Source: Psychroserpens sp. NJDZ02
GTDB lineage: Bacteria; Bacteroidota; Bacteroidia; Flavobacteriales; Flavobacteriaceae
Length of the DNA stretch: 64,000 nucleotides
Assembly: GCF_004843725.1 (NCBI RefSeq)
Contig: NZ_CP039451.1
Coordinates: forward strand, 3,788,001-3,852,000
Direction of reading: 5' to 3'
The translations under genes were made by a program, and so were the position numbers. Below are positions 1 to 64,000 of the stretch, in pieces. Each line of letters begins with the position of its first letter. Within the stretch, counting starts at the first letter, position 1. The notes under the pieces were generated by a model, which saw nothing but the letters and a program-made list of their open reading frames with translations, was not told the origin of the DNA and ran no database searches.

Positions 1-217
1 AAAATATCAAGCTATTGGCGAATTTCATCATTCAAGTATTCTTGGAGGTGAACCAGTTGCTGGGGCTGGAGAAATTACGGCAAGTAATGGAATAATCACA
101 GAAATATCAAATAAAAGTGGTCACTACCAACCTGATCGGGCTATTAACTCGCAGGTGATTGAGCAAATAAGTAATCAAAGAATAAACACAGCAATTATTA
201 AAATATCAGGATATTAA
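1..217 (+). CDS. C-terminal end of a polymorphic toxin (5' end outside window)
   Basis: The reading frame is open from base 2 to a TAA at 215-217 and enters from the left edge, so only about 71 C-terminal residues are visible. They contain HHSSILGGEPVAGAGEI and, further on, ISNKSGHYQP. This HSS-x-L-x-G-x-PVA-x-AGE…SGHYxP pattern is one I associate with C-terminal tips of large secreted toxins (Rhs/WapA or contractile-system effectors); I cannot name the catalytic family with confidence. The next gene starts four bases after the stop, the usual place for a dedicated immunity gene. The main body of the toxin, with any secretion or repeat domain, lies outside the window. Confidence 0.6.
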   Translation, partial: KYQAIGEFHHSSILGGEPVAGAGEITASNGIITEISNKSGHYQPDRAINSQVIEQISNQRINTAIIKISGY

Positions 218-221
218 AATT

Positions 222-512
222 ATGGAAAAGTTAAAACAAGGCTTAACTATCCCGATGTATGTATTACATTACATAGATAGTATGGAAGACTTAAATGAGA
301 AGATTGAAAAAATTAATTTTTTAAAAAAAGAGTATCCTTTGGATGACAGGAAAAATATCTTTGCTTCGCTAGAATGGGCTATGGATAACAAAGACTATAA
401 TTTTTTATCTCTAATGTCCTATGCAAATGATAGATTTTCAAATAATGATATTTTTCAATATCTAAACAAATTATATATTTTGTTCAAACAAAGAAATCTT
501 AATATTTCTTAG
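222..512 (+). CDS. Small acidic/aromatic protein, candidate immunity protein
   Basis: A 96-residue protein with no signal peptide or membrane segment, rich in Lys, Asn, Asp and aromatic residues and predicted mostly helical. I do not recognise its family. Its start codon follows the stop of the toxin C-terminus by four bases, so the two are almost certainly cotranscribed. Immunity to that toxin is the most economical role, but this rests on position only. Bases around its start (about 210-239) are nearly repeated at 631-660, in front of the displaced toxin module downstream, which marks this junction as a point of past recombination or duplication. Confidence 0.6.
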   Translation: MEKLKQGLTIPMYVLHYIDSMEDLNEKIEKINFLKKEYPLDDRKNIFASLEWAMDNKDYNFLSLMSYANDRFSNNDIFQYLNKLYILFKQRNLNIS

Positions 513-630
513 GATAGATACTTCCTGTTTTATCAATAAGCAAACACTATGATTCTTGGTTGTTTTCTCATTACATAACCAAAATTTAAAATTGTTTGTA
601 GCTATTTAATTATATTGAATAACATATTTA

Positions 631-660
631 GATATTAAAATTATGTAAAAATTAAAATAA
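631..660 (+). repeat. Degenerate second copy of the toxin/immunity junction
   Basis: The stretch GATATTAAAATTATG followed by an A-rich tract copies the sequence at about 210-239 that spans the first toxin stop and the immunity start. In the second copy the ATG is followed at once by TAA, so it is not translated as a start. It immediately precedes the open frame of the orphan toxin module. Confidence 0.6.
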
Positions 661-1156
661 TACCACCAATAAAAATACAGAAAGTGAATTACCCACAAAA
701 CCAGATAAAGATGGGAAGGCGTATGAATCGGAAGTATATGATCCAAGAAAAGATCCAAAATTTGAAGAATTAGCTAGAGAAGAAGGGAAAAATAGTAAAG
801 GAGATATTATTAAAGCTGAGAATGAAGCAGAAGCTATATTAATTGCAGAAAATAAAGGTATAGTTGAGAACCCCAGTAGACCAAATAGAAAATTAGGAGA
901 ACCTGATTTAAATTTTAAAATTGATGGACCAGATCCCTATAGATGGACAGATGTCAAGACTCCAGTTAATAGGGGAAACTTAACAAGAATGGCAGAAGGT
1001 ATTGGAAAAAAAATACCTTTGCAGAAAGGCGGAACTAATGATGTATTGCATATAGTAGATTTAAAAAACATACCACTTTCTGAAAAAGCATCATTTCAGC
1101 AAACAGTTATAAATTCGGCTGGAAGTCAAGATGGAATAGTTTTCATTAATAATTAA
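656..1156 (+). pseudogene. Orphan toxin C-terminal module without a start codon (PD-(D/E)XK nuclease-like)
   Basis: From 656, after an in-frame TAA at 653-655, a frame runs open for 166 codons to a TAA at 1154-1156, with no ATG near its 5' end. The peptide starts with a hydrophilic linker (PTKPDKDGKAYESEVYDP), then has a helix with ENEAEAILIAENKG, then GEPDLNFKIDG, WTDVKTPVN, an Ile/Gln segment, DVLHIVDLKN and a C-terminal DGIVFINN. An acidic residue followed by D-x-K on neighbouring strands, with a late Gln, resembles the nuclease tips of CdiA/Rhs-type toxins. The lack of a start and the linker-like N-terminus fit a displaced C-terminal cassette kept downstream of the active toxin gene. It could be swapped in by recombination. 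The specific nuclease activity is inferred. Confidence 0.6.
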
Positions 1157-1163
1157 AAAAGAG

Positions 1164-1730
1164 ATGATAGGTTTAGAGCAGAAAATAAATGATCACTTGA
1201 AATGGTTGGACAAAGAAGAAGGTAATCAACTAGATATTGAAAATGAAGAAATAAATAATTTTAATTTTGAGAATGTTGATTTAAATAGTGGAATCTTCAC
1301 AAATGTTAATTTTACTGATATTGATATTATAGAAGTGAATTTAAGTGGTTCTTACTTTTTTAATTGTGTTTTTAATAATGTTAGTTTTAAAAACGTGAAT
1401 TTAAGAAAAAGTGAATTTCATGATTGTCATTTTATTAAATGTAATATAGAGAAGTCTAATATCACTAAAACTGAGTTTTTTAATTTGAAATCAAATAACA
1501 CGAGTTTTTTGGAAGTGGATTTAGGTTGGGCATTTATAGATGGCTCAAGTTTTATTAAATGTGTTTTTGATAAGATTATCGTAGAAGGTACTATTATTGC
1601 AGATACTGAAATGCAAAATACTAGATTTAGACACCTCAAGTTTTCTAAAAAGTATCCTTTGAAATATGCAGAACAAAAGAATATTATTTATATTGAAGAT
1701 GAAGCAGTTTTTATAAAGGAAACTACTTAG
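1164..1730 (+). CDS. Pentapeptide-repeat-like protein, candidate immunity for the orphan toxin module
   Basis: A 188-residue protein. From about residue 27 to 150 it shows a five-residue periodicity with Phe, Leu or Ile at the central position and small or Asn residues before it (FNFENVDLNSGIFTNVNF, later SFKNVNLRKSEFHDCHF). This is the pattern of a right-handed quadrilateral beta helix. There is no signal peptide. It begins seven bases after the stop of the start-less toxin module, so it is placed as the cognate immunity gene. Pentapeptide proteins also protect gyrase, but nothing here points to that. Family assignment is fairly safe; the immunity role is inferred from order. Confidence 0.65.
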   Translation: MIGLEQKINDHLKWLDKEEGNQLDIENEEINNFNFENVDLNSGIFTNVNFTDIDIIEVNLSGSYFFNCVFNNVSFKNVNLRKSEFHDCHFIKCNIEKSNITKTEFFNLKSNNTSFLEVDLGWAFIDGSSFIKCVFDKIIVEGTIIADTEMQNTRFRHLKFSKKYPLKYAEQKNIIYIEDEAVFIKETT

Positions 1731-1783
1731 TTTTATCCCCTTATAAATTAGGAGTGATCTTTTAAATATCAAAATCAATATAT

Positions 1784-2395
1784 TTGAATATGATGGATAA
1801 TGAAATACATGATACTCTCTATACATATACTGATGAAGATGGTAATCAAGGAGAAGACCTTAGAGAAGTTCAGTTATTAGAAAGTTTTTCTCAAGAAAGG
1901 ATAGAAAAGTTGACTAATTTGACTAATTTGACTAATAATGAGGATAGGTATATAGCGTATCAAGCAATGCTCATATTATTATCTTGGGGAATAGATGTAG
2001 GTTTTAAAAAACCTCATCGAATTTATGGAGAAGATAATGTATACGATGTAATATCCGATGCATTATATATATCTACTTATAATACAAACGATGAAGATAA
2101 AATAGTTCCATACATTAAAATAATGTTAGCAATGTATGGGAATAAGTTTTTTGAAAGTAGATTAAAGTATGTTTTATTGAAATTACAAAACACTTCTGTT
2201 TTAATACCTAATATAAAAAAAGCTATTGAGACTGCTATAGCTAATGAACGTTACTATCAAGCGAGTCAGTTATTACCTGTTATAGCTAAATATGAAGAAG
2301 AAGCGCTAGATCAGTATGTAAAAGAGTTTTCTTTTTTTACAAAATATGATAATCGTATCAGCCATAATTTAAAAGAAATACAAAATTATAATTAA
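1784..2395 (+). CDS. Hypothetical helical protein, possible further immunity gene
   Basis: A 203-residue soluble protein with an acidic N-terminus and a mostly helical remainder (YIAYQAMLILLSWGIDVG, then several short helices), somewhat like HEAT-type immunity proteins. Codons 43-51 are a threefold tandem repeat of the nine bases TTGACTAAT (1910-1936) giving LTN-LTN-LTN, a slippage-prone tract whose copy number may vary between strains. The second Met (1790) is an equally possible start. It follows the toxin/immunity cluster on the same strand, but there is a gap of about 50 bases and no sequence evidence linking it to a particular toxin. Confidence 0.5.
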   Translation: MNMMDNEIHDTLYTYTDEDGNQGEDLREVQLLESFSQERIEKLTNLTNLTNNEDRYIAYQAMLILLSWGIDVGFKKPHRIYGEDNVYDVISDALYISTYNTNDEDKIVPYIKIMLAMYGNKFFESRLKYVLLKLQNTSVLIPNIKKAIETAIANERYYQASQLLPVIAKYEEEALDQYVKEFSFFTKYDNRISHNLKEIQNYN

Positions 2396-2467
2396 GTTTC
2401 TATCGTAAAATGAATTTTATGATGTTCAAAAAATGTTTGGTAGGTAAATTTCAAAATGGAGGTAAGT

Positions 2468-5400
2468 ATGAAGTTAAAATTCTTAAAAAAACGAAAGTTC
2501 TGGTGGCGGTTTATTGCTGTTATAATCTTACTACCAATACTTTTTTTTAGTAGCGTAGTATTATATATTTATTCAGAACAAGACGATATTATTCAAAATG
2601 AAATTGCTGATTTAAATAAACAACACCAAGGTTTGATCACAATCGGTGACACTCATTTGTCACTTTTCAACAACTTTCCTGATATTTCTTTTAAGGTAGA
2701 TGATGTAAAAATCTATGAAACTAAAGACACTAATGCATCACCAATCCTAGATGTTGCTGACATTTATACGGGTTTCAATATATGGGATATTATAAACGGA
2801 AACTATAATATTCGGTCACTTATTATAGAAGAAGGGTTTTTTGATATTGTGCTACATAAAGATGGAACAATCAACCTTCAAAATGCTTTAGAATCTTTTG
2901 AGGAAACAGAAACAACAAGTGACGACTTTGTAAATATCCAACTACAGCGTATTCAATTACATAATCTAGATATTCATAAAAAAGATGAAACCGAAAATAC
3001 AGATCTAGAAACTTTCATTTATGAAGGAAAAGGTGGATTTACTATAAATAATGAACTGATTTCTGGTCACATAGATACTGAATTTGAAATGAATTTAATT
3101 GATAACGGAGACACCACTTATGTCCGTCACAAACATTTTGAACTTCATACAGACCTCGCACTCAATCAAAACACAGGACTGCTTACCGTTAAACCTTCAG
3201 GTATTAAAATGGAACACGGTGATTTTGAAATAGAAGGCACTATAGATACTAAAAACGATGTAGACCTTGATCTTTCTATAAAAGGAACCAAGCCCAATTT
3301 TGATATGCTAATTGCTTTTGCGCCAGAAGATGTGATACCTGTTTTGGAACGCTATAGTAATGCAGGAAAAATCTATTTTAATGCTTTAGTTAAAGGACGG
3401 ACACTCAACCAACAAATGCCCTTTTTTGATGTCCATTTTGGTGCAAGTGAGGCTTTTCTTGAAAATACAGACAAAGGGAAACGCGTAGACGATATGGGGT
3501 TTAGTGGTCATTTTACCAATGGCGAAGACCGTAATTTACGCACCATGAAATTCTCATTAACAGATATGACAGCCAAACTAGAAACAGGCACGTTTTTAGG
3601 GAATATTGTTATTGAAAATTTTGAAGAACCTGAAGTTAATATGCAATTAAATGTTGACTTTAACTTAGAATTTATGGCTAGTTTTCTTAATCTTAAAGAC
3701 ATAGAAAACACCTCTGGAAATGTGTCGTTAGAAATGAATTTTCATGATATTATAGATATAGACCATCCTGAACTTTCACTAAACACACTTAATCAAGCCT
3801 ATTTTACAGAGTTAAAAGTAACTAATCTAAGTGTCTCTTCGGCAGAGCTTCCTGCGCCATTAAAACAACTTAACGCGCACCTTATAATGAATGGTAAAAA
3901 AGCAACGCTTGATCAATTTGATATGATATTGGGTAAGTCTGACGTATCCGTAACAGGATATTTATCAGATTTTCCTGCCATTATACATCACACTAACACG
4001 CCTGTAGACGCGCATTTGGAGATTAAATCCAATCTCCTTGATATTTCAGAAATAACACGCTATTCTGCAATAGACAGCACAGGTATAGACGAACAGATTA
4101 AAAATTTAAGTATGGGGTTCTCATTTAAATCTTCGGCTAAAGCCTTTACAGAATCTCAATATTTACCAGAAGGCGAATTTTTTATAGATAGTCTTCATGC
4201 ACAACTTAAGCATTACCCACATAAATTACATGATTTTCATATCGATTTTCTTATTGGCGATAAAGACCTAAAAATTGTAGATTTCACTGGTTTTATTGAC
4301 AATACAGATTTCCATTTTAATGGACAAGTCTATAATTATGGCTTTTGGATGCAAGACCAACTTAATGGAGATGTAGATTTGGATATTACCTTAACATCCA
4401 ATGTATTACGCTTAGAAGACATATTTTCATACCAAGGCGAGAATTATGTCCCTAAAGAGTATCGTCACGAAGAGTTCGAAAAATTAGTCTTACATCTTAA
4501 TTCTAGTATGCATTACAAAGATTCAGCATTACATTCCATAGATCTAGATCTTGATAAGCTTACTACTAAAATGCATTTACATCCTTTACGATTTGAAAAT
4601 TTTAAAGGACGTTTTCATTATGAAGATGAGCACCTCGTCATTCAAAAATTTAATGGTAAAATAGGAAGAACTATTTTTGGTGTGGACCTTAATTATTATT
4701 TAGGAGATGATGAAGCTATAAAAAAACGAGACAATTACCTTGCGCTAAAAGCAAATTACATAGATTTTGATCAACTTTTTAATTTTAATACTTCACCATC
4801 AACAACCAACCAAGTAACAACCCCCAAAAAAGACACGGAAACTGCAGATGTTAAAGCGCACGCAGAGGCGTTTAATTTGTACGAACTTCCATTTACAGAT
4901 ATGACATTTGATATCAATATCGGTCATTTTATATATCATCGTATTGATTTACAAAATATTAAAGCGGAGTTGCGTACCACGCAAAATCATTATATCCACG
5001 TTGATACCATGTCTATGAATGCGGCTGGAGGTAACTTTAAAATGTCGGGTTATTTTAATGGTAGTGACCCAAAACATATTTACATGAAACCCGATTTAGT
5101 GGCAGAGCATGTAGATATAGATAAACTACTGTTTAAGTTTGAAAACTTTGGGCAAGATCACTTAGTGTCAGAAAATTTAAAAGGTACTGTGTCTTCTAGA
5201 ATTAAAGGTAAAATTAGAGTGTATCCAGATTTAGTACCTGATTTGGATCAATCAGAAATCCATATGGATGTAGAAGTCCTAAATGGAAAATTACAAAATT
5301 ATGATCCTATATCCATGTTGTCAGATTATATGGGTGATAAAAATCTTAGAAACATAAAATTTGATACCCTTAGAAATCATTTAGATATTACTAATGGGCG

Positions 5401-5704
5401 CATAACTATACCAAACATGACTATCGAGTCTACGCTAGGACATTTGGAGTTGTCAGGCACACAAGATAGCGATCATAATATCGAATATTATGTCAGAATT
5501 CCTTGGGAAACCATAAAACAGGCAGCACGTTATAAGCTATTTGCTAAAAAAAATAATCCCGATAGTACTGTAGAAATGGAGGATGACGACATTATAGAGC
5601 TTGATCCTAATAAAAAAATACGCTACCTCAACTTAAAATTACATGGTAACATGGATGATTTTAAAGTGTCCATGAAAAAAGCAAAAAAGAGTGAAAAGGA
5701 ATAA
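2468..5704 (+). CDS. AsmA-like / DUF748-type envelope protein
   Basis: About 1,078 residues. One N-terminal transmembrane helix (IAVIILLPILFFSSVVLYIY) follows a very basic start, and a long periplasmic part follows with repeated short beta-strands typical of the AsmA/TamB-like bridge proteins (LxIDxVxIxG-type strands, HGDFEIEGTID, GGNFKMSGYFNG, LGHLELSGTQD near the C-terminus). Proteins of this fold are thought to move lipids between inner and outer membrane. An upstream ATG at 2456 is in frame, but the GGAGG at 2459-2463 sits just before the ATG at 2468, so I prefer the latter. It appears monocistronic, ending at a strong bidirectional terminator. Confidence 0.8.
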   Translation: MKLKFLKKRKFWWRFIAVIILLPILFFSSVVLYIYSEQDDIIQNEIADLNKQHQGLITIGDTHLSLFNNFPDISFKVDDVKIYETKDTNASPILDVADIYTGFNIWDIINGNYNIRSLIIEEGFFDIVLHKDGTINLQNALESFEETETTSDDFVNIQLQRIQLHNLDIHKKDETENTDLETFIYEGKGGFTINNELISGHIDTEFEMNLIDNGDTTYVRHKHFELHTDLALNQNTGLLTVKPSGIKMEHGDFEIEGTIDTKNDVDLDLSIKGTKPNFDMLIAFAPEDVIPVLERYSNAGKIYFNALVKGRTLNQQMPFFDVHFGASEAFLENTDKGKRVDDMGFSGHFTNGEDRNLRTMKFSLTDMTAKLETGTFLGNIVIENFEEPEVNMQLNVDFNLEFMASFLNLKDIENTSGNVSLEMNFHDIIDIDHPELSLNTLNQAYFTELKVTNLSVSSAELPAPLKQLNAHLIMNGKKATLDQFDMILGKSDVSVTGYLSDFPAIIHHTNTPVDAHLEIKSNLLDISEITRYSAIDSTGIDEQIKNLSMGFSFKSSAKAFTESQYLPEGEFFIDSLHAQLKHYPHKLHDFHIDFLIGDKDLKIVDFTGFIDNTDFHFNGQVYNYGFWMQDQLNGDVDLDITLTSNVLRLEDIFSYQGENYVPKEYRHEEFEKLVLHLNSSMHYKDSALHSIDLDLDKLTTKMHLHPLRFENFKGRFHYEDEHLVIQKFNGKIGRTIFGVDLNYYLGDDEAIKKRDNYLALKANYIDFDQLFNFNTSPSTTNQVTTPKKDTETADVKAHAEAFNLYELPFTDMTFDINIGHFIYHRIDLQNIKAELRTTQNHYIHVDTMSMNAAGGNFKMSGYFNGSDPKHIYMKPDLVAEHVDIDKLLFKFENFGQDHLVSENLKGTVSSRIKGKIRVYPDLVPDLDQSEIHMDVEVLNGKLQNYDPISMLSDYMGDKNLRNIKFDTLRNHLDITNGRITIPNMTIESTLGHLELSGTQDSDHNIEYYVRIPWETIKQAARYKLFAKKNNPDSTVEMEDDDIIELDPNKKIRYLNLKLHGNMDDFKVSMKKAKKSEKE

Positions 5705-5777
5705 TGCGATGTACGCGTTACTATAAAAAACATCCAACACTAAGTATAAATTATTACGCCATATAGGCATACATTAT

Positions 5778-5816
5778 CCTTTAGTATAATTATCTACTTG
5801 ATTATTATACTAAAGG
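5778..5816. terminator. Bidirectional terminator between convergent genes
   Basis: A perfect 13-base inverted repeat, CCTTTAGTATAAT and its complement, separated by 13 bases. It lies between the 3' end of the AsmA-like gene (+) and the 3' end of the minus-strand gene after it. Confidence 0.6.
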
Positions 5817-5833
5817 TATAACCAATTTATAGG

Positions 5834-6247
5834 TTAAGCTTCAAACACACTTAATAGTTTGTTTTTTAGCTTTTCATCTATTCCATTTTGTTCAAATAAT
5901 TTGACTAATGCTTTATTTGCTAATGTTTTGTAATACGCTAAGTCTTCATCAGGATTCTCTTTTATTAGAGTTTTAAAGGTTTTACATGCTTTGTTTATCT
6001 CTCCATTTAATACATAAGCGCTTGCTAAGTATTCCCAAACATACATTTGACTATATGAAGATAATTTGTTGTAGATAGACGTTAATTGTTCACAGATTTT
6101 TAAAAATTCAGGGTAATTTAATTTATCATCTTTATACAATAAGCATAGATTTAAGGTTCCTGCTTCAGTAGGCAGGATTTGATAACAACGTTTCCACCAT
6201 TTTTCTGCATTGTCATAGTCTTCTAATCCGTTGTACCATGATCCCAT
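5834..6247 (-). CDS. TPR-like hypothetical protein with uncertain start
   Basis: The visible 137 residues are helical with TPR-type spacing (GLEDYDNAEKWWKRCYQILP and EYLASAYVLNGEINKACKTF). The ATG at 6247 falls inside what should be the first helix. The same frame stays open back to about 6325, reading ESKKITDAIQEHESACNY just before that Met, with no ATG, GTG or TTG. This overlaps the 3' end of the upstream gene in another frame. So either translation starts at an unusual codon, is coupled by the overlap, or one base change has split a longer protein. Function unknown. Confidence 0.55.
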   Translation of the reverse strand: MGSWYNGLEDYDNAEKWWKRCYQILPTEAGTLNLCLLYKDDKLNYPEFLKICEQLTSIYNKLSSYSQMYVWEYLASAYVLNGEINKACKTFKTLIKENPDEDLAYYKTLANKALVKLFEQNGIDEKLKNKLLSVFEA

Positions 6248-6293
6248 ATAGTTACAAGCGCTTTCATGTTCTTGTATAGCGTCCGTTATTTTT

Positions 6294-7085
6294 TTAGACT
6301 CTACCTTTAAAAGGTTTAATATCTTCTAAATAGGGCTCTAAACTAGCTATTGCTGCTTTTTTACATGCTTCCTTACTAGCGCCTTCCTCTTCTTTTTTAA
6401 TTAATATACGTCGTGCTTTAAATAGCGCTTTACTAATATCACTTTGACTAGGATAATTTGATAAAGGCGTCATACCAATAGTCTTGAAAAGGCTTTTTCC
6501 GGGTGTTGTAATTTCTTTATTCCAAAGTGACAGTAATAATTTTTGATTTTCAGGAGTAGTAACAAAATCGGCTATGACTTTTTTACGAATTATAGTGTCT
6601 GGTATTATTCCTTTATACATAGGTACTGTACACTCTTCTTCTATATCTCCAAAGCATTTTAGATAAACAGAAGCACCTTTTATTAGATATGGCTTAATGT
6701 CTACGTCTTCTAATAATTTTTGACCTACAATTGCTAGAACAGTACACTGTAGAAATAGCTCAAAGTCAGTACTATATTGGTAATTGTTTTCCCATGCTTT
6801 ATTGATGGGTGGAGGTCCCCAAAGGTCTTTAACACTTTCTAAAACATCACTAGAAGCGGACTCGTCTATTTTATTTTTTAGCACTCTTAACTGCTCTTTA
6901 GAATAGATACCTAGTGTATAATCAACAACTACAAAATCATCACCATTATCATCATAATCTAGGTATTGGTTTCTTAAAAGGGCTATTTTTTTTATAGACT
7001 CTTTTTCATAATCTACTATTTTACTTAAAAACAACGTTTTATATTCCTTAAACAGATATTGGGTCATTTCTTCAAACCATTTCAT
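6294..7085 (-). CDS. Hypothetical cytoplasmic protein
   Basis: A 263-residue protein without signal peptide or membrane helix, containing an acidic segment (LDYDDNGDDFVVVDYTLG) and a Lys/Glu-rich helical C-terminus (KARRILIKKEEEGASKEA). I do not recognise the family. It is followed without a gap by the TPR-like gene in another frame and the two are probably one transcription unit; a single-base shift near 6296-6325 would fuse them into one protein of about 410-420 residues. Confidence 0.55.
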   Translation of the reverse strand: MKWFEEMTQYLFKEYKTLFLSKIVDYEKESIKKIALLRNQYLDYDDNGDDFVVVDYTLGIYSKEQLRVLKNKIDESASSDVLESVKDLWGPPPINKAWENNYQYSTDFELFLQCTVLAIVGQKLLEDVDIKPYLIKGASVYLKCFGDIEEECTVPMYKGIIPDTIIRKKVIADFVTTPENQKLLLSLWNKEITTPGKSLFKTIGMTPLSNYPSQSDISKALFKARRILIKKEEEGASKEACKKAAIASLEPYLEDIKPFKGRV

Positions 7086-7345
7086 GTCTTCTTTAATCTT
7101 AGGGATTTATTTATGTCTTTGTAAATCGTTATTTAGAGTGTAAATATAATTTAAAATGTTTATTCCTTTTATCCCTGAAAACCGTGTGATTTAAAAATGT
7201 TCTATTTGTTAAAATTCTCTATATTTGAAAGACTATCTTTTGGATTATAAATTTCCATAAGTACTATTTTATTCCTAAAAGGGTATTTAATATCAATGTT
7301 AACCTAATAGATAAAATATATTTGTATTAAAATTATAAATAACTA

Positions 7346-8023
7346 ATGATTACTATGTCTACCAAATATTTAAATAAGTACCAAAAATGTAAAAAGGCAT
7401 GCTTTACTATATTGTTTTTATGTGCTGTACTGTATGGATATAGTCAGCAAACATTTGATACTGCTAATAGTGAATATGACGTTTTACAAGAAAGAATAAA
7501 AACGAAAGACACGTTAATACATTATATCACAAAACATTATGAGTGTTCTCAAGTATTATCAGGAAGAATTGATTATTACTATGAGGCAGACAAACTTATA
7601 TTAATTAATCATTTTTATAAACAAGGATCTACAAATCTTTGGACTTCAGAAGATTATTTTATTATAGATGATACCCTAAAAATAAAAACTTTAATTACAG
7701 AAGAAACAATTCACCTTAATACAATGTATAAAGAAGATTACAATGGGTCATCATCTATACGTGTAGAAAAGGTAATTGAAGTTGTTGAACAAAGAATGTT
7801 TTTTGATAGCAATTCTACTAGTGTATGTTTTGAAAGAAAGCACGCAAAAAATGCACTTGATTGGGATGCAGCTTATTTTAATTCTTTAGAATTAAAGGAA
7901 AGTAATTGCATAGAAGACAATGAAGAAATACTTGATAAGTATAAACTACTCAGGAAAGCCGAAAAGAATTTGAAAGCGGGATATTCTTATAGAGAACAAC
8001 AATGTATTTTTTATATGTGGTAA
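7346..8023 (+). CDS. Secreted hypothetical protein
   Basis: A 225-residue protein with a basic N-terminus followed by a hydrophobic stretch (ACFTILFLCAVLYGYSQQ), which reads as a signal peptide cleaved after the small residues before QQ. The mature part is a charged, Tyr-rich single domain with no motif I recognise. The ATG at 7355 is an equally likely start. The gene stands alone, divergent from the minus-strand pair on its left. Confidence 0.6.
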   Translation: MITMSTKYLNKYQKCKKACFTILFLCAVLYGYSQQTFDTANSEYDVLQERIKTKDTLIHYITKHYECSQVLSGRIDYYYEADKLILINHFYKQGSTNLWTSEDYFIIDDTLKIKTLITEETIHLNTMYKEDYNGSSSIRVEKVIEVVEQRMFFDSNSTSVCFERKHAKNALDWDAAYFNSLELKESNCIEDNEEILDKYKLLRKAEKNLKAGYSYREQQCIFYMW

Positions 8024-8575
8024 ATAAATTATGCCAAATAAGTCTTATTATCAAATATGTGAATTTTGAAATAATCTAAAACGGTTAGCTTTTTAAGTTG
8101 GAAGGTTGTGCGGTTAGATACAGAATACTCGATTTAAACTGAATGTAAAACTGGAATATTATAGACTCAAGTGCTAAATATAGATTGATAAGTACTAAAC
8201 ATCATAATTTCGCCAACGCGCCATCTGTGTTATAAATAGCTTCATCCACCGGATAAACCTATTTATAAAGTGTACTATAATTTATATTATGTAAAATAGA
8301 CTTTGTTAAGCTATACAATTACATTTAACGTCAAATAATCTCAAGCCTATTCAGTTTATAGCTGAGCCTTATATTATGGATGTGTATTCTGCAGAAAAAG
8401 CAGATGTTTTGAAGTTATGAAATCAAACCGTTGCGGATATAGCAAACACATTACAAAAAACAATTATTGTATTAAAAACGTGTATCTCCTGGGGCAACTA
8501 AAAATACTTGATATAGTACATAAAAAAGTCCAACAGTTTGTGTTGGACTTTTTCCTTACTTAGTATTTTCCTTTA
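8024..8575. other. Intergenic stretch with a degenerate short reading frame
   Basis: About 550 bases without an intact gene. From ATG at 8376 a frame reads MDVYSAEKADVLKL, meets TGA, then continues in the same frame as NQTVADIANTLQK… to TAA at 8499-8501. This looks like a decayed gene fragment, too short to name. The rest is AT-rich with no RNA gene that I can support. Confidence 0.3.
8524..8552. terminator. Intrinsic terminator (bidirectional)
   Basis: AAAAGTCCAACA pairs with TGTTGGACTTTT around a five-base loop, with A and T tracts on both sides. On the minus strand it terminates the PepSY-like gene, whose stop is about 25 bases away. Confidence 0.8.
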
Positions 8576-8998
8576 TTAATTTATAATGTCACCGTTGGCC
8601 CGGAATTCGATATCCTTATTTTTCCCTTTCTGTTTAAACTCCACATCATAGAATTCGCCTTTCGAGGCACTTTGTACATGTTCTACTTCTGTAATGTCTT
8701 CACTACCATATTCTGTTTTGATAATAGCTCTTATGGCTTTTGGTAAATCTCCTTTTTTAATACTGTTTTCGGTTTCTATCCAATGACCATTCGGACTAAA
8801 ATCGGCTCTATATTTGACGCCTTTGTCTTTAAAATGGGCTTCAAAGTTGCCATGTGCATCAGTTTCCCAGTCCGGATTATTCTCTCCAGGATACTTAACC
8901 TCAAAAGCATTTTGGACACTTTTTGGGACTTGGCTATGTACTATATTTTGGCAACTAAATACTATTATTGCGATAATTATATACTGTAACTGTCTCAT
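8576..8998 (-). CDS. PepSY-like (BLIP-like) secreted protein
   Basis: 140 residues. The N-terminus is a signal sequence (YIIIAIIVFSC…), possibly a lipoprotein signal with Cys at residue 16. The mature part has PKSVQNAFEVKYPGENNPDWE and a second half with LPKAIRAIIKTEYG and FYDVEFKQKGKNKDIEF. This matches the two-repeat putative beta-lactamase-inhibitor-like, PepSY-like fold common in Bacteroidota, in which each half has a helix (A-F-x-x-x-YPG) and a W/Y-x-V-x-F strand. Its biochemical role is generally unknown. It follows a second secreted gene by two bases, forming a two-gene operon. Confidence 0.75.
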   Translation of the reverse strand: MRQLQYIIIAIIVFSCQNIVHSQVPKSVQNAFEVKYPGENNPDWETDAHGNFEAHFKDKGVKYRADFSPNGHWIETENSIKKGDLPKAIRAIIKTEYGSEDITEVEHVQSASKGEFYDVEFKQKGKNKDIEFRANGDIIN

Positions 8999-9000
8999 CT

Positions 9001-9324
9001 TTATTTTTGTATTAAGTTAATAGATACCACTTGGATTTCACTATAGATATTGTCTTCGGTAGTTTTGTCTAACTTTAGAGTAAACGTAGCACCTAAATGG
9101 TTGTTATTGTCTAGTTTATATGTATCCAATACATTACTAACGTTGATATCTTCAATAAGAATGGTATTATCACTAGTATCTGTAAAATAATAGATACGAT
9201 CATGATACCCATCGTACACCACTTGCTTGGTTGTTTCTTTGTTATTTAAATGATTGTCGTTATCTGAGTTTACAACTATTGTTGAAGCAAAAAACAGACT
9301 AAATAATATACTTATAAGCTTCAT
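9001..9324 (-). CDS. Small secreted hypothetical protein
   Basis: A 107-residue protein with a classical signal peptide (KLISILFSLFFASTIVVNS) and a mature domain of about 85 residues ending in alternating hydrophobic strands (SEIQVVSINLIQ). It is the first gene of a pair with the PepSY-like gene. I do not recognise the family; its small size suggests a periplasmic accessory factor, which is only a guess. Confidence 0.6.
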   Translation of the reverse strand: MKLISILFSLFFASTIVVNSDNDNHLNNKETTKQVVYDGYHDRIYYFTDTSDNTILIEDINVSNVLDTYKLDNNNHLGATFTLKLDKTTEDNIYSEIQVVSINLIQK

Positions 9325-9442
9325 AATTTTAAGTTTTAATGATTATTAATTGTTTTACAAAGATGACCATTAACCTTACTAATTACATTACACAATTATA
9401 AGTGCGTGTTACAAGATTTACATCTCAGTAACGTAGAAACAA

Positions 9443-9473
9443 AAAAAGCACAATGTTAGACATTGTGCTTTTT
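9443..9473. terminator. Intrinsic terminator of the M16 protease gene
   Basis: AAAAAGCACAATG pairs with CATTGTGCTTTTT around a five-base loop. It lies just past the stop of the minus-strand protease gene; the A tract on the plus strand becomes the U tract of the protease transcript. Confidence 0.8.
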
Positions 9474-9494
9474 GAAATTTAAATTGGTGTGTAT

Positions 9495-12320
9495 TTATAG
9501 CGTATTACCATAAATATCAAGTTCTACAACCGGTTTTCCTAATTGCTTAACTTCTTCTAGTTGTGTGGCTTTATCACCAACGACTAAATACACCATTTCA
9601 GATTCGGTTAAATACTGATCAATAATGGTTTTGTAATCCGCTAATGTCATATTAATTAATTCGTCTTGGTCCGTATCTAAAAAGTTTTCTGCTTTGTCGT
9701 ACTTACTAATTCGTCTTAAAATACTTAATTGCGCCCCTAAACTTTCGTAGGCTCTAGTGTTTCCTTTTAAGATTTTGTTTTTTGTAAGTTCGACTTCAGT
9801 CTCAGTAAAACTATCTTTATAATCCGTAACCATGTTTTTTATAATCTCTAACGATTTTAAAGTCGCATTAGCACGCACACTACTTCTAATTGCAAATGGA
9901 CTAATGGCTTCGCGTTCTGAAATATTAGAATAAGCACCATAAGTGTATCCTTTTCCAATTCTAAGGGTTTGGAATAAACGTCCACTTGATCCACCTCCAA
10001 GAATCTCGTTAGCAAAATCAAGATTATTAGCATTTTCATCTTTTCCTGATAATGCCAGCTTACCGATGTATACTACAGATTGTTTAGCATCTGGTACATC
10101 TACAAAATACAAGTTCCCTCCTGCTCCATTATTTTTTACTGCAACGGTAGGTACATTTATAGTTTCTCCTTTCCAAGCTTTTAAAGTACTTAAAGCGGTA
10201 ATTGTTTTTCCTTTATTAATAGCGCCTGCAATATGGAACGTCGCGGCTTTTGGTGATAGGTTTTTGTAATAAGCTTTTAAATCGTCCATTGTAATGTCTT
10301 TAGTACTATTTAAAGTCCCAGAACCATTAATACCAAAACGATGCGTATTACCATACATTAATTGATTAAAGACGTTAGAAGCAATAGCATTAGGATTAGC
10401 TTCGCTACCTTTTAAACTAGTTTCTAAAGCTTGTTTTAATCTGTCAAACTCTTTAGCATCCCAGCGCGGTTCTAAAAGCATCTCTTTAACTAGCTTAATA
10501 GTACCGTCTAAGTTTTTAGTCAAACAAGATCCTGTAATATGAAAATCTTCAGTACCACTATACATCGTAATACGTGCTCCTAATAAACCAATAGCTTCTT
10601 CTAAATCTGCTGCCGTTTTAGTTTTTGTGCCCTGCATCATTAAATCACTAAATAAATTAGCCACACCTTCTTTACCTTTTGGGTCTAGTAATTGTCCACC
10701 AGGAATAGTAATATCGAATTGCACCAAAGGCACTTCATTATTTTCAATACCATACACGGCCATACCATTATCCATTTGACTTTTCCACACTTTAGGTGCA
10801 TTAAATACTGGTAATTCTCCAAAATTAGGTTCGCTTCTATCAAATTTACTTATCGTTTGCTCGTAAACAGCCTCTGCTCCTTGGCTCACTTCCTCGTTAG
10901 CCACATCTTGCTTCACCTCTTCAATCCAAACGGTCGCTTCTTTACTATTTGCTACTGCTAAGTCTAATTGTCCTTTAGGCACCACACTGGTCATAACATA
11001 GTTTTTACCTTTAATATATTGATTGTATACACGCATGATATCTGCTGCAGTTACTGCATTAGTCAATTTAGCACGTTTAGTAATAAAACTAGGATCTCCA
11101 TTAAACTCGTTATCCTGCACTAATTGAAACGCTTTATTTAAAACCGTACTTACACCTTGATATAACCCCGTTTCCAATTCGGCTTTGATACGCTTTAAGT
11201 CGTCCGTATTAACACCGTTAGTTTCAAATTTAGTTAGACCTTCATCAATTGCTGATTTTACTTGATCTAAGTCTGTTCCGGCATTGGCGCGCACTCTAAA
11301 CACAAACTCTCCAGCCAGTTCACTACTATTTTGGTAAGTCCCCACACGAGGCGCTAATTTTTGTTCTTCAACTAATATATTATATAACGGTGATTTTTTA
11401 CTACCACTTAATAATTCGCCTAAAATATCTAAGGCATAACTATCCTTATCATAATTTTTAACAGTTGGATAAACCATACGCACTTCAGGAAGTTTAGCAA
11501 AGTTATCTTCAAAGTATAACGATTTTATACTATCTAAAACCACAGGTTTTATGTTTTGCTCTTCAACATCTGGTCCACTAGGAATTTCGCCAAACCACTG
11601 TGCTACTAATTTTTTAGTTTCAGCAATATCAATATCTCCAGCAATAACTAAAGAGGCATTTTTAGCACCATAATACTGTTTGTAAAATTCTTTAACATCA
11701 TCAATCGTAGCGGCTTGTAAATCTGGTAAAGCACCAATAACTGTCCAATTATAAGGATGTCCTTGCGGATATAAGTTTTTTCTAATAATTTCATCCGTAT
11801 AACCATACGCAGCATTATCAACACGTTGGCGTTTTTCGTTTTTTACCACTTGCTTTTCGCGTTCTAATGCTTCTTTAGTTACAGTATTAATCATGTAACC
11901 AAAACGGTCCGAATCAATCCACATAATTTTTTCAAAGGCATCTTTAGGTACAACTTCGTAATACACCGTATAATCGTTAGACGTTCCTCCATTGCGACTT
12001 CCACCCCATTCTGGAATCATTTTACGATTAGCACCAACAGGCACGTTTTCGGAGTCGTTAAAAGACATGTGTTCAAAGAAATGGGCAAAGCCTGTTTTAC
12101 CAGGTTTTTCTCTATTAGACCCCACATGCATTAGCGTTGCTACAGCAACAATAGGATCAGAATGGTCCTCATGAAGAATAACTTCTAGTCCATTATCTAA
12201 GGTGAATTTTTCATAATCGATTTTAAAATCGGTTGGCTTATCTACCACTGCAGTTCCAGACTCCCCACAAGAGACTAAAGCTAAACCAGTTAATAGAATT
12301 AAGGATTTAATTGTACGCAT
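9495..12320 (-). CDS. M16 family (pitrilysin-like) zinc metallopeptidase, lipoprotein
   Basis: About 941 residues from the preferred start at 12320 (an in-frame ATG lies 39 bases upstream). The protein starts MRTIKSLILLTGLALVSC, a lipoprotein signal with a lipobox Cys at position 18. The inverted zinc motif HFFEH follows about 80 residues in, with the downstream Glu-rich helix (LEREKQVVKNEKRQ) that gives the third ligand. The middle and C-terminal parts repeat the M16 fold, and the second half lacks the zinc motif, as in active/inactive two-domain M16 proteins. It should degrade peptides in the periplasm. It is monocistronic, with a terminator on its left. Confidence 0.9.
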   Translation of the reverse strand: MRTIKSLILLTGLALVSCGESGTAVVDKPTDFKIDYEKFTLDNGLEVILHEDHSDPIVAVATLMHVGSNREKPGKTGFAHFFEHMSFNDSENVPVGANRKMIPEWGGSRNGGTSNDYTVYYEVVPKDAFEKIMWIDSDRFGYMINTVTKEALEREKQVVKNEKRQRVDNAAYGYTDEIIRKNLYPQGHPYNWTVIGALPDLQAATIDDVKEFYKQYYGAKNASLVIAGDIDIAETKKLVAQWFGEIPSGPDVEEQNIKPVVLDSIKSLYFEDNFAKLPEVRMVYPTVKNYDKDSYALDILGELLSGSKKSPLYNILVEEQKLAPRVGTYQNSSELAGEFVFRVRANAGTDLDQVKSAIDEGLTKFETNGVNTDDLKRIKAELETGLYQGVSTVLNKAFQLVQDNEFNGDPSFITKRAKLTNAVTAADIMRVYNQYIKGKNYVMTSVVPKGQLDLAVANSKEATVWIEEVKQDVANEEVSQGAEAVYEQTISKFDRSEPNFGELPVFNAPKVWKSQMDNGMAVYGIENNEVPLVQFDITIPGGQLLDPKGKEGVANLFSDLMMQGTKTKTAADLEEAIGLLGARITMYSGTEDFHITGSCLTKNLDGTIKLVKEMLLEPRWDAKEFDRLKQALETSLKGSEANPNAIASNVFNQLMYGNTHRFGINGSGTLNSTKDITMDDLKAYYKNLSPKAATFHIAGAINKGKTITALSTLKAWKGETINVPTVAVKNNGAGGNLYFVDVPDAKQSVVYIGKLALSGKDENANNLDFANEILGGGSSGRLFQTLRIGKGYTYGAYSNISEREAISPFAIRSSVRANATLKSLEIIKNMVTDYKDSFTETEVELTKNKILKGNTRAYESLGAQLSILRRISKYDKAENFLDTDQDELINMTLADYKTIIDQYLTESEMVYLVVGDKATQLEEVKQLGKPVVELDIYGNTL

Positions 12321-12443
12321 TTTGAATAGTGTTTTTGATTGTGGCCTAAAGATAATCATTAATTTTTTGTCTTAAATATTTAATAAAAAGACAAGAATAG
12401 GCGCTGTTTTTTGTATCTTTAAGTAAATATAAAACTTAAGAAT

Positions 12444-12746
12444 ATGGATATCAATTTTGAATATGATAAGGTAAAAGCAAGTGAAGAGTTAGAGCAATTT
12501 ACTGCAGAAAAAATCCAAAAGCTATTTAATAAATATGAATTTATAGTACGTGCCGATGTGTTTTTTAAATTAGAAAATACAAGTGACGATAATTCTGGAA
12601 AGATTGCAGGTATTAGATTAAGTGCACCTGGACCTAGATTATATGCTGAAGAAAGCAAAGACACCTTACATAAAAGTGTGAGTGAAGTTGTGACTCAGTT
12701 AGAAAGACAGTTAGCAAAACGAAAAGGAAAAATGAAATCACATTAA
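12444..12746 (+). CDS. hpf: Ribosome hibernation-promoting factor (short HPF/YfiA family)
   Basis: A 100-residue protein with the HPF fold: an N-terminal DINFEYDKVKASEELEQF helix and a later DTLHKSVSEVVTQLERQL helix, ending in a basic tail (KRKGKMK). In stationary phase these factors bind the 30S subunit at the tRNA/mRNA sites and inactivate ribosomes. It lacks the long dimerising C-terminal domain. The -7-like TATCTTTA at 12412-12419 may be its promoter. It is monocistronic and followed by a strong terminator. Confidence 0.88.
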   Translation: MDINFEYDKVKASEELEQFTAEKIQKLFNKYEFIVRADVFFKLENTSDDNSGKIAGIRLSAPGPRLYAEESKDTLHKSVSEVVTQLERQLAKRKGKMKSH

Positions 12747-12770
12747 TTATTATATAAATAGTAATAAACT

Positions 12771-12800
12771 AAAAAAGCAGCTCAATAGAGTTGCTTTTTT
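12771..12800 (+). terminator. Intrinsic terminator of hpf
   Basis: AAAAAAGCAGCTC pairs (one G·U) with GAGTTGCTTTTTT around the loop AATA, ending in a T tract. It lies 24 bases after the hpf stop and before the repeat array. Confidence 0.8.
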
Positions 12801-12828
12801 TATGCTTTGTTTTTAGTAGTTAAATATA

Positions 12829-14655
12829 AAACTCCTCCTTCTTCCAATGTCTCTATAATCAGACATTAGAATTCATTCTCCTCTTAAATTTAAGAGGTGA
12901 GCTACAATAACTCAACATTAGTAAAAACGACAAAAGAACCAATTAACACGATCGCAAATAACTCCTCCCTTCAGCTGAAGGGAAGTGTATTTTTCAAAGA
13001 AAAAGACGGAGGGTTTGACCTTAAACGCAAAGCAGTTTTAAAAGTTAACAAGAATAAAACTGCTCCTTCTTCCAATGTCTCTATAATCAGACATTAGAAT
13101 TCATTCTCCTCTTAAATTTAAGAGGAGAACTACAATAACTCAACATTAGTAAAAACGACTAAAGAACCATTAACACCATCGCAAATAACTCCTCCCTTCA
13201 GCTGAAGGGAGGTGGATTTTTCAAAGAAAAAGACGGAGGGTTTGACTTTAAACGCGAAGCAGTTTTAAAAGTTACAAGCATAAAACTCCTCTTTCTTTCA
13301 ATGTCTCTAAAATTAGACATTAGAATTCATTCTCCTCTTAAATTTAAGAGGAGAACTACAACAACTCAACATTATTAAAAACTACAAAAGAACCATTAAC
13401 ACCATCGCAAATAACACCTCCCTTCAGCTGAAGGGAGGTGGATTTTTCAAAGAAAAAGACGGAGGGTTTGACTCTAAACGCGAAGCAGTTTTAAAAGTTC
13501 ACCAATATAAAACTCCTCTTTCTTCCAATGTCTCTTAAGTAAGACGTTAAAATTCATTCTCCTCTTAAATTTAAGAGGAGAGCTACAACAACTCAACATT
13601 AATAGAAAACTCAACAAAAAAAACCTCATTAATACCCTAGCAAATAACTCCTCCCTTAAGCTGAAGGGAGGTGTGTTTTTCAAAGAAAAAGACAGAGGGT
13701 TTGCCCCTAAACGCGAAGCAGTTTTAAAAGTTAACAAGCATAAAACTCCTCTTTCTTCCAATGTCTCTATAATCAGACATTAAAATTCATTCTCCCCTTA
13801 AATTTAAGAGGAGAGCTACAACAACTCAACATTAATAGAAAACTCAACAAAAAAAACCTCATTAATACCCTAGCAAATAACTCCTCCCTTAAGCTGAAGG
13901 GAGGTGTGTTTTTCAAAGAAAAAGACAGAGGGTTTGCCCCTAAACGCGAAGCAGTTTTAAAAGTTAACAAGCATAAAACTCCTCTTTCTTCCAATGTCTC
14001 TGAAATTAGACATTAGAATTCATACTCCTCTTAAATTTAAGAGGAGAGCTACAACAACTCAACATTAATAGAAAAACTCAACAAAAGAACCTCATTAACA
14101 CGATCGCAAATAATTCCTCCCTTCAGCTGAAGGGAGGTGAATTTTTCAAAGAAAAAGACGGAGGGTTTGACCTTAAATGCAAAGCAGTTTTAAAATTTAC
14201 AAATATAAAACTACTCCTTCTTCCAATGTCTCTTTAGTAAGACATTAAAATTCATTCTCCTCTTAAATTTAAGAGGAGAGCTACAATAACTCAACATTAG
14301 TAAAAACAACTAAAGAACCAATTAAAACCATCGCAAATAACTCCTTCCTTCAGCTGACGGGAGGTGGGTTTTTCAAAAAAAAAGACGGTGGGTTTGACCT
14401 TAAACGCGAAGCAGTTTTAAAAGTTAATAAATAGAAAACTCCTCTTTCTTCCAATGTCTCTTAAGTAAGACATTAAAATTCATTCTCCTCTTAAATTTAA
14501 GAGGAGAGCTACAACAACTCAACATTAATAATAAAACTCAACAAATAACACCTAATTAACAATATCGCAAACAACTCCTCCCTTCAGCTGAAGGGAGGTG
14601 GATTTTTCAAAGAAAAAGACGGAGGGTTTGACCCTAAACGCGAAGCAGTTTTAAA
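12829..14655. repeat. Tandem array A: eight units of about 218-234 bp, each with four hairpins
   Basis: Eight head-to-tail units begin near 12829, 13056, 13282, 13508, 13742, 13975, 14207 and 14436. Each unit has, in order: a start AAACTCCTCTTTCTTCC; hairpin i, AATGTCT…AGACATT; hairpin ii, a perfect palindrome with arms CTCCTCTTAAA/TTTAAGAGGAG; a variable linker with CTACAACAACTCAACATTA; hairpin iii, a perfect palindrome with arms CCTCCCTTCAG/CTGAAGGGAGG; hairpin iv, TTTTTC-AAA-GAAAAA; then ACGGAGGGTTTGACC and AAACGCGAAGCAGTTTTA. The array lies between the 3' ends of two convergent genes (hpf and the DEAD-box helicase). Some units happen to be open in one frame, but the frame is not kept across units. 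A second array of the same family lies at 39270-40690. Confidence 0.92.
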
Positions 14656-14740
14656 CAAAGAAACACTTTAACTCACTACTTATAAAGTATTGAATTAAAG
14701 TGTTTCACACTGTGTATTAATCAGAAAAACTATACTATAA

Positions 14741-15856
14741 TTAAACCGATAATTGTTTAAATTTAATACCTAAAGTAGATTCAACCTTTTTAAGGTCATT
14801 ACGCTCACTACTCAAAACAAGAGCGATAGATTCTCCTTTTTTACCAGCTCTGGCTGTACGTCCACTTCTGTGTGTATAATACTCTATATGCTCTGGTAAC
14901 TGATGGTGCATTACAAAAGCTAAATCGTTAACATCAATTCCTCTTGCAGATACATCAGTAGAGATTAACAACTGTAACGTAGTGTTTTTAAACGCACGCA
15001 TTACTTTATCTCGATCCCTTTGTTGCATATCCCCTTCTAAAGCACCAACGTTGAATCCTTCGGTTTCTAATTGATGTCTTAATGCTTGCGCACCTGCTTT
15101 TGTTTTAGTGAAAATAATACCACGTTGGTCTTCTCTATCTTCTAATAATCGAATGATCGTTGAAGCTTTCTCATGCACTGAAGTTTCTACAAAATAATGC
15201 GAGATATTTTGATTAACAATACTTGTTCTATCAATCTCTAAACGAATAGCTTCATCTGCGATATAACGCTTTACAATATCTTTTAAAGCATCAGACATGG
15301 TTGCACTGAATAACCACGTGTTTTTTGGTCCTGTTACTGATTTTAAAATTGTTGTCAAATCAGGTTTAAACCCCATACTTAACATTTCATCAGCTTCATC
15401 TAAAACAATTGTTTTAACATCCGCCAAGTTTACAGCACCGCGCTCTACTAAATCGACCAAACGACCCGGAGTTGCCACTATAATATGTGTTGTTCTGGCT
15501 ACATTTTTAAGTTGAATATCAATTTTTTCACCTCCATAAACCCCTTCTAAAAATATTTTAGCATCGTTATACTTGATATACTTAAATAACTGCTTCTTTA
15601 TTTGTTGTACCAATTCTCTTGTAGGTGCAATGATAAGCGCCTGAACGGTATCCTTTTTAGGATTAATTTTATGTAATAAAGGTAATCCAAAAGCAGCGGT
15701 TTTACCTGTTCCCGTTTGAGCCAAACCAATTAAATCGGTTGACTTTTTAAGTAACACAGGTATGGCCTGAGATTGAATTTCAGTAGGATTTTTAATCCCT
15801 AATTCCTTTAGTGCTTTTATATAATTTTTATCTAAACCTAAGTCTTTAAAAGTCAT
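14741..15856 (-). CDS. DEAD-box RNA helicase
   Basis: 371 residues with all core motifs: Q motif (PTEIQSQAIP, about 24-33), motif I AQTGTGKT (46-53), Ia PTRELVQQ, Ib TPGRLVD, motif II DEAD (153-156), motif III SAT (184-186), and in the second RecA domain STDVSARGID and HRSGRTAR. It unwinds RNA duplexes with ATP in ribosome assembly or mRNA turnover. The protein ends about 20 residues after the second RecA domain, without the basic C-terminal tail of RhlE or the RNA-binding domain of DbpA/DeaD, so I do not assign a subfamily. It is probably a single-gene unit, with its 3' end abutting repeat array A. Confidence 0.92.
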   Translation of the reverse strand: MTFKDLGLDKNYIKALKELGIKNPTEIQSQAIPVLLKKSTDLIGLAQTGTGKTAAFGLPLLHKINPKKDTVQALIIAPTRELVQQIKKQLFKYIKYNDAKIFLEGVYGGEKIDIQLKNVARTTHIIVATPGRLVDLVERGAVNLADVKTIVLDEADEMLSMGFKPDLTTILKSVTGPKNTWLFSATMSDALKDIVKRYIADEAIRLEIDRTSIVNQNISHYFVETSVHEKASTIIRLLEDREDQRGIIFTKTKAGAQALRHQLETEGFNVGALEGDMQQRDRDKVMRAFKNTTLQLLISTDVSARGIDVNDLAFVMHHQLPEHIEYYTHRSGRTARAGKKGESIALVLSSERNDLKKVESTLGIKFKQLSV

Positions 15857-15943
15857 AATCGTAGTAATTAGTCTATCGTTATTTTAATATATTTACAAGA
15901 GTAAGCAACTGCAAACTGCGACTGAATACTGTCAAAATTAATT

Positions 15944-17497
15944 TTATTCTTCTGGAGGAAAACCATTGATTTCTTCAAAAATTTCGTCAAAATTAGTACG
16001 TAAAAAGGCATTTAACTTTTTACGATAATCATCTTTCAACCATTCCACAAAATTGAATGTACTTTTACTAATACACTTGGTGTAACGTGAAATACGGTAA
16101 TCAATATCGTCTCCCAATAATTTTGCTAAACCTAAAGCGTCCCATAAATCTTCACTATTTTCAGTACAAATATGTGCATGGTGAATAATAGAACGTTCTA
16201 GTACGACTTTAGAGCTCTCTCCTGCTCTAATACTATCAATATAACACTTTTTAATATCAAAATAAACCTGCTCAGATTTTACGAATTTTTCACGTAACTC
16301 CTCTGGCATTTCATATCTAAAGTTATTTTCAAGCTCTTCATCACTTAAAATACCATCTAAATAATAGTTAGGCGAACGGAATATTTTATGCCAATCTAAA
16401 TCGTTACCCCAAGGTCCAAATCTATGTAAGTTGTTCCCTAAATCGATAACAACAAATTTATTTTTATCTTTTAAAATACGAGATCCACGACCAATCATTT
16501 GGTAATACAATGTCAATGATTTGGTTGCTCTGTTAAGCATGATACAATCTACTGTAGGCTCATCAAAACCAGTGGTTAAGATACTTACAGAGGTTAAAAT
16601 CGCATCTGGCGTTTCTTTAAACCATTTTAAGATCGCTTTACGTTCCTTTTTAGTATTGTTATTATCTAAATGTGCTACAGGATACCCACCTCTTCTAAAC
16701 GTATCGTACACGTGTAAAGACGTGTTAATACCATTATTAAAGATTAAGGTCTTTTTACCTTTACAACGCTCTTCATAAGCTTGAATAAGCTTAGTTAACA
16801 TGTCCGTATTGGTATATAAATCTTCAGAAGATTTTACTGTATAATCACCGTTGGCGCCTACAACTAAAGACGTTAATCCAACGTTGTATGAGAAAATTTC
16901 GGCACGAGCCAAAAACTCATTAGCAATTAAGGAATGTATCGTTTCTCCAACAATAAGCTCGTTATAATTATCCTTCATTGGAAGGTTAATATTACTACTT
17001 AAAGGCGTTGCTGTAACACCAAGGATAAATGATTTTTCAAAAAACTTAAATAACTTGGTGAAACTGTTATAATGCGCCTCATCAATAATAACTAGACCGA
17101 TGTCCGAAATATCTAATTTATTATCTGTTAAACGATTGTTAAGCGTTTCAACCATGGCCACAAAGCAATTAAAGTCTTTCTGGTCACTTAAATCGGCTTT
17201 ACTATCTACAATTTTATTACTTACACCAAATTCTGTAAGCATTCTAGAGGTTTGCCTACAAAGCTCTATACGGTGCGTCATTACAAGCACCTGCTTTTTA
17301 TGTGTTTTTAAATACTGTCTAACAATCTCGGAGAAAATAACCGTTTTACCACCACCTGTTGGTAATTGATATAATAAATGGTAATCCTCTTCTGCTTCTT
17401 CAAAACATTTAAAAATCTTATCAATAGCACCCTTTTGGTAACTATAAAGACTTTTTCCTTCCGTACGTTCTTGTAATTCTATGGTTTTAGTAGACAT
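15944..17497 (-). CDS. Superfamily 2 DEAD/DEAH-box (type III restriction/XPB-like) helicase
   Basis: 517 residues. The N-terminal domain has a Q-like YQKGAIDKIF, Walker A TGGGKT (47-52), THR (motif Ia), DEAH at 139-142 and GVTATP (motif III). The C-terminal domain has LTTGFDEPTVD (motif V-like) and QMIGRGSR (motif VI). This is the ResIII/XPB-like class acting on double-stranded DNA, here as a stand-alone enzyme with a C-terminal extension of about 130 residues that I cannot assign. No restriction or methylase gene is beside it. It is transcribed with its own promoter in the divergent 110-base gap to the DUF1853 gene. Confidence 0.85.
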   Translation of the reverse strand: MSTKTIELQERTEGKSLYSYQKGAIDKIFKCFEEAEEDYHLLYQLPTGGGKTVIFSEIVRQYLKTHKKQVLVMTHRIELCRQTSRMLTEFGVSNKIVDSKADLSDQKDFNCFVAMVETLNNRLTDNKLDISDIGLVIIDEAHYNSFTKLFKFFEKSFILGVTATPLSSNINLPMKDNYNELIVGETIHSLIANEFLARAEIFSYNVGLTSLVVGANGDYTVKSSEDLYTNTDMLTKLIQAYEERCKGKKTLIFNNGINTSLHVYDTFRRGGYPVAHLDNNNTKKERKAILKWFKETPDAILTSVSILTTGFDEPTVDCIMLNRATKSLTLYYQMIGRGSRILKDKNKFVVIDLGNNLHRFGPWGNDLDWHKIFRSPNYYLDGILSDEELENNFRYEMPEELREKFVKSEQVYFDIKKCYIDSIRAGESSKVVLERSIIHHAHICTENSEDLWDALGLAKLLGDDIDYRISRYTKCISKSTFNFVEWLKDDYRKKLNAFLRTNFDEIFEEINGFPPEE

Positions 17498-17607
17498 TAA
17501 TCAATTGCAATTTTTAAATTTTAAGATGTGCAAAAATACAACGAATTAAAGGGTTTCAACGATTATTTTATAGAAAAAAATTAATATCACTACATTTACT
17601 CCTTAAT

Positions 17608-18400
17608 ATGAGCCACAAAAAAGAAAATTTACAAGCCACATTTAGCGGTTTTTTTAACACACCACACCTATTTTTTAACAAAATATTTGGAATGCAACCT
17701 TTTGTAAAACAATTAGGTAGCCCCTTTGTTTTTAATAAGGCGGTTAGAACTAACATACGCTTAGGACAACGTGTGGAGCAATTTGTTTTTGAAGAGTTAA
17801 AACAGTTTAAAAATATTTCGGTTTTAGAAGAAAACATTCAAATTCAGAACAATCAAAACCTTACCATTGGCGAATTGGACTGCTTATATTTAGATGAAGA
17901 GCAAGCTGTTCATTTAGAAATTCAGTTTAAATACTATTTATATGATTCGACTTTGGGACCTAATGAAGTCGATTGCTTGATTGGTCCCATGCGTCGAGAT
18001 TCTTTAATAGAAAAACTAAACAAGTTAACTTTATAACCAAGCCACAAAACCTTTATTAGACCGGTTGCAATTAAAAGCTGAGAATATAAAACAACAGCTT
18101 TATTTTAAAGCACAAATTTTTGTGCCATTCGGTCAATCTATTCAATTTAAAACTTTAAATAACGACTGTATTTATGGTTTTTATTTCAATTATTCACAAT
18201 TACCGCAATTTTCAGATTGCCAGTTTTTTATACCACAAAAAATAGACTGGTTGTTAGATTTGGACGTTACCGTCCATTGGATGACTTATGATCAAATTAT
18301 GCCACAATTGGATAGTTATAAAGCAGAAAAGTACGCCCCATTGCTCTGGTTAAAATGTCCTAATGGAACAGCAACGAAGTGTTTTGTAGTAGCCTGGTAA
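17608..18400 (+). pseudogene. DUF1853 family protein, interrupted by a frameshift
   Basis: The first part (142 codons, to a TAA at 18034-18036) contains ELDCLYLDEEQAVHLEIQF and IGPMRRDSLIEKLNKL, which match the DUF1853 pattern (E-x-D…E-x-x-x-KFYL…GP-x-RRD). A shift of one base at ACTTTATAAC (about 18029-18038) restores the downstream frame (YNQATKPLLDRLQLKAEN…), which runs to 18400 and ends with LWLKCPNGTATKCFVVAW. The combined length of about 263 residues is normal for the family, so this is one gene with a single indel rather than two genes. It may be a real mutation or a sequence error. The family's function is unknown; the nuclease-like acidic motif is suggestive only. Confidence 0.75.
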
Positions 18401-18504
18401 CGTTGCCTTCTAAAACGTATCGTTTTACTCATTCAAACTTAATGTTTACTCATTAGAGTTTAATAATTTGGATAATTATAATAGCTTCGTAAAAAATAAA
18501 AATC

Positions 18505-20091
18505 ATGAAAAAAATATTTGGACTATTCCTCTTTCTACTATGTGTTTCTGCAACAGCACAAAACGAAGTATCCTCTAAAATAACAGCTGTTAAAGTCTTT
18601 AAAAGCAACGCGCAAATAGTAAGAGACGCCTCGTTTAACGCCGCAATGGGACCACAAGAAATTGTGTTAACGGGAATTTCTACAAGCATCAACCCTTCCA
18701 GTTTGCAAGTGCAATTTAATAACCCTAATACGGTATTGGTATCTGCAAAATATGAAAACAACTATCTAGTTTCCAAAATAAATAACAAAGAAATTGAAGC
18801 GTTAAAAACACAATTAGAAGCTTTAAATGATGATCTTAATTGGTTGGCTCATGAGCGTAATAGTTTATTAGGAATGGAACAAATCCTAAATAAAAATCAA
18901 GATTTAGGTTCCGGAAATTCTAGTTTTACACCGCAACAAGTCTTAGAGTTAAGTAACGTATATCATGCTAAATACCTTGAAATAAAGAAAGCAATTATCG
19001 CTTTGGATAAAAAGGAACAACCTTTAAGAGAAACTGCTGTAAAATTGACCCAACAATTAAGTGAGCTTAATGCCAAATTTAATAAACCGAGTGGAAATAT
19101 TGTGCTTCAAATAGATTCTAAAAAACCAGGTAAAGTAGCTATTGATTGTAAATATATTGTTGGAAACGTCGGTTGGATTCCGTTATACGATTTAAGATCA
19201 GAAAGTATTACAGAAAATGTAAACTTGACTTATAAAGCTAGCATCTACCAAAATACTGGATTGGACTGGGACAATGTGGCTTTAATAATAAGTACAGGAA
19301 ATCCGTCTCAAAATAATGACAGACCTATTTTAAGTCCTTTGTATGCTAGTATCTACCAAGAACAGTTACAGCGATACAAAAAAGAACTAGATGATGAAGT
19401 CATGGAGGAAATCCAGGTTAGTAATATGGCATACACGCAAATATCGGGATATGTTAATGCTTCAACGGTGGCAGAAAATCAATTATCTGTAGATTTTAAT
19501 ATTTTAAGTAAGCGTTCTATCGCTAGTGATGGAAAAGAAAACCTAGTTGCTTTACAGTCCTTTGATTTAAAAACCGATTATATCTATCACACGGTTCCTA
19601 AATTGGATAGAGCTGCATTTTTGTTAGCAAAAATTACGGATTGGAGTCAATACAACTTAATTGCAGGAGAAGCCAATATCTTTTTTGAAGGTGCTTTTGT
19701 AGGGACGTCTTATATTAATCCAGAAGTGACTGCTAAAGAATTATTAATCTCTATGGGACGTGATAATAGTATTGTTGTAGAGCGTACGCCAATAAAAGAG
19801 TTTACCGCTTCAAAATTTATTGGAAGTAATAAAAAAGAAACCATAGGTTACGAACTTGTAGTTAAAAACAAAAAAGGAACGCCTATAACTATTGAAATTC
19901 TAGATCAAATCCCTGTTTCTCAAAATAAGGATATTGAAATCACTTTAGATGATAAAGGAAACGCTGAATATACAGAAGATAATGGTAAGTTATTGTGGAC
20001 CATTGGCGTCCAAGCAAGAGAGACTGTTGTCGAAAAGTTTATTTACACTATTAAATATCCTAAAAATAAAAACGTGAGAGGTACCAAATAA
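18505..20091 (+). CDS. MuiA-family protein (DUF4140/DUF4139)
   Basis: 528 residues. It has a signal peptide (GLFLFLLCVSATAQ), then a DUF4140-type N-terminal strand region (ITAVKVFKSNAQIVRDASF) and a coiled-coil (LKTQLEALNDDLNWLAHERN). The DUF4139 domain covers roughly residues 215-520 (VGWIPLYDLRSESITENVNL; later VVKNKKGTPITIEILDQIPVS and AREtVVEKFIYTIKYP-type ending). These secreted proteins are widespread in Bacteroidota and named for a mucoidy-inhibitor homologue; their function is not established. Length and domain order are typical. Followed by a terminator. Confidence 0.85.
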   Translation: MKKIFGLFLFLLCVSATAQNEVSSKITAVKVFKSNAQIVRDASFNAAMGPQEIVLTGISTSINPSSLQVQFNNPNTVLVSAKYENNYLVSKINNKEIEALKTQLEALNDDLNWLAHERNSLLGMEQILNKNQDLGSGNSSFTPQQVLELSNVYHAKYLEIKKAIIALDKKEQPLRETAVKLTQQLSELNAKFNKPSGNIVLQIDSKKPGKVAIDCKYIVGNVGWIPLYDLRSESITENVNLTYKASIYQNTGLDWDNVALIISTGNPSQNNDRPILSPLYASIYQEQLQRYKKELDDEVMEEIQVSNMAYTQISGYVNASTVAENQLSVDFNILSKRSIASDGKENLVALQSFDLKTDYIYHTVPKLDRAAFLLAKITDWSQYNLIAGEANIFFEGAFVGTSYINPEVTAKELLISMGRDNSIVVERTPIKEFTASKFIGSNKKETIGYELVVKNKKGTPITIEILDQIPVSQNKDIEITLDDKGNAEYTEDNGKLLWTIGVQARETVVEKFIYTIKYPKNKNVRGTK

Positions 20092-20116
20092 CCAATCCCT
20101 TTAAAATACATAGTAA

Positions 20117-20146
20117 TGAAAAAGCCCTTTATGGGGCTTTTTCATT
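20117..20146 (+). terminator. Intrinsic terminator after the MuiA-like gene
   Basis: TGAAAAAGCCC pairs with GGGCTTTTTCA around the loop TTTATG, followed by a T tract. Confidence 0.85.
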
Positions 20147-20274
20147 TTTTTAAATTAGTTTTGTATCACTTATAATAAATACAGTACTTATTTTTTTTAT
20201 CTGAAGTTAGTGATCACCAATAAAGAAAACAGAATTAAAACTAAAACAGTAATCTCTCAAAATTTGTTTTTGTA

Positions 20275-20838
20275 ATGAAAACACACAAAAACATTCGATT
20301 AGTTACCATTATTACCCTTTTAGTTATCCAAGTTGTTTTTTTAACGATGATAGCCAAAGAAAAATATGAAGTAGGTAGTTTTGCTATTCTAATATCGGTT
20401 ATAATCATTACTGTAGCCATTTTTTTTGGTTATCGTTATTTAGACTTACATCATGAAGAGTATGGATATGAAAGAATTGGTGTCGCTATATGGGTCCCCA
20501 TTGGTGCTGTCCTTTGCTATTCTCTAAATATATATGGTGGATTAGGTAGTGTATTATCCGCAGGAATTACTGGTACAGTGGCCTCATTTATTCCTGTACT
20601 AAATAAAGATTCTATTTATATAAAAAAGTTACCAGGTGCTATCTATTGTGGTGCTTTTGTTGGTATGTCTAGTGCAGAAATCACACCTTCCATAGGATTT
20701 GTAATTGCAGCAGGAAGTTTAACAGGAGTGTTGTTTATGGTCTCTAAAAATTTGTTTTTAGGTATTGGAGGAAAGTTAGGCACGCTAGCCTTTGCAGGTG
20801 TTGCTATGGTATCATTATTATATTGGTTATTTATATGA
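20275..20838 (+). CDS. Multi-spanning membrane protein, first of a pair
   Basis: A 187-residue protein with about six hydrophobic segments and Gly-rich loops (NIYGGLGSVLSAGITG, IYCGAFVGMSSAEITP). The last part, GIGGKLGTLAFAGVAM, resembles GYGGALGTLACITLL in the next gene, so the two are probably distant paralogues forming a heteromeric inner-membrane complex. The stop codon TGA overlaps the next ATG (ATGA), indicating translational coupling. I do not recognise the family or substrate. Confidence 0.65.
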   Translation: MKTHKNIRLVTIITLLVIQVVFLTMIAKEKYEVGSFAILISVIIITVAIFFGYRYLDLHHEEYGYERIGVAIWVPIGAVLCYSLNIYGGLGSVLSAGITGTVASFIPVLNKDSIYIKKLPGAIYCGAFVGMSSAEITPSIGFVIAAGSLTGVLFMVSKNLFLGIGGKLGTLAFAGVAMVSLLYWLFI

Positions 20839-21278
20839 ATTTTATAATATTAGCAATAACAGGTGTCATCGGGGCAACACTTACCTTTTATGTGAGCGAA
20901 CAATTAAATCAAGGTGTTGTTAGAGGCTCTGCATTACTATCCCTAATAGTGGGATTGTTTTTTTATTGTTTCCCAGAGGTTTTGGACGTTTATCTTACTA
21001 AAAATATTCCAATTGTATTTATTGGCACGTCGTTTATTGGAATGGCGTCTCCTAAAGGTCAGAAACATTATTTACTATTAGCTATATCAGGAATTTTATT
21101 TAGTTTGGTCTACATCAACAAAAGCCATTTTTTTAATGGTTATGGCGGTGCGTTGGGGACATTAGCTTGTATTACACTACTTACGTCTATGGCGTTTTCT
21201 CATGCCTATTCAAAAAAATCTAAAATAATTAGTGAGATTATATTAATTAAAAACAAGATTTTTTGCCGAAACAAATAG
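20835..21278 (+). CDS. Multi-spanning membrane protein, second of a pair
   Basis: About 147 residues from the ATG at 20835, which overlaps the stop of the preceding gene; an in-frame TTG at 20823 is less likely. It has four to five hydrophobic segments, a conserved-looking IGTSFIGMASPKGQKHY loop and the GYGGALGTLA motif shared with its neighbour. The C-terminus is short and basic. Function unknown. Confidence 0.65.
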   Translation: MNFIILAITGVIGATLTFYVSEQLNQGVVRGSALLSLIVGLFFYCFPEVLDVYLTKNIPIVFIGTSFIGMASPKGQKHYLLLAISGILFSLVYINKSHFFNGYGGALGTLACITLLTSMAFSHAYSKKSKIISEIILIKNKIFCRNK

Positions 21279-21343
21279 TTTTCAATACCTTACTTTAGAT
21301 ATTTAAGTATCTTAGTTTCGTTTTATATCACACAATATCTTAC

Positions 21344-22342
21344 ATGAAAAATTATTTTATTTTATTAGTCCTTTTAAGTGGTGTTACTCCTTTAATAGCT
21401 CAATATCGCTTAGATACTATAGTTGCGGATTTTAATAATGACAAAGTTATAGACACTTTAATAGATGAGTATGAAAGTGGTAGTACTTTTGGAGGACGTT
21501 CTGTAACCATCACAAACGGTAAAACCAACGAAACATTCACTTTAAGTAATTATGGTTGCTATTGTAATTTTAAGCAAATAGTCCCTATACCTAATGCCTT
21601 AACTTTAGATGCTAATAGTGCTTTTTTTGAAGTACTAAAAGAAAAAGTACTCCCAAAAAAAAGAGCACAACCAGATAGCTCTCTAGAATGGATGACAAGT
21701 GCGACATTCAATTTTAAACAAGTCAAATCCCATGCTCTTTTTGATCGTATCATTAGCCCTAAAACCAATTGGCAATCTAAGCCACCAACTATTCCTGAAA
21801 CCTATTATAATACTGTTTTTGGAGATACGTTACAAAAGTTAAGTGCGACCATTAAAGATAATCTTACAGCCAGCCAAACTAAGGGCTTTTTAATCTATTA
21901 CACCAACGCACATGCTGTAAAATCATGGGACAGTTTAACTCCAGTAATAACTAATGATCGCTATCAAATATATAAAACAGCGCACGCCGTTTTTGCGAGA
22001 AAAGGCAACACTTATAAATGGATGTTTCTATCCGATCTAAATACAACTGGTGCACCAGAAAAATTAAGGTGGTCATCAATCAATCAAGTCCAGCTAATTG
22101 ACAACTATCTTATTATCCATCAAGACACGTCGCCAGACGCTAGCTATTCTATTTACATTGTAAATATCGAAACACAGCGCATGGGACGCTTAAAATATGA
22201 AGCGTCCCACCACAATGTAACGACTGATGATGGCATGCGCACTTTTAAAATAATAGATAATCAATTAGTGTTTACTACCTATGATAAACAAGACTTAGTT
22301 GAATTATCATTGCAACAAATTTTCGATACTTTAGATAATTAG
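21344..22342 (+). CDS. Secreted hypothetical protein
   Basis: 332 residues with a signal peptide (FILLVLLSGVTPLIAQ) and a mature part starting YRLDTIVADFNNDKVIDTLIDEYESG. The segment D-x-N-x-D-x-x-x-D resembles a calcium-binding FG-GAP/EF-hand-like loop, as seen in VCBS-type proteins, but the repeat is not continued. The rest is a beta-rich domain with no motif I know. It stands alone between the membrane pair and topoisomerase III. Confidence 0.6.
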   Translation: MKNYFILLVLLSGVTPLIAQYRLDTIVADFNNDKVIDTLIDEYESGSTFGGRSVTITNGKTNETFTLSNYGCYCNFKQIVPIPNALTLDANSAFFEVLKEKVLPKKRAQPDSSLEWMTSATFNFKQVKSHALFDRIISPKTNWQSKPPTIPETYYNTVFGDTLQKLSATIKDNLTASQTKGFLIYYTNAHAVKSWDSLTPVITNDRYQIYKTAHAVFARKGNTYKWMFLSDLNTTGAPEKLRWSSINQVQLIDNYLIIHQDTSPDASYSIYIVNIETQRMGRLKYEASHHNVTTDDGMRTFKIIDNQLVFTTYDKQDLVELSLQQIFDTLDN

Positions 22343-22814
22343 AGACCTCTTAATCTATTATAAAATTCCTCTTTATCTTTCTATTAATTTTAATTGAAAA
22401 GACTTAGCTGTTACCTTTACTACAGCTTAATAGTAATTAATTTAGCAAACTATAATAAAGCTAAAATACGAGACACATCAATTAGAGATTTTTCAAAGGA
22501 GCGTACTTTCGTATGTGCTAATTATTCAGTAGAGCCAATAAAAAATAGACAACACACGATTAATTCAGGTGTTTTAAGGCTTTAGATACAAATTAATAAG
22601 CATTGCTAATCAAGCTAATATAGCGCAAAAAGAAACTTAAAAACAATTCGTTAATAACTCCTACCAAAACCCTTTCATTACCTAAACTAATTCACTTATT
22701 TTGCAAGTCTGAATTTTACCTATAAAGTAAGCCTTTCTTCTTTTAATAATCTAGAACAATAATTAGATTTAAGGAATGTAACGGATCTCTTTTTAAAATC
22801 ATAGCTAGTATCAC
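22343..22814. other. Intergenic, no supported gene
   Basis: About 470 bases, AT-rich. A 63-codon open frame from 22394 lacks a plausible family or signal peptide, and I do not support it as a gene. No clear hairpin or RNA signature is visible. The right end presumably holds the topB promoter. Confidence 0.4.
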
Positions 22815-25121
22815 ATGAAAGTCTGTATTGCCGAGAAACCCAGTGTCGCCAGAGAAATTGCGCAAGTATTAGGTGCCAACACAAAACGTGATGGTTACTA
22901 CGAAGGCAATGGGTATGCAGTAACCTACACCTTTGGACATTTATGTACTTTAAAAGAACCTAACGATTACAAACCCTATTGGAAAAGTTGGGATTTAAAC
23001 AACTTACCCATGCTGCCTGAAAAATTTGAGACTAAAGTCACAAAAGACTCAGGGATTCAAAAGCAATTTAGAATTGTAAAAAGCCTTTTTGATAAAGCCG
23101 AAGTCGTTATAAACTGTGGGGATGCCGGGACAGAAGGAGAATTGATACAGCGTTGGGTTTTAGATCAAGCCAGCTATAAAGGAGAAGTACAACGTCTTTG
23201 GATTAGCTCTCTAACAACGGAGGCTATTAAAGAAGGCTTTCTAAAGCTAGAACCTAGTTCCAAATACGATAATTTATATTACGCAGGATTTTCTAGAGCC
23301 ATTGGTGATTGGCTACTTGGGATGAATGCTACCCGTTTATACACCGTAAAATATGGTGGATATAAACAAGTTTTAAGTGTTGGTCGTGTACAAACACCAA
23401 CTTTAGCTATGGTAGTTAACCGTTGGAAAGAAATCGAAAATTTTAAGCCTCAGCCCTATTGGGAATTACAAACGTTATATCGTGACACGTTATTTAGTTA
23501 TGAGGAAGGTCGCTTTTTAAAAATGGAAGATGGTGAAAAGCTTGCAGAAATTGTAAAAGCACACGATTTTGAAATAGTCTCAATTACCAAGAAAAAAGGA
23601 AATGAATATGCACCAAAATTATTCGATTTAACAGGATTACAAGTATACTGTAATACTAAATTCGGATTTTCTGCAGATGAAACCTTGAAGATTGTACAAA
23701 AATTGTATGAGATGAAAGTTGTGACCTACCCTAGAGTAGATACCACCTATTTACCAAACGATATTTACCCAAAAGTAGCAGGGATTTTAAAAAACCTGAC
23801 CAAATACGCTGTACTAACACAACCTGTTTTAGAAAAGAAAATTAAAAAGTCTAAAAAGGTGTTTGATGATGCTAAAGTAACAGATCACCACGCTATTATC
23901 CCGACTGGCGTGCAAAGTAATTTACAGTACAATCAGCAGCAAGTCTATGATATAATTACAAGACGTTTTATCGCTGTATTTTATGACGAATGTAAGGTGG
24001 CAAACACCACGGTTATAGGAAAAGCAGAAAGTGTTAATTTTAAAACTACAGGTAAAGAAATCTTAGACAAAGGATGGCGTGTTGTTTTCGAAACAAAAGA
24101 TAGCCCAAACCGAGAAGCAGGATTATTACCAACATTTGTTAAAGGAGAAAAAGGACCACACGAACCTAGTTTCCTTGAAAAACAAACCAAACCACCTAAT
24201 CAGTTTACGGAAGCCACACTCCTACGTGCAATGGAAACCGCAGGAAAACAAGTGGATGATGACCAGTTACGTGATTTAATGAAAGAAAATGGTATTGGTA
24301 GACCTTCTACGCGCGCCAATATTATTGAAACTCTTTTTAGACGTAAATATATAAAACGTAATAAAAAACAAGTATTACCAACAGTAACAGGTATTCAATT
24401 AATTGATATCATTCGAAATGATTTACTGAAGTCAGCCGAGCTAACGGGACTTTGGGAAAAACAACTAAAAGATATTGAAAAAGGCGAATATTCCGCTTCA
24501 GCGTTTATAAATAACATGAAAAAAATGGTAGATCAATTGGTCTACGAAGTAAGAAGCGAAAAGGTCGAGGCTAAAATAAGTTACACTAATAATAAATCAG
24601 AAAAAGCAACAAAGACTAAAGCCAAATCTAAAACCACCTCAAAAGGGATTGTTGGTAAAACCTGTCCAAAATGTAAAACCGGACAAGTTTTAAAAGGAAA
24701 AAGTGCCTATGGTTGCAGTAATTATGGCAAAACCTGTGATTTTGTGTTGCCTTTCAGTTTTGGTGAAAAAAATATTTCTGAAAACCAATACAAACGTTTA
24801 TTGGATAAAGGGTCAACCGTGAATTTAAAAGGTTTTAAAATAGAAGGTGCTTCAGTTGAAGGCTTGCTTCGTTTTGATGATGCTTTTAAATTAAAATTAG
24901 AACCCAAGCAAAATGCTTCAGCGAAAGCAAAAACAGGTTCGGATACCAATCCGTGTCCTAAATGTAAAAAAGGAACCATTATAAAAGGAAAAACGGCCTA
25001 TGGGTGTAGTGCTTATAAATCAGGATGCGACTTTAGATTCAGCTATGATTTGATTCGCCAAAAAGCAAATGGTAAACCACTAACCAAAGATTTGGTTTTT
25101 GAGATTTTATATGGAAAATAA
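22815..25121 (+). CDS. topB: DNA topoisomerase III (type IA)
   Basis: 768 residues. The Toprim domain opens with KVCIAEKPSVAREIAQVLG and has the acidic GDAGTEGELI motif. The type IA core has VGRVQTPTLAMVV, and the catalytic Tyr lies in VVTYPRVDT. ENGIGRPSTRANIIETLFRR marks the C-terminal part of the core. Two zinc-ribbon-like repeats end the protein (CPKCKTGQVLKGKSAYGC and CPKCKKGTIIKGKTAYGC, each with a later Cys). The enzyme cleaves one strand and passes another, resolving recombination and replication intermediates. Chromosomal Bacteroidota carry this form, and plasmid or conjugative elements also carry TopB, but nothing mobile is seen here. The next gene overlaps its last codons. Confidence 0.93.
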   Translation: MKVCIAEKPSVAREIAQVLGANTKRDGYYEGNGYAVTYTFGHLCTLKEPNDYKPYWKSWDLNNLPMLPEKFETKVTKDSGIQKQFRIVKSLFDKAEVVINCGDAGTEGELIQRWVLDQASYKGEVQRLWISSLTTEAIKEGFLKLEPSSKYDNLYYAGFSRAIGDWLLGMNATRLYTVKYGGYKQVLSVGRVQTPTLAMVVNRWKEIENFKPQPYWELQTLYRDTLFSYEEGRFLKMEDGEKLAEIVKAHDFEIVSITKKKGNEYAPKLFDLTGLQVYCNTKFGFSADETLKIVQKLYEMKVVTYPRVDTTYLPNDIYPKVAGILKNLTKYAVLTQPVLEKKIKKSKKVFDDAKVTDHHAIIPTGVQSNLQYNQQQVYDIITRRFIAVFYDECKVANTTVIGKAESVNFKTTGKEILDKGWRVVFETKDSPNREAGLLPTFVKGEKGPHEPSFLEKQTKPPNQFTEATLLRAMETAGKQVDDDQLRDLMKENGIGRPSTRANIIETLFRRKYIKRNKKQVLPTVTGIQLIDIIRNDLLKSAELTGLWEKQLKDIEKGEYSASAFINNMKKMVDQLVYEVRSEKVEAKISYTNNKSEKATKTKAKSKTTSKGIVGKTCPKCKTGQVLKGKSAYGCSNYGKTCDFVLPFSFGEKNISENQYKRLLDKGSTVNLKGFKIEGASVEGLLRFDDAFKLKLEPKQNASAKAKTGSDTNPCPKCKKGTIIKGKTAYGCSAYKSGCDFRFSYDLIRQKANGKPLTKDLVFEILYGK

Positions 25122-25698
25122 CCACAAGCACTTCAAAATATATAAACCGTTTAAAATGTTAAGCCAGTTTTCTAGCAATGCTGCTAAAGAACAACGCAAA
25201 CATTTTTTAAGTGAGCTAGGTAATTTTCCTGAAGGTATTATGCCAATCGGACGCTTGGACGAGAAAAGTGAAGGTCTACTCCTACTCACTACAGATGGTA
25301 AACTAAGTGATCATGTTAACCAATCCGGAATCGAAAAAGAATACTATGCCTTAGTCGACGGAGCTATTTCCGCGGAAGCGATACAGCAATTATGTAACGG
25401 CGTAGAAATTGGATTTAACGGTAAAAAATACATCACAAAGCCTTGTAAAGTTTTCAAATTAAAAGCACTCCCTGTTTTTCCTGAACGCTCTAAAAAAATT
25501 AGAGACGCTAGACATGGTCCAACAACATGGATTTCGGTAACTTTAACAGAAGGAAAATTTAGACAAGTCCGAAAGATGACTAGTGCTGTAAATTGCCCAA
25601 CGTTACGATTAGTGCGTGTTAGAGTTGGTAAAATCCTACTGGATGATATGCCTGTAGGTTCAGTTTTTCCGATAGACAATCTAAAAGAGATACTTTAA
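25111..25698 (+). CDS. Pseudouridine synthase, RluE/RsuA-type
   Basis: About 195 residues from the ATG at 25111, which lies inside the last codons of topB; an in-frame ATG 12 bases upstream is possible. It has KIYKPFKMLSQFSS at the start, the catalytic motif GRLDEKSEGLLLLT (Asp in GRLD), and the C-terminal EGKFRQVRKMTSAVNCPTLRLVR block. There is no S4 domain, as in RluE, which modifies U2457 of 23S rRNA in E. coli. Translational coupling to topB is likely. The exact target base is inferred from similarity to RluE. Confidence 0.88.
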   Translation: MENNHKHFKIYKPFKMLSQFSSNAAKEQRKHFLSELGNFPEGIMPIGRLDEKSEGLLLLTTDGKLSDHVNQSGIEKEYYALVDGAISAEAIQQLCNGVEIGFNGKKYITKPCKVFKLKALPVFPERSKKIRDARHGPTTWISVTLTEGKFRQVRKMTSAVNCPTLRLVRVRVGKILLDDMPVGSVFPIDNLKEIL

Positions 25699-25771
25699 CG
25701 TATCTTTAATTTTTAATGCAATAGTAATCAGATAAAACACATTACTTTTGCTCTAAATTCATATAAATTAC

Positions 25772-27022
25772 ATGATTAAATACGTACACTTTTTTTACGA
25801 TTATTTTATAGATTTAGGATTAACTAAAATCACTTCTAAATATTTAAATTTATTAGCGTTATCAATTTTAACGTTAGTTGTCCTTTTTTTATTAGATATT
25901 TTAGTTAGAAAAATACTACGTTTAATTTCTGCCAAAGTCGCCGCTACTACCAAATCTAATTTTGATGATTTACTAATCGCTAACCGTGTACCAAGAAATA
26001 TAGCGCATATCCCTGCTTTATATTTGGCTATAGAAAGTATCCCCTTAGTCTTTAATGATTTTGAAAACCTGCATTTATTTTTTGAAAAAGGGATGCAAGT
26101 TTCCGGTATAATATTAGGCTTATTAATTGTTAGAAGTTTACTAAACACACTTAAAAATTATTTTAAAACAGTACCAAGATTAAAAGATAAACCTATAGAC
26201 AGTTACATACAAGTCTTTATGATTTTTGCATGGATTATAGGCATTGTTCTTGCTTTGGCTGTAGTTGTTGGAGGAACGTCGTTATGGAAAATACTAACCG
26301 GTTTTGGTGCTGCTTCTGCTGTTATTTTGTTGATTTTTAAGGATACTATTTTAGGTTTTGTTGCCAGTATACAAGTGTCTATTAACGATATGGTACGTAT
26401 TGGAGATTGGGTTACTTTCGAAAAATTTGGTGCTGATGGTGATGTAATCGAAATAAATCTAGCGACAGTAAAAGTTCAGAATTTTGATAATACAATTACA
26501 ACCATACCAACTTATGCCTTAATCGCAGATTCGTTTAAAAACTGGAGAGGAATGACAAATTCCGACGGAAGACGAATAAAAAGACATATGTTAATTAAAC
26601 AAACGTCTATTAAGTACTTAACAATTGAAGATATTGAGCGTTTAAAACAAATCGAAATAATTTCGGTATATTTAAATACGATGCAGGATAAAATACAAAA
26701 TTTTAATGATTCACATTCCGTTGATAAATCAATACTAATTAATGGTAGAAACTTAACTAACATTGGTGTTTTTAGAAAATTTATTCAAACCTATCTGCAA
26801 CAACACTCGGCCATCAATAATGACATGTTATTAATGGCTAGACAATTACAACCTACCTCTCAAGGAATTCCTTTGGAAATCTACTGTTTTACTAAAGATA
26901 AACGTTGGGAAAGTTATGAGTATGTTATGAGCGATCTATTTGATCATTTTTTAGCGGCTGTTCCTTTTTTCGACTTAGAGTTATTTGAACTTCCAAGTAA
27001 TAACAGTTTTACACCATCTTAA
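25772..27022 (+). CDS. MscS-family mechanosensitive channel (YbdG/MscM-like)
   Basis: 416 residues with about five N-terminal hydrophobic segments. The pore-type helix and beta domain follow: LTGFGAASAVILLIFKDTIL, then VRIGDWVTFEKFGADGDVIE and VKVQNFDNTITTIPTYAL. The C-terminal domain is cytoplasmic. Channels of this family open under hypo-osmotic stress. Total length and the extra transmembrane segments fit the YbdG-like group better than short MscS. Single-gene unit. Confidence 0.88.
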   Translation: MIKYVHFFYDYFIDLGLTKITSKYLNLLALSILTLVVLFLLDILVRKILRLISAKVAATTKSNFDDLLIANRVPRNIAHIPALYLAIESIPLVFNDFENLHLFFEKGMQVSGIILGLLIVRSLLNTLKNYFKTVPRLKDKPIDSYIQVFMIFAWIIGIVLALAVVVGGTSLWKILTGFGAASAVILLIFKDTILGFVASIQVSINDMVRIGDWVTFEKFGADGDVIEINLATVKVQNFDNTITTIPTYALIADSFKNWRGMTNSDGRRIKRHMLIKQTSIKYLTIEDIERLKQIEIISVYLNTMQDKIQNFNDSHSVDKSILINGRNLTNIGVFRKFIQTYLQQHSAINNDMLLMARQLQPTSQGIPLEIYCFTKDKRWESYEYVMSDLFDHFLAAVPFFDLELFELPSNNSFTPS

Positions 27023-27073
27023 AACCTTATTTTTTCTGAGAAAGTTAATTAATAGTTAATTTGATTTCAGTTT

Positions 27074-27096
27074 TAATAGTAATACTATTATATTTG
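27074..27096. promoter_or_regulatory. Promoter with overlapping 17-bp palindrome, candidate TetR operator
   Basis: A Bacteroidota-type -7 element TATATTTG lies at 27089-27096, 18 bases before the tetR start. A perfect palindrome TAATAGTA-A-TACTATTA occupies 27074-27090 and overlaps its first bases. A regulator bound here would block RNA polymerase. The position suggests autorepression and control of the export operon by the TetR protein. Confidence 0.55.
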
Positions 27097-27113
27097 CAAT
27101 CAAATAAAATGTT

Positions 27114-27800
27114 ATGCATACTTTACTATCAAATTTAAAGATCAATATTAACGAAAAAATCTACCTCAAAGATCCAGAATCTTCTGCATTGGGGAAACGC
27201 ATAGTCGAAAACAGCATAGTATTAATAGACGACATAGGCTTTGATGCTTATACCTTTAAAAAACTTGGTATCAAAATAGGTTCTAACGAAAGTAGTATCT
27301 ATCGTTATTTTGAAAGCAAACACAAACTATTAATTTATCTGGCCTCTTGGTATTGGACTTGGTTGGAGTATCAATTAGTATTTACTACAAATAGTATTGA
27401 AAATACTACAGAAAAGATTGAGAGAGCCATTATTATACTGACCAGAACAACCACTGTTGATTCCAATTTCTCGCATATCAATGAAGTGATTTTAAAACGC
27501 ATAGTTATAAACGAATACTCTAAATCTTACTTAACAAAAGAGGTTGATAACGAAAATAAAGACGGTTATTTTTTGGTTTATAAACGCTTAGTTAACCGAT
27601 TGCATGACATGATTTTGGCTATAGATAGTAACTACCCTTATGCCTATAGCCTATCCAGTACTGTTATTGATGGTGCGTTACACCAACATTTTCTGAAAGA
27701 TCATTTTACCACAATTTCTGATTTAAAAAAAGAGGAAGCTCCTACTAATTATTTTAAAGATTTAGTTTTCAAATCCCTAAACATTTCCACAAATGAGTAA
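27114..27800 (+). CDS. TetR/AcrR family transcriptional regulator
   Basis: 228 residues. The DNA-binding domain is near residues 20-70: SIVLIDDIGFDAYTFKKLG, then NESSIYRYFESKHKLLIYL, the characteristic S-x-YRYF-x-SK-x-x-L recognition-helix region. The C-terminal ligand domain is helical. It is the first gene of a four-gene operon and its stop overlaps the start of the ABC transporter gene, so it probably regulates the exporter and itself through the palindrome just upstream. Confidence 0.85.
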   Translation: MHTLLSNLKININEKIYLKDPESSALGKRIVENSIVLIDDIGFDAYTFKKLGIKIGSNESSIYRYFESKHKLLIYLASWYWTWLEYQLVFTTNSIENTTEKIERAIIILTRTTTVDSNFSHINEVILKRIVINEYSKSYLTKEVDNENKDGYFLVYKRLVNRLHDMILAIDSNYPYAYSLSSTVIDGALHQHFLKDHFTTISDLKKEEAPTNYFKDLVFKSLNISTNE

Positions 27801-29460
27801 AAAAATATTAACTTCATGGCAACGTTTTATTAGTTTGCTAAAATTAGAACGTAAAGACGTAAGGCAAGTCTTTTTCTATGCCATTTTTGCTGGTTTAGTT
27901 AATCTATCCTTACCATTAGGGATACAGGCCATTATTAATTTATTACAGGCAGCACAAATTAGTACATCATGGATTGTCTTAGTCGTACTAGTAACCATCG
28001 GTGTCGTTTTTGTCGGCATATTACAACTAATGCAAATTAGAATTATAGAAAACATTCAACAAAAAATATTTACAAGAGCCTCGTTTGAATTCGCTTATCG
28101 CTTTCCTAAAATGAAAATGAGCGAATTAAATGGGTATTATCCACCAGAATTAGCCAACCGGTTTTTTGATACTATTAATATCCAAAAAGGAATTGCTAAA
28201 GTATTAATTGATTTTCCTGCTGCAATTTTACAAATCGTTTTTGGGCTAATATTATTATCTTTTTATCATCCCTTTTTTATTATATATGGCGCACTATTAT
28301 TAATACTTATTTACGTTGTTTTTAAGTTTACTGCCGAAAAAGGATTGAGAACGAGTATTGACGAATCTAACCACAAGTACAAAGTTGCGCATTGGCTGCA
28401 AGAGATAGCACGGTCTATTGTAAGCTTTAAATTATCTGGAAAGACAAGTCTAGCATTACAAAAAAATGATAGATTAGTAACAGATTATTTAGAGGCTAGA
28501 GAAAGTCACTTCAAGGTTTTGATTGTACAATTTATTCAACTTATAGGGTTTAAAGTTTTAGTGACTGCTGGATTACTAATAATTGGTGGCGCATTGGTAC
28601 TGAATCAACAAATGAATATTGGACAGTTTGTTGCTGCTGAAATTATTATACTTTTAGTCATTAATTCTGTTGAAAAATTAATTCTTGGACTAGAAACCTT
28701 TTATGATGTTTTAACCTCTATTGAAAAATTAGGAAAAGTTGTTGATAAAGATTTAGAGCCGCAAAACGGAGCGCTTTTAGACCTTACAGACCTTGATTTT
28801 GATATAGAATTAGACAATGTCTCGTATAGTGTCAGTGACAGAAAAACACCTGTATTAAAAGATATTTCATTAAAAATAAAAGCTAAAGACAGGCTACTCA
28901 TCAAAGGACATAGTGGTTCTGGAAAATCTAGTTTATTAAAACTTATTGCTGGCGTCTTAACACCCACCGAAGGTAGTGTATATGTCTGTGACAAATCTTT
29001 GACCAGTTTGAATATTAACAGTTACAGGTCAAATATTGGTCAAACATTAGTAGAAGAAACACCTTTTGAAGGAACTTTGTTAGAAAACATCACTTTTGGA
29101 GATACAGATATTACTTTGAAACAATTAGATTGGGCTATACAAAATGTCGGGTTAAGAGATTTTGTTAAGCAGTTGCCTAACGGATTAAACACGATGTTGT
29201 ATCCAGAAGGGAAAGGCGTTTCGTTCACTATTTCTAAAAAAATAATGTTAGCTAGAAGTATTGTTAAACAACCTAAATTACTAATGCTTAAAGAACCATT
29301 AGATCAATTTGAAGCCAAAGAAGCGCAACAATTAGTAGATTTTTTAACGCAACCGGAACATCCTTGGACATTAATTGTGGTTAGCCAAAACACCATTTGG
29401 CAACCTAAACTTAACAAAACAATCATTTTAGATAAAGGTCAAATAATTAACACTAAATAA
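27793..29460 (+). CDS. ABC transporter (fused permease-ATPase) with degenerate ATPase motifs
   Basis: 555 residues: an N-terminal type-I-exporter membrane domain with five to six helices (about 25-300) and a C-terminal nucleotide-binding domain. Walker A is intact (GHSGSGKSSLLKL, about 373-385). The signature region reads VSFTISKKIMLARS instead of LSGGQ-x-x-R, the Walker B Asp is Lys (LLMLKEP), and the switch-His region reads VVSQNTIW. There is no N-terminal peptidase domain. With HlyD- and TolC-like genes following, it forms a three-part export system of type I secretion architecture. Loss of several catalytic motifs suggests slow or regulatory ATP use; it may be a family trait, since the gene is otherwise intact. 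Confidence 0.82.
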   Translation: MSKKILTSWQRFISLLKLERKDVRQVFFYAIFAGLVNLSLPLGIQAIINLLQAAQISTSWIVLVVLVTIGVVFVGILQLMQIRIIENIQQKIFTRASFEFAYRFPKMKMSELNGYYPPELANRFFDTINIQKGIAKVLIDFPAAILQIVFGLILLSFYHPFFIIYGALLLILIYVVFKFTAEKGLRTSIDESNHKYKVAHWLQEIARSIVSFKLSGKTSLALQKNDRLVTDYLEARESHFKVLIVQFIQLIGFKVLVTAGLLIIGGALVLNQQMNIGQFVAAEIIILLVINSVEKLILGLETFYDVLTSIEKLGKVVDKDLEPQNGALLDLTDLDFDIELDNVSYSVSDRKTPVLKDISLKIKAKDRLLIKGHSGSGKSSLLKLIAGVLTPTEGSVYVCDKSLTSLNINSYRSNIGQTLVEETPFEGTLLENITFGDTDITLKQLDWAIQNVGLRDFVKQLPNGLNTMLYPEGKGVSFTISKKIMLARSIVKQPKLLMLKEPLDQFEAKEAQQLVDFLTQPEHPWTLIVVSQNTIWQPKLNKTIILDKGQIINTK

Positions 29461-29461
29461 C

Positions 29462-30817
29462 ATGTTAAATATTTCAAGAAATAGCGTCAATAAAAACATT
29501 GACATCAGTCGTTTTAAGTCTGTGCAAAAAGCATTTAATAAAAAACATTACAAACACTTTAACCGGTTATTAATCATATTTGGGGTTATTTGTATTATTA
29601 TACTATTTCTCCCTTGGACGCAAAGCATTACTGCCTCAGGTCTAGTCACCACGTTAACACCAGACCAACGCCCACAAACAATACAATCTCCTATACCTGG
29701 ACGTATAGAAAAATGGTTTGTTAAGGAAGGTGATTTTGTAAAAAAAGGAGATACTATTCTATTTATTTCTGAAGTAAAAAATGAATACTTCGATCCTAAT
29801 TTAGTCGAGAGAACAAGTCAACAAATTAAAGCGAAAGCATCATCCGTGGTCTCTTATTCTGGAAAAGTAAATGCCTTAAATAATCAAATCGGCGCATTAT
29901 CTAATGAAAGACAACTAAAGTTAGAACAAGCTAAAAACAAGTTGTTACAGAGTAAATATAAAGTGACTACGGATAGTATTGACTTGGAAGCTGTCAAAAT
30001 TAATTTAAATATTGCCGAAAGACAATTTGGAGCGATTCAAAATTTATATGACGAAGGTTTAAAATCATTAACAGAATTAGAGTCTAAAAAAGCTAAGCTA
30101 CAAGAGTCTAAAGCAAAACTAATGTCTCAAGACAATAAGTATTTAGCCTCTCAAAATGAAGTAATTAATGCTAGAATAGAATTAAATAAAATTGGAGCCC
30201 AATATGCCGAAAAAATATCAAAAGCACAAAGTGATAAATTTACAGCGCAGTCTAGCGGGTTTGATGCCGAAGCACAAGTCACCAAACTAGAAAATGCCTA
30301 TACCAACTATTCCATGCGTAATGACCTCTATTACATAAAAGCGCCGCAAGATGGTTTTATTAATAGAGCTATAAAAGCAGGTATTGGAGAATCGTTTAAA
30401 GAAGGTGAAAGACTAGTAGGTATTATGCCCTCTAAATATGATGTAGCTATCGAAACATTTATAAATCCAATTGATTTACCATTAGTACATTTAGATGAAG
30501 AATTTAGAGTCCAATTTGATGGATGGCCGGCTATTATTTTTAGCGGTTGGCCGAATTCGTCATACGGAACCTATGGCGCAAAAGTAGTGGCTATCGAGCG
30601 TTTTATAAGTCCGAATGGAAAATTTAGAGTCTTATTAGCACCAATAGAAGATGAACATCAATGGCCAGAAGCTATCCGTGTAGGCTCAGGAGCACTAACA
30701 ATAGGATTATTAGAAGATGTCCCTATTTGGTTCGAATTATGGCGACAACTAAATGGTTTTCCTCCTAATTATTACCAACCAAACGGAAACCAAACGGCGA
30801 CAAAAAATAAAAAGTAA
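29462..30817 (+). CDS. HlyD-family membrane fusion protein
   Basis: 451 residues. One transmembrane helix lies near residues 38-56 (LLIIFGVICIIILFLPW). A first lipoyl half-motif follows (PIPGRIEKWFVKEGDFVKKGD), then a long coiled-coil hairpin (about 110-285), the second half (YIKAPQDGFINRAIKAGIGE) and a beta-barrel end. It links the inner-membrane ABC protein to the outer-membrane TolC-like channel. The start lies one base after the ABC stop, consistent with a single operon. Confidence 0.9.
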   Translation: MLNISRNSVNKNIDISRFKSVQKAFNKKHYKHFNRLLIIFGVICIIILFLPWTQSITASGLVTTLTPDQRPQTIQSPIPGRIEKWFVKEGDFVKKGDTILFISEVKNEYFDPNLVERTSQQIKAKASSVVSYSGKVNALNNQIGALSNERQLKLEQAKNKLLQSKYKVTTDSIDLEAVKINLNIAERQFGAIQNLYDEGLKSLTELESKKAKLQESKAKLMSQDNKYLASQNEVINARIELNKIGAQYAEKISKAQSDKFTAQSSGFDAEAQVTKLENAYTNYSMRNDLYYIKAPQDGFINRAIKAGIGESFKEGERLVGIMPSKYDVAIETFINPIDLPLVHLDEEFRVQFDGWPAIIFSGWPNSSYGTYGAKVVAIERFISPNGKFRVLLAPIEDEHQWPEAIRVGSGALTIGLLEDVPIWFELWRQLNGFPPNYYQPNGNQTATKNKK

Positions 30818-30819
30818 GA

Positions 30820-32202
30820 ATGAAAAATATAATAATTATCCTTTTAACAGTATCTCCTTGGCTTTCTGGGGCGCAAACGTTAGATAGTTTGAGTTTTACT
30901 GAATATTTAGGTTACGTAAAACAGTTTCATCCCATTGTTAAGCAAGCAGAGCTGCGTCTAGAAATAGGCCAAGCATCATTAATGAAAGCTCGTGGTGGCT
31001 TTGATCCAAAATTTGAAGTTGATTTTAATGAAAAAGACTTTAAAAACACTGAGTATTATGAGCGTCTAAATGCCACTTTCAAGATACCAACGTGGTACGG
31101 TATTGAATTGAAAGCTAATTTTGATGATAATACAGGGTACTATTTAAATCCAGAAAATACAGTTCCAAACGATGGACTATATAGTGCAGGTATTGGGTTT
31201 TCTTTAGGCCAAGGTTTATTAATTAATAAACGAATGGCTGATATTAAAAAAGCCAAGTTTTATACAACTCAAACCGAAGCAGAACGTAAATTATTAGTCA
31301 ATGAAGTCTTATATAATGCATCTACTGCCTATTTTGATTGGCTACAAGCTTATAACGAAACAAAGATATATCAACGCTTCTTAGCTAATGCTGAAGTCAG
31401 ATTTAAAGGCGTGCGTTCTAGCGTGCTTGCTGGTGATAAAGCAGGCATTGATAGTTTAGAAGCAGGCATTGTTGTTAAAACTAGAACATTAGAGTTAGAA
31501 CAAGCTCAAGTCAAATTACTTAAGGCCAGATTACAAGCCTCCAATTTTATATGGCTAAACAACACACCAGCAGATATAAATGATGCTGTCTACCCGACAC
31601 TAACACTAGACGAGGAAGTGGATTCCATTTTAGCGTTAGACGATCGCTTAGAGTTAAACGTAGCGGAGCATCCAAAATTAGTTGCTCTAGGTAGTAAACT
31701 AGACGGAATGGATGTGGATAGACGTCTAAAAGCGAATAAGCTTTTACCTATTGTAAATGGACAGTATAATTTTTTATCAGAAACACCTGAAATAGCAAAC
31801 TCATTTAATGCTTCTGCATATAAAGCCAGTATTAATGTTGCTTTCCCTTTATTTTTAAGAAAAGAACGTGGTGATTTGAAACTTTCTAAATTAAAAATTC
31901 AAGATGCCGAATTTGAGTTTTCAGACACACAATTGCAAATTAAAAATAAGATTACTGCTTTAAATAAAGAGTTAGAATCTTACAAAACTCAAAACAAATT
32001 AATTAAAACTATAGTAGCAGATTACATAACACTGTTAAACGCTGAAGAGCGTAAGTTTACTTTTGGAGAAAGTTCAATATTTTTAATCAATAGTAGAGAA
32101 AATAAATTGATACAATCTCAAGTTAAAGCCATACAGTTAGAAAATAAGTTTTTTACCACAAAAGCCAAGTTATTTAATAGTCTTGGGTTAGTACCTAATT
32201 AA
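30820..32202 (+). CDS. TolC-family outer-membrane efflux protein
   Basis: 460 residues with a signal peptide (IIIILLTVSPWLSGAQ) and the repeated OEP layout: two similar halves with long helices (FHPIVKQAELRLEIGQASL; later YITLLNAEERKFTFGESSIFLINSRENK). The latter, with F-x-x-GE-S-x-F-x-x-x-x, is typical of Bacteroidota TolC homologues. Two bases separate it from the HlyD gene. It completes the tripartite exporter; no obvious secreted substrate is encoded beside it. Confidence 0.9.
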   Translation: MKNIIIILLTVSPWLSGAQTLDSLSFTEYLGYVKQFHPIVKQAELRLEIGQASLMKARGGFDPKFEVDFNEKDFKNTEYYERLNATFKIPTWYGIELKANFDDNTGYYLNPENTVPNDGLYSAGIGFSLGQGLLINKRMADIKKAKFYTTQTEAERKLLVNEVLYNASTAYFDWLQAYNETKIYQRFLANAEVRFKGVRSSVLAGDKAGIDSLEAGIVVKTRTLELEQAQVKLLKARLQASNFIWLNNTPADINDAVYPTLTLDEEVDSILALDDRLELNVAEHPKLVALGSKLDGMDVDRRLKANKLLPIVNGQYNFLSETPEIANSFNASAYKASINVAFPLFLRKERGDLKLSKLKIQDAEFEFSDTQLQIKNKITALNKELESYKTQNKLIKTIVADYITLLNAEERKFTFGESSIFLINSRENKLIQSQVKAIQLENKFFTTKAKLFNSLGLVPN

Positions 32203-32204
32203 AA

Positions 32205-33005
32205 CTATTCTTCTTTTTTAGAGTTTGAAGTCGATTTTGACTTATCGTCTTTTGTTGTAGCGTTTTTAGAATCTTCGCTGTCTTCAACACCTTGTTCTAT
32301 AAGTTGTAATTTACTTTCTTCAGACTTGGCTAAAACGATAATGGCTTTACGTCCTGTTCTTAAACTCCATTGATTAGATATGATAACTTTATTATTCTCA
32401 TCAAAAATTCTAAGCTCAGCCGTATTTGGACCAGAAAGCCCTTGGTTTAATGCCTGAAATTCAATTCGGAATATACCTTCATCAAAATCTATATTAAACC
32501 CCTTAAATCCGCCACTTAAGACCTCCTTAAGCACAACGACATCATCATTTATTATAACTCTTATTATATCGCCATCAACTGCTCCAAAATCTCGATATTG
32601 TATGTTCAATTTTTTAGCACTAGTTGTATAATTACCTAAAAATTGATTCGCATCTGCAGGTAATAGCAATAGGCGTTCTTCAACAGCTTCCATCTGTCGA
32701 TTTAACTGTTTAGTAAAGACTTCGGCTGAACTTCTAAAATTATTATCTTCTTTATAAATTGAAAATGCTACTTTAGGTTTTACCGCGGTAGCAACCTCTT
32801 TAGGAGCCTCAATCTCGTTGTCATTATCATCATCAGGCTTAACTTCTTCTGCTTCAGGCGCGGGTTCAATAATTAATTCTGGATCATCTTTAGGGTCTTC
32901 ACTTTCCATAGCAGGAATAGCAAAACCATTATTTTCACTATCAATTTGAGCATAGCTTGACAGCGAAATAAAAAATAATATTAAAAAAGAAATATAAAAC
33001 TTCAT
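32205..33005 (-). CDS. Secreted hypothetical protein with acidic linker
   Basis: About 266 residues from the ATG at 33005, which gives a good signal peptide (KFYISFLILFFISLSSYAQ); a further in-frame ATG at 33041 would add a hydrophilic lead. After cleavage comes a Pro/Glu/Asp-rich linker (EDPKDDPELIIEPAPEAEEV), then a beta-rich domain (LNIQYRDFGAVDGDIIRVII…GLSGPNTAELRIFDENNKVI) and a Ser/Lys-rich tail. The beta domain resembles extracellular adhesion-type folds, but I do not recognise a family. Its stop nearly meets that of the TolC-like gene (convergent). Confidence 0.65.
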   Translation of the reverse strand: MKFYISFLILFFISLSSYAQIDSENNGFAIPAMESEDPKDDPELIIEPAPEAEEVKPDDDNDNEIEAPKEVATAVKPKVAFSIYKEDNNFRSSAEVFTKQLNRQMEAVEERLLLLPADANQFLGNYTTSAKKLNIQYRDFGAVDGDIIRVIINDDVVVLKEVLSGGFKGFNIDFDEGIFRIEFQALNQGLSGPNTAELRIFDENNKVIISNQWSLRTGRKAIIVLAKSEESKLQLIEQGVEDSEDSKNATTKDDKSKSTSNSKKEE

Positions 33006-33068
33006 GGTATTATGTTCTGTTGTTTGCCGAAAATAAACCAAAAATCATACCTAAATGCCAAAAAAATA

Positions 33069-35045
33069 TTAATACTCTAATAATTTAAGCAATTCACCTT
33101 CAAATTTATCTCTAGAAAGGTATTGATCTTCTAATTGATTTATAAATGGTATCGGCGTATCCATACTAGCAACACGCTTAACTGGCGCATCTAAAGACTC
33201 AAAGCAATGCTCCATAATCAAAGCTGAAATATCACTAGCAATACCTCCAAAAAGAGAATCCTCTTGCAATATAATAGCACGTCCCGTCTTTTTAACTGAA
33301 GCGTAAATAGTCTCTGTATCTAAAGGTTGCAAAGATCTTAAATCTATAACATCTGCTTTTATTTCGGGATGTTTTTCTAGTGTATTTAAAACCCAATGAA
33401 CTGCCGCACCATAAGATATAATAGTAACTTCATCACCTGTCTGTAATGTTGCAGCTTTACCAAACGGAATTGTAAAATAGTCCGTTGGCACCTCTTGTCT
33501 GATACTTCTATACAATGCTTTATGTTCGAAAAATAACACAGGGTTTGGATCATTTATAGCTGTAGCTAACAACCCTTTTGCATCATATGGAAAGGCTGGG
33601 TAAATCACTTTTAGCCCTGGGGTTTTAGTAAACCAAGCCTCATTAGTTTGACTATGAAATGGTCCTGCTGCTACACCTGCTCCACATGGCATTCTTAAAA
33701 CAACATCCGCATTTTGATTCCATCGATAATGCGATTTTGCTAAATAATTAACCACTGGATTAAAACCAGAAGTCACAAAATCTGCAAATTGTAACTCGAC
33801 AACACTTTTAATGCCTGCAATACTTAAACCCATTGCTGTTTCGATAATAGCCGATTCGCATATCGGCGTATTGCGCACTCTGTCTTTTCCAAACTGCTCA
33901 ACAAAGCCATCTGTTATTTTAAAAACACCGCCATATTCGGCAACGTCTTGCCCCATAATTACCAGATCATCATGACGTTCCATCGACTGTTTCAATCCTT
34001 CAGAAATAGCATCAATAAGTCGTAATTCATTTGTAGTTTCATTTTCTTTAACTTCATGATAAACAAAGTTTTGATACACATCATTTAATTCGTTACTTTC
34101 ATCTGAAACGATTTCGGTTTCCGCGTAAGCGATATCTAAATTATCACTAATTTCTGTAATATATTTTGCTTTTAATTCTGAAATCAAGTCTGTAGTCAAA
34201 ATACCTTCTTGCAATAAAAACTCTTGGTAATTTTCGATAGGATCTTTAATCGCCCACGCGTCTAATAATTCTTGAGGAACGTACTTTGTACCACTCGCCT
34301 CTTCATGCCCACGCATTCTAAACGTTTTAAATTCGATTAGAATCGGACGTGGATTTTCGCGCACACTTTTGGCTAAATCATTAAGTGTATTATATACTTC
34401 TAAGATATTATTACCATCTATAATATGACTTTCCATACCATATCCAATAGCTCTATCAGCTAGATCTTTACAGTTGTACTGCTCTGTAGTTGGTGTAGAT
34501 AAACCATAACCATTGTTTTCAATACAAAACAAAACAGGTAATTGCCAAACAGAAGCGACATTTAAAGCTTCGTGGATATCTCCCTCACTAGTCCCGCCTT
34601 CTCCTGTAAAAACAGTCGTTACTTGATTTTTGTTTTTTAATTTAGAGGCTAATGCAATGCCATCAGCAACACCAAATTGTGGCCCTAAATGACTAATCAT
34701 CCCCACAATATTATACTCTTGGGTTCCAAAATGGAAACTTCTATCTCGTCCTTTTGTAAAACCATTAGCTTTTCCTTGCCATTGCGAAAACAGCCTATGT
34801 AACGGAATGTCTCTAGTTGTAAAAACACCCAAGTTTCTATGCATCGGTAAAATGTACTCGTCTTTATGCATAGCAGCTGTCACACCCACAGAAATAGCCT
34901 CTTGACCAATACCTGAAAACCACTTACTAATCTTACCTTGTCTAAGTAAAATAAGCATTTTATCTTCAATTAATCTTGGTTTTAACATGCGCTTATATAA
35001 GTCTAAAAGCGTCGTATTGTCTAACATTTTTTTATCAAAAGTCAT
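33069..35045 (-). CDS. Fused E1 alpha/beta of a 2-oxo acid dehydrogenase complex (branched-chain type likely)
   Basis: 658 residues. The first half is E1 alpha with RHM-like PMHRNLGVFTTR, the thiamine diphosphate site EGGTSEGDIHEALNVAS…ENNGYGLST, and a phosphorylation-loop-like RMRGHEEASGTKY. The second half (from about 335) is E1 beta with GQDVAEYGGVFKIT, NTPICESAIIETAMGLSIAG and LQEDSLFGGIASDIS. Together these decarboxylate 2-oxo acids and pass the acyl group to E2 lipoyl domains. Fusion of alpha and beta subunits in one chain is common in Bacteroidota. The E2 and E3 genes are not in the window. Branched-chain substrate preference is inferred from similarity, not shown. Confidence 0.88.
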   Translation of the reverse strand: MTFDKKMLDNTTLLDLYKRMLKPRLIEDKMLILLRQGKISKWFSGIGQEAISVGVTAAMHKDEYILPMHRNLGVFTTRDIPLHRLFSQWQGKANGFTKGRDRSFHFGTQEYNIVGMISHLGPQFGVADGIALASKLKNKNQVTTVFTGEGGTSEGDIHEALNVASVWQLPVLFCIENNGYGLSTPTTEQYNCKDLADRAIGYGMESHIIDGNNILEVYNTLNDLAKSVRENPRPILIEFKTFRMRGHEEASGTKYVPQELLDAWAIKDPIENYQEFLLQEGILTTDLISELKAKYITEISDNLDIAYAETEIVSDESNELNDVYQNFVYHEVKENETTNELRLIDAISEGLKQSMERHDDLVIMGQDVAEYGGVFKITDGFVEQFGKDRVRNTPICESAIIETAMGLSIAGIKSVVELQFADFVTSGFNPVVNYLAKSHYRWNQNADVVLRMPCGAGVAAGPFHSQTNEAWFTKTPGLKVIYPAFPYDAKGLLATAINDPNPVLFFEHKALYRSIRQEVPTDYFTIPFGKAATLQTGDEVTIISYGAAVHWVLNTLEKHPEIKADVIDLRSLQPLDTETIYASVKKTGRAIILQEDSLFGGIASDISALIMEHCFESLDAPVKRVASMDTPIPFINQLEDQYLSRDKFEGELLKLLEY

Positions 35046-35166
35046 AGTGGTTTTTTCTAAAGCTGTAGCTTATAAATTTAAGCGTTTGTCAAATATAGAA
35101 TAAAAGTGTAAAAGTAAATCGCTGCTTTAAAAAAAATTATGACTACCATTTTTCCAATGTTTTCGC

Positions 35167-35174
35167 TACATTTG
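35167..35174 (+). promoter_or_regulatory. Bacteroidota -7 promoter element upstream of the oxygenase gene
   Basis: TACATTTG matches the TAnnTTTG -7 consensus and lies 28 bases before the start codon at 35202. The -33 TTTG element is not clear. Confidence 0.45.
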
Positions 35175-35201
35175 TATATATTACACTTATAAAATATAAA
35201 G

Positions 35202-36149
35202 ATGAATAGCATACCTAGCGTTAATTTAAAGGATTTTACATCTGGAGATCCTGTTAGAAAACAACAATTTGTTGATCAAATAGGGAAAGCCTACGAAGAG
35301 ATTGGTTTTGTAGCCTTAAAAGGACACTTATTAGATGAGACTTTGGTTGATAACTTATATGAAGAAATAAAAAACTTTTTTACACTACCATTAGAAACAA
35401 AGCATAAATACGAAATCCCAGGCATTGGCGGACAACGTGGTTATGTTTCTTTTGGAAAAGAAAGTGCAAAAGGAAAAAAAGAAGGTGATTTAAAGGAATT
35501 CTGGCACTTTGGGCAATATGTAGAGGATGATGCAGAACGTGCTAAAGAATACCCTGAAAATGTAAGCGTTAATGAGTTAGCTAATTTTAACGACGTCGGT
35601 AAAAAAGCCTACCAAACGTTAGAAGAAACTGCAAAATACGTATTACGTGCATTGGCATTACATTTAGATTTAGAAGAAACGTATTTTGACAACTATATTC
35701 ACAACGGAAACTCAATTTTACGACCAATACATTATCCACCAATCACTCAAGAGCCAGACAATGCAGTACGTGCAGCAGCACATGGTGACATTAACTTAAT
35801 TACATTGTTAATGGGAGCTCAAGGACGTGGTTTACAAGTGCAAAACAATGCTGGAGAATGGATTGATGCCATTGCTGAGGCAGATGAATTAATGATTAAT
35901 GTGGGAGATATGTTATCTAGGCACACTAATAACAAATTAAAATCTACTATACACCGCGTAATTAATCCACCTAAAGAACTTTGGGGAACCTCTCGCTACT
36001 CTATTCCATTTTTCATGCACCCAATTAGTGAAATGAAACTAGATGTTTTAGATAGCTGTATAGATGAAGAAAACCCAAAACAGTTTGACGATATTACTGC
36101 TGGTCAATTTCTAGACGAGCGTTTAAGAGAATTAGGTTTAAAAAAATAG
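35202..36149 (+). CDS. Isopenicillin N synthase-like 2-oxoglutarate/Fe(II) oxygenase
   Basis: 315 residues. The N-terminal DIOX_N-type region (IPSVNLKDF, YEEIGFVALKGHLLD) is followed by the jelly-roll core with iron ligands His194, Asp196 (AAHGDINLITLL) and His251 (STIHRVINP), and the co-substrate Arg/Ser pair in SRYSIPFFMHP. Such enzymes hydroxylate or oxidise small molecules using Fe(II), usually with 2-oxoglutarate. The substrate is unknown. The gene is alone, divergent from the E1 dehydrogenase, and ends at a hairpin terminator. Confidence 0.88.
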   Translation: MNSIPSVNLKDFTSGDPVRKQQFVDQIGKAYEEIGFVALKGHLLDETLVDNLYEEIKNFFTLPLETKHKYEIPGIGGQRGYVSFGKESAKGKKEGDLKEFWHFGQYVEDDAERAKEYPENVSVNELANFNDVGKKAYQTLEETAKYVLRALALHLDLEETYFDNYIHNGNSILRPIHYPPITQEPDNAVRAAAHGDINLITLLMGAQGRGLQVQNNAGEWIDAIAEADELMINVGDMLSRHTNNKLKSTIHRVINPPKELWGTSRYSIPFFMHPISEMKLDVLDSCIDEENPKQFDDITAGQFLDERLRELGLKK

Positions 36150-36161
36150 CATTCATTTTAT

Positions 36162-36204
36162 AGTCTCAGTCACATTCATATTCGATTGTGTTACTGAGAC
36201 TTTA
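36162..36204 (+). terminator. Hairpin terminator between oxygenase and SUI1-type gene
   Basis: AGTCTCAGT pairs with ACTGAGACT, and the inner CACA with TGTG with a two-base bulge; a short T run follows. It precedes the start of the next operon. Confidence 0.6.
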
Positions 36205-36228
36205 AATATGGACTATAAACGACACACC

Positions 36229-36555
36229 ATGGATTTACAAGATCAATTAAAAAACCTCTTCCCAGAACACGAACCTGAAATTGTTGAAAAACAAGAAAAA
36301 GATAGTGCTATTTGGCTTCAAGACGACCCAATACTTTGCAAATACGAGAAACGTAAAGGTAAACCTATAACTATTTTAGAAGGGTACACAGGAGCAACCG
36401 AAGATTTTAAGTTATTAGCTAAAGAGCTAAAACAAAAGTTAAGTGTTGGCGGAAGTTTTAAAGATGATAAAATTATTATCCAAGGAGATTACCGTGATAA
36501 AATCATGGCTATGCTAAAGGAAAAGGGCTTTAATGTAAAACGCGTCGGCGGATAA
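36229..36555 (+). CDS. SUI1/eIF1-like translation factor (YciH family)
   Basis: About 108 residues from the preferred ATG at 36229 (MDLQDQLKNLFPEH); an in-frame ATG lies 21 bases upstream. The SUI1 core shows KRKGKPITILEGYTGATEDF, KELKQKLSVGGSFKDDKIIIQGDY and a C-terminal LKEKGFNVKRVGG. Bacterial YciH proteins influence start-codon choice and stress translation. It is the first of four tightly packed genes (spacing 2, 0 and 2 bases). Confidence 0.88.
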   Translation: MDLQDQLKNLFPEHEPEIVEKQEKDSAIWLQDDPILCKYEKRKGKPITILEGYTGATEDFKLLAKELKQKLSVGGSFKDDKIIIQGDYRDKIMAMLKEKGFNVKRVGG

Positions 36556-36557
36556 TT

Positions 36558-37487
36558 ATGAGTGATAACAATCTTCACATTACAAATGGTTCTAGCTTAA
36601 CGGATTATTTAACTAAAATAAACTTTAAAGGAGATACTTTAACTTGGCACGAAATGCTATGTGAAGGTCCTACTGTAAAAGAAATTAATACCCCTGATTT
36701 TTTTAAGACCAGAAAAACGTTTCTTGAAGACGTTTACGATCTAGAATACGATATTGATAGTATTAAAAACGAGTTTAATAAATTAGACGATGTTTCTAAA
36801 TATACTGCAATCGTTTTATGGTTTGAATATGATTTATTCTGTCATATAAATTTAATTGCTGCTATTAGTTTAATCAAGCAAAAAGGTATCGAGCTCCCAC
36901 TCTATTTAGTGTGTAGTGGTCGTATTGCAGGCGAAAAAGACTTAAAAGTATTATCCGACCTATCAGAACAGCAACTTTTAAACGAATACGAGAATAAAAT
37001 AAAGTTAAATGTAGATGATATTGCGACAGCCCAAAAAGCGTGGCGTATTTACTGCGAGCATGATCATAACTTATTAAAAGAATTAATTGTCAGACCTTCT
37101 AGTTTTAAATATTTAAGCAATTGTTTAAAAGCACATTTAAGACGTTTTCCGGACACTAGAAGTGGATTAAATACGTTGGAATACAATACTCTAATTTTAA
37201 TAAAAGAGCACACGGTAACCTCTCGCAATCATTTACTAGGCTACTGTTTACATTATCAAGGTTATTATGGCTTTGGCGATTTACAGTTAGAACGTATGAT
37301 TAACAGATTAGAACTGTTTTTTGATGAAACTGAAAATACGCTAACCCTAAATAGAAATGGTCATTTAGCTATAGAGCATCAAAAAAACTTCTCTAAACAA
37401 ATAGATACAGAATTCCAATTTGGAGGGGTTAATAAAAAAGACTTCCAATACGATAAAAAAGAAAATAAATTAATACCAACCATTTAA
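36558..37487 (+). CDS. DUF1835 domain protein
   Basis: 309 residues, soluble. The start HITNGSSLTDYLTKINFKG and DTLTWHEMLCEGP match DUF1835, whose conserved G-D-x-x-x-W-x-E-x-x-x-x-GP pattern is present. The following region (WFEYDLFCHINLIAAI) is also typical. The C-terminal third (about 200-309) looks like a winged-helix module (HTVTSRNHLLGYCLHYQG). Function of the family is unknown. The stop adjoins the start of the nucleoside phosphorylase gene directly, so both are translated from one mRNA. Confidence 0.8.
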   Translation: MSDNNLHITNGSSLTDYLTKINFKGDTLTWHEMLCEGPTVKEINTPDFFKTRKTFLEDVYDLEYDIDSIKNEFNKLDDVSKYTAIVLWFEYDLFCHINLIAAISLIKQKGIELPLYLVCSGRIAGEKDLKVLSDLSEQQLLNEYENKIKLNVDDIATAQKAWRIYCEHDHNLLKELIVRPSSFKYLSNCLKAHLRRFPDTRSGLNTLEYNTLILIKEHTVTSRNHLLGYCLHYQGYYGFGDLQLERMINRLELFFDETENTLTLNRNGHLAIEHQKNFSKQIDTEFQFGGVNKKDFQYDKKENKLIPTI

Positions 37488-38357
37488 ATGGCTATACAAG
37501 AATCAGAATTAATTTTAAATCCAGACGGTAGTGTTTACCATCTTAATTTATTACCTGAACATATATCAAATAACATCATATTCGTTGGTGACCAAGACCG
37601 CGTAGAAAAAATTACAAAATATTTTGATTCTATCGAATTCACTATTCAAAAAAGAGAATTTAAAACACAAACAGGACTTTATAAAGGCAAGCGTCTAACC
37701 GTGATTTCTACTGGAATTGGACCAGATAATATAGATATTGTTTTAAACGAACTAGATGCATTAGTAAATATTGATTTAAAAACAAGACAGCCAAAAGACA
37801 CCTTGACTACATTAAATATTGTTCGTGTTGGAACGTCTGGATCGCTTCAAAAAGATATTCCTGTCGACTCTTTTGTCATGAGTACTCATGCTTTAGATTT
37901 AAATGGAATGTTACATTTTTATCAAATTGATGCCATTAGTAATAATGATGTTGAAGATGCCTTTATCAAATTCACTAATTGGGATAGCAACAAAGCAAGA
38001 CCAATTGTTATTAATAATAGCAAAACTTTAGAAGCACATTTTGATAGTCCAAAAATGCACAAAGGGATGACAGCAACCGCTGGAGGCTTTTATGCTTCAC
38101 AAGGTCGTGTATTACGTTTACCACTATCTGACAGCACTTTAAACCAGAAAATGGATGCTTTTTCTTATAAAGGTTTTAGGATTACCAATTTAGAAATGGA
38201 AACCTCTGCTATTTATGGTTTATCAAAATTATTAGGACACAATGCCTTATCCTTAAATGCTATCATTGCTAATAGGCCAAATGGAACCTTTAGCGAAGAC
38301 CCTAAAAAAGTGGTTGAAAATTTAATACAATATACCTTAGACAAATTAGCAGAATAA
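37488..38357 (+). CDS. Nucleoside phosphorylase (uridine phosphorylase-like, PNP/UDP family)
   Basis: 289 residues. It shows the NP-I fold marks: VGDQDRVEKITKYFD (phosphate loop with DQDR, as G-D-x-x-R in uridine phosphorylases), VISTGIGPDNIDIVLNEL, IVRVGTSGSLQKDIPVDSFV and the late ribose-binding LEMETSAIYGLSKLLG (the M-E-x-E-like motif). It catalyses phosphorolysis of a nucleoside to base and ribose-1-phosphate; the base is not determined. It sits inside an operon with a solute-binding-fold protein. Confidence 0.87.
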   Translation: MAIQESELILNPDGSVYHLNLLPEHISNNIIFVGDQDRVEKITKYFDSIEFTIQKREFKTQTGLYKGKRLTVISTGIGPDNIDIVLNELDALVNIDLKTRQPKDTLTTLNIVRVGTSGSLQKDIPVDSFVMSTHALDLNGMLHFYQIDAISNNDVEDAFIKFTNWDSNKARPIVINNSKTLEAHFDSPKMHKGMTATAGGFYASQGRVLRLPLSDSTLNQKMDAFSYKGFRITNLEMETSAIYGLSKLLGHNALSLNAIIANRPNGTFSEDPKKVVENLIQYTLDKLAE

Positions 38358-38359
38358 TT

Positions 38360-39214
38360 ATGAAGCAAATTAATATTGGAGGTGTACCAGAACACTTTAA
38401 CCTAGCTTGGTATTTAGGTTTAAAAAATGGCGAATTTAAAGATGCCGATATCAACTTACGTTGGAAAGACTATTTTGGAGGTACTGGTGCTATGTGCAAA
38501 GGTTTAAGAGATGGAGATATTGATATGGCTGTCATCTTAACAGAAGGTATTATCAAAGACATCATCGCTGGTAATAAATCTAAAATTGTTCAGGTATTTG
38601 TGGATACACCATTAATATGGGGTATTCATGTTGCTGAAAAATCGGATTATAAAACTATAGAAGATTTAAAAGGAACCAAAGCAGCGATCAGTAGATATGG
38701 CTCTGGATCGCATTTAATGGCTTATATCAATGCCGAAAATAATGGCTGGGATTTAGAAAAAGATTTAAACTTTGAAGTTATAAAAAACTTAGATGGTGCT
38801 GTTGAAGGTTTAACCGAAGGTAAAGCTGATTATTTTATGTGGGAAAAATTTACCACAAAACCTTTAGTTGATAATGGTACGTTTAGACGTGTAGGTAACT
38901 GTCCTTCACCTTGGCCCTGTTTTGTTATAGCCGTTAGAGAAGACTTTTTAAAAACCAATAAAGCTGATGTTAAAGCTATTTTAGATATTGTAAATGCTAC
39001 AACTGAAGAGTTTAAAGAAATCCCGAGTATCGATCGTATGATTGCTAATCGCTATGAACAAGAAATTGAAGATGTTCAAGAATGGTTAAGTTTAACGGAA
39101 TGGTCCCAAGACAATATCTCGAAAGAAACGGTTAAAAAAGTGCAAGACGAATTGTTCGCTTTAAATATTATTCCTGAAAAATGGAAATATGAAGACCTTG
39201 TTGAAGATGTATAA
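38360..39214 (+). CDS. Cytoplasmic solute-binding-fold protein (NMT1/SsuA-like)
   Basis: 284 residues of the periplasmic-binding-protein type II fold: GGVPEHFNLAWYLGLKNGEF, then GTGAMCKGLRDGDIDMAVIL, IEDLKGTKAAISRYGSGSH and a late FVIAVREDF. This resembles NMT1/SsuA/ThiY-like and menaquinone MqnA/D-like proteins. No signal peptide or lipobox is present: the protein starts MKQINIGGVP. So it probably acts in the cytoplasm as an enzyme or sensor rather than as a transporter subunit. It is the last gene of the SUI1-DUF1835-phosphorylase operon and ends at a strong terminator. Confidence 0.8.
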   Translation: MKQINIGGVPEHFNLAWYLGLKNGEFKDADINLRWKDYFGGTGAMCKGLRDGDIDMAVILTEGIIKDIIAGNKSKIVQVFVDTPLIWGIHVAEKSDYKTIEDLKGTKAAISRYGSGSHLMAYINAENNGWDLEKDLNFEVIKNLDGAVEGLTEGKADYFMWEKFTTKPLVDNGTFRRVGNCPSPWPCFVIAVREDFLKTNKADVKAILDIVNATTEEFKEIPSIDRMIANRYEQEIEDVQEWLSLTEWSQDNISKETVKKVQDELFALNIIPEKWKYEDLVEDV

Positions 39215-39224
39215 TTTTAAAACG

Positions 39225-39249
39225 CCTCACTTATATAGTGAGGTTTTTT
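39225..39249 (+). terminator. Intrinsic terminator of the four-gene operon
   Basis: CCTCACT pairs with AGTGAGG around a five-base loop, followed by a long T tract. Array B of the hairpin repeats starts about 20 bases later. Confidence 0.85.
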
Positions 39250-39269
39250 TTTGTTTTATATGTGAATGT

Positions 39270-39715
39270 TAAACTCCGCTTTCTTCCAATTTCTCTCAAA
39301 AAAGAAATTGAAATTCATTCTCGGCTTAAAATTAAGAGGAGAGCTACAATAACTCAACGTTAGTAATTATCTCAAATTAGAATTACTATCACCATCGCAA
39401 ACAGCTCCTCCCTTCAGCTGAAGGGAGGTGTATTTTTCAAAGAAAAAGACGGAGAGTTTGTCCAAAAACGCGAAGCATTTTTAAAAGTGTACAAGAATAA
39501 AACTCCTCTTTCTTCCATTTTCTTTTTAATTAAGAAATTGAAATTGATTCTCGGCTTAAAATTAAGAGGAGAGCTACAATAACTCAACATTTGTAATTAT
39601 CTCATATCAAAGTTAAAAAGACCATCGCAAACAGCTCCTCCCTTCAGCTGAAGGGAGGTGGTTTCTATTTAAATAGAAATCGGAGAGTTTGTCCCAAAAC
39701 GCGAAGCAGTTTTAT
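39270..39715. repeat. Array B, units 1 and 2 of the hairpin repeat family
   Basis: Two units start near 39270 and 39499 with the same order of parts as array A. Hairpin i here is CAATTTCT…AGAAATTG instead of AATGTCT…AGACATT, so both arms changed together. Hairpin ii is less perfect (CTCGGCTTAAA/ATTAAGAGGAG). Hairpin iii is intact. In unit 2 hairpin iv is replaced by a different palindrome, TTTCTATTTAAATAGAAA (39662-39679). The DUF559 gene follows directly after unit 2. Confidence 0.88.
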
Positions 39716-39757
39716 CCAAAATTATAAAAGCAACAAATTTTATAGTAACTTGAAGCC

Positions 39758-40120
39758 ATGTATCGCGAACAAGTTCACAGTAAACAAGAGTTAAAACAAC
39801 TAAGAGCAAAACTAAGACAAAGTCTAACGCCTTCGGAAGCTTATTTGTGGACTAAACTTAAAGCTAGACAATTCCACAATACAAGATTTACAAGACAACA
39901 TAGCATCGGGTATTATATTGTTGATTTTTATTGTGCTGAACATCTATTAATAATTGAATTAGATGGTGAAATTCATAACAATCCTGAACAATCAGAAAAA
40001 GACAAAAGAAGAACAAAGTATCTAGAACACCTCGGTTACACAGTGCTGAGATTTGAGAATAAAATGGTTTTTGATTTTTTACCCTCTGTTTTTATGGCTA
40101 TTGAAGAGCATATTCGTTAA
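39758..40120 (+). CDS. DUF559 (endonuclease-fold) protein inside the repeat array
   Basis: A 120-residue protein of the DUF559 family, related to very-short-patch-repair endonucleases (PD-(D/E)XK fold). It has LTPSEAYLWTKLKARQF, then RFTRQHSIGYYIVDFYC (catalytic-type Asp), LLIIELDGEIH (acidic residue on the next strand) and KYLEHLGYTVLRFENKMV. It is full length for the family and looks intact. It lies exactly between units 2 and 3 of array B, in the place of a unit and in the same orientation. This suggests the protein acts on, or is propagated with, the repeats, as RAYT transposases are with REP palindromes. That link is an inference; such genes are otherwise of unknown function. Confidence 0.88.
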   Translation: MYREQVHSKQELKQLRAKLRQSLTPSEAYLWTKLKARQFHNTRFTRQHSIGYYIVDFYCAEHLLIIELDGEIHNNPEQSEKDKRRTKYLEHLGYTVLRFENKMVFDFLPSVFMAIEEHIR

Positions 40121-40135
40121 GATATTAGAATACTT

Positions 40136-40690
40136 AAACTCCTCTTTCTTCCAATTTCTCTTTAATTAAAAAATTAGAATTCATTCTCGGCTTAAAATTA
40201 AGAGGAGAGCTACAATAACTCAGTATTAGTAATTATCTCAAATTAAAGTTAAAAACACCATCGCAAACAGCTCCTCTCTTTAGCTAAAGGGAGGTGTATT
40301 TTTCAAAGAAAAAGACGGAGGGTTTGTCCCAAAACGCAAAGCAGTTTAATATATAATAAATAACAAACTCCTCTTTCTTCCAATTTCTCTTTAATTAAGA
40401 AATTGAAATTCATTCCCCTCTTAAAATTAAGAGGAGAGCTACAATAACTTAGGATTAGTAATTATCTCAAATCAAAATTAAAAAGACCATCGCAAACAGC
40501 TCCTCCCTTCAGCTGAAGGGAGGTGTGTTTTTCATAGAAAAAGACGGAGGGTTTGTCCCAAAACGCGAAGCAGTTTTAATATATAATAAATAACAAACTC
40601 CTCTTTCTTCCAATTTCTCTTTAATTAAGAAATTAGAATTCATTCTCGGCTTAAATTTAAGAGGAGAGCTACAATAACTCAACATTTGTA
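40136..40690. repeat. Array B, units 3-5 of the hairpin repeat family (unit 5 truncated)
   Basis: Units start near 40136, 40365 and 40595. Unit 3 has hairpin iii with arms CCTCTCTTTAG/CTAAAGGGAGG: a C to T change is matched by G to A in the other arm, and another C to T leaves a G·U pair. Unit 5 is cut before hairpin iii, about 70 bases from the end of ung. Like array A, this array lies between convergent genes (solute-binding protein and ung). Confidence 0.88.
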
Positions 40691-40762
40691 ATAATCTCAT
40701 ATCAAATTTACTATCACAGCACTATTAGTAAAAGTAAAAGCGAAAACAAGACTAAAAACACC

Positions 40763-41428
40763 TTACCAATCTATCACATCCAAACCGTCAGACGCTAACA
40801 AATTATTAGTTTGACTAAAATGTCTGTTCCCAAACCAATAGCCACGATTAGCACTTAAAGGCGAGGGATGTCCAGAGGTCAAAATATGATGTTTATCGGC
40901 GTCAATTAACTTCCCTTTTTTCTTAGCAAATCCTCCCCAGAGTAAAAACACTACGTTTTCTTTTTGGTCACTAATCATTTTAATAACAGCGTCTGTAAAG
41001 CTTTCCCAACCTTGTTTTTGATGACTTCCAGCCTCGTGTGCCCTAACGGTTAATGTCGCATTTAGCAAAAAGACGCCTTGTTGGGCCCAACGCTCTAAAT
41101 TTCCGCTTGACGGATATGGTTTCCCTAAATCGGTTTCAATCTCTTTAAAAATATTAATCAATGATGGCGGATGTTTTACCCCCTCATTTACACTAAAACA
41201 CAACCCATTGGCTTGGTTGTAATTATGATATGGATCTTGACCAATAATAACAACTTTTAAGTCGTCTAAATGGCAGGTGTCAAAAGCATTAAAAATCAAA
41301 TTTTCTGTCGGAAAACATTGATTTTGTTTATAATCTTCAGTAACAAATTGAGTTAAATCCTTAAAATAGGGTTTATCAAATTCGGTTTGTAATGGTGTTT
41401 TCCAACTGTGATGTATATTGACGTTCAT
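40763..41428 (-). CDS. ung: Uracil-DNA glycosylase (family 1)
   Basis: 221 residues with the catalytic water-activating motif GQDPYH (63-68, Asp65), the uracil-binding LLWGGFAKKKG region, and HPSPLSANRGYWFG (His187). It removes uracil from DNA and starts base excision repair. Length and motifs are standard. Its 3' end faces the DUF559-containing repeat array. Confidence 0.95.
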   Translation of the reverse strand: MNVNIHHSWKTPLQTEFDKPYFKDLTQFVTEDYKQNQCFPTENLIFNAFDTCHLDDLKVVIIGQDPYHNYNQANGLCFSVNEGVKHPPSLINIFKEIETDLGKPYPSSGNLERWAQQGVFLLNATLTVRAHEAGSHQKQGWESFTDAVIKMISDQKENVVFLLWGGFAKKKGKLIDADKHHILTSGHPSPLSANRGYWFGNRHFSQTNNLLASDGLDVIDW

Positions 41429-41508
41429 AACTTTTAATTATTGACCTTTAATTCAAGCACAAAATAATACTATCTTTAAGAATTCTAAACCAATTTGTTA
41501 ATTATTAA

Positions 41509-42024
41509 ATGACCATTCAAAACGCGACAATCAATGATATGGACGATATCTTTAAGCTATACAAAATAGCTTCTGATTATCAAAAGACTAAGAAAACTGT
41601 GGTCGTTTGGCCTGATTTTGATCGTGATATGGTCATTTCAGAAATCAAAGAAAACCGTCAATTTAAATTTATCATTAACAATACGATTGCTTGTGTTTGG
41701 GCGATTACATTTAAAGATGATCAAATTTGGGAAACGAGTCAAAATGATAATGCAATGTATATCCATCGTATTGCTACTAATCCTGAATTTAGAGGCCAGC
41801 ATTTGGTGACTAAAATAGTCGACTGGGCAAAAGGTTACGCATTAACAAAAGCAATCGATTATATTAGACTAGATACCTTAGGTAACAACACGGGATTAAT
41901 TGCATATTACAAACAATCAGGTTTTGATTTTTTAGGCATGTTTGATTTAAATAATACGAACGGTTTACCGGAACATTACCATAATCAGCGCGCCTGTTTG
42001 TTTCAAATACAACTGAATAAATAA
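41509..42024 (+). CDS. GNAT family N-acetyltransferase
   Basis: 171 residues with the GNAT core: MYIHRIATNPEFRGQHLVTKIVDWAK (the acetyl-CoA binding R/Q-x-x-G-x-G/A-type loop, here RGQHLV) and a C-terminal DTLGNNTGLIAYYKQSGFDFLG. It transfers an acetyl group from acetyl-CoA to an amine; the acceptor is not evident. It is divergent from ung and precedes the YfcC transporter gene by 37 bases, perhaps in one transcript. Confidence 0.82.
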   Translation: MTIQNATINDMDDIFKLYKIASDYQKTKKTVVVWPDFDRDMVISEIKENRQFKFIINNTIACVWAITFKDDQIWETSQNDNAMYIHRIATNPEFRGQHLVTKIVDWAKGYALTKAIDYIRLDTLGNNTGLIAYYKQSGFDFLGMFDLNNTNGLPEHYHNQRACLFQIQLNK

Positions 42025-42061
42025 GACTTAAAATTATATAAAAAAGACAATTACATTTTTA

Positions 42062-43552
42062 ATGAAAAACATAAAATTCCCTTCAGCACAATCCATTTTA
42101 CTTATCATAGCAGGACTAGTGACCTTATTAACTTGGCTGGTTCCAGCAGGTAAATACGAAACTTTAGGTTATAATAAAGAAGCTAATCAGTTTACAAGAG
42201 TCAGTCTTGAAAAAACAGAAACCTTAGCAGCAACACAGCAAACATTAGAAATCCTAAACATTAAAATTCCGTTAGAAAAATTTACTAATGGAGACATTAA
42301 CAAACCTATTAATATCCCTAATACGTATCAAGAATTAGAAGCGCAACCACAAGGGTTTTACGATTTTGTTAAATCGCCAGTCAAAGGAATCATAGAATCA
42401 GCAGACATTATTTTTCTAGTTTTAATTATTGGAGGATTAATAGGTATTATAAACAGTACAGGTGCTTTTGATGCAGGAATCAGCAAATTGGCAACCGCAT
42501 TAAAAGGGCGCGAATTCATCTTAATTATATTAGTCACTGTTTTAGTGGCAGCTGGAGGAACAACGTTTGGTTTTGCAGAAGAAACGATTGCCTTCTACCC
42601 TATCTTAATCCCCGTGTTTTTAGCCGCAAAATATGATGCTATGGTCGGTATCGCCTCTATATTTTTAGGAAGTGCTATTGGGACGATGTGTTCTACAATT
42701 AATCCATTTAGTACTATTATTGCTAGTGATGCTGCAGGTATTAGTTGGACTACAGGACTTGGTGGCAGACTGTTTATGCTACTAGCCTGTTTGACTATTG
42801 CTTTAATTTATATTATTAGATATGGTAAACGCGTCCAAAAAGACCCTACAAAATCTGTTATTTACGATCAGCAACAACAAATAGCAGCGTTATTTTCTCA
42901 TAAAACAGAAACCGTACAATTCACAACCCGTTTACGCCTATCTTTAATTGTGTTTGCTTTATGTTTTATAATCATGATTTATGGTGTTGTGGCTTTAGAA
43001 TGGTGGTTTGTGGAGATGACTTCTGTCTTTTTAGTAGGTTCCATCTTAATTGGTGTCATTGCAAAAATAAAAGAAACAGAGTTTATAGAGACGTTTGTTA
43101 AAGGCGCAGGAGATTTATTGGGAGTCGCTTTAATTATTGGTATAGCACGTGGTGTAACGGTGATTATGGCTGATGGATTGATTAGTGATACGTTATTATA
43201 TTATGCGAGTTCTATGACGGAAGGCATGAATAAAGGGCTTTTTGCGAGTGCTATGACGGCTATTTACGCGGGATTATCCTTTTTTATTCCAAGTAGTTCA
43301 GGAATGGCGGTATTAACCATGCCTATCATGTCACCTTTAGCAGACAGTGTTGGTGTAGGAAGAGAGCTTGTTGTTAACGCTTACCAATATGGCTTGGGGT
43401 TATTCTATTTTATCAATCCTACAGGTCTTATTTTAGCCTCATTAGCAGTGGTAAAAGTCGGTTTTAATAAATGGATAAAATTTGTAATGCCGTTATTTAT
43501 AGTACTAATTATCTTTACTTTAGTGGTGATGACAGTCTCTAGTTACTTATAA
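42062..43552 (+). CDS. YfcC-family (DcuC/ArsB-related) membrane transporter
   Basis: 496 residues with about 12 transmembrane segments. The N-terminus (SAQSILLIIAGLVTLLTWLVPAG) and the inner motifs GGTTFGFAEETIAFYPILIP and IPSSSGMAVLTMPIMSPLAD match the YfcC/C4-dicarboxylate anaerobic carrier-like group, whose substrates may be arginine/ornithine or dicarboxylates. The helix-hairpin signature with SSSG is the likely substrate site. A long periplasmic loop between the first and second helices is usual for the family. Confidence 0.85.
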   Translation: MKNIKFPSAQSILLIIAGLVTLLTWLVPAGKYETLGYNKEANQFTRVSLEKTETLAATQQTLEILNIKIPLEKFTNGDINKPINIPNTYQELEAQPQGFYDFVKSPVKGIIESADIIFLVLIIGGLIGIINSTGAFDAGISKLATALKGREFILIILVTVLVAAGGTTFGFAEETIAFYPILIPVFLAAKYDAMVGIASIFLGSAIGTMCSTINPFSTIIASDAAGISWTTGLGGRLFMLLACLTIALIYIIRYGKRVQKDPTKSVIYDQQQQIAALFSHKTETVQFTTRLRLSLIVFALCFIIMIYGVVALEWWFVEMTSVFLVGSILIGVIAKIKETEFIETFVKGAGDLLGVALIIGIARGVTVIMADGLISDTLLYYASSMTEGMNKGLFASAMTAIYAGLSFFIPSSSGMAVLTMPIMSPLADSVGVGRELVVNAYQYGLGLFYFINPTGLILASLAVVKVGFNKWIKFVMPLFIVLIIFTLVVMTVSSYL

Positions 43553-43570
43553 AACACAATAGAAACCAAA

Positions 43571-43648
43571 ATATCTGCTTAAGAACAGATATTAGTAATT
43601 ATCTGCTTTTAAACAGATATTGTTGCATATCTGCTTAAAAACAGATAT
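43571..43648. promoter_or_regulatory. Three palindromes spaced exactly 28 bases, candidate SatD operators
   Basis: Three copies of ATATCTGCTTAA(A/G)AACAGATAT-like palindromes (core ATCTG…CAGAT) lie at 43573-43590, 43601-43618 and 43629-43646. Their centres are exactly 28 bases apart. They occupy the space just upstream of the satD-like gene (start 43670), where that protein's C-terminal helix-turn-helix could bind for autoregulation. Short spacers and single-gene context argue against a CRISPR array. Confidence 0.65.
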
Positions 43649-43669
43649 ATTTATAAAAACTAATAAAAA

Positions 43670-44269
43670 ATGGTAGCAGTTTTAACAGGAGACATTATTA
43701 ATTCTAGAGAAGGCAATGTCTCGCAATGGTTGGATATTTTAAAAGGCACGCTTAATAAATATGGACAAACACCACAGCAATGGGAAGTATTTAGAGGGGA
43801 TAGTTTTCAACTTGTTACCACTCCAAAACAAGCCTTGTTAGCAGCGTTACATATTAAAGCAGCGATTAAACAAAATGAAAGTTATGATGTTAGAATAGCC
43901 ATCGGTTTAGGAGAAGAAACCCATAACGCTAAAAAAGTAGCCGAGTCCAATGGTACGGCTTATATCAATTCTGGAGAAGCTTTTGAAGCCTTAAAAAAGC
44001 AAACATTAGCCATAAAATCTGACCTACCAGAATGGGATCAACCTTTAAACATCATGTTTCATTTAGCACTATTAACGGCTAATAATTGGAGCAGTACCGT
44101 TGCTAAAGTCATTTTAACAGTATTAGAACACCCTACAAAAAACCAAAAAGATATTGCAAAACTCTTAGGTAAATCACAAAGTAATATTAGTGAAGCCTTA
44201 AAACGTGGCGGTTATGAAGAGGTTATGCAACTAAACAACTACTACCAAAACCAAATTATAAAACTATGA
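43670..44269 (+). CDS. SatD family protein with C-terminal helix-turn-helix
   Basis: 199 residues. The N-terminal part (VAVLTGDIINSREGNVSQWLD, EVFRGDSFQLVTTPKQAL, VRIAIGLGEE) has the SatD fold, which resembles a nucleotide-cyclase-type core with Asp residues. The C-terminus ends in a winged helix (HPTKNQKDIAKLLGKSQSNISEALK). The stop overlaps the start of the DUF3307 gene (ATGATG), a conserved pairing in Bacteroidota. Three regular palindromes upstream are likely its own operator. Its biochemical function is not established. Confidence 0.82.
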   Translation: MVAVLTGDIINSREGNVSQWLDILKGTLNKYGQTPQQWEVFRGDSFQLVTTPKQALLAALHIKAAIKQNESYDVRIAIGLGEETHNAKKVAESNGTAYINSGEAFEALKKQTLAIKSDLPEWDQPLNIMFHLALLTANNWSSTVAKVILTVLEHPTKNQKDIAKLLGKSQSNISEALKRGGYEEVMQLNNYYQNQIIKL

Positions 44270-44982
44270 TGTTATTAGTACTTAAATTAGTGTTAGCACA
44301 CGCCATTGGCGATTTTGTGCTGCAACCAGAAAAATGGGTTATAGACAAAGCGTCAAAAAAGCACAAATCAAAATATTTGTACTACCATATTTTAGTACAT
44401 GCCATTGCCTTAATAGTAGCCTTACAATTTGATTTTAACTATTGGTTGGGTATTTTAAGTATTCTAGCCTCTCATTATATTATAGATCTTATAAAAATTA
44501 ATCTAACAGAAAAAGTAAATGCCAGACTTCTCTTTTTCTTAGACCAAATCGCACATCTAATTATAATTGTTCTTGTTGCTTTAGCTTATACGTCGTATTC
44601 CATAGATTTTTCAGAAATTTATTCAAAAAACAACATTGCCTTTCTTCTATCAATAATTGCTATCTCATCCATAGCCCCAGTAGTTATGCGCTTAATGATG
44701 AGCCAATGGGTTATCGAAGAAGATAACACAGATCATTCTCTTGAAAAAGCCGGAAAATACATTGGTATTCTAGAACGACTATTTGTCTTTGGATTTATTA
44801 TACTTAACCAATGGAGTGCAATAGGCTTGCTAATTACAGCTAAATCGGTATTTAGATTTGGTGATTTATCAAAATCTAAAAACCGCAAGTTAACCGAGTA
44901 TGTTTTAATAGGCACCTTAGTCAGTTTTGGTATTGCTATAGCTGTCGGTTTAGCCTATAATTACGTTGTCAAACTAGACTAA
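44266..44982 (+). CDS. DUF3307 integral membrane protein
   Basis: 238 residues with about seven membrane helices. The start LVLAHAIGDFVLQPEKWVIDK (H-x-x-x-DF-x-LQ) and HILVHAIALI plus SHYIIDLIKIN are the conserved DUF3307 signature with His/Asp residues at membrane boundaries. It is translationally coupled to the satD-like gene, and the pair probably acts together. Function unknown. Confidence 0.85.
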   Translation: MMLLVLKLVLAHAIGDFVLQPEKWVIDKASKKHKSKYLYYHILVHAIALIVALQFDFNYWLGILSILASHYIIDLIKINLTEKVNARLLFFLDQIAHLIIIVLVALAYTSYSIDFSEIYSKNNIAFLLSIIAISSIAPVVMRLMMSQWVIEEDNTDHSLEKAGKYIGILERLFVFGFIILNQWSAIGLLITAKSVFRFGDLSKSKNRKLTEYVLIGTLVSFGIAIAVGLAYNYVVKLD

Positions 44983-45020
44983 TACCATCGACATTTAAAA
45001 ATCAATAACACCCACCAACC

Positions 45021-46448
45021 ATGACCACAAAACATTTTTTATACAGTCTATTAATTTTGAGTAGTGTTAGTTGTAAACCAAAATTATCTGGAGACACCGA
45101 AGACGGTTTAACCGCCTCGTTATTGGTGGTTAAAAAAGAACTAAATGTAACTGAACAAGAAAAATTAGACAATGCCATTGGCGTTATTGGCCTGTATGCC
45201 ATGAAAGAAAAATGGGAACATCCAGATAACCACCCTAACCAGTCTATAACAGCTATTACATTGAGCACACTAAACAACAAATCGTATGACGCTGTTGTTA
45301 ATTTTGCCGAAGATTTTATTGAAACCCTTAACCAGGATAAAATAGACGCTCTAGAATCAGAAATCTTAAAACTAGACGCACAACGTAAAAAAACAGATTC
45401 CGTTATTACACTACTCGACGGATTTAAACCTTCAGATATTCTTATAAAAAAAGATAATTGGGGCGAACCAAACCTTTATCTTAAAATTAAAAACACTAAT
45501 AATTTAAAGGATATCACCAACTATATGTTTACTGTAAAGCTATACTCTATCGCTCAGGATAAACTCATTTTATCCACAGGTTCTGGAAGTAGTTTTGAAG
45601 ATGGTAATACACTAGTTAATGATCAATTTTTCTGTAATATATCAGCATCACTAGCTTCAATAATCCAAAATAGCAGACGACTACAAAAACTACAACCAAC
45701 GTTTAACTATCCTATAACAGATTTGGCGCAATATGACTTACGTGTCCAAATTATTACGAGTCAAATAAGACTAAAAGATAGGACCACTTATGATTATCCA
45801 GAGCAAAACCCTGAACTAATACAGGAACAAATACAAGCATTAAAAGACCAAATACAAACATTAAAAAACACGAACAACAGCTTAGATAATTTTTCTCAAG
45901 AAGCAGATGACACTAATGACCAAACACCAGCTTTTAATGAAGATTATCTAGCAGATTTAGAAGTCATCAGAAAAAAACCAGTAAATCAATTAGAACGTAT
46001 TAAAAAAGTAAAACCTAATCTAAACTTAACCTTTCCTGCTAATTATGACGTCAAAAAGAAAGCTATTGGAGGTATGTATATCTTTAGTTTAAGTGACAGT
46101 CTGGTCTTTGATAATTCCAATAAAGATTTGATACAATATCAAATTCAAGACACCACTTATATCGAATATCAAGACAGTTATAACAAACCAAATGGTAAAC
46201 TACTTATTCTAAACAACCCCACTGTTGCATATGACTTTAAAGAAACAATGGACGCTGTAATAGAAGAAGCACAACGTATGCATACCATAGATGCTGACGC
46301 TTCTGGTTATATGTACCAAATAATAAACAACTACAAACTAGTACGTTATTTTAAAATACAAAACGACCATTATTTATACACAATGGATTTCAAAAACTTA
46401 GAAGACTGCGTTAAAGAGTTTGACCGTTCTAAAAATATGATACAGTAA
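45021..46448 (+). CDS. Large hypothetical lipoprotein
   Basis: 475 residues. The N-terminus (HFLYSLLILSSVSCKPKLSGD) is a lipoprotein signal with Cys18. The middle has a long charged helix (YPEQNPELIQEQIQALKDQ, QTLKNTNNSLDNFSQ), likely a coiled coil, and the C-terminal half is mixed alpha/beta. I do not recognise a family. It heads a set of same-strand envelope genes (45.0-48.7 kb). Confidence 0.6.
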   Translation: MTTKHFLYSLLILSSVSCKPKLSGDTEDGLTASLLVVKKELNVTEQEKLDNAIGVIGLYAMKEKWEHPDNHPNQSITAITLSTLNNKSYDAVVNFAEDFIETLNQDKIDALESEILKLDAQRKKTDSVITLLDGFKPSDILIKKDNWGEPNLYLKIKNTNNLKDITNYMFTVKLYSIAQDKLILSTGSGSSFEDGNTLVNDQFFCNISASLASIIQNSRRLQKLQPTFNYPITDLAQYDLRVQIITSQIRLKDRTTYDYPEQNPELIQEQIQALKDQIQTLKNTNNSLDNFSQEADDTNDQTPAFNEDYLADLEVIRKKPVNQLERIKKVKPNLNLTFPANYDVKKKAIGGMYIFSLSDSLVFDNSNKDLIQYQIQDTTYIEYQDSYNKPNGKLLILNNPTVAYDFKETMDAVIEEAQRMHTIDADASGYMYQIINNYKLVRYFKIQNDHYLYTMDFKNLEDCVKEFDRSKNMIQ

Positions 46449-46537
46449 TATCAGCTCGCTTTCGCGGAAATAAAGCCAAAAGCCTCACCGTTAACACCGA
46501 AACTATAGTACTAAAAAACAACCTAATAACATTTAAC

Positions 46538-47059
46538 ATGGTCGGGGAACTCAAGACAATTATACTAGTCGTCACCGTTATTATTTTAATCATAGTAAAA
46601 ATAACAGGTGCTTATCAGGTCAAATCAAACCGCAAACACCGCACCAATTTACTAAGCAAGCTAAAAAGCTTTCCTATAGTATTGGATACTATAAAAATAG
46701 ACGGATTACATTGGACAGAAAACAGAGCGGTTGATGTGTACGATAACGAACTGTATCCAAACCAATCGTCTTCTTGTATTGAACCTGCCACTAACGACTA
46801 TCATAAACAGAAGGACATTATTAAATTTAAATCTAATTTAATCATCCCAATCACTTATATGGGGCAAACGCATAATTTTAAAACGACGTTACCAATAGAG
46901 CATACCATTGTAAGGATGAAGTTTTACGTCAAAAAAACAATGCCAATCTATATCGTAAATGCTACACCAGATAGTGTTCAGTTTTTAATTGACTTAACGT
47001 TTATGGACATTCCAATGCTATCCGTAAAAACCACACCTTATTTTACAAAAAAGGACTAA
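46538..47059 (+). CDS. Hypothetical protein with one N-terminal membrane helix
   Basis: 173 residues; a single hydrophobic segment near the start (IILVVTVIILIIVKITGAY) anchors a soluble beta-rich domain (TIKIDGLHWTENRAVDVYDN…HTIVRMKFYVKKTMPIYIV). No family recognised. Five bases separate it from the YARHG lipoprotein gene, so the two are probably cotranscribed. Confidence 0.55.
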   Translation: MVGELKTIILVVTVIILIIVKITGAYQVKSNRKHRTNLLSKLKSFPIVLDTIKIDGLHWTENRAVDVYDNELYPNQSSSCIEPATNDYHKQKDIIKFKSNLIIPITYMGQTHNFKTTLPIEHTIVRMKFYVKKTMPIYIVNATPDSVQFLIDLTFMDIPMLSVKTTPYFTKKD

Positions 47060-47064
47060 CCAAT

Positions 47065-48063
47065 ATGAGATACGCAATACTACTCCTCTGCTCTACCCTC
47101 TTTTTACTAATGTCTTGTAATAACAGGAAGCAACCTAAAACTATAGACACAGAAACAAAGATTATAGCGCTAGAGAACCATTCCCAAAAATTATTAACAG
47201 AAACCGAATTAAACGCCAAAGACTTAAATCAATTACGCTTACTACGAAATGAGGTGTATGCCAGGAAAGGGTATGTCTTTGATAGTACCGAATTAAACAC
47301 TTATTTTAATGCACAACCCTGGTATTCACCTAGAAAAAACGATCCTATTTTTCTTACCGAAATGGAGAAGCAATACGTTCACCTTATAAAACAAATTGAA
47401 AAAGCGAAAAGAACAGAAACTATTATTTACAAAGCATCACAATCACCATATACCCGTTTTAGAGACACCATTGCTATAAATTATAAGGACAATAAAAAAC
47501 TATTGGATGTACTCCAATTATTTCCAAAGTCAAATATGGGCAGTTGGGATTGGTCTCAAAAAGACCGTACGACCATGGTTGATTATATTAAAACACATAA
47601 TTATATCGTAGACACCACAGCACAATTTTTAAATATCAAATACGTCAAACCCAACACTATGGGCTTATCTGTTGTGGACGGCTTTTGGACGTTATCTCTC
47701 TATACTCTCGATGCGGACAATACCTTGGTTATTACTAATGATAGCGTGGGCGATGGTAATGACTATACCGTATATCTATTAAAAAATGCTGTTTTACAAC
47801 TTATAGACGCCACTTCTATTTTTGGTGATTACTTTAATGTATTACTTCAAAATAATTCTGAAGCCTGTCAAAACCTTCTAGAAGAAAACAAAATCACTTT
47901 TGATTACGACTTCAGTGCGCCCCAAAGCATTACCATTGCTTCTTGGGCTTTCCATCAAGACGAGGATTCAGACTGTTTTAAAGGTAACACGATAGTATTA
48001 CAATTAAATAAAAAAGAAGGTCGCTTTCTAGTGTCGGATACCTATTGGAAAGAAAACGACTAA
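47065..48063 (+). CDS. YARHG domain lipoprotein
   Basis: 332 residues with a lipoprotein signal (ILLLCSTLFLLMSCNNRK, Cys18). The YARHG domain lies at about residues 45-105: LNQLRLLRNEVYARKGYVFD…YFNAQPWYSPR, the hallmark N-E-x-YARKG-x-x-F with a later PWY. YARHG domains occur in cell-surface proteins, possibly binding peptidoglycan or other ligands. The C-terminal 200 residues carry no known motif. Confidence 0.85.
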   Translation: MRYAILLLCSTLFLLMSCNNRKQPKTIDTETKIIALENHSQKLLTETELNAKDLNQLRLLRNEVYARKGYVFDSTELNTYFNAQPWYSPRKNDPIFLTEMEKQYVHLIKQIEKAKRTETIIYKASQSPYTRFRDTIAINYKDNKKLLDVLQLFPKSNMGSWDWSQKDRTTMVDYIKTHNYIVDTTAQFLNIKYVKPNTMGLSVVDGFWTLSLYTLDADNTLVITNDSVGDGNDYTVYLLKNAVLQLIDATSIFGDYFNVLLQNNSEACQNLLEENKITFDYDFSAPQSITIASWAFHQDEDSDCFKGNTIVLQLNKKEGRFLVSDTYWKEND

Positions 48064-48222
48064 ACTATTAAATACCTTAAACGCTATAATCAAACTTCAT
48101 GATCTAAGCTTTTTTTAGAACCATAATTAACCTAAATTGCTTATTTTTATATCAAACCACTCAATAACAACACAATACACTTGTCAATTTTCATTTAAAA
48201 TGCGCTAGTTAAACTAAAACAT

Positions 48223-48732
48223 ATGGCACTAAAAACAGTTTTAATTATAGTTATAGCGCTTTCGCTGAATGCTTGCCAAAAAGCGAAAACAACCACTGAA
48301 ACCACAGCACCACAAATCAGCCAACAAGACCATAGCACCGCATTTTTAAAAGTCCTAAACAAACATTTGGACGCTATCCCAACTAAGGATTTAGAAACCC
48401 TAAAAAGCACCCTGACGCCAAACGGAAACATGCAGCTTATTTTACCACAAACAGAACCAACAAATACCAATACGGACTTTTTAAACTACCATAAAGCGTG
48501 GTTTGCAGCAGATCTAGAATGGGATTTTATCACCACCATTCGGAATATACAAATTGGCGAACGCATAGGGATGGCCATCGTAGACGTTGTCTATACCTGA
48601 CCGTTAAGAGCTAATACACCCTATTTTAATCATATGATTGTAAGCTACGATTTACAAAAAATAAATGGGCAGTGGTATTTTATAAAAGACCATGCCAGTT
48701 CTATACAAAAAAGTACAGATTTAGAAAATTAG
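48223..48732 (+). pseudogene. NTF2-like (SnoaL-type) secreted protein with an in-frame TGA
   Basis: The first 125 codons (signal sequence, lipobox-like NACQ near residue 18, then FLKVLNKHLDAIPTKDLETLKS and HKAWFAADLEWDF) end at TGA 48598-48600. The next 43 codons continue in the same frame without change: PLRANTPYFNHMIVSYDLQK and INGQWYFIKDHASSIQKS up to TAG 48730-48732. These are the expected last strands of the NTF2-like fold. A single point mutation to TGA therefore splits an otherwise intact gene of 169 codons. A sequence error or readthrough cannot be ruled out. The ancestral product is a small periplasmic protein of unknown ligand. Confidence 0.7.
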
Positions 48733-48851
48733 ACGCTCTCTTTAATGACAATACATCACCATTACCCTGTGCACAACAGATAATAACTATTCCTTTTTTA
48801 AAGATCATATTATAGTTACAATACTTAGTTTTACGGTTTTCAAATTTAAAG

Positions 48852-49646
48852 ATGCGCTATTTTATACATTTAGGATTCGATGGTACCCATTACAGCGGTT
48901 GGCAACGTCAAAATGACACACAAAACACCATTCAGGAAGTTATAGAACAAACACTCTATAAACTCTTTAAAAAAACCGTCAGCGTTTATGGTTGTGGTCG
49001 GACAGATGCAGGTGTGCACGCTAGTCAATATGTTATTCAAATCACTCTAGAAGACGCCCCTACTTTCGATTTAAAATTCCGATTAAATAAAAACCTACCC
49101 AATAGCATTGCAGTATTTCAAGTTATTAAAGTTAATACCACGCAACATTGTCGTTATGATGCGACCACACGCGCTTACGACTATTTTGTCCATTGGAAAA
49201 AAAACCCAATCTTAGTTACCAACAGTTCGTTTTACGAAGATTACACCTTAGATTTTGACGCCATGCAAAAAGCAACTGCTATCATACGTCAAACTAAAGA
49301 TTTTAGAGCCTTTTGCAAGCAGCCCGATTTATACGATAATACCATGTGTGACATAAGCCATTGTGCTTTATTTATTAACGATGCCCAAGGTAGACTCCGT
49401 TTTACTATTACAAGCAATCGGTTTTTAAGAGGCATGGTCAGGATTTGTATATATTACCTTTTAGAAGTCGGACGCGGAAAAATGACAATAGACACCTTTA
49501 AAGCCATTTTAAACCAAGACAAAAAATTAAAAACCACCTATGCAGCACATCCCAATGGTTTATTTTTAAGCCAGGTAACGTATCCCTATTTACAATTGGA
49601 TAATACCAATAATTTAGTGACTATATTACGTGCAGGCTTGGAATAG
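48852..49646 (+). CDS. truA: tRNA pseudouridine synthase A
   Basis: 264 residues with the TruA hallmarks: FIHLGFDGTHYSGWQRQ at the start, the catalytic GRTDAGVHASQY with Asp52, and RFLRGMVRICIYYLLEVGRG near the C-terminus. The enzyme converts uridines 38-40 of tRNA anticodon stems to pseudouridine. Full length. Its start lies about 120 bases after the decayed NTF2-like gene. Confidence 0.93.
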   Translation: MRYFIHLGFDGTHYSGWQRQNDTQNTIQEVIEQTLYKLFKKTVSVYGCGRTDAGVHASQYVIQITLEDAPTFDLKFRLNKNLPNSIAVFQVIKVNTTQHCRYDATTRAYDYFVHWKKNPILVTNSSFYEDYTLDFDAMQKATAIIRQTKDFRAFCKQPDLYDNTMCDISHCALFINDAQGRLRFTITSNRFLRGMVRICIYYLLEVGRGKMTIDTFKAILNQDKKLKTTYAAHPNGLFLSQVTYPYLQLDNTNNLVTILRAGLE

Positions 49647-49779
49647 TTTTAATACAAAGCTATCACAAGATAAAATTAGAGCATTAATTTTAATGCTATG
49701 ACATTTTTTTAAAAAACAGTCCTATTTTAATTATAACCTATAGTGTTGCATTAAATTTGGCTTGCAACGATGACCATTT

Positions 49780-50337
49780 ATGAAAAACACGTATATACTA
49801 CTATTAAGCTTATGTTCTTTTTTATACTGTAAGTCGCAAACAACAACCAAAATTGTAGACACCTTTATTACCTCCTATAATAGCAAAGACTCCATTGTAA
49901 CGTCTCAAATATTACATAAAGATTTTGTAGAATTATGGAAAAAAGACACCGTCATAAAAGGACCAACTAACTACTTTAAACATTATGCTTGGGGCAAAGT
50001 CATGCATGACAAAGAGGAAATTAAAATAATACAAGCAGATTCTAATAGCGTAATAACTAGGTCCACATATTATTCGGATAGAGATAGATTACTAAATATT
50101 ACGCCCTATAAATCTCAAAGAACTTACACCATCAAGGATCATCAAATTATAAAAATTGTAGGTCAAGGTTTTCAATATTACAAAGCCTATGACCAACCCA
50201 GAAGAAAAAAATACGACCGTTTTTTTAGTTGGTTAAAGCAACACCATAATCTAACCACATTTGATTTCCCTTTTGATGCAAAAGGTGCTGTAAAATTAAA
50301 AAAAACACTATTAGACTATACTAAAAATGGGCAGTAA
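49780..50337 (+). CDS. Secreted hypothetical protein, NTF2-like paralogue 1
   Basis: 185 residues with a signal peptide (ILLLSLCSFLYCKSQ) and IVDTFITSYNSKDSIVTSQI, the usual start of an NTF2-like fold. Its C-terminal AKGAVKLKKTLLDYTKN resembles DLGRSLKKALGRYVDAKN of the next gene, so they look like diverged duplicates. Function unknown. Confidence 0.55.
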   Translation: MKNTYILLLSLCSFLYCKSQTTTKIVDTFITSYNSKDSIVTSQILHKDFVELWKKDTVIKGPTNYFKHYAWGKVMHDKEEIKIIQADSNSVITRSTYYSDRDRLLNITPYKSQRTYTIKDHQIIKIVGQGFQYYKAYDQPRRKKYDRFFSWLKQHHNLTTFDFPFDAKGAVKLKKTLLDYTKNGQ

Positions 50338-50388
50338 CGCCTATAAAACAAGACTATAAAGTAGTAATCCTTTTAATATATTAATACA

Positions 50389-50967
50389 ATGCATACGCTT
50401 TTTAATACACTCTTTTTTGTTTTAATCATCACGTTTTATAGTGTCAATATAAATAACAAAACAATTGTCGAATCTTATATTGAAGCTAGAAACAACTATG
50501 ATATCTCAAAAATAGTAACTCTTGTGGATAGCGCCTATCAAGAGATTTATTACGATGGCACCTTAGAAATTAAAGATATAGCACATCTCAAACAAACTAT
50601 ATTATTTGGAAAAGAAATAGACTCCAAAATTAAATTAGTAAGCCTAACGTCTAAAAATAATACAGTAACAACCTTAGAAGAAAATAGTAATTATATAGAC
50701 AGTGCGCTGGGCAGAAAGTTGAGAACATTTAAAATTAGTTATACCTTTAAAAACGGAAAAATTTTAAAGCAAAAAATAGAACCTATAAAAGGCCATAAAG
50801 CGATCGTAAAATTTAATGACGCCTGTTGGGATACGTTTCTTAAATTTTGTAAAAAGCATGATATTAATTATCAGAGTGACACCATGGATTCCGATTTGGG
50901 TCGTAGCTTAAAAAAAGCGTTAGGTAGATATGTAGACGCTAAAAACACTATACAATCAAATGAGTAA
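50389..50967 (+). CDS. Secreted hypothetical protein, NTF2-like paralogue 2
   Basis: 192 residues; hydrophobic N-terminus (LFNTLFFVLIITFYSVNI), then IVESYIEARNNYDISKIVTL and an NTF2-like helix-strand order. The middle has a second motif-poor region and the end resembles the preceding gene. Its stop overlaps the start of the PH-like membrane gene, so the pair is translationally coupled. Function unknown. Confidence 0.55.
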   Translation: MHTLFNTLFFVLIITFYSVNINNKTIVESYIEARNNYDISKIVTLVDSAYQEIYYDGTLEIKDIAHLKQTILFGKEIDSKIKLVSLTSKNNTVTTLEENSNYIDSALGRKLRTFKISYTFKNGKILKQKIEPIKGHKAIVKFNDACWDTFLKFCKKHDINYQSDTMDSDLGRSLKKALGRYVDAKNTIQSNE

Positions 50968-51874
50968 AACAATTACCGCAAGACCAAAAAGTATCATACT
51001 ATTTATTTTAATATTCTGTTTCATAATAAGCCTTGGTTTAATCATACTGCTGTATACTAAAAACGAAATCGTGGTATTTTTAAGGTTGTTTATCGCTTTT
51101 GTTGTTTTCTCCATGTTTTATACCTTTAAACAACTTACTTATTTAAGCGTGCATACAAACTATATTAAAACCGGATTTTTTACCAAATATAAATACCAGG
51201 ATATCGCTAGTATAACATTGTACGATCACACAAAATATAGGTTTTTATTTTTCCCTATGGTAGAAGCCTGTTTAACCATAACCTTAAATAATGGTAAAAA
51301 AATAGTTGTCCAAGATAACTATTGTGCTAATTTATGGAAGCTCCGTTGGTTTTTAGAAAACCGATTTATAAAAAACAACACCGCTTTCAATTTTAATTTT
51401 AAGCCTAATTTTGATTGCAACACTAACCTTAATACAACCAGTCCAATCACTTTAGTAACTAAAGCACTCCCTTTTATTTTAGTGCTGGCTTTAGTCACTT
51501 TGATAAGCAGTAGTTTAGCCGCCTATTGTAATATAGATCACGCCGAATGGTTTATAATTACCAGTGCTTTATGCGTTTTTATATTGCTAATAATAGCTGC
51601 AAGATCAAACTATATAGAAAGCTGTGATAAAGCCTTATACATTAAAAATTTAGTGTTTAAAAAACAAAAGACACCATTAGCCTTAGATCAAATTAATCAT
51701 ATTGAATTAAAACTAATAAGTCACGGAAAAGGAAGTACTACACAACTAATCATACACATGGTTTACCATAAAGTCTATCGTTTTTCAGTGGATGATCTCA
51801 AGCAAGAACGCCTCCAAAATATGATTAGTCAGCTAAACAAGCTTAACATTAGGTTTCAAGATTTAAGAGGTTAA
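50960..51874 (+). CDS. Membrane protein with two PH-like (bPH2-type) halves
   Basis: 304 residues. Two hydrophobic helices near the N-terminus (IILFILIFCFIISLGLIILL and FIAFVVFSMFYTF) precede a strand-rich domain with YLSVHTNYIKTGFFTKYKYQDIASI. A second pair of helices near 170-215 (LPFILVLALVTLISSSLAAY) precedes a similar domain (ALYIKNLVFKKQKTPLALDQI). This doubled order resembles bacterial PH-like membrane proteins, although the residues are weakly conserved. Function unknown. It is the last gene before the cassette region. Confidence 0.55.
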   Translation: MSKTITARPKSIILFILIFCFIISLGLIILLYTKNEIVVFLRLFIAFVVFSMFYTFKQLTYLSVHTNYIKTGFFTKYKYQDIASITLYDHTKYRFLFFPMVEACLTITLNNGKKIVVQDNYCANLWKLRWFLENRFIKNNTAFNFNFKPNFDCNTNLNTTSPITLVTKALPFILVLALVTLISSSLAAYCNIDHAEWFIITSALCVFILLIIAARSNYIESCDKALYIKNLVFKKQKTPLALDQINHIELKLISHGKGSTTQLIIHMVYHKVYRFSVDDLKQERLQNMISQLNKLNIRFQDLRG

Positions 51875-51931
51875 AGTCCATCACTACATAGGGCTACTTT
51901 TGTATTAATTACAGCCCTTTGTGGATTCCCG

Positions 51932-52106
51932 TAAAACTATGCCAAAAACAGTAATTATCTTTGGGTAAATATACGTAGTTCTACGTATTGTATATGGAAT
52001 TTATAAAGTGTAGCTTCGCTAAACCAATTACAAACAGGTACTTAATTTATGGGTATCCCTTAATATTTACGGGGTATGTGGAATAAAAGTCTCCATATAA
52101 CGAGTT
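51932..52106 (+). repeat. Truncated copy (R1) of the 413-416 bp cassette-spacer repeat
   Basis: Only the right part of the repeat is present, from AAAACTATGCCAAAAACAG to TATAACGAGTT. It corresponds to the last 175 bases of complete copies and marks the left edge of the array. A weak hairpin (AGGGCT…AGCCCT, 51890-51918) precedes it. Confidence 0.8.
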
Positions 52107-52662
52107 GTGCCACATTTTAGAAACCAAACTAAAAACAAAAAATATGTGGGTTAAAGCCTATATTAAATATAAAACGAACGATTTAACTGAATGTGATTTA
52201 CTCTTTAAACATGGTAAAATCCAAGAAGTAAATATGGAATTTTTTAAAAATATAAAAGCTTTTCAAAACAATTCCGAATTAGCAGATAATATTGAAATAT
52301 TGAAAACATACAATCCAGATGCTACAAATAATTTCTGTAAATATTTCATAAAAAAATCAATCGCGAAAGAAGTTCATTTAATGTATTTGGATTTAACTTA
52401 TTTTAGATATTTAAAATTACAATGGCAACTAAAATATTTTTTAATACAATCACGTGACTTTAAAATGTCAATTCTTAAATATCTAGCAATAGCCTTATTA
52501 GGTTTTATTGGCGGATTTATATTTCAAAAAAACAAAGTTGAAGACAAAGTTCCGAATAATAGTGACAGAATTGAATTAACAAAATCTACTGATTCAATAA
52601 TTGCTGATAAAAAAACGGATACTTTAAAATGATATTTAACGGAATTAAAAACGTGGCACAAC
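52104..52662. mobile_element. Cassette 1, bounded by matched 10-bp inverted ends
   Basis: Left end GTTGTGCCAC (52104-52113) and right end GTGGCACAAC (52653-52662) are perfect reverse complements. The left GTT belongs to repeat R1 and the right AAC to repeat R2, while the seven bases between are unique to this cassette. It carries one small gene. Confidence 0.7.
52144..52632 (+). CDS. Cassette gene 1: hypothetical protein with C-terminal membrane helix
   Basis: About 162 residues from the ATG at 52144; upstream in-frame codons fall inside the cassette boundary and are unlikely to be coding. The N-terminal soluble part (YIKYKTNDLTECDLLFKHG) is followed by a helix near residue 115-135 (ILKYLAIALLGFIGGFIF) and a charged tail. 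I do not recognise the family. The C-terminal anchor suggests a membrane-associated role. Confidence 0.55.
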   Translation: MWVKAYIKYKTNDLTECDLLFKHGKIQEVNMEFFKNIKAFQNNSELADNIEILKTYNPDATNNFCKYFIKKSIAKEVHLMYLDLTYFRYLKLQWQLKYFLIQSRDFKMSILKYLAIALLGFIGGFIFQKNKVEDKVPNNSDRIELTKSTDSIIADKKTDTLK

Positions 52663-53073
52663 AAAGTACTGTGTTAAAAACAAGTGAAATCTCATTAATT
52701 TTTCACGAACGTACTTTTATATTCTTTATCAAATATTAACCCTGATTTAGCAATGGCAAAGGCTTGTTTTAATAAACAAACTTTTAGAAATTACGCTTAT
52801 AAGCACGAAAATGATTTAAAAGGAAACTCATTAATTTTATATTTAATAGAAAAAGATAAATTCATTAAAATGGATTGTTTGATAATAAAACTATGCTAAA
52901 AACAGTAATTATCATTGGGTAAATAATTAGTATAAATATACGTAGTTCTACGTATTGTATATCGTATTTATAAAGTGTAGCTTCGCTAAACAAATTAACA
53001 CCAGGAACTAAAGTTGCGGATGTCCCATAATATTTACGGGATATTTGGAACAAAAGTCTTTATATAACGAGTT
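52660..53073 (+). repeat. Complete cassette-spacer repeat R2 (414 bp)
   Basis: It runs from AACAAAGTACTGTG to TATATAACGAGTT. It holds a decayed short reading frame (PDLAMAKACFNKQTFRNYAY…LILYLIEKDKF), an inverted repeat TACGTAG-TT-CTACGTA near 52936-52955, and a late ATGTCCC…GGGATAT hairpin. Copies R3, R4 and R5 have the same layout. Confidence 0.85.
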
Positions 53074-54185
53074 GTAGCCACAATAAAAAAAACACTATGG
53101 GAACTTATAGCCGAATGGCAGATGAAATAGAAGAATTTGATCATATGTTAGATTTTTTTAAGGAAGTATATAGTAACACTAATATTATCAAAAAAAATAA
53201 ATTTCTTAAAATTATACAATTCTTGTATAATTTCAGCAGCCTAGGACAAATTAACGAAGCTAGTTATATAAAAAACAGATTACTTCCTGAATATAAAAGA
53301 TTACAATCTTTAACACAAATTAGCAATAATGATTTAGCAGAGTCAAACGATATGCTAAAGCAACTTTATGAAAAATTAAGTTCAAGTAGTTTGTTAGAAA
53401 CTAAACATTATTCAAATTCTGAGAAATACTATAACAATAGAATTGTAGAGTTAGAAAAAAGAGAACTCGAATTAAAAAACATTCTTGCACACAATCAAAA
53501 CGCAAATAAAGAACAAAAAAAAGTCTCTGAAGAAACTAAGAAAAAGCTTTCAGGTATTGAGAATGAATTAAACCAGAAAAAAAGGGAATTAGAAATAAAA
53601 CAAAAGCAAGAAGATGCAAAAAGTGACTGGGAACAAAAAATAAATGATACATTCACACAACTTAAAGATTACTTAAAACCTATAAAGCAAGAACATAATA
53701 GATTAAATGTATTGTACTATGTCTTTGCTGGCCTTTCAATTATAACAGTAATTATCATTTCTACAATCGAAATGAATGCTGTCTATAAATTAGCGTCTAA
53801 TAAAGATTTTCCAAACTTCGAACAATATTTAATGCTTTTCTTACCATTACCAATTGCAGGTGCTTTAATGTGGGGATTTGTTTTTCAAATGAACAGAGCA
53901 CAAAGACAACTCATCGCTATTTCTAATAATATTCACAATATAAATTATATACAAGGTCTATTAATTTCAATAAATAATTTATCCCCTAATATCAATGATG
54001 GCATATTAAGAATTAATAACGCACTTGATAAAATAATATCTAATCACCTAAAAAATAAACCAATAATTTCTGAGTCAGAACTTTTAAAAGAGGAAAATAA
54101 AGATAAAAACAGTACTGTTGATTTAGATAAATTATTGAAACTCATTAAAACCGTAAAGGAGTCAGTATAATAAATACTGTGGCTA
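53071..54185. mobile_element. Cassette 2, inverted ends interrupted by a group II intron fragment
   Basis: The left end GTTGTAGCCAC (53071-53081) is matched by GTGGCTA (54179-54185) on the right. The remaining CAAC expected on the right is missing because a group II intron remnant begins at 54186. It carries one gene. Confidence 0.65.
53097..54170 (+). CDS. Cassette gene 2: coiled-coil membrane protein
   Basis: 357 residues. A helical N-terminal part (about 1-100) precedes a long coiled coil (VELEKRELELKNILAHNQN to IKQKQEDAKSDWE). Two membrane helices follow near 200-225 (VLYYVFAGLSIITVIIISTI) and 240-262 (LMLFLPLPIAGALMWGFVF), and a cytoplasmic helical end. There is no signal peptide. I do not recognise the family; the layout recalls membrane-bound coiled-coil proteins seen in phage-defence sets, but there is no catalytic domain to support that. 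Confidence 0.6.
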   Translation: MGTYSRMADEIEEFDHMLDFFKEVYSNTNIIKKNKFLKIIQFLYNFSSLGQINEASYIKNRLLPEYKRLQSLTQISNNDLAESNDMLKQLYEKLSSSSLLETKHYSNSEKYYNNRIVELEKRELELKNILAHNQNANKEQKKVSEETKKKLSGIENELNQKKRELEIKQKQEDAKSDWEQKINDTFTQLKDYLKPIKQEHNRLNVLYYVFAGLSIITVIIISTIEMNAVYKLASNKDFPNFEQYLMLFLPLPIAGALMWGFVFQMNRAQRQLIAISNNIHNINYIQGLLISINNLSPNINDGILRINNALDKIISNHLKNKPIISESELLKEENKDKNSTVDLDKLLKLIKTVKESV

Positions 54186-54384
54186 ATCGAGTAGACGGCT
54201 CCGACTAAAATAGCCGGAGTGCGCTCTCACACCACCGCACGTACGTAACTGCGTTTGTCCTTTCGTCTCTATTGCGACCAACAATAGCACTCAGGAACGT
54301 ATACGGCGGTTCACCAAATTGAAGTTTGCCTATTATTAATATAATCTAACAAAGGCTTATACCCTTTTCGTTTAAGCCGTATAT
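54186..54384 (-). mobile_element. 5'-truncated group II intron remnant (199 bp)
   Basis: On the minus strand it ends with the D6-like CGGAGCCGTCTACTCGAT and shows D5-type arms GAACCGCCGTATACG and CGTACGTGCGGTGGTG. Between these arms lies an expanded loop of about 55 bases with its own hairpin (CTATTG…CAATAG) rather than a tetraloop. Upstream of D5 the bases read LLDYINNRQTSIW then stop, perhaps the end of the lost intron-encoded protein. The copy at 63582-63780 has the same length and layout. Confidence 0.65.
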
Positions 54385-54495
54385 AATTAATTGCTAGTTT
54401 TTTAGCTTGCTTACGAAAATTGTTCTGAATGTTCTATTTGTTTTTTATTTGCTAAATTAGTTACTTATACACGACACTAATCATATACAAACACA

Positions 54496-55349
54496 GTTAG
54501 TAACAAAACAAATGAAAAACCAAATTACATTAATAATATCTATCTTTTTGACAATGAATGCTTTCTGTCAAACTGATGCACCTAAATCTATTTTGGTTAC
54601 TAAATTTTATAGTTTTGAGACACTTGCTTTAGTTGTAAGATTTGACAAAGGAATAGATTCTATAAATTTCCCAATTGATACAAATCTGATTAAATCCAAA
54701 AACAAAACATTGGATATTAATGGTCAAAATTTATCTCCAAAAAAAATATATTATGACTATCGATTTACTGCAAAAATTGATACAACTTACAAATTACCTT
54801 CAGCAAAACTTTGGTCAAATAATAAATCTTACGAAATTCCAATAGACGAATATGTGATTCTTAAAAAACCTGTCAAACTCTCTAAACTTGATTCCCTAAA
54901 ATTGGCTGATGAACAAGAAGTTGATAGAATAGACAAATATAAAGCTGCTGCAAAAGAAAGACTTGAAGGGGAAATTGCATCTCGAATTTCAAAGAATATA
55001 AATGATAGAGCTTTATTACTTTGGACAGATAAAAATATTTTTAAAATAAATGACCGTTTTAAGATTGTTATTGAAAGCAATATGAATTTTGACAAAACAA
55101 GTATTTCAATGGAGTTTATAGAGAATTTAAGTGAGAAATTTAATGTAGAAAAAGCAGGGATTTCGACACTTTATGAGAATGGATTTGAATATCATTACAT
55201 ATATTTTATTTGCAAAGCTTCAGCAACTGGAAAAATAAATATTGAACCTTTAGAAATTAAAATTGAAAAGAAAAAGATAAAAACCAACGAATTGAATTTT
55301 GAGATAATTGATTGACCTAAGTAATAGTAATAAAAGCCCAGTTACCAAC
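54496..55349. mobile_element. Cassette 3, near-matched inverted ends
   Basis: Left GTTAGTAAC (54496-54504) and right GTTACCAAC (55341-55349) agree in eight of nine bases as reverse complements. The left flank is not the 414-bp repeat but a different sequence following the intron remnant; the right flank is repeat R3. Confidence 0.5.
54512..55315 (+). CDS. Cassette gene 3: secreted protein, BatD-like beta domain
   Basis: 267 residues with a signal peptide (ITLIISIFLTMNAFCQ). The first half is strand-rich; a charged helix (DEQEVDRIDKYKAAAKERL) leads to a C-terminal domain (ALLLWTDKNIFKINDRFKIV…ASATGKINIEPLEIKI) with the T-D-K-x-x-F-x-x-G/N-D-x-F-x-I-x-I-E pattern of BatD-type Ig-like domains. 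In BatD the domain is repeated and the protein membrane-anchored; here it appears once with no anchor. Function unknown. Confidence 0.55.
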   Translation: MKNQITLIISIFLTMNAFCQTDAPKSILVTKFYSFETLALVVRFDKGIDSINFPIDTNLIKSKNKTLDINGQNLSPKKIYYDYRFTAKIDTTYKLPSAKLWSNNKSYEIPIDEYVILKKPVKLSKLDSLKLADEQEVDRIDKYKAAAKERLEGEIASRISKNINDRALLLWTDKNIFKINDRFKIVIESNMNFDKTSISMEFIENLSEKFNVEKAGISTLYENGFEYHYIYFICKASATGKINIEPLEIKIEKKKIKTNELNFEIID

Positions 55350-55759
55350 AAAGTACTGTGTTAAATACAAGTAAAATCGCATTAATTTTTCACTAACGTC
55401 CTTTTATATTCTTTATCAAATATTAATCCTGATTTGGCAATAGTAAAGGCTTATTTTAATAAACAAACTCTTAGAAATCAAGATTATAAACACGGAAATG
55501 ATTTAAAAGGACGCTCACTGATTTTATATTTAATAGAAAAAGATAAATTCATTAAAATGGATTGTTTGATAATAAAACTATGCTAAAAACAGTAATTATC
55601 TTTGGGTAAATTTTAGTGTAAATATAAGTAGTTCTAAGTATTGTATATCGTATTTATAAAGTGTAGCTTCGCTTAACCAATTACAAACAGGAACTTAAGT
55701 CACGGATATCCCTTAATATTTACGGGATATTTGGAACAAAAGTCTTTATATAACGAGTT
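55347..55759 (+). repeat. Complete cassette-spacer repeat R3 (413 bp)
   Basis: Same start and end as R2. Its inner reading frame (PDLAIVKAYFNKQTLRNQDY) shifts near the AAATTCATTAAAATGG tract and ends early, as in R2. The late palindrome is ATATCCC…GGGATAT. Confidence 0.85.
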
Positions 55760-56836
55760 GTAACACATTCTGAAACTAAAAGAATAACAAAAGTAGTAGC
55801 TTTTGAAATTTGATGTTGAAGAACTAAAAAAAATATAAAAAACCACAAGTTTCTTCTCAAACAAAAAAGTGAACCTAAATGATATCAAAAATTAATAAAT
55901 TCTTATTTTATACTTTAGATAATGCTAATTTAATTCAACATATTGGAGAATCAAGAGAAAAATGTATTGATTCCCAATTGGACGAAAATGAAAATAGAAA
56001 ATTCGAAAAAAAAACACAAGCTTTATTCGATTTAATTAATTTCGATTTTCAACTAGAAGAATATGGTAAAGCAAATTGGTTTATTGAAAGCTCATATGAA
56101 GACTGTGATATGGAAAACCTAAAAAGCTATCTATTATCAATCAATCAAACTGAAACGGTTAATTCTATAACATCATTTTACAAATTCTATAAAAAAAACA
56201 TTAAAGATTTTGAATATTTAAAACCTTATCCAAAAGACTTTGAGAAGAAATTCGATGAATTAACAAGTAAAATGGAAAGTGAAGGTATTATAATTTGTAA
56301 ACTAAATGAAAGCATTGATGTAGTTGCAGATACTATTAGACGAAACCCTAATAATTATTGTAGAGATGAAAATGGGCAATATTTAGAGCGTTTTTTTAAT
56401 GGGTTTTTAGGTTATAAAGCAAATAATGGGAATCTTTTCAAGGAATATAATTTTTTCTTGGGTAAACCACATGGATTATGTCTAGATTATGATATACATA
56501 CTCAGAATAAAAAAAAACTTAGTGTATTTAATAAAGGTGAATTAGTAATAACCTTAAAACAATGGGATTATGATGGTGCTCTTAAATATGAACGAACATT
56601 TGACAATGAAAAAATTTGGAATAAAGGTAATATCTCTATTGTTAAAGATTTTAGAAACGATTTAATGACTAATTATTATGACAACGGTAATAAAAGATAT
56701 GAGGCAACTAACTTACATGATACAAATAAAATACTTAGAAAATGGGACGAAAACGGTAACATGATTGATTAGATCCTATTATTTAAGTTTCTATCGATTT
56801 AAAATCTATTTACATTTAATAATAACGTGTTACAAC
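55757..56836. mobile_element. Cassette 4, bounded by matched 10-bp inverted ends
   Basis: Left GTTGTAACAC (55757-55766) and right GTGTTACAAC (56827-56836) are perfect reverse complements. R3 is on the left and R4 on the right. One gene inside. Confidence 0.72.
55879..56772 (+). CDS. Cassette gene 4: hypothetical protein with MORN-like C-terminus
   Basis: 297 residues without signal peptide. The N-terminal 180 residues are helical and acidic with no known motif. From about residue 195 the pattern FNGFLGYKANNGNLFKEYNF…VITLKQWDYDGALKYER…YYDNGNKRYEATNL…WDENGNMID is the G-x-x-x-x-x-W/Y-x-x-NG/DG-x-x-x-x-x periodicity of MORN-like repeats often found in toxin-immunity and bacterial surface contexts. 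Function not known. Confidence 0.55.
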   Translation: MISKINKFLFYTLDNANLIQHIGESREKCIDSQLDENENRKFEKKTQALFDLINFDFQLEEYGKANWFIESSYEDCDMENLKSYLLSINQTETVNSITSFYKFYKKNIKDFEYLKPYPKDFEKKFDELTSKMESEGIIICKLNESIDVVADTIRRNPNNYCRDENGQYLERFFNGFLGYKANNGNLFKEYNFFLGKPHGLCLDYDIHTQNKKKLSVFNKGELVITLKQWDYDGALKYERTFDNEKIWNKGNISIVKDFRNDLMTNYYDNGNKRYEATNLHDTNKILRKWDENGNMID

Positions 56837-57248
56837 AAAGTACTGTGCTAAAAACAAGTAAAATCGCATTAATTTTTCACTAACGTGCTTTTATATTCTT
56901 TATCCAATATTAACCCTGATTTAGCAATAGCAAAGGCTTGTTTTAATAAACAAACTTTTAGAAATTACGCTTATAACTACGGAAATGATTTAAAAGGAAG
57001 CTCACTGATTTTATATTTAATAGAAAAAGATAAATTCATGAAAAATGGATTGTTTGATAATAAAACTATGACAAAAACAGTAATTATCTTTGGGTAAATA
57101 ATTAGTATGAATATACGTAGTTCTACGCATTGTATATCGTATTTATAAAGTTTAGCTTCGCTTAACCAATTACAAACAGGAACTTAAGTTAGGGATATCC
57201 CTTAATATTTACGGGATATGTGTATTAAAAGTGTTTATATAACATGTT
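56834..57248 (+). repeat. Complete cassette-spacer repeat R4 (415 bp)
   Basis: Same layout as R2. Its short inner frame is intact from GTG at 56885 to TAA at 57095-57097 (70 codons, with SNINPDLAIAKACFNKQT). The right end reads AACATGTT rather than AACGAGTT. Confidence 0.85.
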
Positions 57249-57674
57249 GGCGACAAGCAGAAAAATGAAATCGAAACTCTTATCAATATTCATAATAATT
57301 CAATTTCTTTCTTGTAAAACCGAAAGAAAAATGATTTTTTCAGATTTTGTAGAGGTAGAAAAAATTGAAAAAGTAATAATGAGTAATAACTCTGGGGAAT
57401 TCATATTATCAACTGAGCAACTTACAAAATTCAAAAGACAGATTTCCTCATTAATCTATGAACCTGATATTACGGTGAAATTAGGAGCAATACATATGAC
57501 CTTGATTATTGACAATAAAAAATATGATATAGCAACTGCAACACATGGAGATTTTGTTGAGATTGATTATGATTTAGTAACTAAAAATAAATCGGAATTT
57601 AGTAATGTTTTCTTTAAAACTAACGGAATAAATTTTGACAATTATAAAAAAACGGAATAAAACCAGTTACCAAC
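57246..57674. mobile_element. Cassette 5, partly matched inverted ends
   Basis: Left GTTGGCGAC (57246-57254) and right GTTACCAAC (57666-57674) agree in seven of nine bases as reverse complements. The right end is identical to that of cassette 3. One small gene inside. Confidence 0.5.
57265..57660 (+). CDS. Cassette gene 5: small lipoprotein
   Basis: About 131 residues from ATG 57265; an in-frame ATG at 57244 overlaps the cassette boundary and is unlikely. A lipoprotein signal (KSKLLSIFIIIQFLSCKTE) precedes a single small domain (FVEVEKIEKVIMSNNSGEF…IHMTLIIDNKKYDIATAT) with alternating strands. Family unknown. Confidence 0.6.
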   Translation: MKSKLLSIFIIIQFLSCKTERKMIFSDFVEVEKIEKVIMSNNSGEFILSTEQLTKFKRQISSLIYEPDITVKLGAIHMTLIIDNKKYDIATATHGDFVEIDYDLVTKNKSEFSNVFFKTNGINFDNYKKTE

Positions 57675-58087
57675 AAAGTACTCTGTTAAAAAACAAGTAA
57701 AATTTCATTAATTTTGCACTAACGTACTTTTATATTCTTTATCAAATATTAACCCTGATTTAGCAATAGCAAAGGCTTGTTTTAATAAACAAACTTTTAG
57801 AAATCAAGCTTATAAGCACAGAAATAATTTAAAAGGAAGCTCACTGATTATATATTTAATACAAAAAGATAAATTCATGAAAAATGGACTTTCTGATACT
57901 GCTACTACGCCAAAAACAGTAATTATCTTTGGGTAAATAATTAGTATAAATATACGTAGTTCTACGTATTGTATATCGTATTTACAAAGTGTAGCTTAGC
58001 TAAATAAATTAAAATCAATAACTTAAGCTGCGGATGTTCCATAATATTTTCGGGATATTTGGAACAAAAGTCTTTATATAACGAGTT
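57672..58087 (+). repeat. Complete cassette-spacer repeat R5 (416 bp)
   Basis: Same layout. The inner short frame is open to the same TAA (…TVIIFG stop) but begins at GTA, so it has no normal start. Its late hairpin is less perfect (ATGTTCC…GGGATAT). Confidence 0.85.
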
Positions 58088-59371
58088 CTACGCAATTTAA
58101 ACCAACAACAGTACAATTTATGAGAAACCTGATTTTAATGACATTAATCCTTCTGAATTTTTCTTGTGCCAATTCACAGGAAAACAAGATTGACCAGAAT
58201 AAAATAGAAGAAGATTTTGAGCAAATAATCTCAGATATTAAAAATAACTACATATATCTAAATGATAAAAAAGTAGATATTGATTGTATATATTCAAATT
58301 ATAAGCAAAAAATAAAACTTATAGATTCTGAAGACCAAAGACTATTATTCTTTGAATATTTACTCGATGAATTTTATGATAGTCACGTTATGTTAATGAG
58401 AGCAATTAGACCATCATATAGATTAGATTCACCAATTTTCACAGTTACAAACAATGGTAAGGCCAAAATAAAAAATGTATGGCAAACTCAAATTGAGAAT
58501 ATTGATTTAAATATTATAGGTTCAGAAGTTTTAAAAATTAATGGAATCGACCTAATCACTAAAATTGAAAAGTTCCCTACTATTTGCAATGATAAAAACG
58601 ATTTTGAAACAAGAAATTGGATTACAAATAAAATTATTGCCGGAAAATATAATGAACCAAGAGTTTTAACTCTTAAACTTTCTAATGGTAAAATTATAGA
58701 TTTTGATTTAGACAAAATAAAACTAAAAAAAAAAAGTAGCCTTTTGACTCTTTCAACAATTAATAATATTGGAATTATTAGGCTAAATAATTCGCTTGGG
58801 CAAAATGCCTTAATTGAAAAATTTGATTCTGCGATTGATCGTTTACAAAACACAAAAGGATTAATCATAGACTTGAGAAATACAACAGGAGGTGGAAATA
58901 GTTATGTTGCTAGAGGAATTATGAGTAGATTTATTAATGAAAGTATGCCATATCAATTACATCAAATTTTTGATGAAAGTTGGGACAATCAACCAATAAT
59001 AAAAAGGAGTTGGGCAGAACACGTAAGTCCAAGAAATAAGCAATATAAAAATCCAGTTGTTGTTCTTGTCGGAAAATGGACAGGAAGTATGGGAGAAGGT
59101 CTTGCAATTGGATTTGACGGATTAGGACGAGCGGAAATAGTTGGTACAGAAATGAAAAGACTTGCAGGAGGTTCAACAAACAATTTTCATCTTAAAAATG
59201 AGAATTTAGACTATAAACTAACCACTGAAAAATTATTTCACTTAAACGGAACACCAAGAGAAAAATATATTCCAGAAAATTATGTGAGTCAATCATCCAC
59301 TGAAAAAGATGAAACTTTAGAGAAAGGAATTGAATTGATTAACAAAATGACGGAATAAAACTGCGTAGAAC
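58085..59371. mobile_element. Cassette 6, bounded by matched 10-bp inverted ends
   Basis: Left GTTCTACGCA (58085-58094) and right TGCGTAGAAC (59362-59371) are perfect reverse complements. The left flank is R5; the right flank is unrelated to the repeat and leads into IS remnants, so the array is broken here. Confidence 0.7.
58120..59358 (+). CDS. Cassette gene 6: S41 family (C-terminal processing-like) peptidase, lipoprotein
   Basis: 412 residues with a lipoprotein signal (ILMTLILLNFSCANSQ). A helical N-terminal part is followed by a PDZ-like segment (IGSEVLKINGIDLI) and the S41 core: GLIIDLRNTTGGGNSYVARG, then VVVLVGKWTGSMGEGLAIGF with likely nucleophile Ser near residue 323, and GGSTNNFHL. 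S41 enzymes cleave peptides with a Ser/Lys dyad. The protein should act in the periplasm or outer membrane. It is larger than most cassette genes and looks intact. Confidence 0.8.
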   Translation: MRNLILMTLILLNFSCANSQENKIDQNKIEEDFEQIISDIKNNYIYLNDKKVDIDCIYSNYKQKIKLIDSEDQRLLFFEYLLDEFYDSHVMLMRAIRPSYRLDSPIFTVTNNGKAKIKNVWQTQIENIDLNIIGSEVLKINGIDLITKIEKFPTICNDKNDFETRNWITNKIIAGKYNEPRVLTLKLSNGKIIDFDLDKIKLKKKSSLLTLSTINNIGIIRLNNSLGQNALIEKFDSAIDRLQNTKGLIIDLRNTTGGGNSYVARGIMSRFINESMPYQLHQIFDESWDNQPIIKRSWAEHVSPRNKQYKNPVVVLVGKWTGSMGEGLAIGFDGLGRAEIVGTEMKRLAGGSTNNFHLKNENLDYKLTTEKLFHLNGTPREKYIPENYVSQSSTEKDETLEKGIELINKMTE

Positions 59372-59406
59372 ACCGGTAACCGTTGCACAACCCCTTAAAA
59401 AAGCAT

Positions 59407-59446
59407 AAAAACAGCTTAAAATCTTTGATTTTAAGCTGTTTTTAAT
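59407..59446. terminator. Strong hairpin terminator near the array break
   Basis: A 17-base perfect stem (arm AAAAACAGCTTAAAATC) around a TTT loop with flanking A and T tracts. It may belong to the IS1182-type remnant that lies just to its right on the minus strand. Confidence 0.75.
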
Positions 59447-59466
59447 TTTAATACGTCATTTTTTCT

Positions 59467-59736
59467 CTAAAATGCAAGTGGCTTAAAACATAGTATTCGA
59501 AGGCTTATTAGGTGGTTTTTGATGCTTTTAATAAAAGCAAGTAGTCCCGCTATACTTTCTGGCCCGTTTTTAATATATTTTAAATACTTTTTAAGATTAT
59601 AGGTTGTTGCGGATAGATGCATACATTTATTAGCTTGTTTAATCCCAAGGGTATTTACCTTACTCATGCCTAAAAAATGGGTTAGTGTACCAAATACAGG
59701 GGCTATCTGCTTTGTCGTTTTCCTTTCATATAGCTC
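59467..59736 (-). pseudogene. Remnant of an IS1182-type transposase (C-terminus)
   Basis: The minus strand reads TKQIAPVFGTLTHFLGMSKV, then TLGIKQANKCMHLSATTYNLKKYLKY, matching the conserved end of IS1182-family DDE transposases. Only about the last 90 codons remain. The left flank holds a strong hairpin; the right side is cut by an IS3-type remnant on the other strand. Confidence 0.7.
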
Positions 59737-59747
59737 CCTTTTTTGCT

Positions 59748-59971
59748 AATTGGTCGTCTCCTTTTTCCGAACAAAATATTTGTTACGAAAATGCGATGGC
59801 GGAACGTGTAAACGGAATTTTAAAAGATGAATTTTATCACGACCAAACCTTTGATAATGTGGCTCACGCTAAGAGAGCTGCAAAAAAATACAATTAATTG
59901 ATACAACGAAGTAAGATTACACTTATCTTTAGATTATAAAACACCAAATATGTTATATAAATTATCAGTTT
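59748..59971 (+). pseudogene. Remnant of an IS3-type transposase OrfB (C-terminus, frameshifted)
   Basis: The frame reads YENAMAERVNGILKDEFYHD and QTFDNVAHAKRAAKKYN then stop; one frame over it resumes as YNEVRLHLSLDYKTPNMLYK. Both parts match the integrase-core end of IS3-family OrfB (the E of the DDE triad lies in AER). A small indel near 59885-59900 separates the parts. No terminal repeats are visible. Confidence 0.7.
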
Positions 59972-60029
59972 AATTCAATTTTAACCTGTAGCCATATTTC
60001 AGGACAAGACATTAAAGAAAGCTGTCAAT

Positions 60030-61694
60030 ATGAAAAAAACAGGATTTACAATAACATTTGAAGATGGAGAATCTCATACAAGATATTTAACTCCTGTAGG
60101 TATAAAAGATGCATATTGGCTAAATAGTAAAGGAAAACAATTACAACAAGTAGACAGATTTACAACAGAAGCTTTATTTGGAGAAAGCATTAAAATTCAA
60201 ATTAATACATTTAATGTAAAAGACGGGAAAAAAATAGATGTGAAAATTAAAGCACAAATTGGAGGAAATATTATCCCTGATTTTGAAGAAATAATACATA
60301 CCATAAAAGTTGAAAATAATAAAGCTATCTTAAAAGATTTTTATATTGACCCAAAATGGTATGATGAAACAGTTGAAAATTATTATTATGATACTACTCC
60401 TGTTAATGGATTTACCCCTAAAGCTCATCAAACATTAGTAAACCCAGATGAAGCTATTACATTTACTTTTGATGTAAAATTTAAGGATAAAGAATGGAGT
60501 ACTTCAAAAAGCTTACCTAAACAAGATACTGATTACTTAAAACCCGTTTCTTATCGAAGAAATTATGAAGAATTAATAGGACTTATTAATATCAATGATG
60601 TTAGTCAAAAAGATATTAAAAATAATTATGAAAATAAATTTATTATAAATAAAAACAGTAAAGTAATTAAAGTCGTCGAAAAATTTATTAAAAAAATATC
60701 TTCTCAGGGTATAGAAGCAGCAGAGATACTTCACTTAATTGATGAGTACGCTCCTAAGCTCTGGAAAATTTCTGCAAAAGAAGTTCAAAAAAACAACTAT
60801 GATGACCGCCCTTTATATTGGGCAAGAAATAAAATGTTAACCTACTTAAAACGTAACCCCTGCTATAAAGGTGATTTTAATTTAGAGACTTCCGAAGTTT
60901 ATAAAGGGACTAAATTAGATACCGCTATCAATGATTTTGAGAATAAAAGCAGAAACTATACAGGTGTAGACTTCTCAAAAGCAAAAGCTGGAAATAAGAA
61001 AAAAATACTTATTACTGGATTTGACCCTTTTCAATTAAATCCTGACCCTAAATTCTCAACAAATATGGGTCCAGATTCAGCCGATACTTTTAACCCCTCT
61101 GGCATTGTTGCTCTATATTTAAATAAAAATAAAGAATTCCTTAATCAAGATATTTATATACAAACTTGTATCTTTCCTGTACGTTATGAAGATTTTGATA
61201 AAAAAGTTGTAGAAAAATTGATATCAAAACACATTTCAAAAGTAGATGCTATTATAACAACCAGTTTAAATGGAGGGAATAATTGGTTTGATATTGAAGC
61301 TGATGCAATAGAATATAGAGGAGGATTTCATGATAATATATGCATTGGTGGTCAAGACTACATTAAATACAATTACAATACTAATAGATTTGTACCTAAT
61401 ACTAGTATCACACATAATTTGACAACACTCCCTAAAAAGAAAATTTTTGGAAATAATTCTTCTTTAAAAATTAATGGCCTAAACGTCAAATTTGACTCTA
61501 CAAAATTAAGTTCTTCAACAGAAGGTGGTGGAGGTAATTATTTATCAAACGAAATAATGTTTATTGCTACTTCAATAAGAGGTAAATCTAATAAACCCGT
61601 AGGTCATTTTCATTTAGCAAACCTTAGAAGTATAAACAGAGTTAATGAAGTGATAAATGTAACTTCAGAAATAATAAAAAAAATAATAAAATGA
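60030..61694 (+). CDS. Probable effector with C-terminal pyrrolidone-carboxyl-peptidase-like domain (Cys replaced by Ser)
   Basis: 554 visible residues. The N-terminal region (about 1-180) with IKDAYWLNSKGKQLQ and GESIKIQINTFNVKDGKKID recalls adaptor-like beta domains of Bacteroidota contractile-system effectors. From about residue 325 there is a PCP-like (peptidase C15) fold: ILITGFDPFQLNP, NPSGIVAL, IFPVRYEDFDKKV, IEADAIEYRGG (Glu423), GGGGNYLSNEI and GHFHLA (His528). The position of the catalytic Cys is Ser506. The frame stays open upstream of the ATG to a TAA near 59980 (PVAIFQDKTLKKAVN), so the gene may have lost its 5' end to the IS3-type insertion. Effector role is inferred from layout and the coupled small gene behind it. 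Confidence 0.55.
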   Translation: MKKTGFTITFEDGESHTRYLTPVGIKDAYWLNSKGKQLQQVDRFTTEALFGESIKIQINTFNVKDGKKIDVKIKAQIGGNIIPDFEEIIHTIKVENNKAILKDFYIDPKWYDETVENYYYDTTPVNGFTPKAHQTLVNPDEAITFTFDVKFKDKEWSTSKSLPKQDTDYLKPVSYRRNYEELIGLININDVSQKDIKNNYENKFIINKNSKVIKVVEKFIKKISSQGIEAAEILHLIDEYAPKLWKISAKEVQKNNYDDRPLYWARNKMLTYLKRNPCYKGDFNLETSEVYKGTKLDTAINDFENKSRNYTGVDFSKAKAGNKKKILITGFDPFQLNPDPKFSTNMGPDSADTFNPSGIVALYLNKNKEFLNQDIYIQTCIFPVRYEDFDKKVVEKLISKHISKVDAIITTSLNGGNNWFDIEADAIEYRGGFHDNICIGGQDYIKYNYNTNRFVPNTSITHNLTTLPKKKIFGNNSSLKINGLNVKFDSTKLSSSTEGGGGNYLSNEIMFIATSIRGKSNKPVGHFHLANLRSINRVNEVINVTSEIIKKIIK

Positions 61695-62149
61695 TTATGA
61701 AAATTACAACTTTTTTAATAGCAATTTTTATTTATCAGTTTTCTTATTCACAAGCATGTGGTGGTGGAGAATTAACATTAGAATTTTACACTAAAAACAA
61801 TCAACAATTAAAATATGAAATTAAAGAAGTAGAAATTATAGACGATGATTTGTTAAAAAACACAAACGTAGGAATAAAAATAGATTCTACTAACATGAAA
61901 GGCATTAAAGAATTAAAATTCGATAAAAATAAATTACCTGGATTTATTTCTCAGTCGATAAATTGCAATAATCATATAGTTGATAATCAACTAAAGTTTA
62001 AGACTCTTGAACTATTTAATAAAGTTTTCTTACTAAGGGTATGGAGTGAAAAGGAAGAAGTGAAAATCCTTATTGAATTATTTGGTGGGTGTAATAGAAA
62101 AAAAATAATTGTTATGTCAAAAGAACCTATGCTAATCCATAAAGACTAA
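61691..62149 (+). CDS. Secreted hypothetical protein, candidate immunity partner
   Basis: 152 residues; the start overlaps the preceding stop (ATGA), with a second in-frame ATG six bases on. A signal peptide (ITTFLIAIFIYQFSYSQ) leads to a small domain with ACGGGELTLEFYTKNNQQ and paired Cys residues (SINCNNH, FGGCNRKK). Coupling to the PCP-like gene and periplasmic location fit an immunity protein against an effector delivered to the periplasm, but no family is recognised. Confidence 0.5.
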   Translation: MIMKITTFLIAIFIYQFSYSQACGGGELTLEFYTKNNQQLKYEIKEVEIIDDDLLKNTNVGIKIDSTNMKGIKELKFDKNKLPGFISQSINCNNHIVDNQLKFKTLELFNKVFLLRVWSEKEEVKILIELFGGCNRKKIIVMSKEPMLIHKD

Positions 62150-62166
62150 ATAAATAACGTTTTACA

Positions 62167-62789
62167 ATCGAGTAGACGGCTCCGACTAAAATAGCCGGAG
62201 TGCGCCTCTCACACCACCGCACGTACGGGTCTCGTATACGGCGGTTCGTAAATCATCACGCCAAAGCTCTTTTCACCCTTGACACTATCTCCTAATTTAG
62301 GCATAGGCTACCACTAGTGCTCCTATGCGAATTTTGAAGAGAATCACGTTCAGTCCTTCCTTACTTGTGAGACCTTCTGAGGTATTCCCTCAACTCGTTT
62401 CCTGTAAGTACTATGACCTCTGCTGACTTCTCCAAATAGTCAACTCGTAACTTTGGAGACCTCCCCAGGTAATGGCATCCTCTTTCACTCAATCACTGCC
62501 GTATCTACATAGTTACCCTTTTGTTACTGTTTGGGCGTTACAATGATGTGCTTGCTTACCCGAATAACTATGCCTCTGTATACGATTTCTGTTCGTCAGT
62601 ACCGAGTTTTGTTGTGGTATTTGCTCATTAATCAATCACAAATAGCCTTCAGATAAAACCTCACGGTTTTCACCCTTGCGACTTACTAATGCTTCAAGAC
62701 GTTACTCCTGCGCATAAGGGACTTGCACCCTCTAGATTAATTATCTACCTTTAGGTAAATAAAAAGATGCCCATGCTGGGCACACACAC
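62167..62789 (-). mobile_element. ORF-less group II intron, complete-looking (about 623 nt)
   Basis: Read on the minus strand it starts GTGTGTGTGCCCAGCATGG (a GUGYG-type 5' end), continues with GGGTGCAAGTCCCTTATGCG and GTCGCAAGGGTGAAAACCG as in bacterial group II D1, and ends with D5 (GAACCGCCGTATACGAG and CCGTACGTGCGGTGGTG) and D6 (CTCCGGCTATTTTAGTCGG, final CTACTCGAT, with the expected AY end). No reverse transcriptase frame is present in D4. Its 3' exon, TGTAAAACG, is the cassette-end type sequence, and its 5' exon has a stem-loop (GACTTTTG…CAAAAGTC) about 15-20 bases upstream. Mobility would need a protein supplied elsewhere. Confidence 0.72.
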
Positions 62790-62953
62790 TGTATAAAAAA
62801 CATAGGACTTTTGTCTTAACTCCAAAAGTCTGTGTTAATTTATGAAGTCCGTCAAATATAAAATTTGGCATTTTCAACAAAAAATATAAAAGCAAAATAT
62901 TATATTTGGCTAAGTGTCAAACCGAAACGATAGTGCTTATCAACTGCTCTACG

Positions 62954-62971
62954 TTTCTTATACTAAACGTT
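62954..62971 (+). repeat. Second type of cassette left border
   Basis: TTTCTTATACTAAACGTT precedes cassette 7; a near copy (TTCTTATACATAAACGTT) at 63877-63894 precedes the last gene. These end in GTT like the long repeats but belong to a different sequence class. Confidence 0.5.
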
Positions 62972-63011
62972 GTAAACAATTAAACCAATCAGAATCTGAA
63001 AATAGAACAAT

Positions 63012-63359
63012 ATGAAATTAGTAGGCTCGTACATTCAATATGGAGGAGGATTTAATAAGGATAATGTTGACAGAAAAGATATTTCTAATGCAATTGAATA
63101 CTTGAGAAAAACTGATGATGAACACGCTGATTTTTGGATTGGAGTTTATGGAGATAAATCTGAAGAAAAAGTTCTAGAAATTAATAAATGGTTTGAGACT
63201 TTTCTACATCTAAATGACAATAAAAACACGTTTTATGCAACTAAACTTAATGACTTTGAGCAAATAACAAATTTGTGTGAGCTTTTCGTTAACGGAAAAA
63301 TAGAAGAAGTTGAAAAAAAAATGATTGGATATAAATCTAAAATAACGCAAACTGACTAA
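63012..63359 (+). CDS. Cassette gene 7a: small acidic hypothetical protein
   Basis: 115 residues, no signal peptide; acidic and Lys-rich with an alpha/beta pattern (VGSYIQYGGGF…ADFWIGVYGDKSEEKVLEI…TFYATKLNDFEQITNL). It looks like a small immunity or accessory protein, but no family is recognised. It starts 41 bases inside the cassette's left end. Confidence 0.55.
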   Translation: MKLVGSYIQYGGGFNKDNVDRKDISNAIEYLRKTDDEHADFWIGVYGDKSEEKVLEINKWFETFLHLNDNKNTFYATKLNDFEQITNLCELFVNGKIEEVEKKMIGYKSKITQTD

Positions 63360-63413
63360 AAAGTAATTACGGAATGAAAATAATTGTTTCTAGCAAAAAA
63401 CTGATTGACAAAA

Positions 63414-63572
63414 ATGATTTTTACTAAAGAGTCGAAAGACGACGAACTATATGTGTATATGAATGGGAAGCTCGTTTATAAAAGATGGTTAAAAACTGGA
63501 CAATCAAAAGTTTTTGACTTAATGGCTTATGACAAATACACAGAGTATTCAATTAATGAAAACAAAAAATAA
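63414..63572 (+). CDS. Cassette gene 7b: 52-residue hypothetical protein, possibly frameshifted
   Basis: The frame MIFTKESKDDELYVYMNGKL continues to DKYTEYSINENKK and ends two bases before the cassette border. An upstream frame from ATG 63374 (MKIIVSSKKLIDKNDF) stops at the T5 tract near 63418; removing one T would join both into a single protein of about 65 residues. So this is either a short gene or one broken by a homopolymer indel. Confidence 0.4.
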   Translation: MIFTKESKDDELYVYMNGKLVYKRWLKTGQSKVFDLMAYDKYTEYSINENKK

Positions 63573-63581
63573 CTGTTTACA

Positions 63582-63780
63582 ATCGAGTAGACGGCTCCGA
63601 CTAAAATAGCCGGAGTGCGCCTCTCATGCCACCGCACGTACGTAACTACGTTGGTCCTTTCGCCCCTATTGCTACTAGCAATACAACTCAGGAACGTATA
63701 CGGCGGTTCACCAAATTGAAGTTTGCGTATTATTAATATAATCTAACAAAGGTTTATACCTTTTTCGTTGAAGCCGTATA
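63582..63780 (-). mobile_element. 5'-truncated group II intron remnant (199 bp), second copy
   Basis: Same length and order as the remnant at 54186-54384, ending CTACTCGAT at the cassette border. The expanded D5 loop differs in sequence but keeps its hairpin (TATTGCTA…TAGCAATA rather than CTATTG…CAATAG). The upstream tail reads LLDYINNTQTSIW then stop. Confidence 0.65.
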
Positions 63781-63911
63781 AAAATAATGCTTAGTTTAGT
63801 ACTTAATCAAGAGTTAGTGCATTTTTGCTACATCTGATTTTCCTGCGGAAAATCCTCGCATACAAACCCGCAACTATTCTTATACATAAACGTTAGGTAT
63901 AATTAAAAAAA

Positions 63912-64000
63912 ATGAGAATACTCTTCATCTTAATAATTGCGTTATTATACAATCTGCCTTCATATTGTCAAAATAATGAACAATTTGAATCGGGAAAAAT
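63912..64000 (+). CDS. Cassette gene 8: secreted protein, 3' end outside window
   Basis: Only 29 complete codons are visible: MRILFILIIALLYNLPSYCQ then NNEQFESGK. This is a clear signal peptide with a cleavage site before QNN. It starts 19 bases after a cassette-type border ending in GTTAGGT, so it is probably the next cassette gene. Confidence 0.55.
   Translation, partial: MRILFILIIALLYNLPSYCQNNEQFESGK

Follow-up and report, generated by a model that had tools for sequence, protein, structure and literature searches.

The cassette array and its surroundings

Within the window, the whole 64,000-nucleotide stretch of the Psychroserpens sp. NJDZ02 chromosome analysed here, six gene cassettes lie in a row at positions 51932-59371 (Table 1). 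Four copies of one spacer occur among them, measuring 407-410 bp between AAC and GTT and 413-416 bp with both included. A preliminary description of this DNA, made from the letters alone, had the genes separated throughout by copies of one repeat. The four copies stand, together with a partial one at the array head (51932-52101 aligns to positions 234-416 of the spacer query), but cassettes 2 and 3 are parted by a putative intron relic and then an ordinary attC-like site. We recognised the relic by repeats that it shares with 62149-62227 and 63564-63797; it has no Rfam match of its own.

The same description held that the left and right ends of each cassette are reverse complements. This is exact at 10 of 10 bases in three cassettes (GTTGTGCCAC at 52104/52653, GTTGTAACAC at 55757/56827 and GTTCTACGCA at 58085/59362), but falls to 8/10 in cassette 3 (54496/55340) and 7/10 in cassette 5 (57246/57665). 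Among the 1081 GTT positions of the window there are only seven exact 10-bp end pairs 300-1500 bp apart; the cassettes supply three, and the other four all start GTTTT.

The element that forms the array head also opens dispersed arrays. Upstream of it, synteny with genome G684 extends over 1.4 kb (84.6%) and stops 28 bp before GTT. The sequence that follows the right end of cassette 6 likewise follows right ends at other loci, and the downstream cassette has an unmatched right end resembling other intron junctions. No tyrosine recombinase match was found within the window, in agreement with the preliminary description, which saw no integrase; a candidate does lie elsewhere, 2.6 Mb away on the host chromosome. 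At this distance from the recombinase, the window array fits the description of a CALIN, a group of attC sites with no integron integrase close by, but it has an attI-like head.

Table 1. Features of the array and of the DNA downstream of it (window coordinates; R1, attC covariance model).
Feature	Positions	Strand	Basis
attI-like head with upstream promoter-like block; ends ATATAACGA followed by GTT	51932-52103	+	match to spacer query
Cassette 1; 175-aa ORF, no Pfam family; ends GTTGTGCCAC / GTGGCACAAC, 10/10	52104-52662	+	
Composite spacer 1; left ~117 bp transposon-like end, right attI-like element	52663-53070	+	
Cassette 2; 357-aa ORF; left end GTTGTAGCCACA; intron relic interrupts right end ACTGTGGCTA	53071-54185	+	
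Putative intron relic inside right end of cassette 2	54186-54372	-	shared repeats
attC-like site, ordinary ~125-bp type	54373-54497	+	R1, 58.8 bits
Cassette 3; 267-aa ORF, BatD-like domain; ends 8/10	54496-55349	+	
Composite spacer 2	55350-55756	+	
Cassette 4; 297-aa ORF, MORN match below cut-off; ends 10/10	55757-56836	+	
Composite spacer 3; query for spacer searches	56837-57245	+	
Cassette 5; 138-aa ORF; ends only 7/10	57246-57674	+	
Composite spacer 4	57675-58084	+	
Cassette 6; 412-aa ORF, peptidase S41 and Tricorn_C1; ends GTTCTACGCA / TGCGTAGAAC, 10/10	58085-59371	+	
Probable insertion-sequence remains straight after cassette 6 right end (ACC followed by GGTAACCGTTGCACAACCCC...)	59372-59990 (end approximate)		putative IS identity
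Group II intron D1-D4, opposite to array direction	62473-62670	-	RF02001, 115 bits
Weak attC-like site	62785-62971	+	R1, 28.5 bits
Downstream cassette; 115-aa ORF at 63012-63359	62969-63769	+	
attC-like site	63770-63894	+	R1, 99.8 bits

Paired cassette ends and attC-like hairpins

The complementarity of cassette ends extends to other arrays. In the arrays of relatives, the two ends agree at 6 or all 7 variable bases in 120/146 cassettes, as against 2.8% with shuffled partners and 7/130 across the same site, which rules out chance as the source of the match. Pairing within the cassette spans 38 loci and 89 different left ends. The two ends would match because both stem from one attC site before insertion. 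When the left end of each cassette was used to reconstruct its attC, a bottom-strand hairpin with paired R boxes formed in 174/177 sites, all preselected for matched ends (86/263 cassettes, matching at 5 of 7 bases or less, were dropped). The bottom strand was more stable than the top in 174/177 of these, and 112/177 folds had a three-base one-sided bulge. In the host genome, where ordinary attC-like sites are mostly ~125 bp long, only 11/59 cassettes bounded by two model matches keep matched ends, and 36/59 of the right ends show a junction that we take for introns.

All 146 of the 146 attC-model matches from 16/20 relative loci are oriented with the recombinase; the model also has weak matches, with scores as low as 25 bits. 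The longest ORF lies on the array strand in 157/177 matched cassettes (median length 870 bp). At E<=0.1 the model matched neither of two E. coli stretches and none of 20 short IntI loci.

The ~410-bp spacers are composites

Each ~410-bp spacer joins two parts, a transposon-like end and an attI-like element. The left ~117 bp occurs alone at 5 places, where it runs into a transposase-like remnant, and the right ~150 bp occurs alone as array heads. One reading frame of the left part gives an IS110-type match of 18.2 bits, below the cut-off and beside an equally weak unrelated match. The preliminary description had instead proposed the spacer as an undescribed long attC. A functional giant site of this kind would accord with four near-identical copies between different genes, with the exact ends of cassettes 1 and 4, each followed by a spacer, and with the one related copy in G684, which shares 87-89% identity with the window copies. 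However, the parts are found separately, no fold is common to the four copies and none of them matches the R1 model, whose sites in this genome are mostly of the ordinary length. The folds and the composite origin thus dispose of the giant attC as the main reading, and we regard such a function as unlikely. The composites are likely secondary, formed where a transposon-like end joined to an attI-like element took the place of attC bodies; with the body replaced, a cassette would retain its matched ends while the hairpin is lost.

A candidate recombinase beside attI

The candidate integrase is a tyrosine recombinase of 393 aa, encoded at 1217661-1218842 of the host chromosome. Its gene stops 33 bp short of TATAACnAGTT, an attI-like site with which an array begins. 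A tyrosine recombinase gene at an array end is what the preliminary description would look for. We compared 20 of the best 23 recombinase matches other than its own, 12 intermediate and 8 distant matches chosen by hand, and 13/16 named loci. The gene-attI order is present in 43/45 closer relatives, two of these loci being duplicates. A strict attI motif lies 260-300 bp or less from the stop codon in 20/20 and 23/25 closer relatives (background, 0.039 per 260 bp), the two exceptions having the variant ATATAGC; beside distant recombinases it was found in 0/8. From 22 to 15 bp before GTT, the attI sites share a TATnTTnG-like block, each column agreeing in 23 to 38 of 43 rows. The table behind these counts was built by a relaxed rule and has one row (L106) placed at the wrong GTT; it leaves out the duplicates L154 and L161 and, of the recombinases, the eight distant ones (L141-L148). 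Read against the -7 consensus of Bacteroidota, this block may be part of a cassette promoter Pc.

Six residues, presumed catalytic from their motifs, are invariant in 51 recombinases. An alignment of 54 relatives takes 416 columns for the 393 residues. The enzyme lacks ~43 residues of the region specific to IntI: its residues 279-296 (18 aa) face residues 183-243 (61 aa) of IntI4 (2a3v), and it leaves positions 178-238 of the IntI model TIGR02249 unmatched. Three members score 195.6-208.7 bits with that model against a cut-off of 265, and the curated XerC/XerD models give 171 bits against cut-offs of 335/330. With XerA_Arch (NF040815; cut-off 220), three members reach 203, 214 and 223 bits. 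NCBI names a few homologs 'site-specific tyrosine recombinase/integron integrase', which is the label of NF040815. Two other recombinases of the host genome group with E. coli XerC/XerD in a small tree. The clade of the candidate stands beside IntI in this tree, a sister relationship that is provisional because the only four Xer rows are long-branched.

A structure model of the recombinase has a pTM of 0.51, which is low, and its confidence is also low near the presumed catalytic Tyr. An extra N-terminal domain is predicted at residues 1-65, weakly HARP/DUF5710-like in some members. By sequence, this domain gave two PDB matches at E about 1, which we take as chance, and in the fold comparison, where nearly all rows span only residues ~90-390, it is barely included.

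Distribution, and cassettes shared or differing between genomes

Sites resembling attC occur in 197/249 Flavobacteriaceae genomes: in 130/142 of those positive for the recombinase versus 67/107 of those negative (Fisher P 3e-8). The 67 had no recombinase at E<=1e-50, and 12 genomes have a recombinase and no attC-like match. The IntegronFinder 2.0 survey names one complete Bacteroidetes integron, that of Salinibacter ruber (PMC9024848). In our searches, IntI (TIGR02249) was found at E<=1e-40 in 0/299 Flavobacteriaceae genomes, and it scores above its cut-off in 105/395 sampled Bacteroidota genomes; at E<=1e-45 it is found in 108/395 genomes of the phylum, among the matches listed always in other families. 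We reject a true IntI in the Flavobacteriaceae genomes sampled; the same model does match elsewhere in the phylum. These counts bear on whether the window array is the remnant of a classical integron, a CALIN left by a true IntI located elsewhere or lost. The layout, the hairpins, the end pairing and the frequency of IntI in other Bacteroidota families all fit such an origin, but it is quite improbable given the absence of IntI from the family genomes searched, the non-IntI recombinase beside attI in nearly all closer loci, and R' boxes that fit GTTRRRY in only 18/263 cases.

A related genome carries a different cassette behind the same site, with the switch at GTT, which is the gain and loss by whole cassettes that the preliminary description would look for. 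At one locus (2532616/4010472), G000 and G684 share 5.5 kb at 95% identity and the last 60 bp before GTT at 100%, after which identity drops to 35%; at a second, they share 1.5 kb at 90% up to GTT. Three cassettes with 89-92% DNA identity are common to genomes that have 44-63% identity between their recombinases. A dispersed repeat (transposon or MITE) lying between genes, with matched ends due to coincidence or target-site effects, would suit the scattered spacer parts and the insertion-sequence-like ends at these sites, but can practically be dismissed, as the ends vary by cassette and yet pair within it, shuffled partners seldom match, and at a shared locus the cassette changes exactly behind GTT.

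A proposed integron-like system

The evidence sustains what the preliminary description took from the layout, an integron-like array with split, cassette-specific ends and a non-standard recombinase. Judging from sequence, the window very probably holds a cassette array of a Flavobacteriaceae integron-like system, whose recombinase, 2.6 Mb away, is predicted to act at attI and likely acts in trans at dispersed copies. Sites of this system are present in most sampled Flavobacteriaceae genomes, and the system is likely run by a recombinase without the extra domain that defines IntI. The recombinase is predicted to insert and excise cassettes at the attI beside its own gene, and likely serves dispersed attI-like copies such as the head of the window array. 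Its binding substrate would be the bottom strand of the attC-like site in hairpin form, with R boxes paired and mostly three unpaired bases on one side. Strand exchange would take place at G/TT of attI (...ATATAACnA followed by GTT), and a promoter within the attI block may drive the cassette genes.

Going further, we lean towards a second integron lineage in Flavobacteriaceae, in which an IntI-sister recombinase without the additional domain would work on single-stranded attC hairpins, perhaps aided by its HARP-like domain; in the host, one enzyme would serve dozens of attI sites in trans. If so, IntI-based searches would have missed a large pool of mobile cassettes in most Flavobacteriaceae, adding to gene exchange in the family, and an integron relative so widespread, working with another recombinase, would set the essential parts of the hairpin-recombination mechanism apart from the dispensable ones. 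As several of the hosts are named strains, the origin of attC sites and matched ends could be tested in a second lineage. By title or abstract start, we found no earlier description of this system in full-text literature, mostly without subscription papers and without preprints; a prior description is possible.

Comparison with known recombination systems

Group II introns at the attC-like sites lie opposite to the cassette direction, on the R'' side. Their position and strand are those of group IIC-attC introns, a class to which they may belong; site and orientation are as described in PMC7923331, which also gives the integron R' consensus GTTRRRY. The recombinase itself finds its best sequence and fold matches, over residues ~98-374, in archaeal XerA / XerC-like enzymes (4a8e, 5hxy), whose chains of 292 and 317 residues are without its predicted extra N-terminal domain. 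We know of no link between those enzymes and cassette arrays. Some IS1111/IS110 elements target attC sites, and the insertion-sequence-like ends here resemble them in directly following the ...AAC of cassette right ends; they differ in that the IS110-type match is sub-threshold only.

IntI, with its extra domain, is what defines integrons. Like chromosomal and mobile integrons (IntI-attI-attC), the system described here has an integrase gene adjoining attI, a one-direction array of short, mostly single-gene cassettes, attC sites with split R boxes and a bottom-strand hairpin, and genomes that differ by whole cassettes. It differs in its recombinase, which scores below the IntI cut-off and lacks the region corresponding to the unique additional domain near patch III, a hallmark of IntI according to PMC9668308. 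Its R' is mostly GTT[GA][TGC][CGA]... rather than the integron consensus, its recombinase gene reads towards attI, and many attI-like copies are present per genome, both in the host and in G684.

Matched cassette ends and a composite spacer

The window array consists of six cassettes on the + strand, arranged head to tail. Cassettes 1, 3, 4 and 5 are each followed by a copy of one spacer, 407-410 bp long. The 10-bp ends of cassettes 1, 4 and 6 are exactly complementary, those of cassettes 3 and 5 match at 8/10 and 7/10 bases; in cassette 2, a stretch that we take for an intron relic cuts into the right end. Across the whole window, only 7 exact 10-bp complements lie 300-1500 bp downstream of the 1081 GTT positions, and cassettes 1, 4 and 6 are among these.

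End pairing extends to other genomes. Across 16 relative loci, 120/146 cassettes have ends matching at no fewer than 6 of the 7 variable bases; pairing left ends with the right ends of other cassettes gives such a match in 2.8%, and 7/130 sites show it between their own two sides. All loci outside the chromosome carrying the window (the own genome) together give matched ends in 166/204 cassettes. The own genome has them in only 11/59, and 36/59 right ends there have a junction of a different kind. Arrays at two loci, L102 (genome G014) and L108 (G113), contain a single cassette in three to five closely similar versions (74-99.8% identity); within L108, copies of a given gene sometimes bear different matched ends.

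The preliminary description had raised the possibility that the spacer is an undescribed long site. With one spacer as query against the own genome, a single contig of 4,319,537 bp, we found 32 matches, mostly to one part only. Five places carry the left ~117 bp without the rest of the spacer, and a reading frame that crosses one of these lone copies has an IS110-type transposase match of 18.2 bits, below the cut-off of 21.3, with an equally weak, unrelated match alongside. The right ~150 bp, which terminate in ATATAACnA|GTT, are found by themselves directly ahead of the first cassette at many loci, and their last ~85 bp resemble the terminal part of the recombinase gene together with its attI. 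Because its parts are found separately and the right part resembles the attI region, we set aside a giant attC, and the spacer is best read, from sequence, as a putative fusion of a transposon-like end with an attI-like element.

A candidate integrase and its attI

The preliminary description saw no integrase in view. Among three tyrosine recombinases encoded in the own genome, the candidate is a 393-aa protein encoded 2.6 Mb from the window array, with an array starting after its attI-like GTT. The closest named record, from Olleya namhaensis, is 92% identical. Six residues are invariant in 51/51 aligned recombinases, and on the basis of motifs we take these to be the catalytic set. A strict attI motif, expected by chance 0.039 times per 260 bp, lies downstream of the recombinase stop codon in 20/20 closer relatives and in 23/25 of a further set of closer relatives (the 45 loci include two duplicates); the two without it carry ATATAGC. 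The motif is found behind 0/8 distant recombinases (L141-L148, 35-39% identical). This clade also has arrays with matched ends (15/17 cassettes found at four of the eight loci), and in L141, L145, L146 and L147 a palindrome such as ATATAGATCATATGATCTATAT occupies the usual attI place.

Locations of features in the window, the own genome and the related genome G684
Feature	Location	Remarks
Six cassettes	window 52104-59371
Ordinary attC-like site	window 54373-54497	downstream of putative intron relic in cassette 2 right end
393-aa recombinase gene	own genome 1217661-1218842	ends 33 bp before attI-like GTT at 1218876
First cassette behind recombinase	own genome 1219050-1221767 (L056:11050-13767)	BanI-type restriction-modification system, control-protein-like HTH gene
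Recombinase gene split in two frames	G684:C1 1108098-1109274	dozens of attI-like copies still present
ATACGTAGTTCTACGTATTG, tandem	own genome 1082724-1083458; G684:C1 1238920-1239916	~140-bp period
Group II introns (RF02001)	L182 (own genome 1216001-1236000); L176, L180, L031; window 62473-62670	11 hits in 78 kb, against cassette direction
GGTAACCGTTGCACAACCCCTT	window 59372 onward; own genome 190827, 2781411; G684 4010472, 3331844	directly after AAC of cassette right ends

Ordinary sites, their folds and their spread

Elsewhere in the own genome, cassettes are terminated by sites of ~125 bp. A covariance model (R1) built from six of these gave 73 hits in the own genome (E<=0.01), 146 in 20 relative loci (E<=0.1) and 99 in 29 further loci (E<=0.01); no hit at E<=0.1 came from two stretches of E. 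coli DNA or from 20 short loci surrounding true IntI genes. We folded the sites of 177/263 cassettes, chosen because at least 6 of 7 end bases match, with each cassette's own left end restored. A bottom-strand hairpin with R-box pairs is predicted in 174/177, partly by construction, since the set was chosen for matched ends; the bottom strand is more stable than the top in 174/177, a bias not due to construction. A one-sided three-base bulge lies beyond the R stem in 112/177.

Of 249 family genomes, 197 have attC-like sites (E<=1e-4) and 142 the recombinase (E<=1e-50). Sites occur in 130/142 recombinase-positive versus 67/107 recombinase-negative genomes, and the latter 67 may hold more distant recombinases or orphan arrays. 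The attI-like element is itself dispersed, with 46 matches in the own genome and 48 in G684, some of them short. The palindrome of the promoter-like attI block, ATACGTAGTTCTACGTATTG, also occurs in tandem.

Opposite-strand group II introns are present at own-genome sites with junctions of the other kind, and one of the RF02001 introns carries a reverse transcriptase/maturase gene. Given their place at attC-like sites, against the cassettes, these introns seem to read the sites as attC themselves. Group IIC-attC introns insert at the corresponding place in classical attC sites (PMC7923331); the likeness is one of position. The IS-like sequence GGTAACCGTTGCACAACCCCTT, which repeatedly comes after the AAC of right ends, suggests an insertion sequence targeting these sites.

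Differing and shared cassettes between genomes

G684 is a second genome of the genus group, also in one contig. At 2532616 of the own genome, identity with G684 is 95% over 5.5 kb and 100% in the final 60 bp before GTT, then 35%; by this comparison, the two genomes share the site but differ in the first cassette behind it. At 3552408, 90% identity over 1.5 kb runs up to GTT. First cassettes also differ at the head of the window array (84.6% over 1.4 kb, stopping 28 bp short of GTT) and at 3244957 (match stopping ~190 bp short). Three cassettes with 89-92% DNA identity are common to genome pairs whose recombinases are 63%, 45% and 49% identical, of which, by label, only the third is certainly two genera. 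On the left, all three matches have their border no more than 23 bp from GTT; on the right, two have it no more than 14 bp from where the cassette ends, and the third match ends just inside attC.

Visible at the sequence level are the array layout, the pairing of cassette ends, the hairpins as predicted, the order of gene and attI, and differing cassettes behind one shared attI. In the mechanism that we propose, the 393-aa recombinase would catalyze exchange at G/TT on a folded bottom strand, could act in trans at dispersed attI copies, and cassettes would be read from a promoter in the attI block. The window's composite spacers would be secondary, attC bodies having given way to a transposon-like end fused to an attI-like element.

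Comparison with IntI and Xer

We found no description of this system in the literature searched, preprints and most subscription journals being outside its scope. True IntI was found in 0/299 Flavobacteriaceae genomes and, above cut-off, in 105/395 genomes sampled from the phylum, all matches listed being from other families. Three recombinase members score 196-209 bits with the IntI model against a cut-off of 265. In a 74-row tree, the recombinases form one clade (97/83) beside IntI (100/99) and away from Xer, an outgroup thinly represented by four long-branched rows. In the predicted structure (mean pLDDT 80, pTM 0.51), residues ~98-374 match archaeal Xer proteins and IntI4. The N-terminal ~65 residues form an extra domain, weakly HARP-like in 4/54 and DUF5710-like in 14/54 relatives (E<=0.5). 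Alignment of the own protein to IntI4 (2a3v) falls in two pieces, skipping ~43 residues that correspond to the IntI additional-domain region, a domain treated as defining in PMC9668308. The system would work like an integron but lacks two defining features of the IntI type, the additional domain and GTTRRRY; by that definition its recombinase is not an IntI.
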